Assembly (NCBI RefSeq): GCF_000426705.1
Contig: NZ_KE384556.1
Coordinates: 180,876 to 244,875 of the forward strand
Direction of reading: 5' to 3'
Length of the DNA: 64,000 nt
DNA from: Spirochaeta cellobiosiphila DSM 17781
GTDB lineage: Bacteria; Spirochaetota; Spirochaetia; DSM-17781
Shown: piece by piece, positions 1 to 64,000 of the stretch
Layout: every line of letters starts with the position of its first letter
How positions within the stretch are numbered: position 1 is the stretch's first letter
Translations under genes and position numbers: made by a program
The notes under the pieces: generated by a model
Databases searched by the model: none
What the model was told of the DNA's origin: nothing
What the model saw: only the letters and a program-made list of their open reading frames with translations

Positions 1-2
1 AA

Positions 3-662
3 ATCATGGGCTTAATTATCCTGTCCTTCGGGTATTATCAATTGCAGGGTGTTGAAACAGCCATTCTCTTACTTCTCATGACCCTTCTGAGCAGGATAAT
101 GAAGATCAGAACAAAGCTGTTAAGCAAAACGACCATAATACTGGCGCTGCTTTTGGCTATGGCTCCCTTTTGGGCTAAAAGGGTACTAAACTATCCCGTC
201 CTGAATCAGGGATTGGATAATGTTTGCACCTTTCTTCAATTGCTATTGTGGGGACAATGGCTTGTTAAAACCACCTCTCCAGAGGATATGCAGAAAGGAG
301 TCATCCAACTTCTTTGGTTCCTTCCTGCTGTTATAAAAACGAGAATAAGTACATTAATATCCTTGTCCATTAGGGCCATTCCCTTATTAGAACAGGAATA
401 TAGAAAGCAAAGAGAGGGAGCCTTGTTGAGAGGTTATAAAGCCTCCCCCTTTAGTATGATCCGTTATTCCTTAGCTCCTTTGATGATTAGAACCTTTGTT
501 TTAGCGGATCATCTGGGCGATGCCTTTCTGACCCGATCCTATAGCGATCATCGAACGCTTAACGAAGCCCCCTGGGCAGGAAGGGATATTCTATTCCTCT
601 TCTTCAGTTTCGTCCTTTCTCTTATGGGGTTGAGCATACATACCTACTTCATTCCAATCTAA
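3..662 (+). CDS. EcfT/CbiQ-like ECF transporter membrane subunit, 5'-truncated by the window
   Basis: Hydrophobic protein with several membrane segments and, near the C-terminus, the signature region of the energy-coupling-factor transporter T component: an EGALLRGYK stretch (the ARG-type coupling helix that contacts the ABC ATPases) followed by a second helix ending in DAFLTRSYS. These subunits link the paired ATPases to a substrate-binding S component for vitamin or metal-ion uptake. The frame is open to the window edge, and the first Met (base 6) would lack the usual N-terminal segment (about 230-260 residues is normal), so the start is probably upstream. Its last 72 bases overlap the convergent creD-like gene. 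The substrate cannot be read from this subunit. Confidence 0.7.
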   Translation: MMGLIILSFGYYQLQGVETAILLLLMTLLSRIMKIRTKLLSKTTIILALLLAMAPFWAKRVLNYPVLNQGLDNVCTFLQLLLWGQWLVKTTSPEDMQKGVIQLLWFLPAVIKTRISTLISLSIRAIPLLEQEYRKQREGALLRGYKASPFSMIRYSLAPLMIRTFVLADHLGDAFLTRSYSDHRTLNEAPWAGRDILFLFFSFVLSLMGLSIHTYFIPI

Positions 663-1958
663 CTTTCTGGTTCCTATCATAACCGCACTAAAGAGGCCGA
701 ATAAACCTAAAGACCCTATGAGTAGAGCATAATCTTCTGATTGGAGCGATAAGAATAGATAGGCATATAACAGTATCAATAAGCCTAACAGACTCAATTG
801 GGAGGCTTGGTTTGGTAAAATAGCCCTTCCATAAAAGTAAATTAAAAGGGATGTGCCTAATCCGGACAAGCCATAGGATAACCAGAAATCAAGATGCTCT
901 GACAAAGTCAGAAGTAGGAGAAAGAAAAAAGCCGTTCCTAAACCAATAAAGAGATACTGAACAGTATGTAAGGGATGTTTGAAGATAATCTCCATGAGGA
1001 AGAGGGCGATAAAAGGCATAAAAACGAATAGGAAAGCATATTTTAAAGCCCTATGCACCTGGAAATACTGATCAATGACCTCGGTAAACTCTACTCCAAA
1101 TCTGCTTTCGTAGACAAGATTCTTATCAATATCCCCGGCATACCAGCTTTGGGGAAAGTTAACGTTATAAGCCCCCATGGACCAAGAGGCTGTTGTTCCT
1201 TTTTCATTGATGACATAATCATCAGGTAAGAAGGTACCTGTAAATTGAGGACTAGACCAATCCGAATTGAGACTGAGTTTTACTTCCTTACCTAAGGGAT
1301 AGAATTCCAGGGATTCTCCCCCTTTCAGATTTAAGTCGATACTAAAATCACCACCTTCCCTAGGATTCGCCCCTAAGGGGGCACCCAGCGGATCAGACAT
1401 AATATCATTACCGGATAAATCCCGGAAAAACTCTGTAGTGGAGCCATTCCATTGAAGCTTTAAGGTTTGGGACAATCCTATAGTACTGGCTACTTCAATA
1501 TTGATTTTGGCTTGATCCCATAGGATTTGAAGGTTATCACCCCTGTTTTCTTGAAAGCTTAGCTTATCAAAGTGCCCATGAATCCCTAACTGGCTTTTGT
1601 ACAGGGGGATGGTAAATATTCCCTTATGTCGTTCTACAGACTCTGTGTCTGTATCCAAAACCAACTCACTGGGAAGAAAGTATTTTACCCCTTTGTAGAT
1701 TTTGGTAACGATCTTCTTATCCTCTTCTATATCTCTTGTGAAACGAAAAGGGACGGCTAAAACGGGACCCATGATATACTGGCGCCCCCCCCATTGATTG
1801 ATAACTTGTGATGTAGTACGAGAGGCTCTTTCTTCCCGTTCTCTTAATAATCTCTTCACATTGTAAATAGGAATGAGAATTAACAAAGCCAACACTAATA
1901 AAATGGATGCTTTTATCAGTAAACCTAAATGTTTTTTTGTTTTATCCTCGATTGTCAT
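591..1958 (-). CDS. creD: CreD-family inner membrane protein
   Basis: 455-residue protein with one N-terminal membrane helix (about 13-33), a large extracytoplasmic domain that begins with the family's YIMGPVLAVPF segment, and five or six C-terminal membrane helices from about residue 305. This is the CreD/Cet architecture, associated with envelope integrity and beta-lactam or colicin tolerance. The ATG at 1958 is chosen because AAGGAG lies 7 bases upstream; a longer frame to 2006 exists but has no ribosome site. The gene diverges from a response regulator and kinase, matching the E. coli creBCD set in content although not in orientation. Its function here is inferred from family and context. 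Confidence 0.88.
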   Translation of the reverse strand: MTIEDKTKKHLGLLIKASILLVLALLILIPIYNVKRLLREREERASRTTSQVINQWGGRQYIMGPVLAVPFRFTRDIEEDKKIVTKIYKGVKYFLPSELVLDTDTESVERHKGIFTIPLYKSQLGIHGHFDKLSFQENRGDNLQILWDQAKINIEVASTIGLSQTLKLQWNGSTTEFFRDLSGNDIMSDPLGAPLGANPREGGDFSIDLNLKGGESLEFYPLGKEVKLSLNSDWSSPQFTGTFLPDDYVINEKGTTASWSMGAYNVNFPQSWYAGDIDKNLVYESRFGVEFTEVIDQYFQVHRALKYAFLFVFMPFIALFLMEIIFKHPLHTVQYLFIGLGTAFFFLLLLTLSEHLDFWLSYGLSGLGTSLLIYFYGRAILPNQASQLSLLGLLILLYAYLFLSLQSEDYALLIGSLGLFGLFSAVMIGTRKLDWNEVGMYAQPHKRKDETEEEE

Positions 1959-2026
1959 GGGATACTCCTTTAAGGACTTTTGATAATCCAAAGCTAATGG
2001 GTCCAAATGTCAGGAGCTTGACCAAA

Positions 2027-2042
2027 TTGTGGCAATATTGTG
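2027..2042. promoter_or_regulatory. Direct repeat TTGTG-N6-TTGTG, candidate response-regulator box
   Basis: Two identical TTGTG pentamers sit exactly 11 bases apart in the short gap between the divergent creD and the OmpR-type regulator. Tandem half-sites one helical turn apart are typical of OmpR/PhoB-family regulators, and E. coli CreB uses a direct repeat with a 6-base spacer (TTCAC-N6-TTCAC). The half-site here differs, so assigning it to the adjacent regulator is inference. Confidence 0.35.
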
Positions 2043-2077
2043 AAGTTTGTTAGCAGTGGATGGAGGGTTTATCCGTT

Positions 2078-2779
2078 TTGAATTATGATACCACCATGAC
2101 AGTAGCCGTTGTTGATGATGAATTAAGTCTTAGAGAAACCTTGAAGATGGCTTTGGAACAGGAAGGCTTTGAGGTCCAAACCTATGAGAATGGAAAACTG
2201 GCCTGGCAGGTCTTTTGTGAGAAAAGACCTGATCTTATCATTCTGGATGTATCCATGCCCTATATGGATGGTCTGGAATTATGCCGTCGCCTTCGTTCTA
2301 TTGACCAGGGAGTGCCTGTTCTTTTTCTATCTAGTAAAACAGAAGAAATCGACAGAATATTGGGACTTGAGCTTGGGGGAGATGATTATCTATGTAAGCC
2401 TTTTAGTTTAAGGGAGCTCATGGTGCGGGTTAAAGTACTTTTAAGACGTATTGATCAAACAGCTAACACAGAGGAAAAGCTTAAAAGAGGTGATCTTACC
2501 CTGGATAAAACCTCCTATCAGGCTTTTTGGAATGCTGATCTATTGGATTTAACAGTCACAGAATTCAATCTCCTTCATAAGTTAGCCCTGGAACCCTCCC
2601 GTGTGTGGACAAGGGATCAATTAATGGAACTCATCTACGGGATGGATACTTTTGTTAGTTCCCGTACCATCGATACCCATATCAAACGGATCAGACGTAA
2701 AATTGAACAGGCAGGAGGGGATAGTGAACAGATTCAAACGGTTTATGGTCTGGGTTACCGCTTTAAGAACACCCCTTAG
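2078..2779 (+). CDS. OmpR/PhoB-family response regulator (CreB-like)
   Basis: Receiver domain with the acidic pair VVDDE, the phospho-acceptor Asp in LIILDVSMP and the conserved Lys in CKPFS, followed by a winged-helix DNA-binding domain ending in the typical TVYGLGYRF segment. It would bind DNA as a phosphorylated dimer. The frame reaches back to an ATG at 2060, but GGAGGG at 2062-2067 best serves a TTG at 2078; an ATG at 2096, immediately before the receiver domain, is also possible. It overlaps the downstream kinase and diverges from creD, so control of creD is the simplest hypothesis. Confidence 0.88.
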   Translation: MNYDTTMTVAVVDDELSLRETLKMALEQEGFEVQTYENGKLAWQVFCEKRPDLIILDVSMPYMDGLELCRRLRSIDQGVPVLFLSSKTEEIDRILGLELGGDDYLCKPFSLRELMVRVKVLLRRIDQTANTEEKLKRGDLTLDKTSYQAFWNADLLDLTVTEFNLLHKLALEPSRVWTRDQLMELIYGMDTFVSSRTIDTHIKRIRRKIEQAGGDSEQIQTVYGLGYRFKNTP

Positions 2780-4325
2780 CAGTCTAAGCCAACGTATCCT
2801 TCTCTTTAATCTGCTCCTTGTGTTCCTTCCCATTGCTTCCTTTATTTATTTGGATCTTTATGAAAAGCAGCTTTTAGAAGTACAGGAGAAATCCATGGTA
2901 CAGCAGGCTAGACTTATTGGCGCTAGCCTAAAAGATACAGGGAAGACTCTGCCTGACAGGGCAAAACAGATACTGACCAATTTGGAAGGGGCCACAGAAA
3001 CCAGGCTTCGTATCATATCTCTATCTAAAAAACTCATTGTTGATAGCAGTACCTTATACGAACCAAAACATACTCCTCTGACTAAGGGACGGAAATATAG
3101 CAGTATAGACGAGGAAGAAGATGACAGCAGGGATAGCTTTCTCTATCGTTTAGCCCTTATGCCTATCAAAATCTATCGCCGCATCTTCACAGCTCCTTTG
3201 CCTGTCGACACAGAAAGCTATTATTCCTCAACCGGTTTATATGATGGTTGGGAGATACGAACTGCATTGGAAGGCCAATATGGGGCTGTAACCCGTTTGA
3301 GTGGGGGGGGCCAGCAATCGGTTACCTTATATACAGCTTTGCCTATTTGGGAAGGAGATCAGGTTGCCGCTGTGGTCTTAGCCAGCCAATCTACCTACCG
3401 TATCCTTCAAAATCTTTATGAATTACGGCTGGACCTTTTTAAGATCATTCTCTTGAGTAGTCTTGTGGCCTTTCTTTTGACGGCCATCTCAGCCTTAACG
3501 ATCACAAAACCTTTGACTAAGTTAACCCACGAGGCGGCTTCTATTATTCCAGCCCGTGGTTCCATCCGGGGTAAGTTCTCTCAATTCTTGTTAAAGGATG
3601 AAGTGGGCAAGCTATCCAGGTCCCTGGAAGATTTAAGGAATCGTTTAGAGAAGCATGTACAATTTGTAGAATCCTTTGGTGCAGACGTGAACCATGAGTT
3701 TAAAAATCCTCTGGCAGGTATCAAATCGGCTGTTGAGTTATTACCCCAAACCACTGGTGATAATCAGGTCAAACTTCAGGGATTGATTGAACAGAATCTG
3801 AAGCGCCTTACCCGGTTGACTGAAGCCCTTCAGGATTATAGCAGAGTTGATAAAATACTTGAAACAGAACAAAGGACTCCTATCAGACTGGACCAATTTC
3901 TGGAAGAACTATGGCCCAGTTACAATTTGATTCGTCCTGATTGTCAGTTGGTCCTGTCAAAACAGGAGAATGAGGATTACCTCCTCTATGGTCAGGAGGA
4001 CTTGATTCATAGGATATTTTCCAACCTATTAGGGAATGCCCTAAGTTATTCTCCTGAAGGAGGTAAGATTTATGTGGAATTTACCAAGAATCCTAACGGT
4101 CTCAGAATAACCATTACAGACGAAGGCCCGGGGATTCCTTCAGGAGAAGAGCATAAAATCTTTCAGCGGTTTTATAGTAGTCGTAAGGATACTCAGGGGG
4201 CGACAGGATTGGGCTTATCTATGGTAAAAAATATTGTAGAAGCCTATGAAGGAAGCATTCGTGTCCTTAACCGGGAAAAGGGAGCCTGTTTTGAGCTCAC
4301 TTTTTATCAGACCCGGGGAGCTTAA
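2724..4325 (+). CDS. Membrane sensor histidine kinase (CreC/ChvG-like)
   Basis: 533-residue kinase with membrane helices at about 25-44 and 240-258 flanking an extracytoplasmic sensor domain with an acidic EEEDDS patch. A HAMP-like linker follows, then an H-box with NHEFKNPL (His near residue 324) and a HATPase_c domain with DEGPGIP and TGLGLSMV. It would autophosphorylate and pass phosphate to the regulator encoded just upstream. The start is the GTG at 2724, directly behind AGGAGGGG inside the 3' end of the regulator gene, giving a 56-base overlap and tight translational coupling. The sensor resembles ChvG/CreC types; the ligand is unknown. Confidence 0.85.
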   Translation: MNRFKRFMVWVTALRTPLSSLSQRILLFNLLLVFLPIASFIYLDLYEKQLLEVQEKSMVQQARLIGASLKDTGKTLPDRAKQILTNLEGATETRLRIISLSKKLIVDSSTLYEPKHTPLTKGRKYSSIDEEEDDSRDSFLYRLALMPIKIYRRIFTAPLPVDTESYYSSTGLYDGWEIRTALEGQYGAVTRLSGGGQQSVTLYTALPIWEGDQVAAVVLASQSTYRILQNLYELRLDLFKIILLSSLVAFLLTAISALTITKPLTKLTHEAASIIPARGSIRGKFSQFLLKDEVGKLSRSLEDLRNRLEKHVQFVESFGADVNHEFKNPLAGIKSAVELLPQTTGDNQVKLQGLIEQNLKRLTRLTEALQDYSRVDKILETEQRTPIRLDQFLEELWPSYNLIRPDCQLVLSKQENEDYLLYGQEDLIHRIFSNLLGNALSYSPEGGKIYVEFTKNPNGLRITITDEGPGIPSGEEHKIFQRFYSSRKDTQGATGLGLSMVKNIVEAYEGSIRVLNREKGACFELTFYQTRGA

Positions 4326-4327
4326 GA

Positions 4328-4356
4328 TTGACAAAGGATGGTAAATTCTCTATCTT
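4328..4356 (+). promoter_or_regulatory. Sigma-70-type promoter of rpsD
   Basis: TTGACA (4328-4333), a 17-base spacer and TATCTT (4351-4356) lie just after the kinase stop codon, giving a leader of about 55 bases before rpsD. The consensus -35 and ideal spacing suit a ribosomal-protein gene. Confidence 0.65.
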
Positions 4357-4380
4357 GAATCTTCATCAAATATTTGTCGG

Positions 4381-4403
4381 CTATGAATTTATAATCTTCA
4401 TAG
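4381..4403 (+). promoter_or_regulatory. Hairpin in the rpsD leader
   Basis: CTATGAA (4381-4387) pairs with TTCATAG (4397-4403) around a 9-base loop. It ends a few bases before the GAGGAG ribosome site of rpsD. A stem here could regulate translation; in other bacteria S4 represses its own mRNA through a leader structure. Confidence 0.35.
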
Positions 4404-4418
4404 TCATGAGGAGTTCAA

Positions 4419-5030
4419 ATGAACCGAAAAACCAGAGCTAAAGGTAAAATAGTTCGACGTCTGGGGACAAATATTTTTGAGCAAGCGAAATATGATAAGC
4501 TTCTCAAAAAGAAACCATCTGCCCCAGGTACACAGACGAAAAGAAGAGCGAAAATCTCCGAATACGGTAGACAGCTCAAGGAAAAGCAGAAGCTTAAATT
4601 CGCTTATGGTTTAAGTGAAAAGCAATTTGTTAACCTATTCAAAAAGGCTAAGAAACTTCCTGGTCAGACTGGTCACAACATGCTTATTCTTCTTGAAAAA
4701 AGATTGGACAATGTAGTTTACCGATTAGGTTTAGCTTCTACTAGAAGCCAGGCTCGACAGATGGTAAGCCATGGTCACGTTGTATTCAATGGTAAGAGAC
4801 ACACTATTCCTAGTGCTCTTGTTAGAACAGGCGATGTTATTGAGATGAAGAAAAAAGAATCTACCCAGAAGATGGCTAGAGAGTTCATGACTAAAGTGTC
4901 TAGATCTCTTCCTTCCTGGTTGGAATTCTCAGAAGACGACATCAAAGGTACTGTTGTAAGAGATCCTTTCAGAGAGGATATCCCAACTGTTGCTAATGAA
5001 CAGTCTGTCGTTGAATTCTACTCTCGATAA
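4419..5030 (+). CDS. rpsD: 30S ribosomal protein S4
   Basis: 203-residue S4, a primary 16S rRNA-binding protein of the small subunit. The S4 RNA-binding domain is plain (RLDNVVYRLGLASTRSQARQ, then HGHVVFNGK), and the N-terminal domain lacks the CxxC zinc motif, so this is the zinc-free form. The start follows GAGGAG with 6-base spacing. It stands alone with its own promoter and an intrinsic terminator rather than sitting in an alpha operon. No anomalies seen. Confidence 0.98.
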   Translation: MNRKTRAKGKIVRRLGTNIFEQAKYDKLLKKKPSAPGTQTKRRAKISEYGRQLKEKQKLKFAYGLSEKQFVNLFKKAKKLPGQTGHNMLILLEKRLDNVVYRLGLASTRSQARQMVSHGHVVFNGKRHTIPSALVRTGDVIEMKKKESTQKMAREFMTKVSRSLPSWLEFSEDDIKGTVVRDPFREDIPTVANEQSVVEFYSR

Positions 5031-5073
5031 GAGGGCTTTTTACCAGATAAATATATCTGCCAAAACAGTCAAG

Positions 5074-5100
5074 ACCGACTTCTTCAGGAGTCGGTTTTTT
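5074..5100 (+). terminator. Intrinsic terminator of rpsD
   Basis: ACCGACT (5074-5080) pairs with AGTCGGT (5089-5095), followed by a run of T. The T-run touches the stop codon of the convergent gene at 5099. Confidence 0.85.
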
Positions 5101-6403
5101 AGTAACTATAAGAAACACTAATCTTTGCTCCACCAAAAACAAATCTATCAGTGTCTTTAATCTCAGAGCTTGTGTTTGTGTTGGTATCATTATTATTTGA
5201 AGAGGATCCTTTAGGAAATACAGTTGACATTACATTACTAAAGCTAAAAGGGACTAATTGATTATATTTTATGGAAAAGTGTTTATTTACATTGTAAGCA
5301 ATGCCAAGCTGAAATAATGAATCAAAGCTACGAAGAAGACTAATGTTATTCTCTCTGTAGTGATAAATTAATGGATAATAATCCCATTCTGTATTTTCAT
5401 ATCTAAATACATCATTTCTTAAACTTGTTGATAGACTTAATTCCAACTCTATATGATTCATTATCGAAGTATAGTTTTTGATACCCAACATAGTAATGCC
5501 AGACCAATTTAGTTTTTTTATTTTAAAACTATACAAAGCAGCAAGAGGATGAAATGGAACAGAAGAGATTAATAGATCATCATTCGAATTAAACATAAGA
5601 GCATCTAATAAGGGGCCAAAACAAAAAAAAGAATTAAATTTATGAGTTTGTTGAATATGTATGTATGTAATTTGATTGTGATCACCCCAATTTACATATT
5701 TAGAACCTTTATAACTAGCACTACCTTCTATGTTTAATGTTTTAAAACTACCAATAAATTTATTTGTCTCACCTATTCGTAAATCTGATAGGATGGCCCA
5801 ATATTCTGTACCAGATCTCCATGATGGTTCATCAATTTCCAAATCTCCCCACAAAATTTTATTCTCTATTGTAAATTTGTCATTGCTGATATTAGATTCA
5901 AAACTTCTTCTTGACAGTCTTCCAGACAAATCAAAAGAATTATCATCCGGATAATCTATTTCTAAACTATAATTTTGAATGGAATCAACTAGCTTAAAAC
6001 CAAAAAAAGTGTCCTTATACTCGAATGAAGAACCGAATGAAAAATTACTATCTAAGTCAACACCTGCGTAAAGGGTTATGCCCGTATTAAGGGTATATCC
6101 AAGTAATATACCAATACTTTCATCAGTATATTTAATCTTAGTAGAATCAACGTTCTTAATTAAGTCATTCTCAGTTACTGCAATTTCATTCCAATTATAA
6201 AAAAAAGTTGAGAACCAATTTTTATTATTTATTGAAAAGTTTAGTTGGTTGGATGTGATAAACGAATAGTTATCTTGGCTATCAATATAAGGTATTACAA
6301 TATCTTGTTGAACGAAAAAAGTTTCAGTAGGTATGTAGTCATCGCTAAATATACAGGGACTGAAAGCTATTAAGCAGAGAATAATTATTTCTAATTTGAG
6401 CAT
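5099..6403 (-). CDS. Probable outer-membrane beta-barrel protein, unknown function
   Basis: 434 residues beginning with a signal peptide (hydrophobic stretch to about residue 20, then SDDYIP) and rich in alternating polar/aromatic segments. It ends in SVSYSY; a terminal aromatic residue is typical of barrels inserted by the BAM machinery. I do not recognise a named family. The coding sequence is visibly more AT-rich than most neighbours and uses many AAT/ATT/TTA codons. It lies 56 bases downstream of a lipoprotein gene on the same strand, so the pair are probably co-transcribed and may work together at the outer membrane. Acquisition by transfer is possible but not shown. Confidence 0.65.
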   Translation of the reverse strand: MLKLEIIILCLIAFSPCIFSDDYIPTETFFVQQDIVIPYIDSQDNYSFITSNQLNFSINNKNWFSTFFYNWNEIAVTENDLIKNVDSTKIKYTDESIGILLGYTLNTGITLYAGVDLDSNFSFGSSFEYKDTFFGFKLVDSIQNYSLEIDYPDDNSFDLSGRLSRRSFESNISNDKFTIENKILWGDLEIDEPSWRSGTEYWAILSDLRIGETNKFIGSFKTLNIEGSASYKGSKYVNWGDHNQITYIHIQQTHKFNSFFCFGPLLDALMFNSNDDLLISSVPFHPLAALYSFKIKKLNWSGITMLGIKNYTSIMNHIELELSLSTSLRNDVFRYENTEWDYYPLIYHYRENNISLLRSFDSLFQLGIAYNVNKHFSIKYNQLVPFSFSNVMSTVFPKGSSSNNNDTNTNTSSEIKDTDRFVFGGAKISVSYSY

Positions 6404-6459
6404 AATCCATTCTCCGCTTTAATATACAACAAGATTTATTGTCTAATAACTATTCAATA

Positions 6460-7707
6460 TTACTCAGTTTGACTATCATTTGTTGAAGGTATTATAAGTT
6501 CAGTAAAAGCACTGACATATTGATCAGAAGACAAGAAACCACTTTGAACAATTCCACCGAATGTATAATCAAAACTATTACTAGGGGCAACAAAAGATTC
6601 TTTACCTGAGTCCCAAGCCAACTTAAAGTCTCTTAAACCATTGGAAAGTGTTGACTTCAAATCAAATACTTTTCCCGGTTTTAATTTCATATCACCACCT
6701 ATTCTAACTGTTGTTGAACCATCTACAAGACCTGTACACACATTCAAAAGCTTATCGATTGAACCTATATCTCCTATATCATGAATTGATAAAGCATTTT
6801 TATTCTCATCAAGAAGTGCATTTAGTGATGATAATATCTCTGGAGTAATTAGGTCATCAACCTGATCGTCAGTCTCATTATTAATATATTTTACAGCCTC
6901 TTTCAAATCTTTAATTGACTCCAGTAAGGTTAATCGTGTCTTAAGTAAGTAATTTGCATTATAAAAACCCAAGAAGTTTGATGTATCATCATTATAGTTA
7001 GCTAAGTAGATATTTATTTTTTCAAAATTTTCTAAATCTTCATATTTCAAAGCTTTTGATTTATCATTTGGATTCACAGCATTAAAATCTAATACTAAAG
7101 AAGCTTGAATAATAGCTTTAGCTATCTTTAACACTCCACTATAAGCTAGCAAGTCTCCTTTATCTATTTGAAAAGAACTAACCGTAATAGTGTTTTCATT
7201 AATATTATCACATGCAATATTTAAGTGATTTAAGGCTTTATTAACCGCAGGAAGAATAGAATCTTCAATCTCCTCCTGATCGTTTGCTGGTGATATGATA
7301 GCACGACTAACACCAGAACTCATTTCGCTAGCACTATAGTCTTCTAAGTCCAAATCTGATGTAACCGAAAACTCATCAATCCAAGACTTTACATTTTCAT
7401 TTGAATACAATTGGGCAACAAGTGTTACTGATTTTATGGTATTTCCCGTATAATTATCATTATCCATTGAGAGGATCTCATCCGCTTGTTTGTCCAGCTG
7501 CTCAATAGTCCCTTTATAGTTTACATTTTCTCCATCTGATGAGTTTTTGATACTATCTACCAATTTATCAATAGTGCTCAATGCCTCATTGGTCTTTGAT
7601 ATAACAGCTTCTTTATCGCTTTCGGAATCGCTTGATCCTGAGTTCATATTACATGATATGAAGACGAGACTTACAATTACTAGCATGAGTGAAAATCTTT
7701 TAACCAT
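6460..7707 (-). CDS. Hypothetical lipoprotein
   Basis: 415 residues with a spirochaete-like lipoprotein signal: charged start, hydrophobic core and FISC lipobox, so Cys19 should be lipidated. The mature part is acidic, Ser/Asn/Asp-rich at the N-terminus and largely helical, with no recognised domain. AGGAG precedes the ATG. It is the first gene of an AT-rich pair with the downstream barrel-like protein, suggesting an envelope role. Helical character and length recall TPR-like spirochaete lipoproteins, but I see no clear repeat. Confidence 0.75.
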   Translation of the reverse strand: MVKRFSLMLVIVSLVFISCNMNSGSSDSESDKEAVISKTNEALSTIDKLVDSIKNSSDGENVNYKGTIEQLDKQADEILSMDNDNYTGNTIKSVTLVAQLYSNENVKSWIDEFSVTSDLDLEDYSASEMSSGVSRAIISPANDQEEIEDSILPAVNKALNHLNIACDNINENTITVSSFQIDKGDLLAYSGVLKIAKAIIQASLVLDFNAVNPNDKSKALKYEDLENFEKINIYLANYNDDTSNFLGFYNANYLLKTRLTLLESIKDLKEAVKYINNETDDQVDDLITPEILSSLNALLDENKNALSIHDIGDIGSIDKLLNVCTGLVDGSTTVRIGGDMKLKPGKVFDLKSTLSNGLRDFKLAWDSGKESFVAPSNSFDYTFGGIVQSGFLSSDQYVSAFTELIIPSTNDSQTE

Positions 7708-7729
7708 CTATTTCTCCTATTTTTGCTAT

Positions 7730-7757
7730 ATAATACTCCATATTTTTAATTTTACAA
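7730..7757 (-). promoter_or_regulatory. Candidate promoter for the lipoprotein-barrel pair
   Basis: On the minus strand TTGTAA (7752-7757) and TATTAT (7730-7735) are 16 bases apart, about 25 bases before the ATG at 7707. The -35 overlaps the ilvY stop codon. Confidence 0.4.
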
Positions 7758-8621
7758 CTCCCAAAAGGCTTTAACTGCGGGATTTTTTAGTTTGCTTTTG
7801 TTAACACACAATCCCACTTCAAAACAATCTAATTCCGGTGACGTTCCAAGTACGCGAACCTTTGTGTTCATAGGGCTATTATCAATGACCAATTGCGGAA
7901 CCACCCCTACTCCTAAACCTAAGGCTACCATAGCCAGAATGGCTTCATTTCCTCCCACCTGGGCGTAAATGTTCGGTTCTATTCCTTGAGATTTAAACCA
8001 ATCATCTGTCTGGCGTCTGGCTACCCCCTTCTCTGATAGGATCATGGGAATCCTGTCCCATGGCAGGGGATCCGTTGTAAGCAGGTCCTCATAGGGCCAT
8101 TCCACCTGTGGAGCTATAAATAAAAGAGGGGTTTCCATGATTTTTCTAACTTCAACAGATTCAGGGAGCTTTTTGGGAAGGGGAGCAATGGATAGATCCA
8201 CTTCACCAGCAGCGGTTTTGAGAAGAGCTGAGGAGGCGCCTCCTGTTTCCAGATTGATATGAACCTGAGGGTAATGAGAACGGAATTGAGCCAGAATATC
8301 AGGTAGTATGCTGTAACAGGCTGTTACTGTACAGTAAAGGGAGACATCCCCTTTGAGTATGTCCTCATCACTATCTAGCCTGTATTTTAGATTCTTCCAA
8401 TCTTCCACTACAGTCTGGGCATAGTCCCGGAACTGTGTTCCTGCTTCTGTTAACTTGGCGGTGCGGTTGTCTCGTATGAGAAGGGCCTGTCCCACCTCCT
8501 CTTCTAAACGCTGAATAGTCCGGCTTAGAGCGCTGGGGCTTATATGGCAAGCCCGGCTCGTAGAGGCAAAATGAAGAGTTCGGGATAGATGCAGGAATAG
8601 TTCTAGTTCATGTAGATTCAT
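7752..8621 (-). CDS. ilvY: LysR-family transcriptional regulator IlvY
   Basis: 289 residues. The N-terminal winged helix-turn-helix carries the IlvY-like stretch HLSRTLHFASTSRACHISPS, followed by ALSRTIQRLEEEVGQ and RDNRTAKLTEAG. A LysR effector domain follows, ending in a GLGVGVVPQLVIDNSPM segment close to that of IlvY. In enterobacteria IlvY activates ilvC in response to acetolactate or acetohydroxybutyrate. No ilvC is present here; instead the gene follows an AbiEii-like gene after 27 bases and has only a weak ribosome site, so translation may be coupled. The family assignment is firm and the regulatory target unknown. Confidence 0.85.
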   Translation of the reverse strand: MNLHELELFLHLSRTLHFASTSRACHISPSALSRTIQRLEEEVGQALLIRDNRTAKLTEAGTQFRDYAQTVVEDWKNLKYRLDSDEDILKGDVSLYCTVTACYSILPDILAQFRSHYPQVHINLETGGASSALLKTAAGEVDLSIAPLPKKLPESVEVRKIMETPLLFIAPQVEWPYEDLLTTDPLPWDRIPMILSEKGVARRQTDDWFKSQGIEPNIYAQVGGNEAILAMVALGLGVGVVPQLVIDNSPMNTKVRVLGTSPELDCFEVGLCVNKSKLKNPAVKAFWEL

Positions 8622-8648
8622 AGTTATAGAATATGATTGTTATCCATA

Positions 8649-9530
8649 TTAGTCCAGTTGGGAAGCGGGACCCAACCATTGAGAAATCTGTCCAATAAGC
8701 TCCCAAAAGTCAGGTATCTCATGTAAATACAGAGGAGAGGCTTCTTGCCACCAAGTAACGGCTTTATCCATTAAGTCAAAAGGCCACAACATAAAGGCAG
8801 GATTCTTATTGAGCTCCAGAGGGTATTTCCCTTTGAATAAACTGTCTAGATAAGAACGTGCAGAAGGTTGATCCAGGAGTTTGCGGTAGACTGGGTTCTG
8901 TAAAAGAAACCATAAATCATAATAATGGTGAATAAAAGGACTAGGCCATTTGTGTCCTTGAGCTAGTAGGTGATACCTGTGGCTGATAATATTAATCTTA
9001 TCCAGGAAAGATTGTTCATGGTTGTAACAGGCAATAGACATAGCTTCGATATCGAATGGTCCCTTTAGAGAATACTTCTCCCAAGGTTCTCCCTGGTATA
9101 AGCTTAGTTCCAGAGTCAGGACTCCCCCATCAGCCCCTTGAAAATAAGAGGGATAACGGAACTGATATTGGACTTGTCTATACTGACTATCCTCGAGCAC
9201 CATAACAGGATCTGATAATTCAGGAAAGGCAAGAAGTTCCTTTAGCTGAGTAAAATATTTCTTTCGCTGTTGACTCTCGTCCAGAAGATCACTTCTGTAG
9301 CTATCAGAGGAAGGGAGGATGAGAATATCCAAATCCCGAGGAAGGCGGGGAACGAGGTCCATAATCTTACAAAGGACGGTACTACCTTTGTAGATAATAT
9401 CGAGAGGACTGCTATTTAGTTCTTTGATCAGATAGGTAAACCAATAATCATATTCACATTGCCAGGCTTGTATTCCTTGGGCGCTGGCTCCAATGAGTAA
9501 TTGGGCTTTATCAGGGATTGTTCTCTTCAT
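8649..9530 (-). CDS. AbiEii/AbiGii-like nucleotidyltransferase
   Basis: 293 residues with the nucleotidyltransferase core of the AbiEii (DUF1814) family: a KGSTVLCK motif (Gly49-Ser50) followed by RDLDI, where Asp66 and Asp68 would bind metal, and a later EQSFLDKINIISHR segment matching the family's E-K-x(n)-R helix. Characterised AbiEii toxins transfer nucleotides to tRNA and are held in check by an AbiEi antitoxin encoded next door. No AbiEi-like wHTH gene is visible on either side; the partner downstream is ilvY. It may therefore be a housekeeping or domesticated nucleotidyltransferase. The ribosome site is weak. The function is inferred from motifs only. Confidence 0.7.
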   Translation of the reverse strand: MKRTIPDKAQLLIGASAQGIQAWQCEYDYWFTYLIKELNSSPLDIIYKGSTVLCKIMDLVPRLPRDLDILILPSSDSYRSDLLDESQQRKKYFTQLKELLAFPELSDPVMVLEDSQYRQVQYQFRYPSYFQGADGGVLTLELSLYQGEPWEKYSLKGPFDIEAMSIACYNHEQSFLDKINIISHRYHLLAQGHKWPSPFIHHYYDLWFLLQNPVYRKLLDQPSARSYLDSLFKGKYPLELNKNPAFMLWPFDLMDKAVTWWQEASPLYLHEIPDFWELIGQISQWLGPASQLD

Positions 9531-9550
9531 TTATATACGTACCCGCCGTT

Positions 9551-9597
9551 GACCTTGCAAGGTCTATCATAATACATTTTAGATCATCTTGCATGAT
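9551..9597. promoter_or_regulatory. Palindromes in the divergent hisD / AbiEii-ilvY gap
   Basis: A perfect 14-base palindrome GACCTTGCAAGGTC (9551-9564) overlaps a TTGACC element that could be a -35 for hisD. A second dyad, ATCAT-CTTGC-ATGAT (9583-9597), carries the same CTTGCA core 34 bases further on. A regulator binding here could control both directions; IlvY, encoded in the leftward unit, is one candidate. Confidence 0.4.
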
Positions 9598-9617
9598 ATT
9601 TGCACAGGAGGCATTAG

Positions 9618-10916
9618 ATGGAAATATCCCTACGATACTGGAAGGACCTTGATCCCCAGGAAAAACAAAAATTATTATCCAGATCAGAAACAAACATTCA
9701 GGGAGTCATTCCTGCTGTCCAAAAGATTCTTGATAGAGTTAAAGAAGAAGGAGACAAAGCCCTTTATTCTTATACTAATGAGTTTGATAAGATTTCCATT
9801 GACCATCTACCTTTGCAAGTACAACCAGAAGAGTTTATTCAAGCCAATGCATCCCTATCTCAGGCAGTCAAAGAGGCATTGGACTTTGCCATAGATCACA
9901 CACAAACATTTCATGAAATCCAAAGGCCAAAGGCCATGGAAATGCTTAGTTTAAAGCCAGGGTTACTGGCTGGTGAAAGGGCCACGCCCATTGATTCTGT
10001 TGGACTCTATGTCCCTTCAGGAAGGGGGAGCTTTCCCAGTATGCTTTATATGCTGGCCGTTCCAGCTCAAATAGCCCAGGTTCCCAGAGTGGTTGTCGTC
10101 ACACCTCCCGGACCTGAAGGCAAAGTAGATCCAGCTGTTCTTTATGCCTGTCAAAAGTGTGGTGTCCATGAGGTATACCGTGTAGGGGGAGCTCAGGCGA
10201 TTGGAGCCCTTACTTATGGAACAGAAAGTATTAAGCCAGTTGTAAAATTAACCGGCCCCGGAAGCATGTATGTAACTGCCGCCAAACGTTTAGTTTACTC
10301 CTTTATTGATGTGGGGCTGCCTGCGGGACCATCAGAATCGATGGTTCTGGCAGATGATTCGGCAAATCCCTGGAATTTGTCACTAGACCTGCTTGTTGAA
10401 GCAGAACACGGATCGGATAGTCAAGCCTTACTTGTAACAGACTCCAAGGAATTAGCAACAGCAGTTAAAGACAATTTGAGGACTCTTATAAAGGATCTTC
10501 CTGAACCTCGTAAAACGTTCACTTCCGATGTATTAGGTGGTTATGGAGGTATTCTAATAACAGATTCTATAGAAGAGGGAGCAGAGGTCATTAATGAGTT
10601 TGCCCCTGAACACTTATCCCTGCAAACCAATGAACCCTTTGAAACTCTTGAACTCATAAGGAATGCCGGGGAAATCCTTTTAGGATCAAACCTGCCTTTC
10701 TCAGGAGCCAATTATGCGACCGGTGCCAATGCAGTTCTACCAACAGGGGGTAAGGCAAAAACCTATGGTCCTGTCTCTGTGAGGGACTTTATGAAATATT
10801 CCTCTGTTGTTTTTGCAACACCAGGAGGCTATCAAGTATTAAAGGATCCTGTTACAACCCTGTGTGATTATGAAGGATTTCCCAGTCACGGGAATGCTTT
10901 TAAGAAACGTAAATGA
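9618..10916 (+). CDS. hisD: Histidinol dehydrogenase
   Basis: 432 residues, full length for the family, with the expected landmarks: VGLYVPSGRGSFPS, YRVGGAQAIGALTYGTE, AGPSE, LLVEAEHGSDSQA (including the zinc-ligand His), FAPEHL and the late YGPVSVRDF. HisD oxidises histidinol to histidine in two NAD-dependent steps. GGAGG precedes the ATG. It is not in a his operon; the only other histidine-type gene in the window is the PHP histidinol-phosphatase at 18517-19368. Related sulfopropanediol dehydrogenases share this fold, so the substrate is likely but not certain. It overlaps folC by 4 bases (ATGA). Confidence 0.88.
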   Translation: MEISLRYWKDLDPQEKQKLLSRSETNIQGVIPAVQKILDRVKEEGDKALYSYTNEFDKISIDHLPLQVQPEEFIQANASLSQAVKEALDFAIDHTQTFHEIQRPKAMEMLSLKPGLLAGERATPIDSVGLYVPSGRGSFPSMLYMLAVPAQIAQVPRVVVVTPPGPEGKVDPAVLYACQKCGVHEVYRVGGAQAIGALTYGTESIKPVVKLTGPGSMYVTAAKRLVYSFIDVGLPAGPSESMVLADDSANPWNLSLDLLVEAEHGSDSQALLVTDSKELATAVKDNLRTLIKDLPEPRKTFTSDVLGGYGGILITDSIEEGAEVINEFAPEHLSLQTNEPFETLELIRNAGEILLGSNLPFSGANYATGANAVLPTGGKAKTYGPVSVRDFMKYSSVVFATPGGYQVLKDPVTTLCDYEGFPSHGNAFKKRK

Positions 10917-12205
10917 ATACTGTAATTAATGCTTTTAAATACCTGGAAAGCTTTACTAATCTGGAAAAGACGACTACTGCTGAAAAACGTGAGTACCGAC
11001 TGGACAGGATGGTAAAGCTTCTACAAGACTTTGGTAATCCTCATGAAAACAAGAAGATCTATCATATAGCAGGATCTAAAGGGAAAGGCTCTACCTCTTT
11101 CTACCTGGCCACTCTCCTGCAAGGGGCAGGACATAGAACAGGCTTATACCAATCCCCTCATATTGTGAATTATACAGAAAGAATTACCCTGGCAGGACAA
11201 GCTTTTGAGGATCAGATTTATATAAGGACGATCCATCGGATAAAGAAATATATAGAAGAACATAAGGACTATCCTGGTGGGGAGCCGACCACTTTTGAAC
11301 TCCTGACATTAGCTGCCTTTATTATCTATCACGAACAAGGATGCACTCATCTGGTTCTGGAAACTGGTATGGGGGGACGTCTGGATGCAACTAATGTAGT
11401 CACGCCCCTCCTCTCTATTATTACTCCTATAGAGTTGGAACACACCCAGTATTTAGGAGATAGCCTTGATCTTATAGCTAGAGAGAAAGGGGGGATCATT
11501 AAGGAAGGGGTACCATGCCTAATATCAGCAGAAAAGCCGGAAGTTATTCCCGTTTTTAGAGAGATAACAGCCCAAAGACATTCTAGACTATATGAACTGA
11601 AGGATCTTCTGACAATAGACTCTACTTCTTTATCTCCCGGAGGTGTGGAAGCAAAGATCCAATGGAATGGTACAACAATGCATCTGAACCTGGCCTCTCT
11701 TAATACTGTTCAAGTCCAGAACTCCTGCCTGGCCCTAACAGCTCTTCACATTACAGGGGAACTACCTGAGCAAGCATTAGATATCATACAGAGAACCAGA
11801 CTGCCAGGACGAATGGAGATTAAGAGTCATCATCCCTATATTGTCGTTGATGGCTCCCATACAGAAGATAGTTTAGGCTTTGCATCAGAGGCCTTTCATT
11901 CCGGCTTTCAGGAAATGAAACCAAAGGTATTAGTCTTCGGCCTATCAGAAGGTAAGGATGCTCTCCAATTGGCACCCTTGGTAGCTAGAGGTTTTGATCA
12001 TATTATTGTAACAAGGGCAGGAACCTTCCGGCCACAGGATCCTCATCAGCTAGGGAAGGCTTTTTTTCATCATAATTATGAGGTTATTGTGGAAGGAGAA
12101 CCGAGACAAGCGCTGGAAAAAGCATTAGATTTAGCAGGAAAGGAAGGGGCTGTTTTAGTAACAGGATCCTTCCATCTTATTGGGGAGATCTATCCTTTTG
12201 TTTAA
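10913..12205 (+). CDS. folC: Bifunctional folylpolyglutamate/dihydrofolate synthase
   Basis: 430 residues of the Mur ligase superfamily. The ATP-binding loop is HIAGSKGKGSTSFYL, followed by the FolC signature HLVLETGMGGRLDATNVV and the C-terminal RLPGRMEI and VVDGSHTEDS motifs. It adds glutamate to dihydropteroate and/or extends folate tails. Its start overlaps the hisD stop (ATGA), so the two are translationally coupled. No anomaly in length or motifs. Another folate gene, the 5-formyl-THF cyclo-ligase, lies far off at 60326-60901. Confidence 0.93.
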   Translation: MNTVINAFKYLESFTNLEKTTTAEKREYRLDRMVKLLQDFGNPHENKKIYHIAGSKGKGSTSFYLATLLQGAGHRTGLYQSPHIVNYTERITLAGQAFEDQIYIRTIHRIKKYIEEHKDYPGGEPTTFELLTLAAFIIYHEQGCTHLVLETGMGGRLDATNVVTPLLSIITPIELEHTQYLGDSLDLIAREKGGIIKEGVPCLISAEKPEVIPVFREITAQRHSRLYELKDLLTIDSTSLSPGGVEAKIQWNGTTMHLNLASLNTVQVQNSCLALTALHITGELPEQALDIIQRTRLPGRMEIKSHHPYIVVDGSHTEDSLGFASEAFHSGFQEMKPKVLVFGLSEGKDALQLAPLVARGFDHIIVTRAGTFRPQDPHQLGKAFFHHNYEVIVEGEPRQALEKALDLAGKEGAVLVTGSFHLIGEIYPFV

Positions 12206-12581
12206 TCAAATCATTACGATTCTTTATTTTCTGCTTCTTACGGCTCTTGTCATTTCTCATGTCTGGTTTGTTCTGTCCGGTTGGCGATTCTATCATCATG
12301 GGATTAAGCCCAGTCAGAGAGCAGCCCAGGCCAGAGGCTTTAGTCAGTTTGGTTTAGTCCCCCTCTATATACTTCTCATAGTGGTAGGAAGAACAAGCCT
12401 GAAGATTGATATCTGGTTTGCCTTACATGCTCTGTTTATCATACTGCCTGGACTGAGCTTCTTTGGCCTGGCTCTTTTTAGAAGTTTTAAGAAGAGACAT
12501 CCCTTTTTTCTTCCCTTTATGAATGGAGTCTTCCTGTTGATCGCGTATGTCTGTTTTATTATCTATAAGGTGGCAAGCTAA
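12198..12581 (+). CDS. Small membrane protein, unknown
   Basis: About 127 residues with four predicted membrane helices and a basic loop near residues 35-47. I recognise no family. The frame also allows a TTG at 12180; TTG at 12198 is preferred because GGGGAG at 12182-12187 is closer to a usable distance. It overlaps the end of folC and its TAA overlaps the ATG of the next gene (TAATG), so it lies in one transcript with folC and rqcH. That placement supports expression but not function. Confidence 0.6.
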   Translation: MFNQIITILYFLLLTALVISHVWFVLSGWRFYHHGIKPSQRAAQARGFSQFGLVPLYILLIVVGRTSLKIDIWFALHALFIILPGLSFFGLALFRSFKKRHPFFLPFMNGVFLLIAYVCFIIYKVAS

Positions 12582-13975
12582 TGAATTGGGTAGAAATAAA
12601 CCAAGTACTGGAAGAACTGGATCTGGAAGGTTCTTTTTTACAGAAAGTAAAGCAACCAGACTTATCTCATCTTGTATTGGAAGTGTACAAACCGGGAAAG
12701 GCTCAAAAGCTTTTGATAGCCTTTACTCCTGGTCAAATCCGGTTTCATAGAACCAGTGGCAATTATCCTTCTCAAATAAAAAATCAGAGATTCCTTCAAT
12801 TCCTTCGATCCCGTGTAGGTGGTGGACGTATTGTTAAAGCGTCACAATGGTTCACAGACCGAATTATCTGTCTGGTAATTACCAAAGGAGAATGGCAGAC
12901 CACACTCTATATTCGTTTATGGGCCAATGCGGCTAATGTCATAGCCGTTGATGAGAATAATAGGATCCTGGACAGTTATTATAGACGTCCTGGAAAAGGG
13001 GAAAACTCAGGGGAAATTTTTACCCTCCCCCCGCCTAAGGATCCCGGCAAGAAAAGCTTTACCCTAAAGGACCTACCCGGAGAGGGAGACTATAATGACA
13101 AGCTGGATCAATTCTATCAGCAGAAGAATGAAGAACTTACCCAGAACAAACTAATAGACCAGGCCCGCAAGGCGTTAAAAACAAGAATCATGGTTCTGGA
13201 GAACCGTATTCAAAAGAATAGTGAACGTTTAAGGGATTATCAAAATCACGAAATGTATAAAACCTATGGGGATATCATCATGGCTAACCTCTATAAGCTC
13301 AAAGCAGGGGATCCCTTTTTGGTGGCTCCCAGCTATGAAGACCCGGAAGTCAATATAACGATTCACCTTGATCCCAGCCGAAGTCCTCAGGAGAATGGAG
13401 AGAATTACTATAAAAAATACCGCAAAGGTCGGCAAGGTTTGCTGCTTCTACAGGAAGAACTAGACAATTGCCACAATCAGATTCATCACTATGAAGAGGT
13501 TCTTAATCATCTGGAAAAACAGGAGGACCTGTCAGGATTACTCAAAGAACTGTCCTCCTTCCAAAGAAAAACACATAAAGAAGACAACCAAACACCCGGA
13601 CTAAGTTTCTCATCCCATGGCTATCATATACTTGTAGGTCGTACAGCGAAAGAAAATGACCAGCTTCTAAGAAAATGGGTAAAGGGTAATGATCTATGGA
13701 TGCATACCAGAGATTACCCTGGGGGATATGTTTTTATCAAAAATCAGAAAGGGAAAACTATTCCTCTCGAAGTACTTTTAGACGGAGGGAACCTGGCTCT
13801 CCTATATTCAAAAGCAAAAGCCTCAGGCCAGGCAGATCTCTATTATACTCAGGTAAAATACTTAAGAAGAGCTAAAAATGCCAAATTAGGAACGGTTCTT
13901 CCTACACAGGAAAAAAACCTTCATATCAAGAAAGATCAAAGCCGATTAGATAGGTTGAATCAAGGCACCAAATAG
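12581..13975 (+). CDS. rqcH: RqcH/NFACT-family ribosome quality-control protein
   Basis: 464 residues: an NFACT-N domain at the start (GQIRFHRT segment, then TDRIICLVI with the Asp-Arg pair needed for tRNA recruitment in RqcH), a long helical coiled-coil middle (about 190-320) and an NFACT-R domain (GRTAKENDQLLRKW, DLWMHTRDYPGGYVFIK). RqcH binds stalled 50S subunits with peptidyl-tRNA and adds C-terminal alanine tails. It is shorter than the usual 550-600 residues, mainly in the middle. Older annotation of the family is fibronectin-binding protein. It is translationally coupled to the preceding membrane protein. Confidence 0.85.
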   Translation: MNWVEINQVLEELDLEGSFLQKVKQPDLSHLVLEVYKPGKAQKLLIAFTPGQIRFHRTSGNYPSQIKNQRFLQFLRSRVGGGRIVKASQWFTDRIICLVITKGEWQTTLYIRLWANAANVIAVDENNRILDSYYRRPGKGENSGEIFTLPPPKDPGKKSFTLKDLPGEGDYNDKLDQFYQQKNEELTQNKLIDQARKALKTRIMVLENRIQKNSERLRDYQNHEMYKTYGDIIMANLYKLKAGDPFLVAPSYEDPEVNITIHLDPSRSPQENGENYYKKYRKGRQGLLLLQEELDNCHNQIHHYEEVLNHLEKQEDLSGLLKELSSFQRKTHKEDNQTPGLSFSSHGYHILVGRTAKENDQLLRKWVKGNDLWMHTRDYPGGYVFIKNQKGKTIPLEVLLDGGNLALLYSKAKASGQADLYYTQVKYLRRAKNAKLGTVLPTQEKNLHIKKDQSRLDRLNQGTK

Positions 13976-13989
13976 ACCATACTAGGCCC

Positions 13990-14775
13990 ATGTACAAGCC
14001 AGGTTCTGATAGACATCCCCTTGTGGATGGTCTTTTTTATCCTTCCCAAGAAGAAGAGCTAAAACAAGCATTATCCCTTGACCCTGCCCTAGAGCAGAGT
14101 TCGGCCATTATAGTTCCCCATGGAGGCTATACTCATGTTTTAAAGCATCTGCAAGAGGCCTTCAGCCACGTTGTAGACCAGAAACCGGAACTGATCATTC
14201 TTATAGGCCCCACCCATAGAGAACCGGAAGATCACATCTTCTATCCTGATTATGTTAATTTTGAATCGCCCCTGGGTTTAGTACCTGTGGCCTCAGAATT
14301 AACCAGTCAACTTAAGAAGCCATTCACAAGGGACAAGATGAATCATATGGAAGAATTCTCCCTGGAAATACTCTTGCCATTTGTTAGGGAGTATTTTCCT
14401 GATAAGCCCGTTCTTCCTTTATTGATGGGTAAGGACTCAATGAAGCTGGTGAAAGAAGGAAAGAAGCAACTTCAACAAAAGCTACCAGAAAAGACTCTAT
14501 ATATTATATCGTCAAACCTAAGCCCTCATGATAGACAAACAGAGGAATGGGCTCTTAATAATAGTGCATGGATTACCAAGGGTGATTATCAATCACTTAT
14601 GGAGATAAGCAGGAAAAGCAAAAAGCAACCCTGTGGTCTTGGGCCCCTTCTCTTTGTCAAAGAGCTTCTGCCCAGTGGCCACTGGAAGACATGCACTAAT
14701 ATGACATGTTCAACAGGTGACAGTAAACGGGGACTGGAAGTCTGGTATCAATCCTTTTGGTTTGATTATACCTAA
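13990..14775 (+). CDS. MEMO-family protein (AmmeMemoRadiSam system protein B-like)
   Basis: 261 residues with the MEMO1 fold markers: IIVPHGGYTHVLK, IGPTHREPEDH, EFSLEILLPFV and ISSNLSPHD, which correspond to the His/His/Asp-type metal site of this dioxygenase-like family. Many genomes encode it beside an AMMECR1 protein and a radical SAM enzyme; neither is adjacent here. Substitutions in the usual MEHSLE motif (EEFSLE) suggest a divergent member. The family's reaction is not established. The start has a weak ribosome site, 14 bases after rqcH. Confidence 0.75.
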   Translation: MYKPGSDRHPLVDGLFYPSQEEELKQALSLDPALEQSSAIIVPHGGYTHVLKHLQEAFSHVVDQKPELIILIGPTHREPEDHIFYPDYVNFESPLGLVPVASELTSQLKKPFTRDKMNHMEEFSLEILLPFVREYFPDKPVLPLLMGKDSMKLVKEGKKQLQQKLPEKTLYIISSNLSPHDRQTEEWALNNSAWITKGDYQSLMEISRKSKKQPCGLGPLLFVKELLPSGHWKTCTNMTCSTGDSKRGLEVWYQSFWFDYT

Positions 14776-14780
14776 GTTAT

Positions 14781-14799
14781 GGTTACCTTTTAGGTAGCC
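14781..14799 (+). terminator. Weak hairpin after the MEMO gene
   Basis: GGTTACC (14781-14787) pairs with GGTAGCC (14793-14799) with one G-T pair and a 5-base loop. There is no proper T-run, so termination is uncertain and it may only attenuate. Confidence 0.35.
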
Positions 14800-14824
14800 G
14801 ACTGTTCTTAATAATGGGAGTTAG

Positions 14825-16144
14825 ATGATGAGATTACCAACAAATGTTGATGCATCCGGTTTTGCGGCTAGAAGCTTAACCCAAGTAACAAAAGAACCCT
14901 TCACCCTTATAACAGATAAGGGAGCCAGTAAAATCAAACCAACAAAATTAGTAGAAGAGAACGGCAAGATACTGGTTGAGTTTGCTGACTTGGAATTAAC
15001 AGAATGGGAAGAACCCCGGAATATAGGGGATAAGCTTCAGTTCTATTGTTCTCTACAAATGGTCAAAAGCAAGTCACACCATTTGAATGATATATGGAAT
15101 CAGGGAATGTATTATCCTACAACAACAGGGATACTACTTCCTTCCCCCGCTTATAGTGAGGTGATTACCAATACTGAAGAATTTGATTTTAAACACAAGG
15201 CTCCTTACAATCATCCTGATCTGGAGAAGGAAAACAACCTTAGTTTTTCCTTAGGTATCCTTGCTTACGAACTGCTTAGTGGAGAGTCCCCCTACCCAGG
15301 TAAAGATTTGGAAGATCTGAGAGCACGAATGAGGGAATCCAAATTAGTACCCCTATCCTACCTGGTTCCAGGAGTTGACCCACAACTAGCCCAATTTGTG
15401 GATAGGAGTTTGTCAGGCCCTGTAAGACCAACTGTTTTGGAATGGCAAGAACTACTAGATAGTTTGAAGGGTAAAGAACTGGTTACTCCCCTTGAAGAGG
15501 AAAAAGCTCATGTTCTCAGAACTAAGGGAGAGCAACGTAAAATTCAACGGGAAAAGCGTTGGAGTAGGAAATTATTCTTTCGCAAGTATAAACTACCAAT
15601 GGTAATAATATCCATTGTTGTTCTTATTCTAGGGAGTATCACAGGAACTATCATTAAGTCAGCCCTGGAACCTCCCCAGACAGCAGGGATGACTCCTAAG
15701 GCTGTTGTCATTGCTCATTATAAAGCCATTAATGCCCTTGATCCCACTTTGTATGATGACACCATGGCAAAGGGAGTCAAAAGTCAGTTATCAACAATGC
15801 TTCAATATTTGTTTGTCAGCAGTAAAGCTCAGATGGCGGCAGCTGGTAAGGATGATTTTTATGATGCCCAGACCTGGGTAACCCAAGGCAGACCTGTTCT
15901 ACCAGACGGAAATGTTTTATTCGGTGTTGCTAATCTGAAGATCAAAGAAATAGAACCAAATACCTTTGAAGCTACTTATGAAATATGGGGTCCTGGTGGA
16001 GGAGACTTTGATGATGAGAAAGTCCATGTAGAAGGATACATGAGAAAAGATACTCTCGTTCTCACTAAAGGAAAGCAAGCCTGGGCTATTAGTGAATTAA
16101 CCGAAACTATTGGAGATGAGATTCCCTTACCGGACAATTTTTGA
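14825..16144 (+). CDS. Membrane-anchored pseudokinase with NTF2-like outer domain
   Basis: 439 residues. About residues 125-220 read as the C-lobe of a Ser/Thr protein kinase: LSFSLGILAYELLSGESPYP (helix F), then VDPQLAQFVDRSLSG and RPTVLEWQELLDSL (helices G-I). I find no glycine loop, HRD catalytic loop or DFG motif, so it should not phosphorylate. A basic stretch precedes a membrane helix (about 257-278), followed by an outer domain beginning AVVIAHYKAINALDP, typical of NTF2-like/DUF4878 folds. It probably senses or scaffolds at the membrane. GGGAG precedes the start. The next gene, 39 bases on, is an unknown conserved-looking protein. Confidence 0.7.
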   Translation: MMRLPTNVDASGFAARSLTQVTKEPFTLITDKGASKIKPTKLVEENGKILVEFADLELTEWEEPRNIGDKLQFYCSLQMVKSKSHHLNDIWNQGMYYPTTTGILLPSPAYSEVITNTEEFDFKHKAPYNHPDLEKENNLSFSLGILAYELLSGESPYPGKDLEDLRARMRESKLVPLSYLVPGVDPQLAQFVDRSLSGPVRPTVLEWQELLDSLKGKELVTPLEEEKAHVLRTKGEQRKIQREKRWSRKLFFRKYKLPMVIISIVVLILGSITGTIIKSALEPPQTAGMTPKAVVIAHYKAINALDPTLYDDTMAKGVKSQLSTMLQYLFVSSKAQMAAAGKDDFYDAQTWVTQGRPVLPDGNVLFGVANLKIKEIEPNTFEATYEIWGPGGGDFDDEKVHVEGYMRKDTLVLTKGKQAWAISELTETIGDEIPLPDNF

Positions 16145-16183
16145 TTGATTTACCTTTAAAGCAAATTCTATTATTAAGGAACT

Positions 16184-17146
16184 ATGAGTGAAAAAGTACC
16201 AGATATATCCCTTAATTATACGGATCCAGTAATCAATGATACTCTCAAAGAGGTTCAAACATCCTCTTTGAGAGGAGTCAAACACTACACACATAATGAA
16301 GATTTTTTTCTTCTTTTAAATGAATATTATCAAGTTCCTTCCTTTCCCATTCATCATGACGTAGCCCAGAAGATACCAAGTAAGACCTACCTGGAGACAT
16401 TGCGATCAATCATCAAAGAATTAGTTGATTTAGAACCGGCGATTTTCCAGGGCCTAACCTATTTCTTTGATCCTACAGATATCTTACGACCTTGCTTTTT
16501 TCAACTTTATAGACAAGGAACAAAGCTATTTCTCTACCTGCTCAAAATAGATCTACATTATCATCCAGGCTTCGGGGAACTATTAACAAGGGAAGAAAAT
16601 GATAAGACATCTGTTTATTTGACAAATAAACTATTTCTGGATGCTTATATCATACCTCTCAAGACAGTTCATAAGACAGGGAACAAGGTTTCAGGATTTG
16701 ATATTATCAAGCTCATTAAAGATACATGGATAGGAGAAACAGGAGGAGGATACTTTGTACAAGGAATATGGATTGACAATGAGCTAACTAAGTTCTTCTC
16801 AAAGTTAGTGATTCCCTCCCCTGTAAAATTCTATCCCTATTATCCTTTTCAATGTATCTATCAAACCATTGCCTTATCACTCGTTCATCCCACTCCTGAT
16901 AGACGAAGACAGTTACTACCCTATTTATCCCACTTAATAGAGTACCTGGAACCTCATATGGAACTAATACAAAAATCAATGAAATCAAAAGGATTTAACA
17001 ACGATAATCCTGTACTTTATAAACTAAAGAAAGCCCTTCCTGAGTACTGGAATAATCTGTATAGATCACTTAAAGTAAAAATCTATTTGAACGAAAACAG
17101 CCAGAGGGAATTTTTAATTGATGAAGGATTGGAATCTACAGAATAA
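16184..17146 (+). CDS. Hypothetical cytoplasmic protein
   Basis: 320 residues, no signal peptide or membrane helix, rich in Tyr, Phe, Leu and Pro. I recognise no domain. AAGGA sits just before the ATG, and its 3' end overlaps murD by 26 bases, so it is expressed with murD and probably with the pseudokinase gene upstream. Regular helices with charged faces in the last third (RRRQLLPYLSHLIEYLEPHM) are the only visible structure. It could be a cell-envelope partner by position, but that is a guess. Confidence 0.65.
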   Translation: MSEKVPDISLNYTDPVINDTLKEVQTSSLRGVKHYTHNEDFFLLLNEYYQVPSFPIHHDVAQKIPSKTYLETLRSIIKELVDLEPAIFQGLTYFFDPTDILRPCFFQLYRQGTKLFLYLLKIDLHYHPGFGELLTREENDKTSVYLTNKLFLDAYIIPLKTVHKTGNKVSGFDIIKLIKDTWIGETGGGYFVQGIWIDNELTKFFSKLVIPSPVKFYPYYPFQCIYQTIALSLVHPTPDRRRQLLPYLSHLIEYLEPHMELIQKSMKSKGFNNDNPVLYKLKKALPEYWNNLYRSLKVKIYLNENSQREFLIDEGLESTE

Positions 17147-18509
17147 GAGAGTAACCATCATGGGCCTGGGCTTACATGGAGGAGGATTAGCGTCCGCCCG
17201 ATTCTTTGCAGAACAAGGAGCATTCGTTACGGTCACTGATTTTAAAAGCCCAGCAGAGTTAGAACCTAGTATCAACAAATTATCAGATCTTTCTATCAAA
17301 TATGAATTGGGAGGACACAAGGAATCAGACTTTACAGAAGCTGATATTGTTGTCAAAAATCCTGCAGTCCGTATGAATAATCCCTATTTGGCTATGGCCA
17401 AAAGAGTCGAGACAGATATTTCCACCTTTCTCACATTCTATCAAGGCCCGCTTATTGCCGTAACAGGATCAAAGGGCAAATCCACAACAGTTAGTGCTAT
17501 CTATCATGTACTAAAACAAATAGACCCTCGTACCCAATTAGGGGGAAATATTACAGTCAGTCCCCTTACCTTCCTTAATAGTATAGATGATACAACGCCA
17601 GTCATACTGGAGCTCTCCAGTTGGCAATTAGGAGATTTAAAATCCCGTGGTCTGTTACATCCCAAAGTATCTGTTATTACCAATATTTATCCTGATCATC
17701 TTAACACCTATAATGGCTCGATGGACTTATACGTTGAGGACAAAAAGCTTATTTACAAAGAACAAAATCCTGAATCCTTCAGCGTTTTTCAGAGTAAAGG
17801 AGAATATTCAGATCAATTCATCAGGGAAAGTCCTTGTCATCTAGGTTTATATGGAGAAAAGCGTCCCCAATCAGAACTTGAACACCTGAAAGCAGTAGCT
17901 TGGATTGAGAAGGAACAGGGGAGATGTCTGATCGAAGAAAAGGATGAGATATTACTAGACCTTCCCCATCAACTACCTGGTAATCATATGAGACTCAACT
18001 TACTATGTGCTGCTTTGTGTCTGAGATTATTTGGCATAGAAGCTGAGGCTATACGCAAGAGGATCGCCGGCTTTGATGGGGTACCCCATCGTTTAGAGCT
18101 TGTGGCCCAGCCTGAGGGAATCAAATGTTATAACGATTCAGCGGCAACTATTCCAGAAGCAGCGAACGCCGCTTTTCTAAGCTTTCCCCATAAGAAAGTG
18201 ATAGCGATCACAGGCGGTACAGATAAGGATCTGGATTTTTCTGTCATACAGGAGGGATTAGAGAACTGTAAAGCTATCATCCTTCTCAAAGGAAGTGGGA
18301 CAAACAAGCTCATTCCCCTACTGAATAATTGGGAACTTCCCTACGAAGGACCTTTTGATGATCTGGAAAAAGCTATACATAAAGCATGGGAAAGAGCTGA
18401 GACATCGGACATTCTTGTCCTCAGTCCAGGCTGTGCTTCCTTTGAAATGTTCAAAAATGAGTTTCACCGGGGTGACTTATTCAGAGAACTTTGTCAGAAC
18501 TTAAGTTAA
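17121..18509 (+). CDS. murD: UDP-N-acetylmuramoyl-L-alanine--D-glutamate ligase
   Basis: 462 residues of the Mur ligase family. N-terminal nucleotide-fold motif VTIMGLGLHGGGLASARFF, ATP loop AVTGSKGKSTTVSAI, ELSSWQLGDL (the MurD-type motif), NIYPDHLNTY, GVPHRLE and NDSAATIPEA. It adds D-Glu to UDP-MurNAc-L-Ala in peptidoglycan synthesis. The ATG at 17121 is preferred over an adjacent upstream TTG. It overlaps the preceding unknown gene; no other dcw-cluster genes are nearby, so murD has been split off from the usual mur cluster. Confidence 0.95.
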   Translation: MKDWNLQNKRVTIMGLGLHGGGLASARFFAEQGAFVTVTDFKSPAELEPSINKLSDLSIKYELGGHKESDFTEADIVVKNPAVRMNNPYLAMAKRVETDISTFLTFYQGPLIAVTGSKGKSTTVSAIYHVLKQIDPRTQLGGNITVSPLTFLNSIDDTTPVILELSSWQLGDLKSRGLLHPKVSVITNIYPDHLNTYNGSMDLYVEDKKLIYKEQNPESFSVFQSKGEYSDQFIRESPCHLGLYGEKRPQSELEHLKAVAWIEKEQGRCLIEEKDEILLDLPHQLPGNHMRLNLLCAALCLRLFGIEAEAIRKRIAGFDGVPHRLELVAQPEGIKCYNDSAATIPEAANAAFLSFPHKKVIAITGGTDKDLDFSVIQEGLENCKAIILLKGSGTNKLIPLLNNWELPYEGPFDDLEKAIHKAWERAETSDILVLSPGCASFEMFKNEFHRGDLFRELCQNLS

Positions 18510-18516
18510 AAGAACT

Positions 18517-19368
18517 CTAGCCTAGATCCATATCCTGCCACTTATTATTGTAATAAAGGCGCACAGAAGAATATCCTCCCTTGCGGATGAAGTCTAAACC
18601 TTCAGTAAAGTAGAAATCCAAATGATCAGGATGGTGTGCATCAGAGTTTACCAAGACAGGGATTCCTGCTTTTCGCATTTCAGGTAACCATTTAGGATCT
18701 GGGTAGACAGTATCTACGGCACCTCGGCTAATCCCCCCGGTATTCACTTCCATAGCAACATGAGATTCTCTGTACTGTCCTATCTGAACGAGGGTATCAG
18801 CAACGATTTGCTCATACCAATCCTGAGTTTCATCAAAATAATGACCTTTTTTATTACGTTTCTTGATCAGATCAAAATGGCCTATGATGGAGAATCCTCC
18901 TTCTTTAACCATTTGGACAATATTCTGATAATAGCTTTGAACAAAGGCCTTACTATCTTTTTTAAAAATCTGTGTGTATAGAAAATCCACTTCTTCTTGT
19001 GGACCATCTATCGTCAATAAATGATGAGAATCTGCCGGTAAGTAGTGAACAGAACCTACTATAACATCAAGATTCAATTCTTGAAACTTTGAAAGTGCCG
19101 GCCCTGTGATTCCAGGAATGTAATCGATCTCAAGCCCTTTGTATAACTCAATCTGACCTTTATACTTCACCTGAAGTTCTTCAATTTCCTTCAAATAAGA
19201 GCCAAGTTTATCTTCTGGCATGGTCCAATCTGTATGAAAAGGGACTGGACCATGACTAGTAAATCCTATGGCATCAAAATCTCTTTGAATTGCCGATTCA
19301 ATATAATCTTCTAATTCCCCCTGTCCATCACAATAATGACTATGGGAATGATAATTTGCTTTTAACAT
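18517..19368 (-). CDS. hisK: PHP-type histidinol-phosphatase (HisK/HisJ)
   Basis: About 283 residues with PHP metal motifs NYHSHSHYCDGQGELEDY, GFTSHGP, GLEIDYIPG, VGSVHYLP, GHFDL and VNSDAHHP, closely matching the monofunctional histidinol-phosphate phosphatase of Gram-positive type (HisJ/HisK). It would release histidinol from histidinol phosphate, the step before HisD. The ATG at 19368 starts just before the first metal motif; a TTG at 19392 would extend it by 8 residues, and neither has a strong ribosome site. It converges with murD (7-base gap) and diverges from a signalling gene across a perfect palindrome. Confidence 0.85.
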   Translation of the reverse strand: MLKANYHSHSHYCDGQGELEDYIESAIQRDFDAIGFTSHGPVPFHTDWTMPEDKLGSYLKEIEELQVKYKGQIELYKGLEIDYIPGITGPALSKFQELNLDVIVGSVHYLPADSHHLLTIDGPQEEVDFLYTQIFKKDSKAFVQSYYQNIVQMVKEGGFSIIGHFDLIKKRNKKGHYFDETQDWYEQIVADTLVQIGQYRESHVAMEVNTGGISRGAVDTVYPDPKWLPEMRKAGIPVLVNSDAHHPDHLDFYFTEGLDFIRKGGYSSVRLYYNNKWQDMDLG

Positions 19369-19422
19369 ACAAATAATATAACCTAAGTTCAACTTTGAAT
19401 AAATCCCTTGCGAAGTACAGAA

Positions 19423-19442
19423 TATACAGGTTAACCTGTATA
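19423..19442. promoter_or_regulatory. Perfect 20-base palindrome, candidate operator
   Basis: TATACAGGTTAACCTGTATA reads the same on both strands. It ends one base before the GTG of the response-regulator/kinase gene and lies 55 bases from the divergent hisK start. A dimeric repressor bound here would block translation-initiation-region transcription to the right. No regulator gene is obviously paired with it. Confidence 0.5.
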
Positions 19443-19443
19443 A

Positions 19444-20949
19444 GTGAATGGTAACTTAACTTATACAGATGAGACTCTCTTTCCTACTCAACCGGATTCC
19501 TCTTTTTGGAAGGTTATGATTTCTGATGATACACCGGAAGTCCATGCTGTGACAAAGTTAGCCTTGAAGAATTTCACCTTTGAAGACAAACCCATTCGAT
19601 TTCTCAGTGCGTACAGTGGATCTGAGACCATAGATTTGATCAAAAAGAATCCTGACACAGCGCTAATACTGCTAGACGTGGTCATGGAACATGAAAACAC
19701 TGGACTGGAAGTGGTTAAGAACATCCGGGAACAGTTGGACAATCATCATATCCGGATCATACTCAGAACAGGGCAGCCGGGCTTTGCACCAGAACGAAAA
19801 GTGATTATTGAGTATGATATTAACGATTATCGAGAAAAAACAGAGTTAACAGCCCAAAAATTATTCACAACCATAACAAGCGCCCTGAGGTCTTATAGAG
19901 ACATTTTGACAATCGAAAAGAGCCGGCAAGGTCTAGCCTATATAATCAGTGAAGGCAACAATCTTCTCAAATGTAAAACTCTTGAAGATTTCTCACAAAT
20001 CTCCTATCAAGGGATCCTTAGGTATCTAACTGAAAAAGAAGGTCATAGGATTGTCCACTCCAGTGTTATCCATTACATCAATGGGGTCCCCCAGGTAGCA
20101 CAAGACTCCCTTCCCAATCCAATGGTATTAGCTCAAACACAACCTATGTCATTTCCCTTCTTCAAGGATAATACCTATTGGGATCGTCTTGCAGTCAATG
20201 ACACAGATTATCTATGTTATTATTTTGAAACAAGTGAAGTATTAACCTCTACAGAACAGGAGATTCTCAAAACATTCTCCTCCTCTTTAAAATTAAATTT
20301 GGACAATCTCAACCTAGTCAGTGAGCTGGAAAAGTCCTTAAAAGAAAAGCAGATCATGCTGAAAGAGATACATCACAGGGTAAAGAATAACCTTCAAATT
20401 ATCTCAAGTCTTCTGAATATGCAGACTGACAAACTCAAAAATGATAATGATAAAGAGTTATTCCATGAAAGCAAGAGTCGTATATTATCAATGGCTCTTG
20501 TCCATGAAAAGCTCTATCAAGCACCAGACTTGGCGGGAGTAGATTTCAAGGACTACCTGATTACGATTATCCATGAATTACTTTATAGCTATGATCAATA
20601 TGGGAATATTGATGTGGATATACAGGCAGAACCACTTATATTAGGAGTAGATGCGGCTATCCCTTGTGGACTTATCGTTAATGAAATCATTACAAATGCT
20701 ATAAAATATGCCTTCAAATCTCAAGAACAAGGGGTAATCTCAGTCAGACTTCATTCTACCTGCGGGGAAACAACTTTAGAGTTGTGGGATAATGGAGTTG
20801 GGTTCCCGGAAGGATTTGATACTAATCAATTAGACACTTTGGGATTACAGCTCATTACTCTGTTATCAAAGCAACTAGAAGGTACGATAGATATTGAAAG
20901 CAAAAAGGGAGTCTATTTCAAATTAGTATTCCCCTCTTGTAAAAGTTAA
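19444..20949 (+). CDS. Response regulator fused to HisKA_2-type histidine kinase
   Basis: 501 residues. An N-terminal receiver (ISDDTPEVH acidic pair, Asp in ALILLDVVMEHENTG, LRTGQPG) of the DUF3369-associated type is followed by a GAF-like/DUF3369 middle and a HisKA_2 module: EIHHRVKNNLQIISSLLNMQ with the phospho-His, NEIITNAIKYAF (N box), DNGVGFPEG and LGLQLITLLSKQ. No membrane helix, so it is a soluble relay kinase driven by phosphorylation of its receiver. The GTG start lacks a clear ribosome site and abuts the palindrome at 19423-19442. It converges with a second kinase (4-base overlap), suggesting a locally assembled phosphorelay. Confidence 0.85.
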   Translation: MNGNLTYTDETLFPTQPDSSFWKVMISDDTPEVHAVTKLALKNFTFEDKPIRFLSAYSGSETIDLIKKNPDTALILLDVVMEHENTGLEVVKNIREQLDNHHIRIILRTGQPGFAPERKVIIEYDINDYREKTELTAQKLFTTITSALRSYRDILTIEKSRQGLAYIISEGNNLLKCKTLEDFSQISYQGILRYLTEKEGHRIVHSSVIHYINGVPQVAQDSLPNPMVLAQTQPMSFPFFKDNTYWDRLAVNDTDYLCYYFETSEVLTSTEQEILKTFSSSLKLNLDNLNLVSELEKSLKEKQIMLKEIHHRVKNNLQIISSLLNMQTDKLKNDNDKELFHESKSRILSMALVHEKLYQAPDLAGVDFKDYLITIIHELLYSYDQYGNIDVDIQAEPLILGVDAAIPCGLIVNEIITNAIKYAFKSQEQGVISVRLHSTCGETTLELWDNGVGFPEGFDTNQLDTLGLQLITLLSKQLEGTIDIESKKGVYFKLVFPSCKS

Positions 20950-22481
20950 GATTCAAAAGATTTCTTCGGAATGATCACTTCTACAAAAAAACCCCTATCA
21001 GGTTCTGTATAGATAGCCAGTTCTCCATGAAATATATAATTAATAGCAGAATTGGCAACAGATATACCTAAGGACAATCCTGTAGACCAATCTCTTTCCA
21101 AAAGAGGCTTAAATAATGGCAATAATTCATCTTGATTACCTCCCTTTCCATGATCATCCACTTTGATATGAATAAAGGATTCTTCGCAGAAGACACTTAT
21201 GATTCCCTCGCCAGAGCCATTATCGTAGGCATGAACGATAACATTTTCAATAAAAGGAGACAGGATACGATACATTGTTTCATTATGGGAGAAGAGAGAT
21301 ACCTCTTCCTGGGGAAAGTGAAAATCCCATTCAATAGCTGGATTACTATAGCGAAACATAACATCTGCCACAATCCATTTAATGGTTTCTTTTAGGTCCA
21401 GGGTATGGTTGCTTTCCGGTAATTCTAAAGCAATGGTTTTTATTTTATTCATAACCTTGATGGAATCATTAATGGAATTCTTGGCTATATTGAAACTTTC
21501 CCGATCATGTTGATTTAAACTAGGTTGAAGGATATCTAAAGCCATTTTTGACACGGACAAATGAGAATTGAGTTCATGATTAAGTCGAAGGATAAATTGA
21601 GCCAAACTGTTAAATTTTTCTTGGGTTAATAATCGGTTTTGACTATCTACTAATTCACGGAATTGCTTGCCCAATAAGCGATTCTGATCAGATAAGGTCT
21701 GTGTCATATTAATAAGGTTGTCATAGAAATCCTGAACTTCCTTCACACCTGTTTCCAGGGGGGTAAAGTTTAAACCCTCTGCAACTCTCTTTGTGTCTAT
21801 CAAAATAATATCTTTCCAATACAGAATTAAAGCGACTTGATCCATCAGATACAATCCGGAAAGAAGAATTAATCCAATAAAGATTGCCACAAAAGCGGTG
21901 AACAAAGTACGATAGGTATAAGTGAATCCACGGGCATAGCGATTTGATATATTGGAAAACACATCACGAAATTGTCTAAAAGCTTCAACAGTTTGAACAG
22001 CTTTCTTTCTTAATTGATAGAAGGAAAAATATAGACTTCCATGAACCCCCTCAGGATCCAGGACCTTTAAATCTATAGAACCAGATTTTAAGGCATCTTC
22101 ATATAAAGGATTCTTCTGAATATCCCTTATGATCTGAAAACAGCTTTGAGAATAGGAAAGGAAATAATCCCAGAGGGCTAGAAGACGTGTATATTCAGAG
22201 TTATGCTGTGATTCAAGTTCAAAATCCTGTAACTGCCTCCTAATGTATTCCTGTTTATCTTCCAGAGGCTTGATAGAAGTTTTCCAATCAGATGGTTTAT
22301 AGGATGCCAATATTAAGTCAAAAGTAAAAGACTCCAGTTCCTGATTAAGACTGGTCATCTTTTTTTCAGAGTCATAATTGCTTCTTAAGGTGTTTACAAC
22401 ATGAAAAGGCACGATCAAAGCGAATAAGAAACTAAACGCTATCAAAAGGATACCTATGTAAACTCGTTTTTTAATGGTCAT
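20946..22481 (-). CDS. Membrane histidine kinase with divergent H-box
   Basis: 511 residues: membrane helix at about 7-27, a helical extracytoplasmic domain of some 160 residues, a second helix at about 198-220, a coiled-coil linker, and a kinase core with LNHELNSHLSVSKMALDIL (phospho-acceptor His) and a degenerate HATPase_c domain (ENVIVHAYDN, VDDHGKGG, GLSLGISVANSAI). The H-box Glu-Leu-Asn replaces the common Glu-Leu-Arg/Lys-x-Pro, and the glycine boxes are loose, so activity may be low or regulatory. No regulator gene is adjacent on this strand. The stop overlaps that of the convergent receiver-kinase. Confidence 0.75.
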   Translation of the reverse strand: MTIKKRVYIGILLIAFSFLFALIVPFHVVNTLRSNYDSEKKMTSLNQELESFTFDLILASYKPSDWKTSIKPLEDKQEYIRRQLQDFELESQHNSEYTRLLALWDYFLSYSQSCFQIIRDIQKNPLYEDALKSGSIDLKVLDPEGVHGSLYFSFYQLRKKAVQTVEAFRQFRDVFSNISNRYARGFTYTYRTLFTAFVAIFIGLILLSGLYLMDQVALILYWKDIILIDTKRVAEGLNFTPLETGVKEVQDFYDNLINMTQTLSDQNRLLGKQFRELVDSQNRLLTQEKFNSLAQFILRLNHELNSHLSVSKMALDILQPSLNQHDRESFNIAKNSINDSIKVMNKIKTIALELPESNHTLDLKETIKWIVADVMFRYSNPAIEWDFHFPQEEVSLFSHNETMYRILSPFIENVIVHAYDNGSGEGIISVFCEESFIHIKVDDHGKGGNQDELLPLFKPLLERDWSTGLSLGISVANSAINYIFHGELAIYTEPDRGFFVEVIIPKKSFES

Positions 22482-22520
22482 GATAAAATTGTTTTTTTCA
22501 TCCTCTGTAGACCATAAAGT

Positions 22521-22736
22521 CTAACGTTTTGCTGCAATCTCTGCTTCTGCTCTCGCAGTCTCTGAAGGATAGAGATTAGCGGATACAGATTCCTTTCCCA
22601 AGGAATCAGCAACTTTATATCTGGCACATCCTAACGGATCAGTCAAACAAAAGGCTTTAGTTACCTCTTCGGCAAGTTCAGGCTTCCCCTGTAGTTTACA
22701 GTGTATAAATAGACAAATATCATAATACTTACACAT
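22521..22736 (-). CDS. Cys-rich small protein
   Basis: 71 residues with five Cys (2, 8, 13, 30, 37) in the N-terminal half, a spacing that could hold zinc or an iron-sulfur centre, and an acidic, alanine-rich helical tail. No family name recognised. It lies 39 bases before the start of the membrane kinase gene on the same strand, so the two are probably co-transcribed. The ribosome site (GAGAGGGGG) is rather distant. The conserved-looking Cys pattern argues that this is a gene, but evidence is limited. Confidence 0.5.
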   Translation of the reverse strand: MCKYYDICLFIHCKLQGKPELAEEVTKAFCLTDPLGCARYKVADSLGKESVSANLYPSETARAEAEIAAKR

Positions 22737-22821
22737 AGAAACGCGTTAGTCCCCCTCTCCCATAATTAGTGTAAGATATTCTCAATGAAATAAATAGAAT
22801 ATGACAAAAATTTTACATAAC

Positions 22822-22850
22822 TTGACAAAATAAAGGATAGGGTTTTAATT
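22822..22850 (+). promoter_or_regulatory. Promoter suggesting a leaderless FHA-LuxR transcript
   Basis: TTGACA (22822-22827), a 17-base spacer and TTAATT (22845-22850) put the expected start of transcription at about 22857, on or beside the ATG at 22858. There is no Shine-Dalgarno sequence before that ATG. Confidence 0.45.
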
Positions 22851-22857
22851 TTACCCC

Positions 22858-23439
22858 ATGGCAGAACATCTACTATGGTATCTAGAAGGGAAGATGTATG
22901 ATGGGGAGTCCTTGATTATATCCATAGATAAAAGCCCCTACAAAATTGGAAGAAGTGAAGATTGTGATTTAACACTGTCATCACCAAAGATTAGCCGCGT
23001 TCATGCACAGTTAAGTGTATGGAAAGACACCCTATCCATTGAAGATATGGACAGCACAAACGGAACCTTTGTGAACAACAAACAAACACAGGGGGAAATC
23101 GTCTTAACCAGTGGAGATGTTCTCCAAATAGGTGACAATTTGTTTAAAATAACAAAGCGTCAGCTCAATGATGGACCTGATTTTAGCCGAACACTGATTC
23201 ACGAATCCAAAGAAAACAGGGAGAGCTTTGCTGATCATTATGGATTAAGCAAAAGGGAAGCAGAAGTGTTATTCTATCTATTAGATGGGAAATCAGGAAC
23301 AACCATAGCAGAAGCTCTCTGTGTATCACCGGGGACAGCAAAGCATCATATTCTTAGCATTTATAAGAAAACAGAAACCCATTCAAAGCTAGAGTTAAGC
23401 ACTCTCTACCGAAACTACGAATTGTTCACTCAGGGTTGA
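22858..23439 (+). CDS. FHA domain-LuxR HTH transcriptional regulator
   Basis: 193 residues. FHA domain (about 25-100) with the phosphothreonine-binding set: GRSEDCDL, SRVHAQL and DSTNGTFVNN. It is joined to a LuxR-type helix-turn-helix (about 128-185): LSKREAEVLFYLLDG, TTIAEALCVSPGTAKHHI. It would bind a Thr-phosphorylated partner and control transcription; no active Ser/Thr kinase is encoded in the window, only a pseudokinase. It overlaps the convergent Hpt gene by 10 bases. No ribosome site precedes the ATG, so the message may be leaderless. Confidence 0.85.
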   Translation: MAEHLLWYLEGKMYDGESLIISIDKSPYKIGRSEDCDLTLSSPKISRVHAQLSVWKDTLSIEDMDSTNGTFVNNKQTQGEIVLTSGDVLQIGDNLFKITKRQLNDGPDFSRTLIHESKENRESFADHYGLSKREAEVLFYLLDGKSGTTIAEALCVSPGTAKHHILSIYKKTETHSKLELSTLYRNYELFTQG

Positions 23440-23762
23440 TCCTCTTCCTCCAGGTTATCAGGGAGAAGAACTAAGGAATGTATATAACTATTAAGTAATT
23501 GAATATGGAGGAAAGCTTGATCAGTTTCTCCCATCTTTAAGTAATGTTCAATAATCCTACCAAGATCACTGATATATTGAATCCCGAATATACCCCCATT
23601 CCCTTTTACCTTATGCGCCCAATTAAGCAGACGATCATCATCCTTATCCTTTTTATCACTTAATAACTTATCACAATCGGCAGTCAACCCTTTGATATAA
23701 GCCTCTGCAAAGGGAATAACTAATGGGTCAACATAAACACGTTCAACAGGAATCATTTCCAT
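23430..23762 (-). CDS. Hpt-domain phosphotransfer protein
   Basis: About 110 residues forming a single histidine phosphotransfer domain: the helix LLNWAHKVKGNGGIFGI carries the phospho-acceptor His50 and the typical K-G-x(n)-G pattern. It would shuttle phosphate between receivers in a multistep relay, plausibly the kinases and receiver encoded within 4 kb. The frame extends to 23861, but that would begin inside the msrA terminator hairpin, so the ATG at 23762 (or 23756) is more likely; neither has a strong ribosome site. Confidence 0.75.
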   Translation of the reverse strand: MEMIPVERVYVDPLVIPFAEAYIKGLTADCDKLLSDKKDKDDDRLLNWAHKVKGNGGIFGIQYISDLGRIIEHYLKMGETDQAFLHIQLLNSYIHSLVLLPDNLEEEDQP

Positions 23763-23836
23763 AGTGTAAAAGTTCTCAAGTACAATGTCAAAAATAATAT
23801 AGATAATGGAAAACTTTGATATCAAATTAAGAAAAG

Positions 23837-23870
23837 CCCCCGGATCGCCATCTAAAGGCAAATCCGGGGG
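23837..23870 (-). terminator. Intrinsic terminator of msrA
   Basis: On the minus strand CCCCCGGAT (23862-23870) pairs with ATCCGGGGG (23837-23845) around a 16-base loop and is followed by CTTTTC. It isolates msrA from the Hpt gene. Confidence 0.75.
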
Positions 23871-23881
23871 GAATGGGTATT

Positions 23882-24385
23882 TTAATCGAAACCGAGCTTC
23901 TTCAGCTTGGGGGCTATAATCACCCTACAGAAACTAGCATTACGGTTGTTGTCAAAATATTCCTGATGATAATCTTCAGCAGGAAAGAAATTCTCTAATG
24001 GTGCGATCTCCGTAACAATAGGGTCTGCAAAATCTTTCTGAGCATTCTCCAGTGAGGCTTCTGCTTTCACCCGCTGTTCATCATTGTGATAAAAAATCAC
24101 AGAGCGGTACTGAGTGCCTACATCTGCTCCTTGACGGTTTAAAGTGGTAGGATCATGAGCGATCCAGAATAACTGGAGCAACTTATCATAACTGATCACT
24201 TCAGGATCAAAACGAATCTGTACAACTTCCGCATGACCAGTATCGCCTGTACAAACTTCTTGATAAGTAGGATTATCTTTATATCCTCCAGAATAACCAG
24301 ATATTGCTTCTATAACACCCTTCTGACGTTCGAATACTGCTTCAACACACCAAAAACAGCCTCCGCCGATTGTCATTGTATCCAA
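23882..24385 (-). CDS. msrA: Peptide methionine sulfoxide reductase A
   Basis: 167 residues with the catalytic GGGCFWCVEAVF motif near the N-terminus, SGYSGGYKDNPTYQEVC, and a late Cys (NASFCRVI) that could resolve the disulfide. It reduces the S-form of methionine sulfoxide in damaged proteins. A TTG at 24385 stands 4 bases after GGAGG; an ATG 9 bases further in gives the usual start of the family. Single gene with its own terminator. No msrB in the window. Confidence 0.93.
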   Translation of the reverse strand: MDTMTIGGGCFWCVEAVFERQKGVIEAISGYSGGYKDNPTYQEVCTGDTGHAEVVQIRFDPEVISYDKLLQLFWIAHDPTTLNRQGADVGTQYRSVIFYHNDEQRVKAEASLENAQKDFADPIVTEIAPLENFFPAEDYHQEYFDNNRNASFCRVIIAPKLKKLGFD

Positions 24386-24435
24386 GGTTCCTCCTCAGGT
24401 AAGGTTCATACCTTTATATTAGAATAAAATACCAT

Positions 24436-24493
24436 TACAATTGACAAATGGCCACTAATCCTTTCATATAAGCATAGGATGTCTACAATTGAC
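24436..24493. repeat. Direct repeat TACAATTGAC upstream of the DUF898 gene
   Basis: The 10-mer TACAATTGAC occurs at 24436-24445 and 24484-24493, 48 bases apart, in the gap between msrA and the DUF898 gene. Both copies end in a TTGAC that could be a -35 element, and TATAAT (24507-24512) lies downstream at imperfect spacing. It could be a pair of operator or promoter elements. Confidence 0.3.
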
Positions 24494-24529
24494 CATAATG
24501 TATTACTATAATTAATGAAAGGAGACATA

Positions 24530-25483
24530 ATGGAAAAAAGAAGCGTTTTAAGATTCCAAGGAAATGGAAAAGAATTATTTGGTATTTATGTTATCAATAT
24601 GGTCCTAACCGTTTTAACCTTAGGTATTTATGCGGCCTGGGCCAAATCCAAGCGTTTAAAATACATCTATTCCAACACGGAATTTGCCAATGGGCGATTC
24701 AGATATCACGGAGAAGGAATTGAAATATTCAAAGGATTCCTAAAGTTTCTGGCGGTACTGGTAGTTATATACTTAGTGTATTTAGTAGGAGTGTTCTTAG
24801 AAGATAACACTATCATAGCCCTGGGATCGATCATATGGACACTTGGGTTTATTACTGTGATCCCCTTAGCTATTCATGGCGGAATGAAATACCGAATGTC
24901 CAGAACATCCTGGAATGGTATCCATTTTGGATATAGAGGCGACAAGAAAACACTACTCAAACTTTATCTTAAAAATGTAGGTCTAACGATTATAACTCTT
25001 GGTATATATTTCCCTTGGTTACAGGCCAATTTACAGAAATACATCATCTCTCATATCCGATTTGGCAATATAAAAGTTGAGTGGACTGGGACAGGGGGTG
25101 AATTATTTAAAATCCATTTGAAAGGAATCTTACTCACCTTTATTACCTTTGGCATTTATACATTTTGGTATCAAAAACACCTAATGAATTATCACTTTGG
25201 CCATGTAGTAGCCTATCAGGATGAGACTAAACTGATCATGATTCCCCATTTCTCAGCAGGAGAAATATTCATGGTCGGTGTTGCTAATTATTTTACTATT
25301 TTATTCACTCTCGGATTAGGCTATCCTTGGGCTGTTATTAGAATCATCAAGATGTATTTAGAGAATCTCATAGTCGAAGGGGACTTTGATCCTGACATTA
25401 TTAGACAAACAGAAGAAGATTATTCTGATGCTACTGGGGAAGGCTTTTTGGATGCCTTTGATATCGGTGACGGACTGTTCTAA
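24530..25483 (+). CDS. DUF898 (YjgN-family) membrane protein
   Basis: 317 residues with the DUF898 repeat pattern: GKELFGIYVINMVLTVLTLG, GIYAAWAKSKRLKYI, FRYHGEG, then three further rounds of glycine-rich membrane segments ending in GIYFPW, GIYTFWYQ and GYPWAVIR. Six or more membrane helices. The ATG at 24530 follows AAAGGAG. Function of the family is unknown. Its stop overlaps the ATG of an M48 peptidase (TAATG), a pairing seen in other bacteria, which suggests the two act together at the inner membrane. Confidence 0.85.
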   Translation: MEKRSVLRFQGNGKELFGIYVINMVLTVLTLGIYAAWAKSKRLKYIYSNTEFANGRFRYHGEGIEIFKGFLKFLAVLVVIYLVYLVGVFLEDNTIIALGSIIWTLGFITVIPLAIHGGMKYRMSRTSWNGIHFGYRGDKKTLLKLYLKNVGLTIITLGIYFPWLQANLQKYIISHIRFGNIKVEWTGTGGELFKIHLKGILLTFITFGIYTFWYQKHLMNYHFGHVVAYQDETKLIMIPHFSAGEIFMVGVANYFTILFTLGLGYPWAVIRIIKMYLENLIVEGDFDPDIIRQTEEDYSDATGEGFLDAFDIGDGLF

Positions 25484-26628
25484 TGCCTTGGTACTCATGC
25501 CGCTTTAATGATGGGAAAACCTCTAAACAACAACTAGGCCAAGTAACAGTGGGAGAAACACAATTAGTCCTGGAATATGAAGAGGACCGTTATACCCGTA
25601 AGCTAACTTGGCCTTATACTGATGTCTTCCGTGAAGAGATGCCAGGGGAAAAGAGAGTATCCCTCCTGTGTGGACAATACCCCAAGGTCCATATATCAGT
25701 AGAAGATCCCTTCTTCAAAGGTGAAATCGATCAAAAACTGGAATCAGGAAGCCTCTCCCGTAAGATCTATAAATGGTTCTTCACCAATTATACAAAGATC
25801 ATTCTGGGATTTGTGTTAACAATCGGAGTCTTAGTTGGAGTTTATATCTATGGCGTTCCCCTCATGGCGGATGGTATTGCAAGAATCCTTCCCTATGAAC
25901 AAGAAAAACAAATGGGGGATCTCATCTTCAAAAATATGTCAAAAGACTTGGCTATTGATGAGACAGGATCACAAAAACTTCAAAAATTCTGGGATGATTT
26001 AGATTGGGGAGAGCATCCTGTAAATCTTTATCTATCTAACAAAGAAGAAATGAATGCCTTCGCTATTATGGGAGGACACATTGTGGTCTATAAGGATTTG
26101 CTCGTTACTTTAGACACTCCAGAGGAATTAGCGGCTCTCTTAGCGCATGAATATTCACATATAGAAAAGAAGCATAGTGCCCGTTTGATCTTCCGGATGT
26201 TATCCAACTACCTTATCATTTCCTTACTGATCAATGATTATAGCGGAACAACGGCAGTCATACTCCAAAATGCAGACTCCTTCAGAACGCTAAAATACAG
26301 TAGAGATTTTGAGACGGAAGCCGATGAAAGAGGTGTAGAGCTCCTTAGGAAAGAAGGAATATCCCCCCAGGCCATGGCAGATCTCTTTACCAAGCTTAAG
26401 GAACAAGACCATTACACTGGGCCAAGTTGGCTAAGCACCCACCCCGATCTTAATGACAGAATCAATAGGATAATCGGTGAAGTTACAGAATCCCAAAAGG
26501 CATCCATAACTCACCATCCTCAATTATCCAAGACATTTGGCAGTCTTCAAAGCTATAGCTTATCCCTTAATGGAACCAGCCATGAGTCCTCTGACGAAGA
26601 ATCGTTGGAGAGAGAAGAAGACGACTAG
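25483..26628 (+). CDS. M48-family membrane metallopeptidase
   Basis: 381 residues: an N-terminal cytoplasmic domain of about 95 residues, one membrane helix (about 107-127), and an M48 peptidase domain with HEYSH (zinc ligands His222 and His226) and the third ligand in FETEADERGVELL. An acidic tail follows. The active site faces the periplasm by this topology. Translationally coupled to the DUF898 gene. The last 69 bases overlap the convergent ABC permease gene. Likely a quality-control or maturation protease; substrate unknown. Confidence 0.88.
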   Translation: MPWYSCRFNDGKTSKQQLGQVTVGETQLVLEYEEDRYTRKLTWPYTDVFREEMPGEKRVSLLCGQYPKVHISVEDPFFKGEIDQKLESGSLSRKIYKWFFTNYTKIILGFVLTIGVLVGVYIYGVPLMADGIARILPYEQEKQMGDLIFKNMSKDLAIDETGSQKLQKFWDDLDWGEHPVNLYLSNKEEMNAFAIMGGHIVVYKDLLVTLDTPEELAALLAHEYSHIEKKHSARLIFRMLSNYLIISLLINDYSGTTAVILQNADSFRTLKYSRDFETEADERGVELLRKEGISPQAMADLFTKLKEQDHYTGPSWLSTHPDLNDRINRIIGEVTESQKASITHHPQLSKTFGSLQSYSLSLNGTSHESSDEESLEREEDD

Positions 26629-27678
26629 AGGCAGGATCATACTCAGGAAGGCACCTGAAGTTAAAAGGTGCCAATCCTGTCCTTTTTCCCCAACCATAGC
26701 GGCCAGAGCAGAAGTGACTACCCTATTCTTGTCTCCAAGAAATATTAAGGCTATCAAATAATCATTCCAAACCCATAAAAATTGGAATATAGCAAAGCTA
26801 GCTAAAGCAGGAACGGATAAGGGAATCACCAAACGGGCAAAGATATTAAAAGGAGTAGCCCCATCTAAAAAGGCTGATTCAAAGATATCCCTTGGAAGAG
26901 TGGATATATAATTAAACAAAAGATACACAGCTAATGGCAATCCAAAACCCGTATGAGCCAACCACATTCCCAGAAAAGATCCATTCAAATCCAAACTAGT
27001 ATAATCTTGAAGAATAGGAATAAGGGCTATCTGCAAGGGAACAACCAATAAGGCCACAACAATGACAAACAACGGTTTACGCCCAGGAAAGTCCATCCAG
27101 GCAAAAGCATAAGCCGCAAAAGCAGCTATAAGAATCGGAATAACCGTGGAAGGTATGGCTACTGCGAGAGAATTCAAAACAGCATCATAGAAATTACTCC
27201 CATCCCTTGTGATAGTACGACCGTTACCATCGGTAAACTGTATCTTACCACTGGCCAAAACATCCCTATAATTAGATAAAGTCAGATTGGCACCAAAGCC
27301 GACCCATTCCCTTTCAAATTTATCAACACGCAAGGTTCTCTTATTACCATACCATCGATACTGCGTACCATCTTCACTGACAATACCTTCACGAAAACTC
27401 TCAAAGTCTCCCTCAATATCTTCAATAATGAAGGTTCCATCCACATCGATATCTTCAGACAGGGTTAGTTCTTCTGTTTTCACCCAATCCCGGTGAGGAA
27501 GAATGGACCACCAACCGGAAGAAAAAATATCTTCAGAACGTCGAAAGGAAGTCACAAAGATACCTAAAGTCGGGATGGTCCAAAGAAGAGTGATAAAAAT
27601 AAGAACGATATTAACCCACACATTACGGGCTGTTCTTTTTAACTTTTGTTTTCGTTTAAATTTAGTGGGTTCACTCAT
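26560..27678 (-). CDS. Carbohydrate ABC importer permease (AglG/MalG-like)
   Basis: 372 residues with six membrane helices and the EAA motif ESAFLDGATPFNIFARLVIP that docks the ATPase. A loop of roughly 110 residues after the first helix (about 45-150, rich in Asp/Glu and Gly) is inserted on the outer side, as in AglG-type alpha-glucoside permeases. Third gene of the importer operon, overlapping the previous permease gene by 4 bases. No ATPase gene follows, so a shared ATPase encoded elsewhere is needed. Substrate (alpha-glucosides) is inferred from family resemblance. Confidence 0.85.
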   Translation of the reverse strand: MSEPTKFKRKQKLKRTARNVWVNIVLIFITLLWTIPTLGIFVTSFRRSEDIFSSGWWSILPHRDWVKTEELTLSEDIDVDGTFIIEDIEGDFESFREGIVSEDGTQYRWYGNKRTLRVDKFEREWVGFGANLTLSNYRDVLASGKIQFTDGNGRTITRDGSNFYDAVLNSLAVAIPSTVIPILIAAFAAYAFAWMDFPGRKPLFVIVVALLVVPLQIALIPILQDYTSLDLNGSFLGMWLAHTGFGLPLAVYLLFNYISTLPRDIFESAFLDGATPFNIFARLVIPLSVPALASFAIFQFLWVWNDYLIALIFLGDKNRVVTSALAAMVGEKGQDWHLLTSGAFLSMILPLVVFFSLQRFFVRGLMAGSIKG

Positions 27679-28754
27679 TTGAAAGCCTTCCTTCCCTGGA
27701 ATTGTCTCAGGTTATAGAGAAGGACTGGTACAACAGCAACCAAAAGTAATATGGCCAAAGCTGAAGCCTCTCCCGTTCTTCCCTGGGTAAATTGTCTCAA
27801 ATAAAACTCATTGGCTATAACATTTGTACCAAAGTTACCACCTGTCATAACCCTAACAATATCAAAAAGTTTAAGACTAAAGATAACAATGGTGGTAGAT
27901 ACAGTGATAAGAGTCCCCATGATTTCTGGAATCATAATATGCCTAAAGACCTGGAACTCAGTCGCACCATCAACCTTGGCAGCTTCTATCAAAGAAGAAG
28001 GGATACCTTTTATTGCCGATGATAGAATGACCATGGCGTACCCAGTTTGAAGCCAAACCATGATAATGATAAGCAGGAGATTGTTCCAAAAAGGAAGCTG
28101 TAACCAAGCCTGGGCTTTAAAACCAAGTCCAGTGATAATGGCATTAAGAAGTCCTATCTCTACGATATTAGCCCCTTCCCCTTTATAGGCATAAATAAAC
28201 TTCCAGATAACACCAGCTCCAACAAAAGAAATGGCCATAGGTAAGAAGATCAATGCTTTATAGATATTCTCAAACCGGCTCTTATCAGCCAATACAGCAA
28301 TGAGAAGGCCGATCCCCACGCTACCGGATGTACCAAAAACAAGCCAATATATATTATTGCGAAAGCTTTCCCAGAACACACCGTCAGTAAAGACATTCCC
28401 ATAATTTGTCAAACCGATAAATTGTCTTCCCGTATCATTAAAGAAACTTAAACTAAAGGTTCTAATGGTGGGAAGAATGAGAAACCATAATAAAAGAAGT
28501 AAAGCGGGACCTGCAAAAACAACCGGTAAGACAATAGAACGTGTCTTACGGGGTAATGTCTCAGCAATGCTGTTAAGAACATAGAACAATATAGCCACAG
28601 ATCCAACACCCCATATGATGGCCACTATAACCATAAATAATTTGGACCCTTCCCATGATTTGAGAAATACATATCCCAATATAAGGATAGCCAAGGCTAC
28701 TATTACTTCTAATAGTAGAAAAAAATATTTTTGAATTGATATTGATTTCAACAA
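27675..28754 (-). CDS. Carbohydrate ABC importer permease (AglF/MalF-like)
   Basis: 359 residues; eight predicted membrane helices, the first three forming an N-terminal extension typical of MalF/AglF, and the EAA motif EAAKVDGATEFQVFRHIMIP. It pairs with the AglG-like permease to form the channel. It begins with TTG (28754; a second TTG follows directly) behind GGGAGG. A hairpin terminator lies between it and the binding-protein gene upstream, so it is probably expressed at a lower level than the binding protein. Confidence 0.85.
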   Translation of the reverse strand: MLKSISIQKYFFLLLEVIVALAILILGYVFLKSWEGSKLFMVIVAIIWGVGSVAILFYVLNSIAETLPRKTRSIVLPVVFAGPALLLLLWFLILPTIRTFSLSFFNDTGRQFIGLTNYGNVFTDGVFWESFRNNIYWLVFGTSGSVGIGLLIAVLADKSRFENIYKALIFLPMAISFVGAGVIWKFIYAYKGEGANIVEIGLLNAIITGLGFKAQAWLQLPFWNNLLLIIIMVWLQTGYAMVILSSAIKGIPSSLIEAAKVDGATEFQVFRHIMIPEIMGTLITVSTTIVIFSLKLFDIVRVMTGGNFGTNVIANEFYLRQFTQGRTGEASALAILLLVAVVPVLLYNLRQFQGRKAFK

Positions 28755-28781
28755 AGACCTCCCTTGTTAAAAAGCGAAAAA

Positions 28782-28799
28782 AGGGGGCAAAAGCCCCCT
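28782..28799 (-). terminator. Intra-operon terminator after the binding-protein gene
   Basis: AGGGGGC (28793-28799 on the minus strand) pairs with GCCCCCT (28782-28788), followed by a run of six T. It would stop much of the transcription after the binding-protein gene and let a fraction through to the permeases, the usual stoichiometry control in such importers. Confidence 0.75.
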
Positions 28800-28815
28800 A
28801 GGAATAACAATTAAC

Positions 28816-30114
28816 CTAATTCGGCCACGAAGCATCAATAGCCTTAACAGCTTGATCCAAAGTTCTGGAACCTGAGACATAACCTGTCATTTCTTTCCAG
28901 AAAGAACCGGCACCTACGGCTCCAGGCATTAAGTCAGAACCATCAAAGCGCAAGGCTTTGGCATTCTTAAGCAATTCCTGTAATCTTCTATCAACAGGAT
29001 TAGTCAGCCAATTAGGATCAACATCCTTCTGAGGAGCCAGAACCCCACCAGAGGCAAGCCATGTTTTAATAGATTGGGCCGAAGCAAAATACTGCATCAC
29101 TTGTCTTACTTCAGGACGGTCATTAAACATAGCGTAAATATCCCCACCAACAAGCAATGGAGCCCCATAAGTATCATTAACAGGAGGAAGATTAAAGAAG
29201 TCGTAATCTACCCCGGGCTGTAAGCCTTCAGGGAAGAATGACACAATGAAGTTCCCTTGATCATGCAACCAGGCTTTAGGTGGTTCTTCGAATAATACTT
29301 TGGCAGAATCACCAAAAGATGTGGTTGGAATAGACTTTCTACCACCATACACATTTCCTTCAGGGAACCATATATCAGACCAGGTCTGAATCGCTGTTCT
29401 GACTTCAGGGGAATCAAACTTCAAATCCCCAGTTAACCATCTGTCATAATTTTCCAAGGATGTGGTTCTAAGCATTAACTGTTCTGTCCAATCGGTGGCA
29501 GTCCAGCCAGTAGCGGCGCCGGATTCTATACCGATGGCCCAGGGAGCGTCTCCGTCACTCTTGATTTGTTCCATCAAAGACTCTAGCTCGGCCCATGTAG
29601 TAGGCACTTTATATCCTGCAGCATCAAAAGCTTTTTTGTTATACCACACTATTCCTTTAAGATTAACTCTGGCCCATAACCCCGCCATAATGGGACCATC
29701 AGGACCTGTCATAGTTCCCATATCAAGCCAGCTCTGAATGTAATTATTTCTTACTTTAGTCATGTCCAGAGTCTTGCTTAAGTCAATAACCTTACCTGTC
29801 TTTACAAAGTTTTCCAGTAGACCCGGTTGGGGAAAGTCAGCTATATCAGGAGGATTCCCTCCTTCAATACGCACAGATATGGAGGCTTCAAATTCTTTTG
29901 AACCTTCATATTGGATATCAATGCCTGTTTCTTCTTCGAAGGCTTTGATACTTTCCTCAAACTTAACAGCATCATTGTCAGTAAAGGGACCAGCCATGGT
30001 AACAACTTTCTTGTCTGATCCTTTTGACATGTCATCTTTTTTCTGACAGCTAGTAGTGCCTAGAATCATCAAGAACACCATTAAAGCCAGAATAAGAGTT
30101 AAGATTCTTTTCAT
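28816..30114 (-). CDS. Sugar-binding lipoprotein of ABC importer (family 1, AglE-like)
   Basis: 432 residues with a lipoprotein signal (TTSC, Cys23) and the family 1 solute-binding fold: VVTMAGPFTDNDAVKFEESI, then EGGNPPDIADFPQPG and a WYNKKAFDAAGYKVPTTW segment typical of oligosaccharide-binding proteins. It captures sugar outside the inner membrane and delivers it to the permeases encoded downstream. AAAGGAG precedes the ATG. Resembles alpha-glucoside AglE proteins. No glycosidase or regulator is adjacent, so the sugar is not confirmed by context. Confidence 0.88.
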   Translation of the reverse strand: MKRILTLILALMVFLMILGTTSCQKKDDMSKGSDKKVVTMAGPFTDNDAVKFEESIKAFEEETGIDIQYEGSKEFEASISVRIEGGNPPDIADFPQPGLLENFVKTGKVIDLSKTLDMTKVRNNYIQSWLDMGTMTGPDGPIMAGLWARVNLKGIVWYNKKAFDAAGYKVPTTWAELESLMEQIKSDGDAPWAIGIESGAATGWTATDWTEQLMLRTTSLENYDRWLTGDLKFDSPEVRTAIQTWSDIWFPEGNVYGGRKSIPTTSFGDSAKVLFEEPPKAWLHDQGNFIVSFFPEGLQPGVDYDFFNLPPVNDTYGAPLLVGGDIYAMFNDRPEVRQVMQYFASAQSIKTWLASGGVLAPQKDVDPNWLTNPVDRRLQELLKNAKALRFDGSDLMPGAVGAGSFWKEMTGYVSGSRTLDQAVKAIDASWPN

Positions 30115-30162
30115 TAAAATTCTCCTTTTTATATTTGGCGCCTGGAGGAGCCCTTATAAAAA

Positions 30163-30191
30163 AGACTAGTTCATGGGAAGTCTGTTGTCAA
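30163..30191 (-). promoter_or_regulatory. Promoter of the sugar importer operon
   Basis: On the minus strand TTGACA (30186-30191) and TAGTCT (30163-30168) are separated by 17 bases, about 50 bases before the binding-protein ATG. The -35 is perfect and the -10 poor, which fits a promoter that needs an activator. Confidence 0.5.
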
Positions 30192-30350
30192 AAAAATGCT
30201 TATAAAGCTTGGTCCATATGTACTGTCAGGATTTTCTTTTTTCTTTGTCCTTTAAGAACTAAGAATAGGATATGTGTTGTGAGAAAAAACAGGGAGAAAT
30301 ATCACAAGGCATTTTAATTTAAATGTTATATATAACCAAAAGGAGTCCAG

Positions 30351-30376
30351 CCGGTAGCCAGTGTACAGGCTACCGG
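30351..30376. terminator. Hairpin after the DUF2892 gene
   Basis: CCGGTAGCC (30351-30359) and GGCTACCGG (30368-30376) form a 9-bp stem with an 8-base loop, 12 bases past the DUF2892 stop. The T-run on the minus strand is delayed (CTCCTTTT), so it is a moderate terminator. The 30192-30350 stretch beyond it shows nothing else I can name. Confidence 0.55.
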
Positions 30377-30387
30377 TTATCAAAAGT

Positions 30388-30591
30388 TTATTCCTTAGGT
30401 CGCGTATTTATGTGAAAAGGCAAATACAGAGGGCAGAATGAAAAGAAAGCGGTCACAATAAATACAGCCCCGAGTACAGCCCCCAGGAACCAGAGACCTC
30501 CCATGCTTACTTGCATGATGATCGATACTACAACGAATACAGCGCCAAGAACAAATCGAATTAACCTGTCTAATGAACCAATATTTTTCAT
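30388..30591 (-). CDS. DUF2892 (YgaP-type) small membrane protein
   Basis: 67 residues beginning MKNIGSLDRLIRFVLGA, the standard start of DUF2892 domains, with two membrane helices and a Cys in SFCPLYLPF. These domains are found alone or fused to rhodanese (YgaP) and are otherwise uncharacterised. The ATG at 30591 follows AAGGAG with 7-base spacing, so the longer frame to 30618 is rejected. Monocistronic. Confidence 0.85.
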   Translation of the reverse strand: MKNIGSLDRLIRFVLGAVFVVVSIIMQVSMGGLWFLGAVLGAVFIVTAFFSFCPLYLPFHINTRPKE

Positions 30592-30742
30592 AAAAACACT
30601 CCTTATTATACTCATCACTCTTCTAAATATATTATTTCATATATACAAAGACAATAAAGAATTATATAAAAAATATATAGGTTTTATATTCCTTGTGTAT
30701 TAAACTTCCTACTAACCAAGGATTTAAAGGACTATTTTTATA

Positions 30743-31972
30743 ATGTATATAATTAAATCAATTACAACTATGGCATTAATCTTTATATCTACTTTCTTAT
30801 TATCCTGTGATCTTATGAATCCAAAGACTCCAACGACTCCAACGACTCCATCTACACCTTCCCATCCTAATAGACCTAAAGAGATAAAGAAGTTAACCCT
30901 ATATAAGCCTGAAGTAGCCATTCAAACACCGAATCATCTTGTATTTGAGGAATCCATAACCTTTGACGGAAGAACCTTTAACCCGAACAATGAACCACTA
31001 ACATGGAATATCAAATATGAGCAAGACTATAATGCTGCAATAGGAAAGTTTGGAGAAGAATCTCAAGTGGAGAAAGAAGTTGTTACTTATTCCTCTTTTG
31101 ATTACACACCTCCAGCTTCAGGCTACTATCGAATATCTTTATATAGAGAGGGTGTTAAAGTTGCTATTGGACGTTTTATTGTGACCAGAAATCCCTTCGA
31201 TAACAGTGCCCCACCTACAGCAAAACTCAATATACATAAGCTGCCAGATAGGAATGATAAACAGATACATATTGATGCTGTAGGGAGTAAGGATGATGCA
31301 GATACCGTAGAAGAACTACGTTACCGTTGGAACTTAATGCCAATTAGCCTAGATACCTTTATGAGGTACCAAACCCCACGAGAAGCTAGGGAAGTTTTAA
31401 GCGATAAACTCCATGGAACAGAAAAAGTATGGAAAGAAAAATTATCTATAGCTAGAGGACTATATTATGTTCAACTAGTTGTTCAAGATAAGATATATGA
31501 CAGAGCTAGAGAGTCTTTTTGGGGTACTGCCCCTTCAGAGCAATACACGCAATTCTACATTGCCCCTAAAGGGCAACCAATAGACTTACAAACGGATCCT
31601 ATGTCCTTTTCTATCAAGAATTATGATACAGATATCCCTACCATGCATATTGGTGATTTCTTTTGGTATGAAATAGTGAGAAATACACAGAGGTTCGAAG
31701 ACATTATGATTATTTACATGTTAAGAGTAGGAAAGGATACCCTCCTGCGTTATGGTGTCAGTACATTCGATGATCCAGGTAGTAAAGTGGGGTATGGCTG
31801 GACTGAAGATACAATACTGATAACTCATGTTAGAGATGACTTTCGAGCCATAGAAATACCCAAACTTACAAGTGAGGAGTTAAACTACTTTACTTCTCCT
31901 TACGGTGGATTTAATACCGATGGCTATGCTTTTGAAACTGATACGGGCTATGAGCTCAAACTTCCTTATTAG
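30743..31972 (+). CDS. Hypothetical lipoprotein with Thr-Pro linker
   Basis: 409 residues: lipoprotein signal with LLSC (Cys22), then a Thr/Pro linker (TPTTPTTPSTPS) encoded by near-perfect 9-base repeats (ACTCCAACG) at about 30826-30855, then beta-rich, possibly Ig-like domains (YTPPASGYYRISLYREG; DAVGSKDDADTVEELRYRWN resembles a PKD-type fold). The coding sequence is AT-rich. The protein ends abruptly in ELKLPY, while another frame stays open past its stop to 32193, suggesting the C-terminus was cut off by a frameshift. Surface role inferred. Confidence 0.75.
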   Translation: MYIIKSITTMALIFISTFLLSCDLMNPKTPTTPTTPSTPSHPNRPKEIKKLTLYKPEVAIQTPNHLVFEESITFDGRTFNPNNEPLTWNIKYEQDYNAAIGKFGEESQVEKEVVTYSSFDYTPPASGYYRISLYREGVKVAIGRFIVTRNPFDNSAPPTAKLNIHKLPDRNDKQIHIDAVGSKDDADTVEELRYRWNLMPISLDTFMRYQTPREAREVLSDKLHGTEKVWKEKLSIARGLYYVQLVVQDKIYDRARESFWGTAPSEQYTQFYIAPKGQPIDLQTDPMSFSIKNYDTDIPTMHIGDFFWYEIVRNTQRFEDIMIIYMLRVGKDTLLRYGVSTFDDPGSKVGYGWTEDTILITHVRDDFRAIEIPKLTSEELNYFTSPYGGFNTDGYAFETDTGYELKLPY

Positions 31973-32193
31973 AGCTAAGAAAGGAATCAAGAACAATAAA
32001 ATATTACGCCCTTAGTACCATAAGTCATCCTGAAAATGTCATTAAGAACTGGCCCTCAGGGGTAAAACCGGAAGATATTAGTCGAGAAAATTACAGAGTC
32101 TTAGAACTAGAAGACCTGAACTCTGGAACAGGATACAGCTTTTTAGCAAACTTTTGGGCTTATTACCATGATGGAACGTTCATCTCCTACTAA
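31954..32193 (+). pseudogene. Displaced reading frame: probable lost C-terminus of the preceding lipoprotein
   Basis: After an in-frame TGA at 31951, this frame is open for 79 codons to a TAA at 32191-32193 and lacks ATG, GTG or TTG starts in its first part. Its translation looks like real protein (TIKYYALSTISHPENVIKNW, later TGYSFLANFWAYYHDGTF) and has the same Tyr/Trp-rich, beta-strand style as the lipoprotein. A one- or two-base shift near 31954-31969 would join the two into a protein of about 485 residues. It may be a real mutation, a sequencing error or a gene remnant. Confidence 0.45.
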
Positions 32194-32218
32194 ATAATCA
32201 CTACAACCAAAGCGCTCC

Positions 32219-32323
32219 TTTGCTTGTAAGCAAACCAATACTTTCCTTAGACCAAAGCACTAAGTTGGTCTAAGGAAATCAGTCAAATGGTCTAAGCATT
32301 TCTCTTATTTGCTTACAAGCAAA
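32219..32323. repeat. Nested inverted-repeat element between convergent genes
   Basis: TTTGCTTGTAAGCAAA (32219-32234) and its exact reverse complement (32308-32323) flank a perfect 14-base inverted repeat, TTTCCTTAGACCAA (32242-32255) with TTGGTCTAAGGAAA (32265-32278), 9-base loop. A third copy of TGGTCTAAG lies at 32288-32296. Each outer arm can also fold on itself. It could be a bidirectional terminator, although it has no T-run, or an intergenic repeat of the BIME/MITE kind. Confidence 0.6.
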
Positions 32324-32324
32324 T

Positions 32325-33023
32325 TTACAATTTGATACTTAAGATATTACTGAAGCAGGTTTGAATCCGATCAAGGTCCTTACCAAAGGTCAAGCTAAGG
32401 TGATAATTCCCAAGGGGGAGATCTTGGGGAAGAGTACAGAGAATAATAGTGGGAGTTCGTCGCAGGACTTTTGTAATATCCCAGTAGGAACCATCAGTTT
32501 CATTCGTAAGCACTAACTGAACATCATCGGACAAGTCAAAACTTCTTCCTTGTAGTTCTATCACCTGGCCAGGACTGTAGTCGGGACCATAGTTGTTGGC
32601 TTCAAAGTTATAGATAAGATTGATCTTGGGATACTTCTGATTAGGATGGCACTTTTGAAAAGAAGCGCCCTTAAGGATATAGCTCTTCAGCTCCTTGGAC
32701 GGATTCAAATTCACCCGCACCTTATGCTCATCAGGATCAAATTCACTGTTCTCTTCAGGGAAACCGCCACCAATACTGGTAGAAGCTTTGAACAAATCCA
32801 TATTAATACGATTACCAACCAAGAGCTCAGCTTTGATGACTTCCGTTAATAGGTCTAACACAACCATAATATCTTGCCGGGATACGGTGGTGTTCTTCGA
32901 AGCCATGATATTGAGGATATCTTCCTGGCTTAGACTGTCCTTGGCAATGACACGGGCAACATACTTCTTAAGTTCTTTGTTTTGCAGGTTGTTAGGTTCT
33001 AGATAGTAATTGATTTTTCTCAT
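32325..33023 (-). CDS. HU-like DNA-binding domain with DUF4469 C-terminus
   Basis: 232 residues. The N-terminal half (to about 110) has the HU/IHF-like fold seen in HU-DNA_bdg proteins: YVARVIAKDSLSQEDIL, then DIMVVLDLLTEVIKAELLVG and RVNLNPSKELK. The C-terminal half is a DUF4469-type Ig-like/TIG domain (PGQVIELQGRSFDLSDDVQL). Such two-domain proteins occur in Bacteroidota and spirochaetes; the role is unknown, possibly nucleoid-related. AGGAG precedes the ATG. Its upstream region is an unusual run of A- and T-tracts (33073-33110), which could bend DNA. Confidence 0.8.
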   Translation of the reverse strand: MRKINYYLEPNNLQNKELKKYVARVIAKDSLSQEDILNIMASKNTTVSRQDIMVVLDLLTEVIKAELLVGNRINMDLFKASTSIGGGFPEENSEFDPDEHKVRVNLNPSKELKSYILKGASFQKCHPNQKYPKINLIYNFEANNYGPDYSPGQVIELQGRSFDLSDDVQLVLTNETDGSYWDITKVLRRTPTIILCTLPQDLPLGNYHLSLTFGKDLDRIQTCFSNILSIKL

Positions 33024-33072
33024 TTTAATCTCCTTACTATCTCCTTCTCACCTGTTTCCGGAATATCGAGAA

Positions 33073-33110
33073 GTTTTTTGAAAAAAAATTAAAAAAATGT
33101 GATTTTTTTT
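33073..33110. other. Alternating A- and T-tracts
   Basis: Runs of 6 T, 8 A, 7 A and 8 T with only short interruptions lie 50-90 bases upstream of the HU-like gene. They may act as curved promoter-upstream DNA. Confidence 0.5.
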
Positions 33111-33150
33111 GCTTTTGAGGGGAAAAAGGGCCTATTAGAGACCTCAAAGG

Positions 33151-33175
33151 CCATCCCTGAAGGACTCAGGGATGG
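33151..33175 (-). terminator. Hairpin after alanine dehydrogenase
   Basis: CCATCCCTGA (33151-33160) and TCAGGGATGG (33166-33175) form a perfect 10-bp stem with a 5-base loop right after the ald stop. The T-run is short (CCTTT), so it is a likely but not ideal terminator. Confidence 0.65.
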
Positions 33176-33182
33176 AATATTA

Positions 33183-34298
33183 CTATTTGATGACCGTATA
33201 AGGATCCACATAAGGTAAGTCAAAGACTTCAGCTACATCAGGATAAGTAACCTGTCCCTTATAGATATTAAGCCCCTTCATTAATCCGGGATTATCCAAT
33301 AGGGCTTTTTCAAATCCCTTATCAGCTATCTCTAAACCATAATGTAAGGTAGAAGAAGTTAAAGCCTGAGTAGCAGTTCGGGCGACACCACCTGGCATAT
33401 TCGTTACACAGTAATGAATGATGTTTTCCACTTTATAAGTAGGTTCATCATGTGTGGTTGGTTTTGCTGTTTCAATACAGCCCCCTTGATCGACGTCCAC
33501 ATCAACGATAACAGCCCCTTTTTTCATGAGCTTTAACTGATCCTTTGTCACAAGACGGGGAGCTTTCGCTCCGGGAATCAATACAGCCCCAATCAGGACA
33601 TCAGCCTTTTGAATCATTTCTTCAATGGTTGCTTCTGTGGAATACAGGGTATTAATACGACCAAAATATAATTGATCCAGATAGGCCAAACGTTTGGCAT
33701 TAATGTCCAGTATGGTAACATTAGCTCCGAGACCCATGGCAATCTGAGCGGCATTTGTCCCTACCACACCACCACCTAAGATAACGATATCACCTCTAGG
33801 GACACCAGGGACACCACCCAAGAGAACCCCTCGTCCTCCAAAATGTTTTTCCAGGTACTTAGCCCCTTCCTGAACACTAAGTCTTCCAGCGATCTCACTC
33901 ATAGGCCGTAGACAGGGAAGGGATCCATCAGGCCCTTCGATAGTCTCATAGGCGATAGCCTTAGCTCCTGAGTTAATGAGTCCTTGAGTCTGCTCAAGAT
34001 CTGCCGCCAAGTGAAGGTAAGTAAACAGAATCTGTCCTTTTTCCAACATGGCGATCTCATCAGCCTGGGGTTCTTTGACTTTAATAATCATATCGCTATT
34101 ATGAAAAACATTTTCCCTTGCTTCTGCAATGGAAGCTCCTGCTTCAATGTATTCCTGATCAGTATATCCAGCTCCCCTACCAGCACCAGCCTCCATTAAG
34201 ACCTGATGTCCATGTCGGATATAATCCTTAACACAGGAGGGAGTTAATCCTACACGGTATTCATGAGTTTTGATTTCTCTAACGCATCCGATCCTCAT
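33183..34298 (-). CDS. ald: Alanine dehydrogenase
   Basis: 371 residues, standard length. MRIGCVREIKTHEYRVGLTP at the start, MIIKVKEPQ with the substrate Lys, YLHLAAD with the catalytic His, the nucleotide-binding VILGGGVVGTNAAQIAMGLG and NMPGGVARTAT. It interconverts alanine and pyruvate plus ammonia with NAD. The ATG at 34298 follows AGGAG; an upstream in-frame ATG at 34349 has no ribosome site and would add 17 unrelated residues. Single gene, divergent from the cyclase-like gene. Confidence 0.95.
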   Translation of the reverse strand: MRIGCVREIKTHEYRVGLTPSCVKDYIRHGHQVLMEAGAGRGAGYTDQEYIEAGASIAEARENVFHNSDMIIKVKEPQADEIAMLEKGQILFTYLHLAADLEQTQGLINSGAKAIAYETIEGPDGSLPCLRPMSEIAGRLSVQEGAKYLEKHFGGRGVLLGGVPGVPRGDIVILGGGVVGTNAAQIAMGLGANVTILDINAKRLAYLDQLYFGRINTLYSTEATIEEMIQKADVLIGAVLIPGAKAPRLVTKDQLKLMKKGAVIVDVDVDQGGCIETAKPTTHDEPTYKVENIIHYCVTNMPGGVARTATQALTSSTLHYGLEIADKGFEKALLDNPGLMKGLNIYKGQVTYPDVAEVFDLPYVDPYTVIK

Positions 34299-34399
34299 TT
34301 CTGCTCCTTTCCAGGGTATTATTGTAATTCCTAAAGGAAGGTTAGCCAAGAGAGTTGAAATCGTTTATACTAGGTCTCAACGAAGAAGAGGTGACATGA

Positions 34400-35893
34400 A
34401 TGAAATCCTTAGCCATGTATACAGTTAAAACCAGTGCTTACGAACTCTTTACCTACCTTTGTGATCTGATTATATCAGGAAAAGTAGAAAACTTTAAGCA
34501 GATAGAAAACCATATTGCCACTCTCCCCCATGATAAGAGACGTACTTTTGCCGCTCAAAAGGCATTTGCGATACTCAAAAGTCATAGTTGGGGATTTTTC
34601 AAGGAACTAGATCCTGTTCATTATCCACGTATGTGGCAGATGCTGGTCATTCCCTCAAAGGAATATCCCGGAACAGGAATGCTTAAACGAAACATGACCA
34701 TAACCAGTTTATTCTGCGGTCTTATTGACATTCATGGATACACCAGTTTTTGTCAGAAGGCGGGAAAGAACATTAGTCTACTCAAATTACTTGATGAAGT
34801 AATTCAACATGATATTAGTAAAATAGCTCAGACGAATGATGTGATAACCCAAAGAGCCCGGGGTGATGAAATCATCCTTATTGGATCACGGGCAGGTTCT
34901 GTTTTGAAAACAGTTCTGGATATCGCCGATTATTTTCAGAAGAAAAAAGTCATTAATCCAAAATCCCTTTCAGAGGCTCGTATGGGTCAGAGGTTAGTTC
35001 TCCCCAAGCTGGCTATATCCGCCGGAGTAACTGGGGGCCAAAAGTATACTCCCCTTATTATCACAGCCGATGGGGATGTATCAGGTCATCTTTTAAACTC
35101 CGCAGCCCGTCTCCAGACCAGGGCTAACAAGCAAGCTCCCCATACAACGAATATTTTACTGTCCAGCCATGTTCATATGGCTTTAAAGAAAGAAATAGAA
35201 GCTGGTCACAAACCAGAATGGAGTTCGGATATCTTCTTCTGGAATGCCGGTCAGGTCAGCTTTAAAGGAACCAGAGTATGGGTCTATGAAATGGTACTAT
35301 CAGAAGAAGGTCAGTATAAACGGAAGTTAAAGGAATCCATTGATGAACTCCTGCTTTCACTCAAGAAGGAACAATGGGAAGGCAAGATCTTCATCTCCCT
35401 TTTGAGTCTAATATCCCGTACTGTCCGCGCGCAAGGTCCTTTTAACTATACAGATCCCCGATCAGGATTAAAATTCAAATATACCGACCTCATCTATAAA
35501 TGCGAAGAGGCTATGCTCTTATTTATGTCCAGGAAGCAATTCATACTGGCTATCGAACAATTACAGGAGATAGCGGAAATCATGGATAGTATTGAGACCT
35601 TTGATGGAACGGTTCGGGAATACACCAGGGAAATTCTGCCCAAATATCTCATGCTTGGCCAGCATTTCCGAGCCTCTTTAGAGGAGATACTAGAAGATAA
35701 GATTGAATTCATCCTTCCTGTTAGGGTCAGGGAAATCTACAAAAAGACAGAAAAGGCCTACAAAACCTATAAGCACATCCGGGAGGATGCCTTCAATAAT
35801 CCCGAGTTAGGGAATAAACAAGCTCTCTGGAATAAAGGGATTAGTCTGCATACCCAGGAGCTTGAATTGGAAATCTACTCAGGAAAACGTTAA
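34400..35893 (+). CDS. Class III nucleotide-cyclase-like protein, divergent
   Basis: 497 residues. About 105-295 has the layout of an adenylate/guanylate cyclase domain: LFCGLIDIHGYTSFCQ (first metal Asp), QRARGDEIILIG (second metal Asp), LAISAGVTGG and GDVSGHLLNSAARLQ (the transition-state Asn and Arg). Substrate-selecting residues are not clear. The flanking N-terminal 100 and C-terminal 200 residues are helical and unrecognised, with no membrane helix. It could make a cyclic nucleotide or be a non-catalytic sensor. The stop overlaps that of the convergent Hsp70 gene. Confidence 0.65.
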   Translation: MKSLAMYTVKTSAYELFTYLCDLIISGKVENFKQIENHIATLPHDKRRTFAAQKAFAILKSHSWGFFKELDPVHYPRMWQMLVIPSKEYPGTGMLKRNMTITSLFCGLIDIHGYTSFCQKAGKNISLLKLLDEVIQHDISKIAQTNDVITQRARGDEIILIGSRAGSVLKTVLDIADYFQKKKVINPKSLSEARMGQRLVLPKLAISAGVTGGQKYTPLIITADGDVSGHLLNSAARLQTRANKQAPHTTNILLSSHVHMALKKEIEAGHKPEWSSDIFFWNAGQVSFKGTRVWVYEMVLSEEGQYKRKLKESIDELLLSLKKEQWEGKIFISLLSLISRTVRAQGPFNYTDPRSGLKFKYTDLIYKCEEAMLLFMSRKQFILAIEQLQEIAEIMDSIETFDGTVREYTREILPKYLMLGQHFRASLEEILEDKIEFILPVRVREIYKKTEKAYKTYKHIREDAFNNPELGNKQALWNKGISLHTQELELEIYSGKR

Positions 35894-37272
35894 GAGCTTT
35901 TCCTGTTGTAATCCATAATAGCCAAGCCGGAAGCTATACTATTGAAGGGGGAATAGGATTCTATCTTGCCAGGAAAATTTGAATCCAGAAGGTCTTGTAT
36001 CATAGGGATTTGACTTGATCCGCCTGTACAGACCACACGATCGATCTGATCTGCCCTTACATTTACATCCTTTAGGAAATCCACTATGAGAGTCTGTATC
36101 TCGTTACTTAGTGGTTCCAGAATTTTCTTAAAGTCCTCCTTGGTCAGGGTTATGTTCAGATCAATCTCTTCCATCTCCAACTGAACAGAGTCCTGTTTAG
36201 ATAAGGCCACTTTGGCTTGCTCTATTCGCTTTAACAGGGAAAAGGATCCATTATTCCTGATCAATTTGGTTAAACGGGTCAAAGGTTCCACAGCTTCCGG
36301 TGTGGTCATGGCCCCTTCATTGATCGGCTCCATATACTTGGGGAGTGTCAAAAGGTGAGTGCTTTGCCAGTTGAGAATATTATCGGTGTATTCACCAAAG
36401 GGAAAGGGATACATCTTGTCACTTCCCTTTGACAAGCGCAGTTCCAGCCCCTGTCCAATATGGGGGAATACGATGGTTTTGAAGAGTTCATGATCAATAT
36501 AATCCCCTGCTTTAGGCAAACCAGCGGATCCTAAAACTCTAGGTTTGTCCTGATCCATTTGGAGTACACAGAGGTCTAAAGTCCCTCCTCCAAAATCAAA
36601 GACGAATACCCTTTCCCCTTCTTTGACTTTATTAGTATGGAAGTAGCTGGCGGCAGCGCCCAGCGGTTCATAAACATATTCCTGTTTTCCTTCCCGCACA
36701 TTAGACCAGGCATAGTTCATACGTTCTATGGCAGTGGTATTACTATCTTCATGATCACCGGCATAGACAACGGGTCGTCCTACAGTAAAGCTTGTAGCTT
36801 CATGAATCTGATGTTCTGTACATTCCTGTATATAATTGAATATGAGAGTAAGAAGGGCTTCCAGACGGAAGTTCTTTTCGAAGACTTGAAAACGTTGTTC
36901 CCCTTTCATTCCCAGGTATCCCTTTAAACTGGCAAAGAGCCTTCCCGGCTGATTGGCATCCACATAGGCATGGATATCTGTAGTGATGGTCCGTTCCCTT
37001 TCTTCAAAATGATCCCGGTCCATCTCTCCCATGTGTACTTGTATGATACCGATATTCTTCTTTTTTAATTGAATCCGACGGCCTCTGTTGTCATCTAAGT
37101 AGGTTGATAAAGCTTTGGATCCGACAGTGGGTACATATTCTCGGCTTAGATATAAGGCTGAAGGCATAACGCTTTTATCCCCATCTAAGGGTATATAAGT
37201 AATATCCTTGCCATCATAGAGGGCTAAGGTTGAATTAGAATTACCAAAATCAAGTCCGATTCCGATTTTCAT
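35890..37272 (-). CDS. Hsp70-family chaperone-like protein (YegD-type)
   Basis: 460 residues with actin-fold ATPase motifs: IGIGLDFGNSNSTLAL (phosphate 1), TVGRPV, YEPLGAAASYF, VFVFDFGGGTLDLCVL (phosphate 2) and VVCTGGSSQIPMIQDLL (adenosine motif). It stops after the nucleotide-binding domain, lacking the substrate-binding domain and lid of DnaK, as in E. coli YegD. Role unknown, perhaps specialised protein binding. The ATG at 37272 follows GGAGAG; MERP in front would begin inside that ribosome site. Divergent from asd. Confidence 0.85.
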   Translation of the reverse strand: MKIGIGLDFGNSNSTLALYDGKDITYIPLDGDKSVMPSALYLSREYVPTVGSKALSTYLDDNRGRRIQLKKKNIGIIQVHMGEMDRDHFEERERTITTDIHAYVDANQPGRLFASLKGYLGMKGEQRFQVFEKNFRLEALLTLIFNYIQECTEHQIHEATSFTVGRPVVYAGDHEDSNTTAIERMNYAWSNVREGKQEYVYEPLGAAASYFHTNKVKEGERVFVFDFGGGTLDLCVLQMDQDKPRVLGSAGLPKAGDYIDHELFKTIVFPHIGQGLELRLSKGSDKMYPFPFGEYTDNILNWQSTHLLTLPKYMEPINEGAMTTPEAVEPLTRLTKLIRNNGSFSLLKRIEQAKVALSKQDSVQLEMEEIDLNITLTKEDFKKILEPLSNEIQTLIVDFLKDVNVRADQIDRVVCTGGSSQIPMIQDLLDSNFPGKIESYSPFNSIASGLAIMDYNRKSS

Positions 37273-37286
37273 TGGTCTCTCCATAT

Positions 37287-37363
37287 GGGGCTAATTTTGC
37301 AAAGGAACTAGATTAGAAAATAATCGTAAAAATGTCATTATCTTTTTCCCTAACTTTAGCCCC
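37287..37363. promoter_or_regulatory. Split inverted repeat GGGGCTAA...TTAGCCCC between hsp70-like and asd
   Basis: GGGGCTAA at 37287-37294 and its reverse complement at 37356-37363, 61 bases apart, mark the two ends of the divergent promoter region. Each could be one half-site for a regulator serving both genes. Confidence 0.3.
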
Positions 37364-37427
37364 TCTTTACAATTTTGGCCACATGGTATACTTGTATGTT
37401 TAAACTAATGCTAAAGAGGATAAAGGT

Positions 37428-38534
37428 ATGCTGAAGGTTGGGTTCATAGGCTGGCGAGGAATGGTCGGTTCTGTTCTTATGAATAGAATGCAGGAAGAGA
37501 GGGATTTTGAAGGTATAGAGAGTTATTTCTTTACCACATCTCAAACAGGGCAAAAAGCTCCCGAATATGGACAAACAGGACCTGATACCTTGATTGATGC
37601 TCATAGTATTGAAGCTTTAGCAAAGATGGATGTTTTGGTGGTCTGCCAGGGGGGAAGTTATACGGAAAAAGTTCATCCCCAACTTCGTCAGTCAGGCTGG
37701 CAGGGATATTGGATTGATGCGGCATCTACCCTAAGAATGAAGGATAATTCCCTCATTATTTTAGATCCTGTTAATTTAAATGTGATTAAAGAAGGCCTTC
37801 AAAAGGGCGTTAAAGACTATATTGGCGGGAATTGCACCGTAAGTTTGATGCTTATGGGCTTGGGGGGATTGTTCCAAAAGGACATGATTGAATGGGTCAC
37901 TAGTATGACCTATCAAGCGGCCAGTGGTGCAGGAGCCAGGAACATGAAGGAACTTATCAGCCAAATGAAGACCCTTGGCCAGGTGGCAGGTGATCTTCTG
38001 GATCCTTCCAGTGCCATTTTGGAACTAGATAAGGTCATTACCCAGACTATGCGCAGTAAGGATTTTCCAATAGAACAATTTGGTGCCCCTTTAGCGGGAA
38101 GTGTCCTCCCCTGGATCGACAAGGAAATGGAAAATGGCCAAAGTAAGGAAGAATGGAAAGGGCAGGCAGAAACGAATAAGATTCTGGGACGAAGTCCTAT
38201 TATCCCTGTAGACGGGATATGTGCCCGTATTGGCTCCATGCGATGCCATTCTCAGGCGATAACCCTGAAGCTAAGGAAGGATTATCCCCTTGATGAGATC
38301 GAATCTATTATAGAGGAAGCTAATCCTTGGTCAAAGGTGATTCCTAACACTAAAGAAGATTCTCTTAAATATCTAACACCCACAGCCGTATCAGGAACCC
38401 TGGAAGTTCCTGTAGGACGATTACGTAAAATGAATATGGGGCCTGAGTTCCTGTCAACATTCACAGTAGGAGATCAATTATTGTGGGGTGCGGCAGAACC
38501 TCTTAAACGTATGTTATCCCTGCTTAAAGGTTAA
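37428..38534 (+). CDS. asd: Aspartate-semialdehyde dehydrogenase
   Basis: 368 residues of the proteobacterial-type Asd: [18 protein letters not shown] (NADP fold), the catalytic Cys in [27 protein letters not shown] and [17 protein letters not shown]. It makes aspartate semialdehyde for lysine/diaminopimelate, threonine and methionine. AAAGAGG lies before the ATG. Single gene ending 3 bases short of a convergent chemoreceptor gene; no lysC or dap genes nearby. Confidence 0.95.
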
Positions 38535-38537
38535 TAA

Positions 38538-40616
38538 CTAGTATTTTGACTGTGCCAATAAAAGCTGTTCCTGTTGATTGGTGCGTAGCTGAAACTGCTT
38601 AACAACATTGGTTAGTTCCTCAGCTTGAGACGCCAACTCTTCAGAGGCAGCGGCCGATTCTTCTGCACTGGCTGTATTCCCCTGGGTTACTTGATCTATC
38701 TGACTGATACCCTTAGTGATATCCCTAATCTTTTCTGATTGATCTTTACTCATTTCAACAATACGATCCATGAGATCTGACATGAAGAGAGTGTCATCAA
38801 CAATGGAATCCAGATGTTTGGCTGTGATTTGGGCGGCTTCATCCCCTTGTTTGATTTTTTCTACAGTTTGTCTGACCATCTCAGAGATTTCTTTTACAGA
38901 CTGGGCACTTCTTTCTGCTAGACGACCAACCTCATCAGCGACAACACCAAAACCTTTTCCATATTTACCGGCACGAGCAGCCTCCACATTGGCATTGAGG
39001 GCCAATAGATTGATTTGAAAAGCGATGTCGTCAACGATCTTTACAACGCCATCGATGGCATCAGCAGATTCATTGATTTTGGTCATAACAGCGATTAATC
39101 CTGCCATATGTTCCTTCCCATTTACTGCATTATGGGAAGCCCCAGAGGCTTTGGATCGGGCTTGCTCTGCATTTGAGACATTTTCTATTGCATGACTTTC
39201 TAATTCATGAACAGATCCATTGATATCCTCTAAGGCACTAGCTTGCTCAGTAGCGCCCTGGCTTAAGTTTTGACTGGCCTGTGCTATCTGATTCGCTCCG
39301 GAACTTACTTGAGACGCAACTGTCCGGATGTTTTTCATAAGTTTATTGAGGGAATCACTCATAAAGCTCAAAGATTGCCCCAGAGCATCCCGTTCTGAGG
39401 CTAACTCGACATGGGAACGTAAATCTCCTTCTGCTATTTGATCCAGAATTTGGGATTTATACTTTAGTTCCTTGATCATTTGGGTTAAGGAGTTGGCCAG
39501 TTGGCCTAACTCGTCTTTTTGAGTGATATGAAGTTCGACATCCAGATCTCCCTCGGCAATAGAATCAGCAAACTCCATGCTTTTAACTGCGGCCTTGATT
39601 ATGTTCTGGGATGTGATGAAAACCAATGAGACTGTGATACCCAAAGCAAGTAAAGAGATAAAAAGATATAAGGTGGAGGTACCGGCAATATTCTTATATA
39701 AACCGGCTAATACTTCCTCAACCCTAGTATCCTGATAGCCTCTAAGCTGATCAACTGTATCGTGAAGTAATGAGAAGCTTTCTTGTACATCTATTAAGAG
39801 AGAAGCTATCTTTTGATTCTTGTTCAAAGTGGATTCCAGTAATTGAAAAGACCTAAGGCCTTCGGACTGCCACAAGTCATACTGATCATTAAAGGTTGAC
39901 ATCTCTATGGAATTAGCTAATCCCACCAGACGAAAACCTTCTGTTATCCGTTCTTTGGTTTGAGCGGAGTTGCTCATCCAGACTTTTTCCAACTCCTTCA
40001 ATTCTTGATCCGTACTTATAGCATCTGTTTGAATTTGGGCTAGATAAGCTTGATAAGCATCCCGATCTCCATTGATGATGAGGTTTGAAGCTTGTCTAAG
40101 AAGAGCTGTATCCAATTGATTATCCAGTGTCTCTCCTACCCTGTCTATCACATCCCGCATGGTCAGGAAGGCTTGAGAGGAAGAAGCCATAGCTTTTTCC
40201 CGCTCAGTATTGCTTTGGGCCGTTTCTTCTACCAGTGTTAAGACTTCCTTACTAAGGTTATCCCATAAGCTATAGTGTTCAAGGAAATCATTTAGTCCAG
40301 TCAGCATATCCGGCGAGAATCTCTGTCCAGGTTCCTGAATACGCTTTAGTGTTTGTTCACTATTTTCCAGATAATCCGCTTTATATTGTGATATTTTATC
40401 ACGATTTTCATCTTTGATAGCTTCTGTTAAGGCTAAGAGAGCCTGGTATCCATCTCTATCAGAATCAACCATCATGGTTTGATCTTGTTGAATAGAATTG
40501 GCTTGTACAACACTACTTTGTATATCCCGGAACCCTAAGACCCCCATCAGAAAAAGCAGAATAATGGCAGCTAAGGGGACACCTCCGAGGATGATAAACT
40601 TGGATCTTATTTTCAT
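38538..40616 (-). CDS. Methyl-accepting chemotaxis protein
   Basis: 692 residues: N-terminal membrane helix (about 6-28), a long helical periplasmic sensor of some 270 residues, a second membrane helix (about 303-325), two HAMP-like segments ([16 protein letters not shown] and [13 protein letters not shown]) and the conserved signalling hairpin [19 protein letters not shown] flanked by glutamine/glutamate methylation sites. It couples an external signal to CheA/CheW. No pentapeptide tether for CheR is seen. AGGAG precedes the ATG at 40616. It lies 92 bases downstream of a TetR gene on the same strand. Confidence 0.92.
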
Positions 40617-40708
40617 TTCTTTCTCCTGTGACAAGGGCCTTTGCTATAGATATCTAAGTAAAAGACTAATAGAGGAGATAGGGATTTTCAAAGAAAAGAA
40701 TATATATA

Positions 40709-41347
40709 TTATGCTTTAATGGCTGAAAGATAGATATCAAACATGGTGTTGATCATAATATCATTACTTTTAATATAACGCTCTTTTACCCAATCCTTCA
40801 TGAGGGCAATTTTCTGCATGGTTCCTTGCAACATGGTTAATATAGTTAGGGCTACATGTTCTGGCTCCCCTAGAGGGCGTAGGGATCCATCCTCAACACC
40901 TTCTTTGAGTATGCGCGCTATATCTGATACCAAACTGTCGATTATTTGATAACACTTGCTGGCCTCTTCTGTGGGAGGAACCTCTTCGTCAATAGAAAAG
41001 TCCAGAAAAAGGGTAAAGGTAAATTCATCAAAATGCTTATGATAGAAGTCTACTAATGCCCCTTTGAGAAATTCCATTTTCTCATAGGCTGTTCTGTTAT
41101 ACCCCTCCCAGGATTTCAATATTAGGTTTTTCATAAGCTGATAGGATTGGAGCATAATAACATAGGAGATATCTTCTTTACTGGCAAAGTAATGATAAAG
41201 TGTTCGACGACTCAATTCTGCCTGTTCTGCGATGTCCATCATAGTGGTGTTATGAAGGCCCTTAGTACTAAAGAGATATCTTGCGGCATTAATGATCTCT
41301 TGTATTCGTCGTTCTTTGTCTCTTTGCTTTCTTTCGGCTATTCCCAT
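40709..41347 (-). CDS. TetR-family transcriptional regulator
   Basis: 212 residues with an N-terminal helix-turn-helix (IINAARYLFSTKGLHNTTMM, then LSRRTLYHYFASKEDI) and a helical ligand-binding domain. It is divergent from a LolA-like gene whose promoter region contains a TTTATGA-N6-TCATAAA dyad, so it probably represses that gene and itself. In other genomes similar regulators control RND-type exporters linked to LolA-like proteins; no exporter of that class is adjacent here. The ligand is unknown. Confidence 0.88.
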   Translation of the reverse strand: MGIAERKQRDKERRIQEIINAARYLFSTKGLHNTTMMDIAEQAELSRRTLYHYFASKEDISYVIMLQSYQLMKNLILKSWEGYNRTAYEKMEFLKGALVDFYHKHFDEFTFTLFLDFSIDEEVPPTEEASKCYQIIDSLVSDIARILKEGVEDGSLRPLGEPEHVALTILTMLQGTMQKIALMKDWVKERYIKSNDIMINTMFDIYLSAIKA

Positions 41348-41435
41348 CCTACTAGCTATAACCTTGGAAGGAGAGTTCTGTCAAGGCGAAGGGCTAGTTC
41401 TCATTCTTCTATACTAGGCCCAACAAGGAGATTGA

Positions 41436-41455
41436 TTTATGATGGAACTCATAAA
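41436..41455. promoter_or_regulatory. Dyad TTTATGA-N6-TCATAAA, candidate TetR operator
   Basis: Perfect 7-base arms with a 6-base spacer lie in the TetR/LolA-like divergent region, 20 bases before the LolA-like ATG. Size and position suit a TetR dimer site. It overlaps a small 46-codon frame starting at 41439 that also has an AAGGAG in front. Confidence 0.45.
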
Positions 41456-41475
41456 CATTTTAGGAGCTCATATAC

Positions 41476-42243
41476 ATGTATCAATATATCAAGAGTGTCT
41501 TCCTCATAGGACTTATTTGTTTGAAGGGGCCTTTATTTGCTCTCAATGGAGAGGAAATTGCAAGACAATCCCTTAAAGCAGGACCGCGAATATCTAGTTA
41601 TGAGGCTCTCCAGATGGAAATCATAAAGCCAGATGCCAGTGTAGAATCTACGACCCTGGAAAAGTGGGTACAAAACTCGAAATCCGGTGCTTCAACTCTG
41701 ATGATTTTTCATACTCCTATAAGTCTGGCAAACACAAAATTTCTTCAAATACCAAAACCGGGTCTGGATGATCTGTGGCTGTTTCAACCTATCATTGAAA
41801 GAGTAAGTGCTCTTGATAAAAGCACTCGGGGAAAATCTTTTATGGGAACAGATTATTCTTACTATGACTGGGAAGACCAGGAATTGAACAGTAAAACTTA
41901 TGAATTAATGCGCGAGGAAGTTCATCAAGACTGGACTTGCTATGTTGTTAAGGAAATACCTATAGACCAGATCACAAGTCCCTACTCCCTGGTTATGACC
42001 TGGTATGATAAAAGGTCCTTTTATCCTGTGTATAGAGAATTCTATGATAAAGAGAATAACCTTTTAAAGACCTTTAGCGTTAATAATCTCGAACAGATAT
42101 CAGGCTATTGGACGGCTATTGATAGTAATATTGTGAATCACAACACTGGGCATATGACGGTTATATCCCAATTAAAAATCATTTACGATGAAAACTTTGA
42201 CCCTAGTATGTTCACTAAGGATTACCTGGAGAAAAGTAAATAA
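41476..42243 (+). CDS. LolA-like outer-membrane lipoprotein-sorting protein
   Basis: 255 residues with a signal peptide (to about residue 23) and the layout of the PF17131-type LolA-like proteins: GEEIARQSLKAG near the mature start, a central LWLFQPIIERVSALDKSTRGKSFMGTDYSYYDW segment (given here only to mark residues about 109-140), DWTCYVVKEIP and a final YDENFDPSMFTKDYLE. Homologues are usually encoded next to an RND/MMPL transporter; here none follows. Periplasmic and probably binds a lipid or lipoprotein. AGGAG precedes the ATG by 9 bases. Divergent from the TetR gene. Confidence 0.8.
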   Translation: MYQYIKSVFLIGLICLKGPLFALNGEEIARQSLKAGPRISSYEALQMEIIKPDASVESTTLEKWVQNSKSGASTLMIFHTPISLANTKFLQIPKPGLDDLWLFQPIIERVSALDKSTRGKSFMGTDYSYYDWEDQELNSKTYELMREEVHQDWTCYVVKEIPIDQITSPYSLVMTWYDKRSFYPVYREFYDKENNLLKTFSVNNLEQISGYWTAIDSNIVNHNTGHMTVISQLKIIYDENFDPSMFTKDYLEKSK

Positions 42244-42249
42244 ACAATG

Positions 42250-42276
42250 ACTCTTGAGAAAGAAATTCTTAAGAGT
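42250..42276 (+). terminator. Hairpin after the LolA-like gene
   Basis: ACTCTTGAGAA (42250-42260) and TTCTTAAGAGT (42266-42276) form an 11-bp stem with one G-T pair. The downstream T content is low, so it is a probable weak terminator. Confidence 0.5.
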
Positions 42277-42320
42277 TATTCGATAAAAATATCTAAAATG
42301 ACTAGTCAAAACTTTATAAA

Positions 42321-42340
42321 AGTGTAGTATATACTTCACT
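42321..42340. promoter_or_regulatory. Near-perfect 20-base palindrome
   Basis: AGTGTAGTATATACTTCACT is symmetrical except for one T-T position. It lies about 100 bases upstream of the putative RNA gene at 42440-42600 in a gene-free stretch and may be an operator. Confidence 0.4.
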
Positions 42341-42439
42341 ATGGCGTAACTTTACACACTATGTGCAATTCATACGCTATATTGAGAAATAGTTCAACTT
42401 GCCCTAGTGGTTGAGGGTATGGGGGACTATAATAGAACT

Positions 42440-42600
42440 AGGTATATATCGCCTCACGTTTAAAGCTGGCCTTCTCCGCCCGGCTGTTGAGTTTGTCATA
42501 GTTATCGCTATGTGTGAGGTGATGTTATATAACTCATAGTCTTGTTAAGACCATGAGCCAAAACACGCTTAAGGCTGCCTCTGTCAGGGGCAGCCTTTTT
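42440..42600 (+). ncRNA. Putative structured RNA, unassigned family
   Basis: A TATAAT at 42428-42433 predicts a transcript beginning near 42440. CGCCTCAC (42450-42457) pairs with GTGAGGTG (42514-42521), extended outward by A-T pairs. Inside are hairpins GCTGG/CCGGC (42465-42469 with 42480-42484) and CATAG/CTATG (42497-42501 with 42508-42512), making a three-way junction. A further hairpin CTCAT-a-GTCTT/AAGAC-c-ATGAG (42533-42557) and an intrinsic terminator follow. No frame of note runs through it. I see no tmRNA, RNase P or SRP signature motif. A divergent 6S-like RNA is possible. Confidence 0.55.
42571..42600 (+). terminator. Strong intrinsic terminator of the putative RNA
   Basis: AAGGCTGCC (42571-42579) pairs with GGCAGCCTT (42589-42597) around a 9-base loop, ending in TTTTT. 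It faces rightward, while the next gene runs leftward, so it must end a rightward transcript that has no protein gene within 320 bases. Confidence 0.85.
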
Positions 42601-42614
42601 ACGTTTATTTAAGA

Positions 42615-44396
42615 TTAGATAACAGTAGACATCCTATCCACCCGGTATTGTCTAATATAAAGATCATGATAATGACCTCCAGCCTTAAGAAGCTCTTTGT
42701 GAGTTCCTGCTTCTATAATTTGGCCTTTCTCAACAACCAATATCCGATTGGCTTTTCGAATGGTACTAAGGCGGTGAGCAACAACAAAACTTGTTGTACC
42801 TGCCATAAGATTATCCATACCTTCCTGAATATTAGCTTCGGTCAAGGTATCCACGGAACTAGTAGCTTCATCGAGAATGATGATTTTAGGTCTTGCCAGA
42901 ATCGCTCTTGCCAGGGATATCAACTGTTTTTGTCCTACAGACAGGAGATTCCCCCCTTCACCCACGTCTTCTTCATATCCTTTAGGGAATTGCTGAATAA
43001 AATCATGAGCACAAGCGAGACGCGCCGCCTCTTCGATTTCCTCTCGAGTGGCATCAAGTCTTCCATACCTTATGTTGTCTTCTATGGTCCCTGAAAACAG
43101 ATGAGGTGTTTGCAGAACAATACCTAACTGAGATTGCAAACTAAGCTGTGTATAGTCCTTATAATCCCGTCCATCAATCTTCAATATACCAGAGGTTGGT
43201 TCATAGAAGCGCCCTACTAAGTTAACAATGGTGCTTTTGCCTCCCCCTGTTGGCCCTACCAGGGCAATAGTCTCCCCAGGTTTCACCTTGAGGTTGAAGT
43301 TCTCAAGGATAGGTTTATCAGGGGAATAATGAAATCCTACGTTATCAAACTCAATACTTCCCTCGATAGGAGGCAAGGAATCATTGGTCAAATCCTTAAT
43401 AGAAGGTTCTTGTTCAATAAGATCAAAGACCCTCTCTGCACTGGCCAATCCTCTTTGCATTTCACTAAATACCCGGGCGATATCCTGTATGGGATACATC
43501 ATAAAAGTAATGTATCCGATGAAAGCTTGGAGACTTCCCAAGGACAAGCCCCCCACTTGGATTTCATGTCCTCCTACAAGGAAGACAGCCCCCAGGGCTA
43601 CAGCTGTCATCAATTGGACAGCAGGCAAGAACATGGCTGATAGCCAAGAAGCTCGATATGCTGCTTTATTCATATCGGAACTTACAGCACTGAAATCTTT
43701 TAGGTTTTCATCTTCCCTTACAAGGGATTTGATGATCTTGACCCCTGATATGGTCTCATTATAAGCTCCGGTCATACGACTATTCAAAGAACGAACCTTT
43801 CGGAACTCTCTGATAATATGACCTTTAAACTTCATAGCAATCCATACAAGGAAAGGCATAGACGCAAATATAATAAGAGCCAACTTCCAATTAATAAGAA
43901 GCATAAAGATCAATGATGTCACTATATGAAGAGACCCCCAAAGGGTATCCAATAAGTGCCATGTTGCTAAATCACTAATTCGTAAAGTATCACTAGTGAC
44001 CCGGCTCATGATTCTCCCTACTTGATGTTTATCAAAGAAGGAAAAACTCAAATCCTGCAGCTTGTTAAAGGTCTTCTTTCGTAATATGTACTGAAGTCTT
44101 TCCCCCAAAAGGCCTGCAGCCCATATAAACATAAAGATACTAATAGATAGTAAAAGCTGTAGTCCACCAAAATAGATCAGACCCATTTTGATGTTATCAA
44201 CACTACCAGCAACGACACCATGATCAATGGTCCACCTTAAGACCATAGGTCCTAAGGCTTCCAACAAGGCTGTCACACTAATAAAAATTATAAAACTCGA
44301 TAATAAAAAAGGATATTGTCCAGATTCCTTAAAAATCTTTTTAAGGAGTGTACCCATGGACTGATTCCTTACTGATTCATTCTGTTCGTAATCCAT
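42615..44396 (-). CDS. ABC exporter half-transporter, subunit B
   Basis: 593 residues: six-helix type IV exporter domain (to about 330), then the ATPase with Walker A GPTGGGKST, signature LSVGQ (Gly to Val change at position 3), Walker B IIILDEATSSVD with the catalytic Glu, and H-loop VVAHRLST. Its start overlaps the stop of the first subunit (TAATG). The altered signature complements the altered Walker B of the partner, so the pair should have one degenerate and one active ATP site, like TM287/288 or BmrCD. Substrate unknown. Confidence 0.9.
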   Translation of the reverse strand: MDYEQNESVRNQSMGTLLKKIFKESGQYPFLLSSFIIFISVTALLEALGPMVLRWTIDHGVVAGSVDNIKMGLIYFGGLQLLLSISIFMFIWAAGLLGERLQYILRKKTFNKLQDLSFSFFDKHQVGRIMSRVTSDTLRISDLATWHLLDTLWGSLHIVTSLIFMLLINWKLALIIFASMPFLVWIAMKFKGHIIREFRKVRSLNSRMTGAYNETISGVKIIKSLVREDENLKDFSAVSSDMNKAAYRASWLSAMFLPAVQLMTAVALGAVFLVGGHEIQVGGLSLGSLQAFIGYITFMMYPIQDIARVFSEMQRGLASAERVFDLIEQEPSIKDLTNDSLPPIEGSIEFDNVGFHYSPDKPILENFNLKVKPGETIALVGPTGGGKSTIVNLVGRFYEPTSGILKIDGRDYKDYTQLSLQSQLGIVLQTPHLFSGTIEDNIRYGRLDATREEIEEAARLACAHDFIQQFPKGYEEDVGEGGNLLSVGQKQLISLARAILARPKIIILDEATSSVDTLTEANIQEGMDNLMAGTTSFVVAHRLSTIRKANRILVVEKGQIIEAGTHKELLKAGGHYHDLYIRQYRVDRMSTVI

Positions 44397-46162
44397 TACT
44401 GCATCTCCTTTTGCAGTTCAACTTCGATCTCATTCTGAAGATTATAGACATCCTGGTAAAAACCTTTTTGATCTATAAGTTCTTCATGAGTTCCCTGTTG
44501 TATGATCCGTCCTTCCTTCATTACTAATATCAGATCTGCAGTCCTAAGAGATTGCAGTCTGTGAGCAATGATGAAAGAAGTCCGTCCAGCCCTTAAATCC
44601 TTAATAGCTCCTCTTATTAGTTCTTCCGTTTCTGCATCTACGGCAGATGTGGAATCATCTAGAATTAGCACAGAAGGATTCTTTAAAATCGTTCTAGCTA
44701 TAGCTATTCGCTGTTTTTGGCCACCCGAGAGGGTTACCCCACGTTCCCCCACCATGGTATCGTATCCTTCAGGGAAAGCCTCAATATTATGATGAATACA
44801 GGCTAATTTTGCTGCTTTAATCACCTCATCACGTGACACATCCCTTGATACACCATAGGCGATATTTTCATGAATGGAAGCACTGAACAAAAAAGGCTCC
44901 TGTTCTACCATTCCTATATGACGCCTCAAAAAGTGACGGCTATATTCTTCCAACGGAATACCATCTAAAAGGATTTGTCCTTCATTGTAGTTGTAAAACC
45001 TGGGTAATAGATTCACCAAGGAAGTCTTACCCGAACCAGCTTCTCCCATGATAGCCACAGTCATTCCCGGTGCTATATCAAGATCGATATTCTTAAGGAC
45101 TGGTTCTTCTTCATAGTGAAACCCTACTTTGTTAAAGATGATATGCCCTTTAACAGTTCCCTCTTCACGTCCACTGAACAAATCTTCTGGACGATTGTCC
45201 AATATGGATTTGATTCTCTTATAGGATACGGCGGAAGTTGATAACTGCGCTATCTGACGACCGAGATGTTGAAAAGGCCATATGACAAGATCAACGATAC
45301 CCATATAAGCAATAAAGGTTCCTAAGCTTATCTCCCCCTGATAAGCTAGCCACGCTCCGTAACCTAGACCTAATAAAGTCTGCAAGGAGCATACAATATG
45401 ACTGAAAGGCCAATAGATGGCATGACTCATATTGAATGTTTTACCAAGAAGATACTGGGTTTCATTTTCTTTATGGAACTTCTGTATCTCATGATCTTTA
45501 CGGGCAAAGGCTCTAACGACACGAACTCCAGATAGATTTTCCTGAAGAACAGCGCTAACAGCCCCTTCCTGGTCCTGAAATGCCATAAAGGCTTTATGGA
45601 TTCTTCCAAAGAAGATCCAGGACAAGGCCAGGATAATGGGAACAAATGCAACAGATATCAAACCTAACTTCTTATCCAGTATAAGGATGGCCCCGAAGTT
45701 GATAGAGGTCTGTAAGATTACTCTCAGAATCTGAGGTATCTGTTCACCAAAAAATTTACGTACCGAATCAACATCACTCGTTGCTCTTTGGATCAGTTCT
45801 CCTGTTTTATTGTTGTCATGATAAGTAAATGACAGCTTTTGGAGATGATCATAGAGAGCATTACGTACAATACGAATGCTGCCTTCGGCACTATAGGCTA
45901 TAAGTTTACCAGTTCCAAAACTGGAAACTCCCTGAATAACTGCAATTCCGATATACCCAAGGGCATACCCGGCCAATTGATAGAATTGGACTTTGTCCAA
46001 TGCAGAATCTACAAAGGTTTTAATGAGAAATTGCCCACTAGTTTGGGCTATTATGGCGGCAAGTGAGCACAGCATTGCTGTCAAAAATGCCAACCGGTAA
46101 CCTTTGAGGATCCTCCACATTCCCGCCAAAGTATTCTCAGGCAGAGAAAATAGATGTACCAT
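44396..46162 (-). CDS. ABC exporter half-transporter, subunit A
   Basis: 588 residues with six membrane helices and an ATPase domain: Walker A GEAGSGKTS, signature LSGGQKQR (canonical), Walker B VLILDDSTSAVD, where Asp replaces the catalytic Glu, and H-loop IIAHRLQS. The Glu-to-Asp change marks the non-catalytic site of a heterodimeric exporter; the downstream gene supplies the other half. Probably drug or lipid export across the inner membrane. It diverges from the polyamine operon across a 350-base structured leader region. Confidence 0.9.
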   Translation of the reverse strand: MVHLFSLPENTLAGMWRILKGYRLAFLTAMLCSLAAIIAQTSGQFLIKTFVDSALDKVQFYQLAGYALGYIGIAVIQGVSSFGTGKLIAYSAEGSIRIVRNALYDHLQKLSFTYHDNNKTGELIQRATSDVDSVRKFFGEQIPQILRVILQTSINFGAILILDKKLGLISVAFVPIILALSWIFFGRIHKAFMAFQDQEGAVSAVLQENLSGVRVVRAFARKDHEIQKFHKENETQYLLGKTFNMSHAIYWPFSHIVCSLQTLLGLGYGAWLAYQGEISLGTFIAYMGIVDLVIWPFQHLGRQIAQLSTSAVSYKRIKSILDNRPEDLFSGREEGTVKGHIIFNKVGFHYEEEPVLKNIDLDIAPGMTVAIMGEAGSGKTSLVNLLPRFYNYNEGQILLDGIPLEEYSRHFLRRHIGMVEQEPFLFSASIHENIAYGVSRDVSRDEVIKAAKLACIHHNIEAFPEGYDTMVGERGVTLSGGQKQRIAIARTILKNPSVLILDDSTSAVDAETEELIRGAIKDLRAGRTSFIIAHRLQSLRTADLILVMKEGRIIQQGTHEELIDQKGFYQDVYNLQNEIEVELQKEMQ

Positions 46163-46269
46163 GACTTTTAATCCTCAGTATTTAAGTATGTATAGTTCAA
46201 TCGTGCAATCCATATTAGATTGCTAAAAAACGTGATAATTGAGCACGTAGGTACTCAAAAGACAATTAA

Positions 46270-46421
46270 CACACTGGGCGGAGCCCGAAGTCTGTTAAAC
46301 CTGATAGGTTGTTAGATGTGCAGTAATCCCATTCTGATAATCATAATTGATAAATCCCCCTTATAACTCTTCACAAAGTTAGCTGAGTAACAGTTTACTG
46401 GGGGGTAAACTCAAAACAGCT
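46270..46421 (+). promoter_or_regulatory. Structured leader region upstream of the polyamine operon
   Basis: The 352-base gap 46163-46514 has two foldable elements. At 46270-46320 CACA/TGTG encloses GGGC-gga-GCCC (46276-46286) and AACCT-gat-AGGTT (46298-46310). At 46381-46421 AGCTG/CAGCT encloses AGTTTAC/GTAAACT (46392-46398 with 46405-46411). TTGTCA (46451) and TATAAT (46470-46475) lie closer to the gene, but with a 13-base gap. It could be a leader or riboswitch for either strand; I recognise no known class. Confidence 0.4.
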
Positions 46422-46514
46422 TGATCTAAGATAAATAGATGTTGTACATATTGTCAATATACTTTTACTTATAATAGTTAAACATAATAAGTAAGACCAT
46501 AAGAGGAGGTATCT

Positions 46515-47693
46515 ATGGGTAAAGTAGTTATTATTGGAGCCGGAGGCGTGGGAAGAGTTGTTGCTCACAAATGCGCTCAAGTTCCAGAAGTTTTTGAACA
46601 GATAGTATTAGCCAGTCGAACAAAATCCAAATGTGATCAGATTGCAGGTGAAATCAATTATCCGATTACCACTGATCAAGTAGATGCAGATAATGTTGAT
46701 GAACTGGTAGCTCTGATTAAAAAACATAAACCGGATCTTATTATAAACGTTGCCCTCCCCTACCAGGATCTTACCATTATGGATGCCTGTCTTAAAACAG
46801 GTGTTAACTATATGGATACAGCCAATTATGAACCTAAAGAGGAAGCTAAATTTGAATATAGCTGGCAATGGGCCTATCAGGAAAAGTTTGAAAAAGCCGG
46901 ACTGATTGCCCTGTTGGGAAGCGGCTTCGATCCAGGCGTCACCAATGTATACACAGCTTATGGTGCAAAACACTACTTTGACGAAATTCATAGCCTGGAT
47001 ATTGTGGATGTAAATGGAGGGGATCATGGTCAGCCTTTTGCTACTAACTTCAATCCTGAAATAAACATACGTGAAGTAACAGCAGAATGTCGCCACTGGG
47101 AAGAAGGAGCTTTTAAAACAACAGAACCTATGAGTGAACATAAGAGTTACACCTGTCCGGAAGGAGTAGGAACTTATGAAATATATAGGATGTACCATGA
47201 AGAATTGGAATCCTTAGTTAAACATTTTCCTACGATAAGGAAGGCCCAGTTTTGGATGAGCTTTAGCCAGAATTATCTCAATCACCTTGAAGTACTGCAA
47301 AACGTAGGTATGACAAGAATCGATCCTGTCTTGTATCAGGGACAAAAGATCATCCCTCTTCAATTTCTTAAAGCAGTCCTTCCAGAACCAAGTAGTCTCG
47401 GACCTAAAACAAAAGGGAATACCTGTATAGGTAATATTATGGAAGGAATCAAAGACGGACAAAAGAAAAAGATTTATATCTATAATATCTGTAGCCACGA
47501 GAAAGCTTATGAAGAAGTGAATTCTCAAGCCATTAGCTATACAACAGGTGTACCAGCTATGATAGGGGCCAAGATGTTGTTAGAAGGTAAATGGACCGGT
47601 AAAGGTGTGTTCAATATGGAACAAATGAATCCCGATCCCTTTATGGATGACCTAAATAAATATGGATTACCATGGAAGATAGAAGTTTTATAG
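46515..47693 (+). CDS. Carboxynorspermidine/carboxyspermidine synthase (saccharopine dehydrogenase family)
   Basis: 392 residues with an N-terminal NAD(P) fold (VVIIGAGGVGRVVAHKCAQ) and the LALLGSGFDPGVTNVYTAY-type motif (here IALLGSGFDPGVTNVY) typical of carboxynorspermidine synthase. It condenses aspartate semialdehyde with putrescine (giving carboxyspermidine) or diaminopropane by NADPH-dependent reduction. GAGGAGG precedes the ATG. It overlaps the decarboxylase gene by 22 bases and is followed by agmatinase, so putrescine-derived carboxyspermidine is the likely product. The needed aspartate semialdehyde comes from asd (37428-38534). Confidence 0.9.
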   Translation: MGKVVIIGAGGVGRVVAHKCAQVPEVFEQIVLASRTKSKCDQIAGEINYPITTDQVDADNVDELVALIKKHKPDLIINVALPYQDLTIMDACLKTGVNYMDTANYEPKEEAKFEYSWQWAYQEKFEKAGLIALLGSGFDPGVTNVYTAYGAKHYFDEIHSLDIVDVNGGDHGQPFATNFNPEINIREVTAECRHWEEGAFKTTEPMSEHKSYTCPEGVGTYEIYRMYHEELESLVKHFPTIRKAQFWMSFSQNYLNHLEVLQNVGMTRIDPVLYQGQKIIPLQFLKAVLPEPSSLGPKTKGNTCIGNIMEGIKDGQKKKIYIYNICSHEKAYEEVNSQAISYTTGVPAMIGAKMLLEGKWTGKGVFNMEQMNPDPFMDDLNKYGLPWKIEVL

Positions 47694-48829
47694 ATTTTCC
47701 TCTAAATACAGTTCCTTCTCCCTGTTTTGTCATCGACCAAGCAAGATTAAGACAAAACCTGGAGTTACTAAAGCGAGTCCAAGAGGAATCAGGAGCCAAG
47801 ATCCTCTTGGCCCAAAAGGGTTTTGCCATGTGGAGTTTATACCCCATGCTAAGGGAATACCTGGCAGGAGTATGTGCTTCAGGCCTTCATGAAGCTCTTC
47901 TGGGAAGACAAGAGTTTAATAAAGAGGTTCACACTTATGCCCCTGCTTATAGTGATGAAGACTTTAAGGAGATTTTAGGATTATCCAATCACATTGTGTT
48001 TAATACACCAGGACAATACCAGTATTTTAAACCGGTCATAGAGAAAAATGACTTTAGAGGCTCGATAGGACTACGCATTAATCCAGAATATTCTACAGGC
48101 GAAGTTCCCATCTATGATCCCTGTGGCCCTCATAGCCGTTTAGGGACAACCTTATCCCAACTTGAGGGTACAGACATAGAAGGCATTGAAGGACTTCACT
48201 TTCATACCTTATGTGAACAAAATGTTGATGCCCTTGAGGAAACCCTGAAGGTTGTTGAAGCAAACTTCGGTTCTTACTTAAAAGAAATGAAGTGGGTTAA
48301 TTTTGGTGGAGGTCATCATATTACCAGAGCAGATTACAAAGTGGATAAACTCATACAACTCATTAAGGATTTCCGTAATCGTTATGGGGTAGATATTTAC
48401 CTTGAGCCTGGAGAAGCGGTAGCCCTTAACACGGGAATACTTGTGACTTCTGTTCTGGATGTGATGAATAATGGAATGGACATTGCCATACTGGACACTA
48501 GCGCCACGACTCATATGCCGGATGTTCTGGAGATGCCCTACAGACCAGATATATGGGATAGTGGTGAGCCAGGGCAGAAAAGCTATACCTACCGTTTAGG
48601 AGGACAGAGTTGCCTGGCTGGAGACGTTATAGGAGATTACAGTTTTGATCAGCCCCTTAGGAGAGGGGATCGAATCGTGTTTACCGATATGGGCCACTAT
48701 TCAATGGTTAAAACAACCACTTTCAATGGTGTAAAACTCCCCTCCATAGGTGTGTACAAACCTGAGAATAAAGAATTCACCCTCATTAAAAAGTTTGGGT
48801 ACCAAGATTTTAAAGGAAGACTAAGTTAA
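47672..48829 (+). CDS. nspC: Carboxynorspermidine/carboxyspermidine decarboxylase
   Basis: 385 residues of the alanine-racemase-fold PLP decarboxylases. The Schiff-base Lys lies in ILLAQKGFAMWS, the phosphate-binding glycines in VNFGGGHHITRADY, the EPGEAVAL motif follows, and the second-subunit Cys is in GGQSCLAGDVIGDY. It releases CO2 from carboxyspermidine to give spermidine. Start overlaps the synthase gene; its TAA overlaps the agmatinase ATG (TAATG). With the neighbours it makes the S-adenosylmethionine-independent route to spermidine. Confidence 0.92.
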   Translation: MEDRSFIDFPLNTVPSPCFVIDQARLRQNLELLKRVQEESGAKILLAQKGFAMWSLYPMLREYLAGVCASGLHEALLGRQEFNKEVHTYAPAYSDEDFKEILGLSNHIVFNTPGQYQYFKPVIEKNDFRGSIGLRINPEYSTGEVPIYDPCGPHSRLGTTLSQLEGTDIEGIEGLHFHTLCEQNVDALEETLKVVEANFGSYLKEMKWVNFGGGHHITRADYKVDKLIQLIKDFRNRYGVDIYLEPGEAVALNTGILVTSVLDVMNNGMDIAILDTSATTHMPDVLEMPYRPDIWDSGEPGQKSYTYRLGGQSCLAGDVIGDYSFDQPLRRGDRIVFTDMGHYSMVKTTTFNGVKLPSIGVYKPENKEFTLIKKFGYQDFKGRLS

Positions 48830-49689
48830 TGTTTAACAAATATCCCCATTTCCTAAGTTCAGAAATAAAAAATACGCCCGCTGAAGAAGCCCTCTTCCAT
48901 GTTATCCCTGTCCCCTTTGAAAAATCCGTAAGCTACGGTGGGGGAACCAAAAGAGGTCCCAGTGAAATTTTAAAAGCCAGTAGTCAACTGGAAGTGTGGG
49001 ATGGACAATCTCAACCTTGTGAAAAAGGAATTCATACCTATTCTCCTGTTAATGTTAAAACTCCAGAATCCATGATTGAAGAGACAAAGGAACATGTATT
49101 AGCTGTTCTTAACCAAAAACATATACCCGTCCTTCTGGGAGGAGAACATACTGTTAGTGTAGGAGCTTTTGAAGCTCTATCCCAATGGGATGAACCTGTA
49201 GGTATCGTCCAGATTGATGCTCATGCAGATCTACGTGATCAATATGAGGGAAGTCCCCTATCCCATGCTTGTGTTATGAAAAGGGCCTATGATCTTAAAC
49301 TTCCCTTCTATCAGGTAGGGGTTCGAGCCCTTAGTCCAGAGGAAGTCACTCTACGACAGGAAGCTAAACTATCCTTCATTGATGGGAGAGAATGCTGGGA
49401 ACAGAGTATCACAAAGATCATACTCCCCAGTGAGTTTCCTAAGAAAGTATATCTTACCTTAGACATTGATGGATTAGATCCCAGCTTATTTTCCGAAACA
49501 GGAACACCCGTTCCAGGAGGATTGGGATGGTATCAAACCTTAAGCATTATTGAGTCGGTAGCCAGTCAACGCAAGCTTATAGGATTTGATTTAGTAGAAT
49601 TAGCTCCAGCGAAAGGTCAATATGCCCAGAGCTATGCCGCCAGTGAGCTAGTATATAAAATCATGGGAATTATAGAACGTCATATATAA
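48829..49689 (+). CDS. speB: Agmatinase
   Basis: 286 residues of the ureohydrolase family with all manganese-binding motifs: GGEHTVSVG, DAHADLRD, and DIDGLDPSLF. SHACVMKRA and the GTPVPGG segment are typical of agmatinases. It hydrolyses agmatine to putrescine and urea, feeding the carboxyspermidine pathway encoded just upstream. Arginine decarboxylase is not in the window. The last gene of a three-gene operon, ending 8 bases from the convergent rmuC. Confidence 0.9.
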   Translation: MFNKYPHFLSSEIKNTPAEEALFHVIPVPFEKSVSYGGGTKRGPSEILKASSQLEVWDGQSQPCEKGIHTYSPVNVKTPESMIEETKEHVLAVLNQKHIPVLLGGEHTVSVGAFEALSQWDEPVGIVQIDAHADLRDQYEGSPLSHACVMKRAYDLKLPFYQVGVRALSPEEVTLRQEAKLSFIDGRECWEQSITKIILPSEFPKKVYLTLDIDGLDPSLFSETGTPVPGGLGWYQTLSIIESVASQRKLIGFDLVELAPAKGQYAQSYAASELVYKIMGIIERHI

Positions 49690-49696
49690 AGTATGA

Positions 49697-51061
49697 TTAG
49701 CTCTCCTCACCAAAGGGCAACTCACCCTTGGCAAGGGGAGCTAAACTAGCGGCTTCAGGGATCTTTTTACTACCTTTAACACCGAGACTTTGAAGGTCTT
49801 CGATCTGCCGCATGATGTTTCCCCGGCCTGTTGATAGCTTACCTAAAGCTCCATCATAAGCTTGCTGAGCTTGTCCCAACCGTTGGCCTATCTGTTGTAA
49901 ATCACCTACAAAGTTAGCAAATTTATCATAGAGTTTACCTGCTCTATCTACGATTTGCATAACATTCTGATTTTGACGTTCCTGACGCCATAGATTCTCA
50001 ACAGTTCGTAAGGTGGCCAATAGAGTAGCAGGACCAACGAGTACTATGTTTTTATCGAGAGCTTCAGAGAAGAGTTGACCATCTCCCTGCAGGGAAGCAG
50101 CTAAAGCCCCTTCCACAGGAACAAAGAGAAATACAAAATCCATAGAACGGATAGCCTTCAAATCCTGATAGGCTTTTTGTGACAACCCTTTTATATGATT
50201 CCTTACAGAGAGTAGATGTTCCTGTAAAGCTTGGCTTCTCTCTGTATCCTCTTCACTACTGCAAAAGCGTTCATAAGCAACGAGGGATACCTTAGAATCA
50301 ATGATTATATCCCTATTGTTAGGCAAATGAACAATGACATCCGGTTGATAACGATTGCCTTCTTCTGAGCGGGCACTAACCTGAACCTCATATTCTCGTC
50401 CCTTTTCCAGACCGGACTTTTCTAAAACGGTTTCCAATATCATTTCACCCCAGGTACCTTGGGTCTTTGTTTGTCCCTTTAAAGCTCTTGTTAGATTTAT
50501 GGCTTCTTCTGACATTTGCTTATTCAACTCTTGGAGATTTTTTATTTGATGTGCTAGCCCCGCCCTTTCTTTGATATTCTCAGAATGGGTCTCTTCTACT
50601 CTCTTCCTGAATTGACTGAGCTGATCCTTAAAAGGAGCCAGTACTTGATCAAGGTTTTCTTTACTTTGCACACGGAAGCTTCGGCTTTTTTCATCAAAAA
50701 TATCTCCGGCTAACACTTTGAACTGTTGTGTTAATTGCTGCTTGGCATCTTCCAGGAGTTTAAGCTTTTCATGGGAATGTTTCTGTTCTTCTTCCCATCT
50801 AGTCTTTATAACACTGAGGGAGGAGCTTAGATCTTGAACTTGACGCTGAAGGTTGTCTTTCTCTCTTTGAAGGGAGGTCTTCTCTTCTTTCAAGGCCATT
50901 TTGTTCTGTTCCTCAGTACGTAAACGCTCTTCCAAAGAAGACAGGCTGCTAGTGAGAACCGCTTTGTTTCGTTCCTTCTGAAGTTTGCCTATAATAAGAA
51001 TGAGTACAGTAAAGAGTACCAAGGCACTCAAAAAACCTAAAGCAAAAGATACAATATCCAT
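49697..51061 (-). CDS. rmuC: DNA recombination protein RmuC
   Basis: 454 residues: a membrane helix at the very N-terminus (about 4-24), a coiled coil of about 130 residues, and the RmuC domain with TKTQGTWGEMILETVLEKSG, YQPDVIVHLPNNRDIIIDSK and MDFVFLFVPVEGA. RmuC limits inversions at short repeats and has a nuclease-like (PD-(D/E)xK-type) fold; the DVIVHL...DSK stretch holds the likely active-site residues. Single gene with no clear ribosome-site oddity. Confidence 0.93.
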   Translation of the reverse strand: MDIVSFALGFLSALVLFTVLILIIGKLQKERNKAVLTSSLSSLEERLRTEEQNKMALKEEKTSLQREKDNLQRQVQDLSSSLSVIKTRWEEEQKHSHEKLKLLEDAKQQLTQQFKVLAGDIFDEKSRSFRVQSKENLDQVLAPFKDQLSQFRKRVEETHSENIKERAGLAHQIKNLQELNKQMSEEAINLTRALKGQTKTQGTWGEMILETVLEKSGLEKGREYEVQVSARSEEGNRYQPDVIVHLPNNRDIIIDSKVSLVAYERFCSSEEDTERSQALQEHLLSVRNHIKGLSQKAYQDLKAIRSMDFVFLFVPVEGALAASLQGDGQLFSEALDKNIVLVGPATLLATLRTVENLWRQERQNQNVMQIVDRAGKLYDKFANFVGDLQQIGQRLGQAQQAYDGALGKLSTGRGNIMRQIEDLQSLGVKGSKKIPEAASLAPLAKGELPFGEES

Positions 51062-51157
51062 GAAACCTCCCTATCGATTCGAATCATAAAGGAAAATTCA
51101 TACTTCCGCTAGGTAAAGAAATTACCCCCAGGAGGATAGATGAGAGGACTATGACTA

Positions 51158-52024
51158 TCAGGTTTTAATGAGAGAAGGGGCCTTTTCCAATTGATGATAA
51201 AATAATTTATATTCCTGTGCAGTGAGATATTTACATCCTGGCAAGCGGTTTCTACGACCGTATATACCGTGATAATCCGTACCTCCTGTGATAGTGAGAT
51301 GATATTTCCGGGCTAAAGCTAAAGCAAGGGCCCTATCCTGACAACTATGTTTAGGATGATAAGCTTCGATGCCCTGTAGTCCTGATGAGACTAATTCAGG
51401 TATTAATTCAAATAGATTATTTTTACCCGGATGAGACAAAACGGGAATACCCCCATTATCTTTTATGAGCTCTATAACTTTATGATATTCCCATAAAGGT
51501 GTTGGGAAATAAGCCAAACCGGTTCTTCGCTGTTCTTTTCCCGAATTAAATAATTCTTCATACAAAGGACCAAACAAGGTCATGGTATAACCTTCCTGAC
51601 GTAAGGCCTCCATAATGTGAGTAGGTGTTATGACCCTATCAGGTTCTGCTAATTCCTGAACCGCTTCCCATGTAATGCGGTACCCATTTCTTCGCACTCG
51701 CCTCACTGCTTCATAAGCATTATTTTGTCGGATTTCCCGTAAGGGGTATAGGGCTGATTCCACTTCAGGGATATAGTTCTCTTTAAAATACCCCAGGATT
51801 GACATTTGACGACCTGATCCTGAATCAATACAATTGATCTCAATACCAGGAATAACAGAAACACCGTAAAATAGACTTTCTTCCTGAAAGGAATGAATCC
51901 CTTTCATAGTATCATGGTCAGTAACAGCTACTGAATGAATACCTACTTGTTTTAAACTTGTTAGAATTTCAGTGGTAGTCATGAGGTTGTCAGAACTACT
52001 AGTATGAATATGAAGATCATACAT
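51158..52024 (-). CDS. PHP-domain phosphoesterase (RnaAM/TrpH-like)
   Basis: 288 residues with PHP metal motifs YDLHIHTSSSDN, VAVTDHDTM, GIEINC, VLSHPGKN, GIEAYHPKH and GTDYHG. Relatives act as 5'-nucleotidases on RNA or 3',5'-bisphosphates. An inserted helical segment (about 98-170) is in the usual place. It is the second PHP protein in the window; the other is the histidinol-phosphatase at 18517-19368, which is of a different subfamily. Single gene. Confidence 0.85.
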   Translation of the reverse strand: MYDLHIHTSSSDNLMTTTEILTSLKQVGIHSVAVTDHDTMKGIHSFQEESLFYGVSVIPGIEINCIDSGSGRQMSILGYFKENYIPEVESALYPLREIRQNNAYEAVRRVRRNGYRITWEAVQELAEPDRVITPTHIMEALRQEGYTMTLFGPLYEELFNSGKEQRRTGLAYFPTPLWEYHKVIELIKDNGGIPVLSHPGKNNLFELIPELVSSGLQGIEAYHPKHSCQDRALALALARKYHLTITGGTDYHGIYGRRNRLPGCKYLTAQEYKLFYHQLEKAPSLIKT

Positions 52025-52112
52025 AAAGGCAACTCCTCTATTAAGGGATGTCTTAAATATGATCTTATATTTTTTGGTAAAGATGATAATTTTATTAAAA
52101 TCCTGCTAGAAC

Positions 52113-52475
52113 TTAATTACCCTGAACCCTTTCTCCTAAGGAGGCACCCCATATAGCTAAGAAGAAAGCTATAACACTAGTAAAAATCAAACCGATCAAA
52201 CGACCAGGAAAAAGTCGTTGGGAATCAAAGATAATACTTAACACTGTTGCGAGAACCACACCAATTGCCGGTTCTACAATGGTAATTCCAGGAGAAATAT
52301 AACCTGTGATGAATCCTCCTACAAAATAGGTAATAGGTTTTAAGAATAGGAAAAGTAAAAAACCCATTCCCAGTGTCGCTAAGCCAAATACAGTAAAGGC
52401 AAAACCTAACAGAACCTGAGTAACAACCATTATAATAAGGCTTATACCTACCCAAGACCATCTTATCTCGTTCAT
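52113..52475 (-). CDS. Small four-helix membrane protein
   Basis: 120 residues with four predicted membrane helices rich in Gly and Phe (VFGLATLGMGFLLFLFL; GGFITGYISPGITIVEPAIG). No family recognised with confidence; it resembles small integral membrane proteins of the TIGR04086/DUF type. GAAGGAG stands before the ATG, which supports expression. Location at the inner membrane is the only inference. Confidence 0.65.
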   Translation of the reverse strand: MNEIRWSWVGISLIIMVVTQVLLGFAFTVFGLATLGMGFLLFLFLKPITYFVGGFITGYISPGITIVEPAIGVVLATVLSIIFDSQRLFPGRLIGLIFTSVIAFFLAIWGASLGERVQGN

Positions 52476-52547
52476 TATTTTACTCCTTCAAGTAGAATAG
52501 TATGAAATAAAGATATTAATAGAAGAAGAAATAGGAAAGGTCTACAT

Positions 52548-53150
52548 CTAAAACCCAATAGTACCTAACTGAATAACCCGGTCCATAATGAATAAGTTCT
52601 TAATACTTGGCCGATCTGATTCAAATATTACAGAATAATCCAATAAAGCATTTCGAATAGCATAGGAGAGAGTGTTTATACTGGGATTATATTTAATGGT
52701 AGTTAAGGTTTCAAACTGACCTTTGGATATAACCGAGAGGTAAATAAACATGGGCATTTCTTTCTGAGTATAATGGACACCTGGCTGAAGAAGGGAGTAA
52801 ATATGAAGATCAAAATACACACCATCAGATGGTAATTCATCAATCCCTACTTCTGTAAAGATATTTTCATCTGATATAGGATCTGTAAAACCCAAAAGAC
52901 AAAGACGGATATCATGGATAAAATCCTCTTCTATCCTTTGAAGATTAGCTTCGTCACCAGAAGCTTGGGCTATGACACTACTATCACGGTATCTGGTCAT
53001 GGACAAGCGAAGTATGGAAGACATCTTCCTTCCTTGTGTCCTTTTATCAGCATAAGCTGTTATGACCTCAGAAGTAGAACTTTGAGAGAACAATGAGGTT
53101 GATGTTATTAATAGCAATGCCAACAGAGCCCATGACTTTTTATATATCAT
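52548..53150 (-). CDS. Hypothetical secreted protein
   Basis: 200 residues with a signal peptide (MIYKKSWALLALLLITSTS, cleavage after about LFS-QSS). The mature part is alpha/beta with no recognised motif; its layout (short Asp/Glu-rich first half, then YSLLQPGVHYTQKEMPMFIY) resembles periplasmic proteins whose partners are unknown. AGGAG 8 bases before the ATG at 53150 fixes the start; the frame runs back to 53207 but without a ribosome site. Confidence 0.65.
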   Translation of the reverse strand: MIYKKSWALLALLLITSTSLFSQSSTSEVITAYADKRTQGRKMSSILRLSMTRYRDSSVIAQASGDEANLQRIEEDFIHDIRLCLLGFTDPISDENIFTEVGIDELPSDGVYFDLHIYSLLQPGVHYTQKEMPMFIYLSVISKGQFETLTTIKYNPSINTLSYAIRNALLDYSVIFESDRPSIKNLFIMDRVIQLGTIGF

Positions 53151-53229
53151 TAGTTTGCTCCTAAGTGATTTCTTTCTCATTGTAGTACTTATCGGACAGA
53201 ACTTCAAAAAAAAGGCCTACTTTTCCTTT

Positions 53230-54405
53230 TTAGAAGTATTCAGACACAAAATAAGGATCATGTTTGACATCAAAAAGGGAAGATACATCATTGGGCATAT
53301 CTTTTGTATCAGAGAGATAAGGAATATGAGAAGAGGTAATGGAACCAAAGAGCAAGGAGGAGAACCTTGATAAAGTCATCTCATAAGCCTTTAATTCTTC
53401 TGGCTTAAAATCCAATGTTCCCTTTGAAATAATATAAGTACCTGTATTTTGCTTTAAAACAGGATCCTGTAAGGAAAAAGAAAGGTTTCCCTTGAACTGA
53501 TAATATTGTATATAACTTTCCAAGATATCCCTGACGTCTAATGGCCTGGCCATCCAGGAACCAAATTGTTTCCAATCAGCCCGAGGTTCCTTTAATTCAT
53601 GTATAATAGGAGAATAACCGGAATCTATCCATTCAATGCTCTCACATTGATCTCTATGACGACCTAAAAAATCGACTAAACCACTCCATCCGTCCTGTCC
53701 AGTCCAACTTGCTTTGTGTAATTTAAGACTCGATCCACCTTTAGCCCCCCTGTCCAATAGAGCAAATTGAAGATACGCGCAAGGTTCTCTCCTGGAGTTA
53801 TAAATGAGATAGGCATAATGATTACTCTCTTTAAGCTGTCTTTCATAACTATCTTTTGATAAGTCATCCCAATGGGCTGCAAAGTTATAGAAGGTAGACC
53901 ATCGTCTGATAACTGTTTTGATGTCTTCCCATTCTTGCTTAGTATTGTGATAGTATCCACTGCTTCCTTTAAAGTCTTGTCGCACTAAAGACGAAGGACT
54001 AAAGATAATTTGCCGAAGACCACCCAGATAGCCATAACCGAATTTTTCATAGAACCCATATTTGAAGGGATACAAGGCACTAAGTTGATCCCCATTTTGT
54101 ACTGCTTCTTTTAAGAGATGGGTCATGATCTGACGAATCCCTCCCTGCTGTCTGACTTCAGGCAAGGAGATCACACCCGATATTCCACAAAGCTTTTTTT
54201 CAACGCCGTACAAATGGACATTATATCGTCTGTTAATAACTGCAGAAGTAAGTGTTTCCCCATCAAATAATCCAAAGCCAATATCTTTATCCTTTGGTAA
54301 GGGATAACAGGTATCTGTCCAGCCTGTAGTATCAACGAAACAGTACTTGGCCATTCTTTTATATTGTTCAATGGCTGATTCTGAAGTAATTGCATTAATA
54401 GACAT
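53230..54405 (-). CDS. Eis-like GNAT N-acetyltransferase
   Basis: 391 residues. N-terminal GNAT domain with ISGVISLPEVRQQGGIRQIM (acetyl-CoA loop) and YPFKYGFYEKFGYGYL, then a second GNAT-like half and an SCP2-like tail ending in Tyr-Phe; in Eis enzymes the free C-terminal carboxylate acts as a base. Eis acetylates aminoglycosides, lysines and other amines. The ATG at 54405 follows GGAG; a GTG at 54417 is possible. Substrate in this organism unknown. Confidence 0.8.
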   Translation of the reverse strand: MSINAITSESAIEQYKRMAKYCFVDTTGWTDTCYPLPKDKDIGFGLFDGETLTSAVINRRYNVHLYGVEKKLCGISGVISLPEVRQQGGIRQIMTHLLKEAVQNGDQLSALYPFKYGFYEKFGYGYLGGLRQIIFSPSSLVRQDFKGSSGYYHNTKQEWEDIKTVIRRWSTFYNFAAHWDDLSKDSYERQLKESNHYAYLIYNSRREPCAYLQFALLDRGAKGGSSLKLHKASWTGQDGWSGLVDFLGRHRDQCESIEWIDSGYSPIIHELKEPRADWKQFGSWMARPLDVRDILESYIQYYQFKGNLSFSLQDPVLKQNTGTYIISKGTLDFKPEELKAYEMTLSRFSSLLFGSITSSHIPYLSDTKDMPNDVSSLFDVKHDPYFVSEYF

Positions 54406-54488
54406 AATGATCTCCACTAAAATGAATTGTCACATATTCTAACATCAATCGTCAGATACTGGGCATATTTTTCATATTGAGGTCAAAA

Positions 54489-54503
54489 GGGAAAACATTT
54501 CCC
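54489..54503. promoter_or_regulatory. GGGAAAACATTTCCC dyad, candidate enhancer site 1
   Basis: Six-base arms GGGAAA/TTTCCC with a 3-base centre lie 78 bases upstream of the -24 element at 54581. The same motif with one more base pair occurs before the second sigma-54 promoter (57019-57035). Spacing is right for an NtrC-type activator. Confidence 0.6.
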
Positions 54504-54580
54504 ATTCTTTTTCATACCCCATTCCTGAAATTTGTATTTATATTCTTATATAATATATACTTAATAAAAATATTAAGAAC

Positions 54581-54596
54581 TGGCATGGCCTTTGCA
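54581..54596 (+). promoter_or_regulatory. Sigma-54 promoter 1
   Basis: TGGCATGGCCTTTGCA matches the -24/-12 consensus TGGCAC-N5-TTGCA with the invariant GG and GC 10 bases apart. Start of transcription is expected near 54608, giving a leader of about 40 bases to the ATG at 54647. Confidence 0.8.
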
Positions 54597-54646
54597 TAAG
54601 ATAGTTATGAAGCGAAAACTTCAAAGTTAACTCGTAGGAGAGAAAA

Positions 54647-55123
54647 ATGAAGAAATTAATTTTAACAGTAGTAGCTATTACCATTATGTCTGTAGGGGCG
54701 TTTGCAAATGGAAATCAGGAAACACAAGGACCAAATCTTGATAGAAGTGAATTATGGGAGCAAAGGGTAAAGGCTTTCGACAATGCACAATCAGTCACTA
54801 TGGAAGGAACTCTTGCTTTTGACCGTACAAGGGTTTTACTCAAATCGGATGGAAAAACTTATGGATTAAATATTCCCGGGGCCCGACAATACATAGGGGA
54901 TATGGACTTGAGAGAAGGAACAAACTTAACGGTCACTGGGACTCTAGTGGATATTAATGGGAATTATGATGGTGATATTTTCACGCAAACTGTAGAACTA
55001 GAGGGAAAAGTATATGTTCTTAATAACGGAAATAAGGGATTCGGGAGAGGTCGAAGAAGTAACTATGGTGGACCTATGAGCCAAGGGTATGGAATGGGAA
55101 TCGGCGGTCCTTGTTATCAATAG
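54647..55123 (+). CDS. Secreted OB-fold-like protein, sigma-54 controlled
   Basis: 158 residues with a signal peptide (MKKLILTVVAITIMSVGAFA). A beta-rich core (SVTMEGTLAFDRTRVLLKSD, then LTVTGTLVDINGNYDG) resembles periplasmic OB-fold domains. The tail (about 128-158) is Gly/Arg/Met-rich with a penultimate-region Cys (GYGMGIGGPCYQ), unlike the core. TAGGAG precedes the ATG. The first gene behind sigma-54 promoter 1. Possible metal- or ligand-binding protein; no family name recognised. Confidence 0.7.
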   Translation: MKKLILTVVAITIMSVGAFANGNQETQGPNLDRSELWEQRVKAFDNAQSVTMEGTLAFDRTRVLLKSDGKTYGLNIPGARQYIGDMDLREGTNLTVTGTLVDINGNYDGDIFTQTVELEGKVYVLNNGNKGFGRGRRSNYGGPMSQGYGMGIGGPCYQ

Positions 55124-55185
55124 CACTGTTTTTAGTGTGTTTTGTTAAAAATTAATAATAGGTATTCCTTATTTTATTTGTAACC

Positions 55186-55216
55186 TTTAGAGTGTTAACA
55201 TTGTTAACACTCTAAA
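55186..55216 (+). repeat. Perfect 14-bp inverted repeat between secreted-protein genes
   Basis: TTTAGAGTGTTAAC (55186-55199) and GTTAACACTCTAAA (55203-55216) with a 3-base loop. No T-run follows, so it could be a weak terminator or RNA-stabilising hairpin downstream of the first gene, or an operator for the gene at 55271. Confidence 0.55.
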
Positions 55217-55270
55217 TTATCACTTGCAGTGGTAACAAATATTTATAAGGTTAAATACAAGGAGCAAAGA

Positions 55271-55756
55271 ATGAAGAGAACCCTTTTTTTCCTATTTTTA
55301 GTAGCCATTATAGGAATACCAACTTTTGCAAATAATTCTGATACTATTCAGGTTGTTATGTCATCCATCACAAAGACCAATAAAAAAGCTATGAATACTA
55401 TCAAGACAGAATTCAGAAGAAATAAATACCCCTATAAGGTGGAATTTTCCAGAGGTGTGGAGAGTGCTGATCCTTCAAAATATGCAGCGGTTGTTCTATT
55501 AAGTACAGATAGTCCAGACGGGGTAGAACCAAGTATGAGAGACTTTTTGAATAAACAATCAGATAAGTCCCCCTACATCTTAATTGCACTGGAAAAGGGG
55601 ACAGGAAGGATTTTTTTAGATAAACAACCTGCCGTTGCCCAACAATTGGGAGTAGACGCTTTATCAGCGGCAACAACCTATGGTCCTAGAAAAGCTGTAG
55701 AGATGCAACACAGTTGGATAGCAGAGGTTGTCAATATCGTCAAGGGGCGGTCATGA
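55271..55756 (+). CDS. Secreted flavodoxin-like protein, partner of flavocytochrome
   Basis: 161 residues with a signal peptide (to about residue 21, PTFANN). The mature part alternates strands and helices like a flavodoxin fold (IQVVMSSITKTNKKAMNTIK; SKYAAVVLLST; SPYILIALEKGTG), though the FMN loops are not convincing. Its stop overlaps the ATG of the ferric-reductase-like gene (ATGA), so the two are co-translated and probably act together. AAGGAG sits before the ATG at 55271; the longer frame to 55229 is rejected. Confidence 0.65.
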   Translation: MKRTLFFLFLVAIIGIPTFANNSDTIQVVMSSITKTNKKAMNTIKTEFRRNKYPYKVEFSRGVESADPSKYAAVVLLSTDSPDGVEPSMRDFLNKQSDKSPYILIALEKGTGRIFLDKQPAVAQQLGVDALSAATTYGPRKAVEMQHSWIAEVVNIVKGRS

Positions 55757-57018
55757 CCATATTATTAGCAGGCCTATATGGTCTGCTGCCCTTAGTGCAA
55801 TATCTTTTTTTATTGTTCTCTACACCCTTTTGGGAAGCAATAGATGCCATAAACTACTTTATGAGTGTCTTTGCTTTTTATTGGATCTTAGGAAATGTAT
55901 TATTAGGAGCAAAACTACCCTTCCTTCAAAAATTACTCCCCTATGATAAGGCTATACAATGGCATATTCTGGCATCCATAGGAATTTTGTTTTATATTCC
56001 TTTTCATGGAGCCATAAAGATCTTTTCCGGTTATTGGATTACAGCAAGTAGCTGGATTCTCTTAGGTCTATTCTTAGGTGGGGGAATATTATCAATGGTC
56101 TGGGTAAGAACAAAGCTCTTTGGATTTATCCAGGATATCGCCCATAAATGGAATATTAAAGCGCTTAAGTCTTATGATATTCTAAAGCTAGCTCATTATT
56201 TATTCTTCATAAGTCTGGCATCAGTCATGCTCATCCATGTGAGAGAAGCAGGGGTTATTGACTTTGTTCATCCCGTATCACGGGTATTATGGTATGGACC
56301 TTATGCTTTGGTGATGGGATTATGGGTTTATTCTAAAGTTCGATGGCTCTTTCTCCCTAAGGTTAAGATTGTGTCCATTGAGAAGAAGAAGTCACTCTAT
56401 CATATTAAAATGGAAAAACCAAAATCCTTTCGCTATAAAGCAGGTCAGTTTGGTTTTTATCAAATTCTGAAGAAAGGGTTTCCACGAGAAGTCCATCCCT
56501 TCTCCTTTTTAAGTGAACCCCAGTCAGACCATCTGGAAATAGGGGTCAAAGAGTTAGGTGATTTTACTTCTAAAATAAGCAAACTTGTTCCTGGTGATAT
56601 CATTAGGATTAATGGAAGTTATGGTGCTTTCTTCCCTAAGAAAAATCAAAATATTTGCTATATTGGTTCAGGTATAGGGATTGTTCCGGTGGTGAGTCTC
56701 CTCCAGAACGAATTGGCAAAAGATATTCCTGTTCCTTCTCTGGCTTTTTTATCTGTTCAAAGTCAAGAGGAATTACTCTATTCTGAGGAAATCGATGAAT
56801 TAGAAAGAAAGAGTGAAGAGACTAGAATCTACAAGTTGATATATGAACGGGATAAGTCCTATTTTACCAAAGAATATTTTGAACAACACATAGACAGCCC
56901 CTCACACTATCATTACTATCTATGCTCTTCACCCTTAGTTAGAAAAATAGTTATCAAAATTCTTAATCAAATGGGCGTTAAGAATAGTCATATTCATTTT
57001 GAGAACTTTGCCTTTTAA
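55753..57018 (+). CDS. Ferric-reductase-like flavocytochrome (NOX/FRE-type)
   Basis: 421 residues. Six membrane helices carry two His-x13-His pairs (His71/His85 and His148/His162), the bis-haem pattern of ferric reductases. The cytoplasmic half has an FAD-binding site (HPFSFLS), an NAD(P)-binding loop (IGSGIGIVPVVSLL) and a C-terminal YYLCSSPLV. It would carry electrons from NAD(P)H across the inner membrane to a periplasmic acceptor, likely the co-translated secreted protein. Good candidate for reduction of metal or oxidised periplasmic proteins. It ends directly against a palindrome. Confidence 0.85.
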   Translation: MTILLAGLYGLLPLVQYLFLLFSTPFWEAIDAINYFMSVFAFYWILGNVLLGAKLPFLQKLLPYDKAIQWHILASIGILFYIPFHGAIKIFSGYWITASSWILLGLFLGGGILSMVWVRTKLFGFIQDIAHKWNIKALKSYDILKLAHYLFFISLASVMLIHVREAGVIDFVHPVSRVLWYGPYALVMGLWVYSKVRWLFLPKVKIVSIEKKKSLYHIKMEKPKSFRYKAGQFGFYQILKKGFPREVHPFSFLSEPQSDHLEIGVKELGDFTSKISKLVPGDIIRINGSYGAFFPKKNQNICYIGSGIGIVPVVSLLQNELAKDIPVPSLAFLSVQSQEELLYSEEIDELERKSEETRIYKLIYERDKSYFTKEYFEQHIDSPSHYHYYLCSSPLVRKIVIKILNQMGVKNSHIHFENFAF

Positions 57019-57035
57019 GGGGAAAATATTTCCCC
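57019..57035. promoter_or_regulatory. GGGGAAAATATTTCCCC dyad, candidate enhancer site 2 (and hairpin)
   Basis: A 7-base-arm palindrome with an ATA centre, the same motif as 54489-54503, sits 68 bases before the -24 element at 57103. It begins right after the flavocytochrome stop and is followed by TTTTT, so it may also end that transcript. Confidence 0.6.
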
Positions 57036-57102
57036 TTTTTCTCCCTTTGGTTTCTTTTTTCCCATCTTTTATCATAAAATCCCCCTTAATCCCCTCTTTT
57101 CT

Positions 57103-57118
57103 TGGCATGGCATATGCA
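57103..57118 (+). promoter_or_regulatory. Sigma-54 promoter 2
   Basis: TGGCATGGCATATGCA shares eight of its first ten bases with promoter 1 and keeps the GG and GC 10 bases apart. Transcription would start near 57130, 23 bases before the DUF2202 ATG. Confidence 0.75.
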
Positions 57119-57152
57119 TAGTAAATAGTACATAAACCTAGGGGAGGCTGTT

Positions 57153-57758
57153 ATGAAAAATAAACTATTAATATTAGCGGCATTGATGAGTATGTCTATG
57201 ATGGTTTTTGCGGAAGTAGGATCGCAAACAGATTATACTATTAGTGAAGAAGAAAGTTCTGATCTGACTCTACTAAGAGAGGAAGAAAAGTTAGCCAGAG
57301 ATGTTTATTCCTTTCTTTATGACAAATGGGGTATGAGAATTTTCCATAACATATCCCAAAGTGAACAAAATCACATGGAACAGATTGGTCAACTTTTAAT
57401 CCGTTATGATATTAGCGATCCAATTGTTGAAGATATACCCGGTATTTTCCAGGACGAATCACTCCAATCCCTTTATGATGAGCTTACACAGAAAGGCTCA
57501 GAATCACTGGGAGCCGCTCTCTATATTGGAGCCTCCATTGAAGACTTAGATATTTCGGATCTGCAACTGGCCTTAAAGAGGACTCAAAAAGAAGATATTT
57601 CTTTTGTTTACGATAATTTAACTAAAGGATCCCGAAATCACATGAGATCCTTTTATAAACTTCTGGAAAGGGAACAATTAACCTATAATCCTCAATATAT
57701 TAGTAATGAGGATTATAGAAACATTATAACTACACCAAAAGAACGCGGTAGGGGTTGA
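57153..57758 (+). CDS. Secreted DUF2202 ferritin-like protein
   Basis: 201 residues: signal peptide (to about residue 20) and a DUF2202 domain, which adopts a ferritin-like four-helix bundle. The iron-ligand pattern is visible: LREEEKLARDVY (Glu), SEQNHMEQI (Glu/His), and SRNHMRSF (His). Possible diiron oxidase or metal-binding protein in the periplasm. GGGAGG precedes the ATG. It leads the transcription unit that contains its own kinase and sigma-54 activator. Confidence 0.85.
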   Translation: MKNKLLILAALMSMSMMVFAEVGSQTDYTISEEESSDLTLLREEEKLARDVYSFLYDKWGMRIFHNISQSEQNHMEQIGQLLIRYDISDPIVEDIPGIFQDESLQSLYDELTQKGSESLGAALYIGASIEDLDISDLQLALKRTQKEDISFVYDNLTKGSRNHMRSFYKLLEREQLTYNPQYISNEDYRNIITTPKERGRG

Positions 57759-57762
57759 TTTT

Positions 57763-59007
57763 ATGAAGAAACACATCAATGCAACACAAATCATTTTAAT
57801 AGTCACAGCAGGTATATTGGGTGTGTTTCTTATTGTCTTTTTTAGTTTTAGTTTATCTGTAGGTTTGAAGCTCAATATTGTTCACAGGAATATAGAGATA
57901 AATAGTTTGGTTAATCAAATATGGGAAGCTTATTCTTTGGATCTTGAAATGCCTGATCTTAATGAGGTGCTTACCGGTTACGGTATCTATAAGAATAGTG
58001 ATGCTATTATTACGGAAGGGTCCGCTCCTGATAATATATATTCTGCATACAAAGGGATACAAAGATTATCAGGTGATGGTTTATACAGATACATACGAGA
58101 AGTTGGACGTGGACCGAATCTCAGCGATAACCCACCAGCTCCGGGCCCTATGATGGATCGCAGAAATATGATGATGTCTGGGCCCAGACATAGCAGACAA
58201 GAGTCAACTTATATATTAGTGGATCTGGATATGGCTAAATTTGACAGACAGGGCTTTATTCGTAACAGTATCATGGGCCTTTTTCTCATAGTTATGACCA
58301 TATTAGTCGTCATGGTTATTCTTATGGCCAGGAGGATACTCGCTCTTCAAAGAGAAACACAGAACCAAAAGAGTTTGGCCCAATTAGGAGAAGCGGCACG
58401 TACATTAACCCATGAATTAAAAAATCCTTTAGGGACTCTAAAGATGCAACAGGCTCTGCTACGTAAGAAACTTTCCTCTGAGGATCAAGAACAATTGGTC
58501 ATCATTGGAGAAGAAATAGACCGGATGAATAATCTTATTAATAGGGTAAGCCACTTTCTTAAGAACCCTATTGGGAAGCCTGAACCTATTCAAATAGAAG
58601 ATTTCCTGGAACAAATTGTTCATAAAAGGGATCACAAAATAAAGACACATTACCACTGGAATCGTGATGTAAGTGTATTATTTGATAGGGATTATCTTAG
58701 ATCAGTGTTTGAAAATCTGATTAAAAATGCTCTGGAAAGTGATCCCGATGGTTCTGTGGTTGAGATAATAGGAGAAACACAAAAAGACTGGATTCTCATT
58801 CATTTGCTAGATGAAGGGACAGGAATTGAAGAGAAAAACAGGGAACACCTTTTTGATCCCTTTTTTACAACAAAGATTCAAGGCTCTGGAGTCGGCTTAG
58901 CTATTACAAAACATTTTGTTGAGGCTCAAGGAGGAGAAATTTCGATTAAAAATAGACCTACAAAAGGTGCAGAAGCTATACTCAAATTGAGGAGATATAA
59001 ATATTGA
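57763..59007 (+). CDS. Membrane sensor histidine kinase (NtrB/ZraS-like)
   Basis: 414 residues: membrane helices at about 10-33 and 167-188 bracket a periplasmic sensor with a Met/His/Arg-rich patch (GPMMDRRNMMMSGPRH, near 58139-58186). The cytoplasmic kinase has LTHELKNPLGTL (His217), NLIKNALESDP, DEGTGI and GVGLAITKHFVEAQGG. The patch suggests a soft metal ligand such as copper or silver, an inference. The stop overlaps the regulator's TTG start (TTGA), so the pair are translationally coupled. Confidence 0.88.
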   Translation: MKKHINATQIILIVTAGILGVFLIVFFSFSLSVGLKLNIVHRNIEINSLVNQIWEAYSLDLEMPDLNEVLTGYGIYKNSDAIITEGSAPDNIYSAYKGIQRLSGDGLYRYIREVGRGPNLSDNPPAPGPMMDRRNMMMSGPRHSRQESTYILVDLDMAKFDRQGFIRNSIMGLFLIVMTILVVMVILMARRILALQRETQNQKSLAQLGEAARTLTHELKNPLGTLKMQQALLRKKLSSEDQEQLVIIGEEIDRMNNLINRVSHFLKNPIGKPEPIQIEDFLEQIVHKRDHKIKTHYHWNRDVSVLFDRDYLRSVFENLIKNALESDPDGSVVEIIGETQKDWILIHLLDEGTGIEEKNREHLFDPFFTTKIQGSGVGLAITKHFVEAQGGEISIKNRPTKGAEAILKLRRYKY

Positions 59008-60329
59008 AAAGAGTACTAGTCGTTGAAGACGAAGACAATCTACGTAAATCTTTGGCTCAGTATCTAGAATCAGAAGGATTTGAAATAATCCAGTCATCTA
59101 ATGGGTTATCCGGACAGAAAAAACTCACAGAAGAGGTTTTTGATGCTATGGTTCTTGATCTAAAAATGCCTGGGATGAACGGATTAGCGTTGCTCAATTG
59201 GGTACAGGAACAAGGTCCAGATGTACCAGCTATTATGATGAGTGCCTTTGGGGAAGTGGAAGATGCAGTTGCTGCTATGAAAGCTGGAGCTGTGGACTAC
59301 ATTGTCAAACCCTTTGATCCTGAAGAATTAGTGATACGACTCAACAAAACCATCAAGGAGTATAAGTTACTTAAACAAGTAAAACGAGGAGAAGAGGGTT
59401 CACCTCAATTCGTATTTTCTGAATCTGGGCCCCTCAAAGAGTTATGGCGTTTAATGCAAAAGGCCGCTCCTACAGAATCCAATATTCTAATTACAGGGGA
59501 AAGCGGTACTGGTAAAGAAGTCATCGCTCGACAAGTTCATATATTATCAAAAAGAAAAGAAGGGCCATTCTGGCCTATTAATATTGGGGGAGTACCAGAG
59601 TCTCTCTTGGAATCGGAGTTGTTTGGTTATGAAAAGGGAGCTTTCACAGGAGCCGACAAAAAAAAACAAGGTCTATTCGAACTAGCAGAAGGAGGAACTC
59701 TATTTCTTGATGAAATCGGAGATATGCCACATCATCTACAAGTCAAATTATTGCGGGTTATCCAAGAACGTAAGATCCAGAGATTAGGAAGCACAGGACA
59801 TGTTCCGATAAATGTAAGGATCATTGCAGCAACAAACAAAAATCTGGAAGATAAGGTGGAAAAAGGATCCTTTAGGGAAGACCTTTTTTATAGACTCAAT
59901 GTCATACGACTGGAATTACCTCCCCTTAGAAAAAGAATTGAAGATATTCCCCTTTTAATTGGACATTTTCTGGAGGCTAATCAGAAGAGAATGGGCCTAT
60001 CCCAGTTGGACATTCAAACAGAAGCTATCAATGTGCTTCAGACCTATAGCTTTCCAGGGAATATTAGAGAGTTGGAAAATATCATTGAAAGAGCCACTAT
60101 ACTATGTGACCATAATATTATCACAGCAAAAGATTTATCGATTTCAGAAGGAATACAAGACAACTCTGAGTCCACCATCAAACAAGGAACTCTCAAAGAC
60201 CTTGAGAAGGAAGCTATTATTCAATCCTTACATCGTAATGATGGGAAGCGGAGTAAAGCCGCTGAAGAATTGGGTATTACAAGACGAACTCTCCTCAATA
60301 AAATAAAGGAATATGAACTCAATCTATGA
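59004..60329 (+). CDS. Sigma-54-dependent response regulator (NtrC family)
   Basis: 441 residues: receiver with VVEDED and phospho-acceptor Asp52 ([11 protein letters not shown]), an AAA+ domain with Walker [11 protein letters not shown], the sigma-54-contacting [12 protein letters not shown] loop, Walker [12 protein letters not shown], and a Fis-type helix-turn-helix at the end ([19 protein letters not shown]). It would bind dyads such as the two GGGAAA/TTTCCC sites and drive sigma-54 promoters upstream. Start is TTG within the kinase stop. Confidence 0.95.
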
Positions 60330-60901
60330 AATTACCGTTAAAAAAAGACATCAGGCTACAGAGTAAACAATACCTGGAAACATGCTCAGAGAAGGATATC
60401 GCCCAATTTAGTGAATACATGAGCCAGACCCTCTATACAACATCTTATTGGAAACAGAGCCAACACATACTACTCTATTTAAGCTTTGGTAAAGAAATAC
60501 AAACAGAGCAAATAAGAAAAAGGGCTTGGAAGGAAAACAAAACGGTCTGGGTTCCTGTGATGAACAACAAAAAAATAGACTTTTATCTTATTAATCCCCA
60601 TTCTAAGCTTGTGACCAATAATTATGGTATTAGGGAACCATTTGAACAATCAATAAAGTATGAAGGTGAAGAGTCAAGCCTAATGCTTGTTCCCGGTTTA
60701 GCTTTTAGTATGAAAGGAGAACGTCTTGGCTATGGAGGAGGATATTATGATAAGTATTTTGCAGAACATTCTTATCCATTCACCAAGATCGCATTGGTTA
60801 TTGATAAACTACTCTGTGATACCCTTCCCTGTGAAGAACATGACCATAAGGTTGATTTAATCATTACAGAACGTCAAATAGTAACTTGTCCCTTGGGATA
60901 A
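60326..60901 (+). CDS. 5-formyltetrahydrofolate cyclo-ligase
   Basis: 191 residues: an early basic region, then WVPVMNNKKIDFYLI, MLVPGLAFSMKGERLGYGGGYYDKYF (the family signature, residues about 117-142) and a C-terminal HDHKVDLIIT. It converts 5-formyl-THF to 5,10-methenyl-THF using ATP. Its ATG overlaps the stop of the sigma-54 regulator (ATGA), so it is expressed with the sensor cluster, perhaps only by proximity. Homologues are often next to 6S RNA; none seen here. Confidence 0.92.
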   Translation: MKLPLKKDIRLQSKQYLETCSEKDIAQFSEYMSQTLYTTSYWKQSQHILLYLSFGKEIQTEQIRKRAWKENKTVWVPVMNNKKIDFYLINPHSKLVTNNYGIREPFEQSIKYEGEESSLMLVPGLAFSMKGERLGYGGGYYDKYFAEHSYPFTKIALVIDKLLCDTLPCEEHDHKVDLIITERQIVTCPLG

Positions 60902-60932
60902 GTCTGTGTAATTTAATAGAGGAGGAGCAATA

Positions 60933-61538
60933 ATGGCTGAAATAAAATCTGCGTGGGAACTAGCTTTGGAAAAGACAAAGGATATTGTTGTTGATAAAGA
61001 AGCACTCAAACAGAAAGATATAAAGACATTGGGAAGGAAAGCAGCTTTTGCTTATCTGGAAGGAACAGAAGCAACAGATATTAAGAAACAAATGTCTGAA
61101 GCTTCCAATAAGGAATATTTTCTGGAAGGTTTGGCAGAAACCTTTCTATCTTATCTAAAATATCCACGAGCAGAAGATGGTTATGAGGAAACCCTAGATA
61201 AATTAAGAACAGGCTTAAAAGAACTGACTGAAAGCAAGGAAGTGGACTATATATTTGAACAACTCAAAGGGTTATTTAAACAATTCATTGATGATCACCT
61301 CAACCTAAAGGATCAAATCAAACAGCAATTGGGTCCTCAACTTAGCCAGAAATCAAGAGCTATTGCCGCTCAAACAGGAATGTCCCCAGAAGCGGCTATG
61401 GAAGCGGATCCGGAATTTAGACGGATATTGGAACAGAATCTAAAATCAATGGATGCACAATATAATAATTATCTGGATCAGATAAAAACTCATATTAAAG
61501 GCTTGCTAGGCTTAGCAGAACCTGAAGATAATGCTTAA
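60933..61538 (+). CDS. Hypothetical helical protein (DUF6657-like)
   Basis: 201 residues, charged and almost entirely helical with coiled-coil character (EEALTESKEVDYIFEQLKG-type segments), no membrane helix. The central ARDGYEETLDKLRTGLKEL-like region (here PRAEDGYEETLDKLRTGLK) and the DDHLNLKDQIKQQLGPQLSQ stretch recall a spirochaete-restricted family, a resemblance from memory. GGAGGAG precedes the ATG, a strong ribosome site. Function unknown. Confidence 0.65.
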   Translation: MAEIKSAWELALEKTKDIVVDKEALKQKDIKTLGRKAAFAYLEGTEATDIKKQMSEASNKEYFLEGLAETFLSYLKYPRAEDGYEETLDKLRTGLKELTESKEVDYIFEQLKGLFKQFIDDHLNLKDQIKQQLGPQLSQKSRAIAAQTGMSPEAAMEADPEFRRILEQNLKSMDAQYNNYLDQIKTHIKGLLGLAEPEDNA

Positions 61539-61589
61539 AACTTGAGAACTTAAAGCCACTGTATACAATTAAGATAAAGGATTGTAACA

Positions 61590-62195
61590 GTGGCCAAAAT
61601 AATCAAGCTGAATAATTCCACAAAAGAAAATATCATAAATATCTGTCTTGACTGTATTGTTGAACAGAGAACTGGTATGACTTTGAATCTAAGGGATATA
61701 GCCAGAAGAGCTGGTTGTGCTCACACAAATCTATATAACTACTTTCAGGACCTGAATGACATGCGTTGGCAATGTCTTCTCCCTGCCTATAACAAATTAG
61801 TTAAACACTATCCAGAGGAAGATATCAAAACCACAGAAAGGGGCTTAGTCCTCTTTAGAAATTATATGGAAAGCTATATGGAGGCTATTTTATATCAGCC
61901 TGGATTATACCGTTTTGTATTCCTTGAGGAATTCGCCACCCCTATGCCAAAAGAAATTAAAATAGGATTAGAATATATCAATCAAAGATTGAAGGATATG
62001 GTTAGATTAGGTGCAGAAGAAAAGGTTTCTGAATACTACATCGACCGTCTTCAAGATTTGATTTTCATGTATTTCCAAGGTGAAATGAATCATCTCATTA
62101 GTAATAAGGATATTCGTCCCCAATCGATAGAACAAAAAAAGGAAGAAATCATCCAGAATTGCCTCTTATTGTATGATGCTTTCAAAAGATTATAA
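61590..62195 (+). CDS. TetR-family transcriptional regulator
   Basis: 201 residues with an N-terminal helix-turn-helix (NLRDIARRAGCAHTNLYNYF) and a helical regulatory domain with an ELEYINQRL-like mid helix. A GTG at 61590 behind AAGGA is the best start. No divergent gene is next to it, so its target is not evident; it follows the helical protein by 51 bases on the same strand and ends in a shared bidirectional terminator. Confidence 0.85.
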   Translation: MAKIIKLNNSTKENIINICLDCIVEQRTGMTLNLRDIARRAGCAHTNLYNYFQDLNDMRWQCLLPAYNKLVKHYPEEDIKTTERGLVLFRNYMESYMEAILYQPGLYRFVFLEEFATPMPKEIKIGLEYINQRLKDMVRLGAEEKVSEYYIDRLQDLIFMYFQGEMNHLISNKDIRPQSIEQKKEEIIQNCLLLYDAFKRL

Positions 62196-62197
62196 TA

Positions 62198-62225
62198 ATT
62201 ACCAATGGTAATAACCATCGGTAAT
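62198..62225. terminator. Bidirectional terminator hairpin
   Basis: ATTACCAATGGT (62198-62209) and ACCATCGGTAAT (62214-62225) pair over 12 positions with one mismatch or wobble and a 4-base loop. It lies between the convergent TetR and M20 genes, with T-rich sequence on the right. Confidence 0.7.
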
Positions 62226-62229
62226 TTTA

Positions 62230-63573
62230 TCATTTTGATAACTCCCACTCTCTATAGAAAGAGCTGGGTATCTCTGTAAAAAAGTCTGTTGAGAGTTTTA
62301 AACTGTTTAAACTGATTCTTTCATTTTTACCATGAAGCCTTTCTGAATAGGCATTTAAGGTCAATTCTTCATCAAATAAGCTGAATCCATAGACACAAGT
62401 TCCTTTATTTCGCCAATATCTACCATCAGTAACACCTCCTATAAGCATGTCCAGTATTTGATGCTTTGGGAAATGACCACTGGTAACCTGGGTAATAGCT
62501 TTCTTTAAAGGAGTATCTTTCTTACTAAGGTTGGGAGGAAAATATTCAAAAACTTCAATATCTATATCATTTAGACAAGGCTCAAGGATTCTTCGTAATT
62601 CTGCTAGAGCAGAATCTTTGTTTTCTCCTGGTAAAATCCTTATGTCCAAATCTAATACTCCACGATCAGGCACAATATTAACCTTATCTCCGATGCGTAT
62701 AACACCAGGACTAATGCTTAGATGTGAGGCAGAATGAAGGAATTTGGCCCAACCAGGATTATCCTCAAAGACTTGATCCAACCCTAGATCATGATCTTCA
62801 AAATTCAATAATCTAGCAGCTATGCTACTAGTCAGACTCTGGGCAACCATGTCTTTAAACAGATCATGGAGCTTAGGAGCAGTGTTCTGATCTGCCAGAA
62901 GTTGCAATACTTTGGCAATCTTGTAAGCAGCATTATCACTTTTATAGGGCATGGAACCATGACTGGCTGTCCCTTTCACAGATATACGAGTCCACATGAC
63001 TCCCTTTTCCCCTCTTGCAAGAGTCAAAGCAGGACCATTGTCCGTTGCTAAATGAAAGCCACCAAGCTCACTAATTTGATAATCACATTGAACTTTGTCC
63101 CAATGATGTTTCGTGAGGAAATCAGCACCATATTGTCCACTAGCTTCTTCATCTGCAAGAGCCAGAAATATGAGATCGCCAGGAAAGGAAGTCTTCTGCT
63201 TCAGGGCCTTAACAAAACCTACAGCCATTGCGGCTGTGATATTAAGCATATCAACGGCTCCCCTCCCCCATAAGACATCATCTTGTATTATTCCTTCAAA
63301 GGGAGGAAGATCCCAATCCTCTTCTGTGGCGGGAACAACATCTAAATGACACTGAAACATGAGTGAGGGGGCTTTCTTATCATAACCGGGGACTCTTAAT
63401 AGATAATTGGAACGAGATTCTTCTTTATGAAGGATCTCCCCTTCATAACCATAGGTATTGAAGAAACGTTCTAAGGTATGACAACTTATAATTTCATTGC
63501 CAGATTTCACATCCCCCGTATTTACACATTTATTACGAATCAATTCCTGTAATAAACTAACATCTTCTCTCAT
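62230..63573 (-). CDS. M20-family metallopeptidase/deacylase
   Basis: 447 residues with the M20 zinc motifs: MFQCHLDVVPATEEDW (His, Asp), WGRGAVDML, ALADEEASGQYGADF (catalytic Glu and Glu ligand), and a late GGVTDGRYWRNKG (His replaced region near ligand). Dimerisation-domain residues follow the usual pattern (RGEKGVMWTRISVKGTASHG). GGGAG 8 bases before the ATG at 63573 sets the start. It hydrolyses amide bonds in small peptides or amino-acid derivatives. Overlaps the protease gene upstream by 4 bases (ATGA). Confidence 0.88.
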   Translation of the reverse strand: MREDVSLLQELIRNKCVNTGDVKSGNEIISCHTLERFFNTYGYEGEILHKEESRSNYLLRVPGYDKKAPSLMFQCHLDVVPATEEDWDLPPFEGIIQDDVLWGRGAVDMLNITAAMAVGFVKALKQKTSFPGDLIFLALADEEASGQYGADFLTKHHWDKVQCDYQISELGGFHLATDNGPALTLARGEKGVMWTRISVKGTASHGSMPYKSDNAAYKIAKVLQLLADQNTAPKLHDLFKDMVAQSLTSSIAARLLNFEDHDLGLDQVFEDNPGWAKFLHSASHLSISPGVIRIGDKVNIVPDRGVLDLDIRILPGENKDSALAELRRILEPCLNDIDIEVFEYFPPNLSKKDTPLKKAITQVTSGHFPKHQILDMLIGGVTDGRYWRNKGTCVYGFSLFDEELTLNAYSERLHGKNERISLNSLKLSTDFFTEIPSSFYREWELSK

Positions 63574-64000
63574 TGAAAATTCTCCCATAATCTACGCCAT
63601 TCTTGAGGAATTAGATTCACTGGATGAATATAAGCCAAGCGACCAGAATGCTCAGAGACAACTGTTGTAGGTAATCCAATTAATCGAAACTGATCATCAG
63701 TAGCAGCTCCTCCTGAGTTACCAGAGCTTATCTCTCCATCAGTTTTAATGATTTGACCATAGTTAGTTTGTTCAAAGCCACTTACAAAACCTTGGGTATA
63801 AGTCAAAGAAACCCGGCTTCCTTGACCGCCAATACTGGGATAACCGAACAAATGTAATGTATTACCAAGCTCTAATTGGGAAGAATCTCCTATAGTAAAG
63901 TACGGGAACCGGTAATCACTAGGAAGAAGTTGTCCATAAAAATCACTTGTAATTCTTAATAGGGCAATATCCTTTTCTTCATCCCCATCAACAAAAACAG
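63570..64000 (-). CDS. Trypsin-like serine protease, 5'-truncated by the window
   Basis: The visible 142 codons end a chymotrypsin-fold protease: the catalytic Asp in DIALLRI (near 63950) and the catalytic Ser in ISSGNSGGAATD, with the His expected upstream of the window. The frame is open to base 64000. No PDZ domain follows the protease domain, unlike DegP/HtrA; the protein stops soon after (PQEWRRLWENFQ). It is translationally coupled to the M20 peptidase gene. Cellular location is not visible. Confidence 0.75.
   Translation of the reverse strand, partial: VFVDGDEEKDIALLRITSDFYGQLLPSDYRFPYFTIGDSSQLELGNTLHLFGYPSIGGQGSRVSLTYTQGFVSGFEQTNYGQIIKTDGEISSGNSGGAATDDQFRLIGLPTTVVSEHSGRLAYIHPVNLIPQEWRRLWENFQ

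Follow-up and report, generated by a model that had tools for sequence, protein, structure and literature searches.

A candidate lineage-specific small RNA with a three-way junction between convergent lolA-like and ABC-transporter genes of Spirochaeta cellobiosiphila

Introduction

A stretch of 64,000 nucleotides of Spirochaeta cellobiosiphila DSM 17781 (hereafter the window) contains, between a LolA-like gene and an ABC-transporter gene, an intergenic element with an unusually stable predicted fold. The question raised by this locus is whether the element is a small-RNA gene of its own, a member of a known RNA class, or the structured junction at which two neighboring transcription units end. 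A first-pass annotation had proposed an RNA with its own promoter and terminator, either new or belonging, in divergent form, to a known class, and we examined this proposal computationally.

Results

Structure of the Locus

The features of the locus, in window coordinates, are as follows.

41476-42243, + strand: LolA-like gene (PF17131)
42246-42280, + strand: 15-bp hairpin after lolA, lacking a T-tract
42428-42433, + strand: TATAAT, candidate -10 box found in the sequence, with a predicted start at about 42440-42441
42441-42598, + strand: candidate small RNA of about 157 nt (fold z -4.9), the most stable segment of the window
42442-42530, + strand: predicted three-way junction of P1, P2 and P3
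42442-42457/42514-42530, + strand: helix P1, 16 bp with one bulge, closing P2 and P3
42460-42469/42480-42490, + strand: hairpin P2, inside P1
42470-42479, + strand: loop of P2, CUUCUCCGCC, pyrimidine-rich, a possible pairing site judging from sequence and fold
42497-42502/42507-42512, + strand: hairpin P3, inside P1
42533-42557, + strand: hairpin P4, with an A-C mismatch on the + strand and an uninterrupted 14 bp on the - strand
42571-42602, + strand: predicted intrinsic terminator, with a 12-bp stem at 42571-42597 and a loop of 3
42615-44396, - strand: second gene of an ABC-transporter pair

The stop codons of the lolA-like gene (42243, + strand) and of the ABC-transporter gene (42615, - strand) face each other across a gap at 42244-42614. 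The gene-free stretch of about 350 bases between a rightward and a leftward gene, as noted in the first-pass annotation, was thus borne out, with a measured length of 371 bases, and the TATAAT hexamer, the long helix closing two hairpins, the further hairpin and the strong rightward terminator were each located within it. No open frame crosses the gap, as stops break all six frames, and a small protein was therefore rejected. The G+C content of the candidate element is 46%, compared with 32% in the upstream part of the gap; a contrast of this kind is the basis of the GC-IGR search for structured RNAs (PMC8632094).

Stability of the Predicted Fold

The minimum free energy of 42425-42605 was -63.4 kcal/mol, against a mean of -44.0 for shuffled sequences (z -4.9), and none of 200 shuffles was as stable. 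When 160-nt segments were tiled over both strands of the 64-kb window, the 160-base element exceeded all 1,596 of them in stability. Helices that close a multiloop with 14 or more pairs appeared in only 12 of 1000 shuffles, and the junction at 42441-42530 alone gave a z of -3.6. These data confirm that the fold anatomy is real and beyond chance.

The reverse strand of the element is close behind in stability (-59.8, z -5.2), and P4 on that strand is a perfect 14-bp hairpin followed by TTATAT, which may mark the end of the ABC operon mRNA. Helices P1-P3 on the + strand include six G-U pairs and are free of A-C mismatches, which favors the + strand because G-U pairs become A-C mismatches on the other strand, the count itself being biased towards the + strand since the + fold supplied the helices.

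Start and End Signals

The start of transcription predicted from the TATAAT hexamer falls at the foot of P1. Exact TATAAT is common in the 64-kb window (n = 75; 37 on the + strand and 38 on the - strand), and the 160 nt downstream of the site at 42428 are the most stable among the 75 sites (-61.5 versus -48.6 for the next best). Promoter prediction returned neither a -35 box nor a complete sigma-70 promoter for the candidate RNA (0 promoters). Of the promoter previously claimed, the hexamer is present and, lacking a -35 partner, the -10 box alone carries the claim. The terminator attributed to the 3' end was recovered at 42571-42597 plus T5; its TTTTT overlaps the end of the stem, and it is one of four strong + strand terminators in 64 kb.

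The earlier assertion that the element cannot be the terminator of lolA proved too strong. The hairpin belonging to lolA itself (42246-42280) has no T-tract and was not called in the terminator prediction, and the lack of a T-tract makes read-through of lolA transcripts into the element possible.

Comparison with Known RNA Classes

The search of the locus against Rfam suggested in the first-pass annotation was carried out, and no family matched: at the gathering score nothing in the window matched, and at E values up to 10 the gap gave only four matches, all of which were taken as chance. Staphylococcus sRNA71 reached 21.2 bits, where the cut-off is 50, and was rejected as chance, the three other matches being weaker. 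The annotation was correct that no tmRNA, RNase P or SRP RNA lies at the locus; all three are found elsewhere in the genome above the Rfam cut-off, with 155 bits for tmRNA, 281 bits for RNase P and 71 bits for a small SRP RNA. Its suggestion that 6S RNA was the most likely class did not hold. RF00013 had no match at 42240-42640 up to an E value of 10, and the sole match in the genome, a full-length 6S RNA (59.1 bits), lies on another contig. Further, 6S RNA is typically one long hairpin opened by a large central bubble, and this was not seen, the predicted fold being branched, with a three-way junction plus two hairpins. We rejected the 6S suggestion because the genome's own housekeeping RNAs were found elsewhere and because there was no Rfam match.

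A role as a CsrA decoy was also rejected, as the candidate RNA is without GGA. No match to Hfq (PF17209) was found in the genome, which is 96% complete, while 5 of 14 control genomes had a match; a Hfq-dependent small RNA is therefore unlikely, within the limits of that completeness.

Search for Homologues

No homologue of the element was found by blastn, first in 41 and later in 395 genomes of the class, nor by searching the 395 genomes with a covariance model of the complete element; in this collection the order of the window is represented by a single genome. Phages, plasmids and viral contigs likewise gave no homologue. Matches of the whole-element model outside the genome were weak, at most 24.6 bits versus 197 for the element, and several centered on the terminator; a second match within the genome fell around the terminator, on the reverse strand. 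A model from which the terminator was left out, run against the window and 20 loci, matched the element alone. The blastn matches in the class were rejected as homologues, those at L015 and L016 being similar terminator stems and those at L020 and L024 being G+C-rich, coding-looking pieces.

In relatives, the neighbors of lolA are genes of about 440-480 codons on the same strand, with no comparable gap beside it; lolA is kept in this other gene setting, and an orthologous gap for alignment is therefore lacking. In the genome collection, the ABC gene has its nearest relative (55% identity) among different neighbors. That relative, a similar two-gene ABC pair (L044:1874-5716), sits in a metagenome-assembled genome labelled Anaerolineae, possibly through transfer or mis-binning.

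Other Structured Spots in the Window

Several further structured spots were observed. Upstream of the candidate RNA, at 42321-42340 (no strand assigned), lies the near-perfect 20-bp palindrome AGTGTAGTATATACTTCACT, of which 0.01 per window would be expected by chance. It is possibly an operator. No second site was found in the window or the genome within 3 mismatches, and a regulon was rejected because the palindrome is present as a single copy in the genome. The stretch at 42330-42440 is itself structured on the + strand (z -4.0), with a hairpin that overlaps the TATAAT. Elsewhere, a large nested inverted repeat at 32222-32324 ends on each side in the palindrome TTTGCTTGTAAGCAAA and encloses arms of the TTAGACCA type; it lies directly after a - strand HU-domain gene (32325-33023), gives a z of -4.7 on the - strand, ranks, for its G+C content, with the window's most stable segments, and had no Rfam match. 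This repeat may be mobile or terminator-like. A segment at 30315-30414, in a 630-base gap at 30114-30743, is also structured, with a z of about -4 on both strands.

Discussion

Judged by its anatomy, the element can reasonably be read as an RNA gene that carries both a start and an end of its own, and the proposal of a new small RNA stands to that extent, at about an even chance. We consider a dedicated, lineage-specific small-RNA gene of about 157 nt on the + strand to be the best explanation. With a sigma-70-type -10 box directing initiation near 42440-42441, the transcript would run to about 42600, where the intrinsic terminator lies. The 5' end of the RNA would be locked in the long P1 helix of the three-way junction, P4 and the terminator stem would come next, and P1 together with the terminator would be expected to stabilize the molecule.

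The flanking genes are convergent, and the element could instead be the structured junction of their two transcription units, with no RNA gene at all. Here, P1-P3 would be the 3'-UTR of lolA, the transcripts of which would pass the weak hairpin and end at 42597, and P4 on the - strand would be a terminator-like hairpin of the ABC unit. The uncalled lolA hairpin with no T-tract, the perfect 14 bp of P4 on the - strand with the TTATAT that follows, and the missing -35 box all fit this arrangement, and we regard it as possible, at a level clearly short of even. It is opposed by P1-P3, which are unlike terminators, pair best on the + strand and start directly after a consensus -10 box, and by the - strand hairpins, which have no clean T-tract. 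It may also be asked whether the element is only the 3' domain of a longer RNA spanning roughly 42300-42600 (about 300 nt), with the TATAAT inside the RNA. The segment 42300-42605 folds with a z of -5.5, the stretch at 42330-42440 folds better on the + strand than on the - strand (z -2.1), and a hairpin overlaps the TATAAT. However, most 100-nt windows in 42275-42474 are unremarkable (z -1.4 to -0.2), the predicted start suits P1 better, and no promoter was found upstream, so that a larger RNA appears decidedly improbable.

Assignment to a known class as a divergent member, for example as a second 6S RNA, has in its favor the length of about 160 nt and the own terminator, and little more. Against this stand the 6S, RNase P, SRP and tmRNA genes placed elsewhere above the Rfam cut-off, the chance level of the four Rfam matches in the gap and the branched fold, and we hold such membership to be very remote. 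An undescribed class of structured RNA limited to this isolated order, in which the three-way-junction domain would serve a non-antisense function, for example protein or ligand binding, seems rather unlikely.

If the element is a small-RNA gene, the product may act in trans as an antisense RNA without Hfq, with the P2 loop CUUCUCCGCC pairing with purine-rich ribosome-binding sites; we consider this mechanism doubtful. The complement of the P2 loop is not enriched in the genome (8 places, the locus itself included, versus 8 for a reversed control pattern), and sequences nearly matching it are located inside reading frames or antisense to them and not, as a rule, at gene starts. Among 38 gene starts of the window, the best one had a z of -2.9, which is about that expected for the best of 38.

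If transcribed, the candidate would add another orphan small RNA to a lineage that is deep, little studied and without detected Hfq, and would offer a handle on RNA regulation without the Hfq chaperone. It is a useful negative result that the candidate does not supply a missing 6S, RNase P, SRP or tmRNA; taken alone, the candidate has no bearing on any long-standing question.

Among known systems, 6S RNA (RF00013) is similar to the candidate in length and stability and differs in shape, being one long bulged hairpin whereas the candidate is predicted to form a three-way junction. Staphylococcus possesses Hfq-independent antisense small RNAs with C-rich loops. The candidate shares with these RNAs a stable fold, an exposed pyrimidine-rich loop and an intrinsic terminator, in a genome with no Hfq match; in contrast to them, it shows no homology, and its loop complement is not enriched at gene starts. 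A further parallel is offered by the unassigned small RNAs of the spirochaetes Leptospira interrogans (PMC5243855) and Borrelia burgdorferi (PMC5051733), which are likewise intergenic, without an Rfam relative and probably lineage-specific. Those RNAs were seen by RNA-seq, whereas the candidate is predicted from sequence alone; on the other hand, it has a strong intrinsic terminator, while most Leptospira small RNAs are without one (PMC5243855). Putative small RNAs have been reported in numbers of 277 for L. interrogans and 351 for B. burgdorferi, and few of those in Leptospira resemble known families (PMC5243855). Because the studied spirochaetes thus have hundreds of unassigned small-RNA candidates, an orphan small RNA of the kind proposed here would be ordinary among them.
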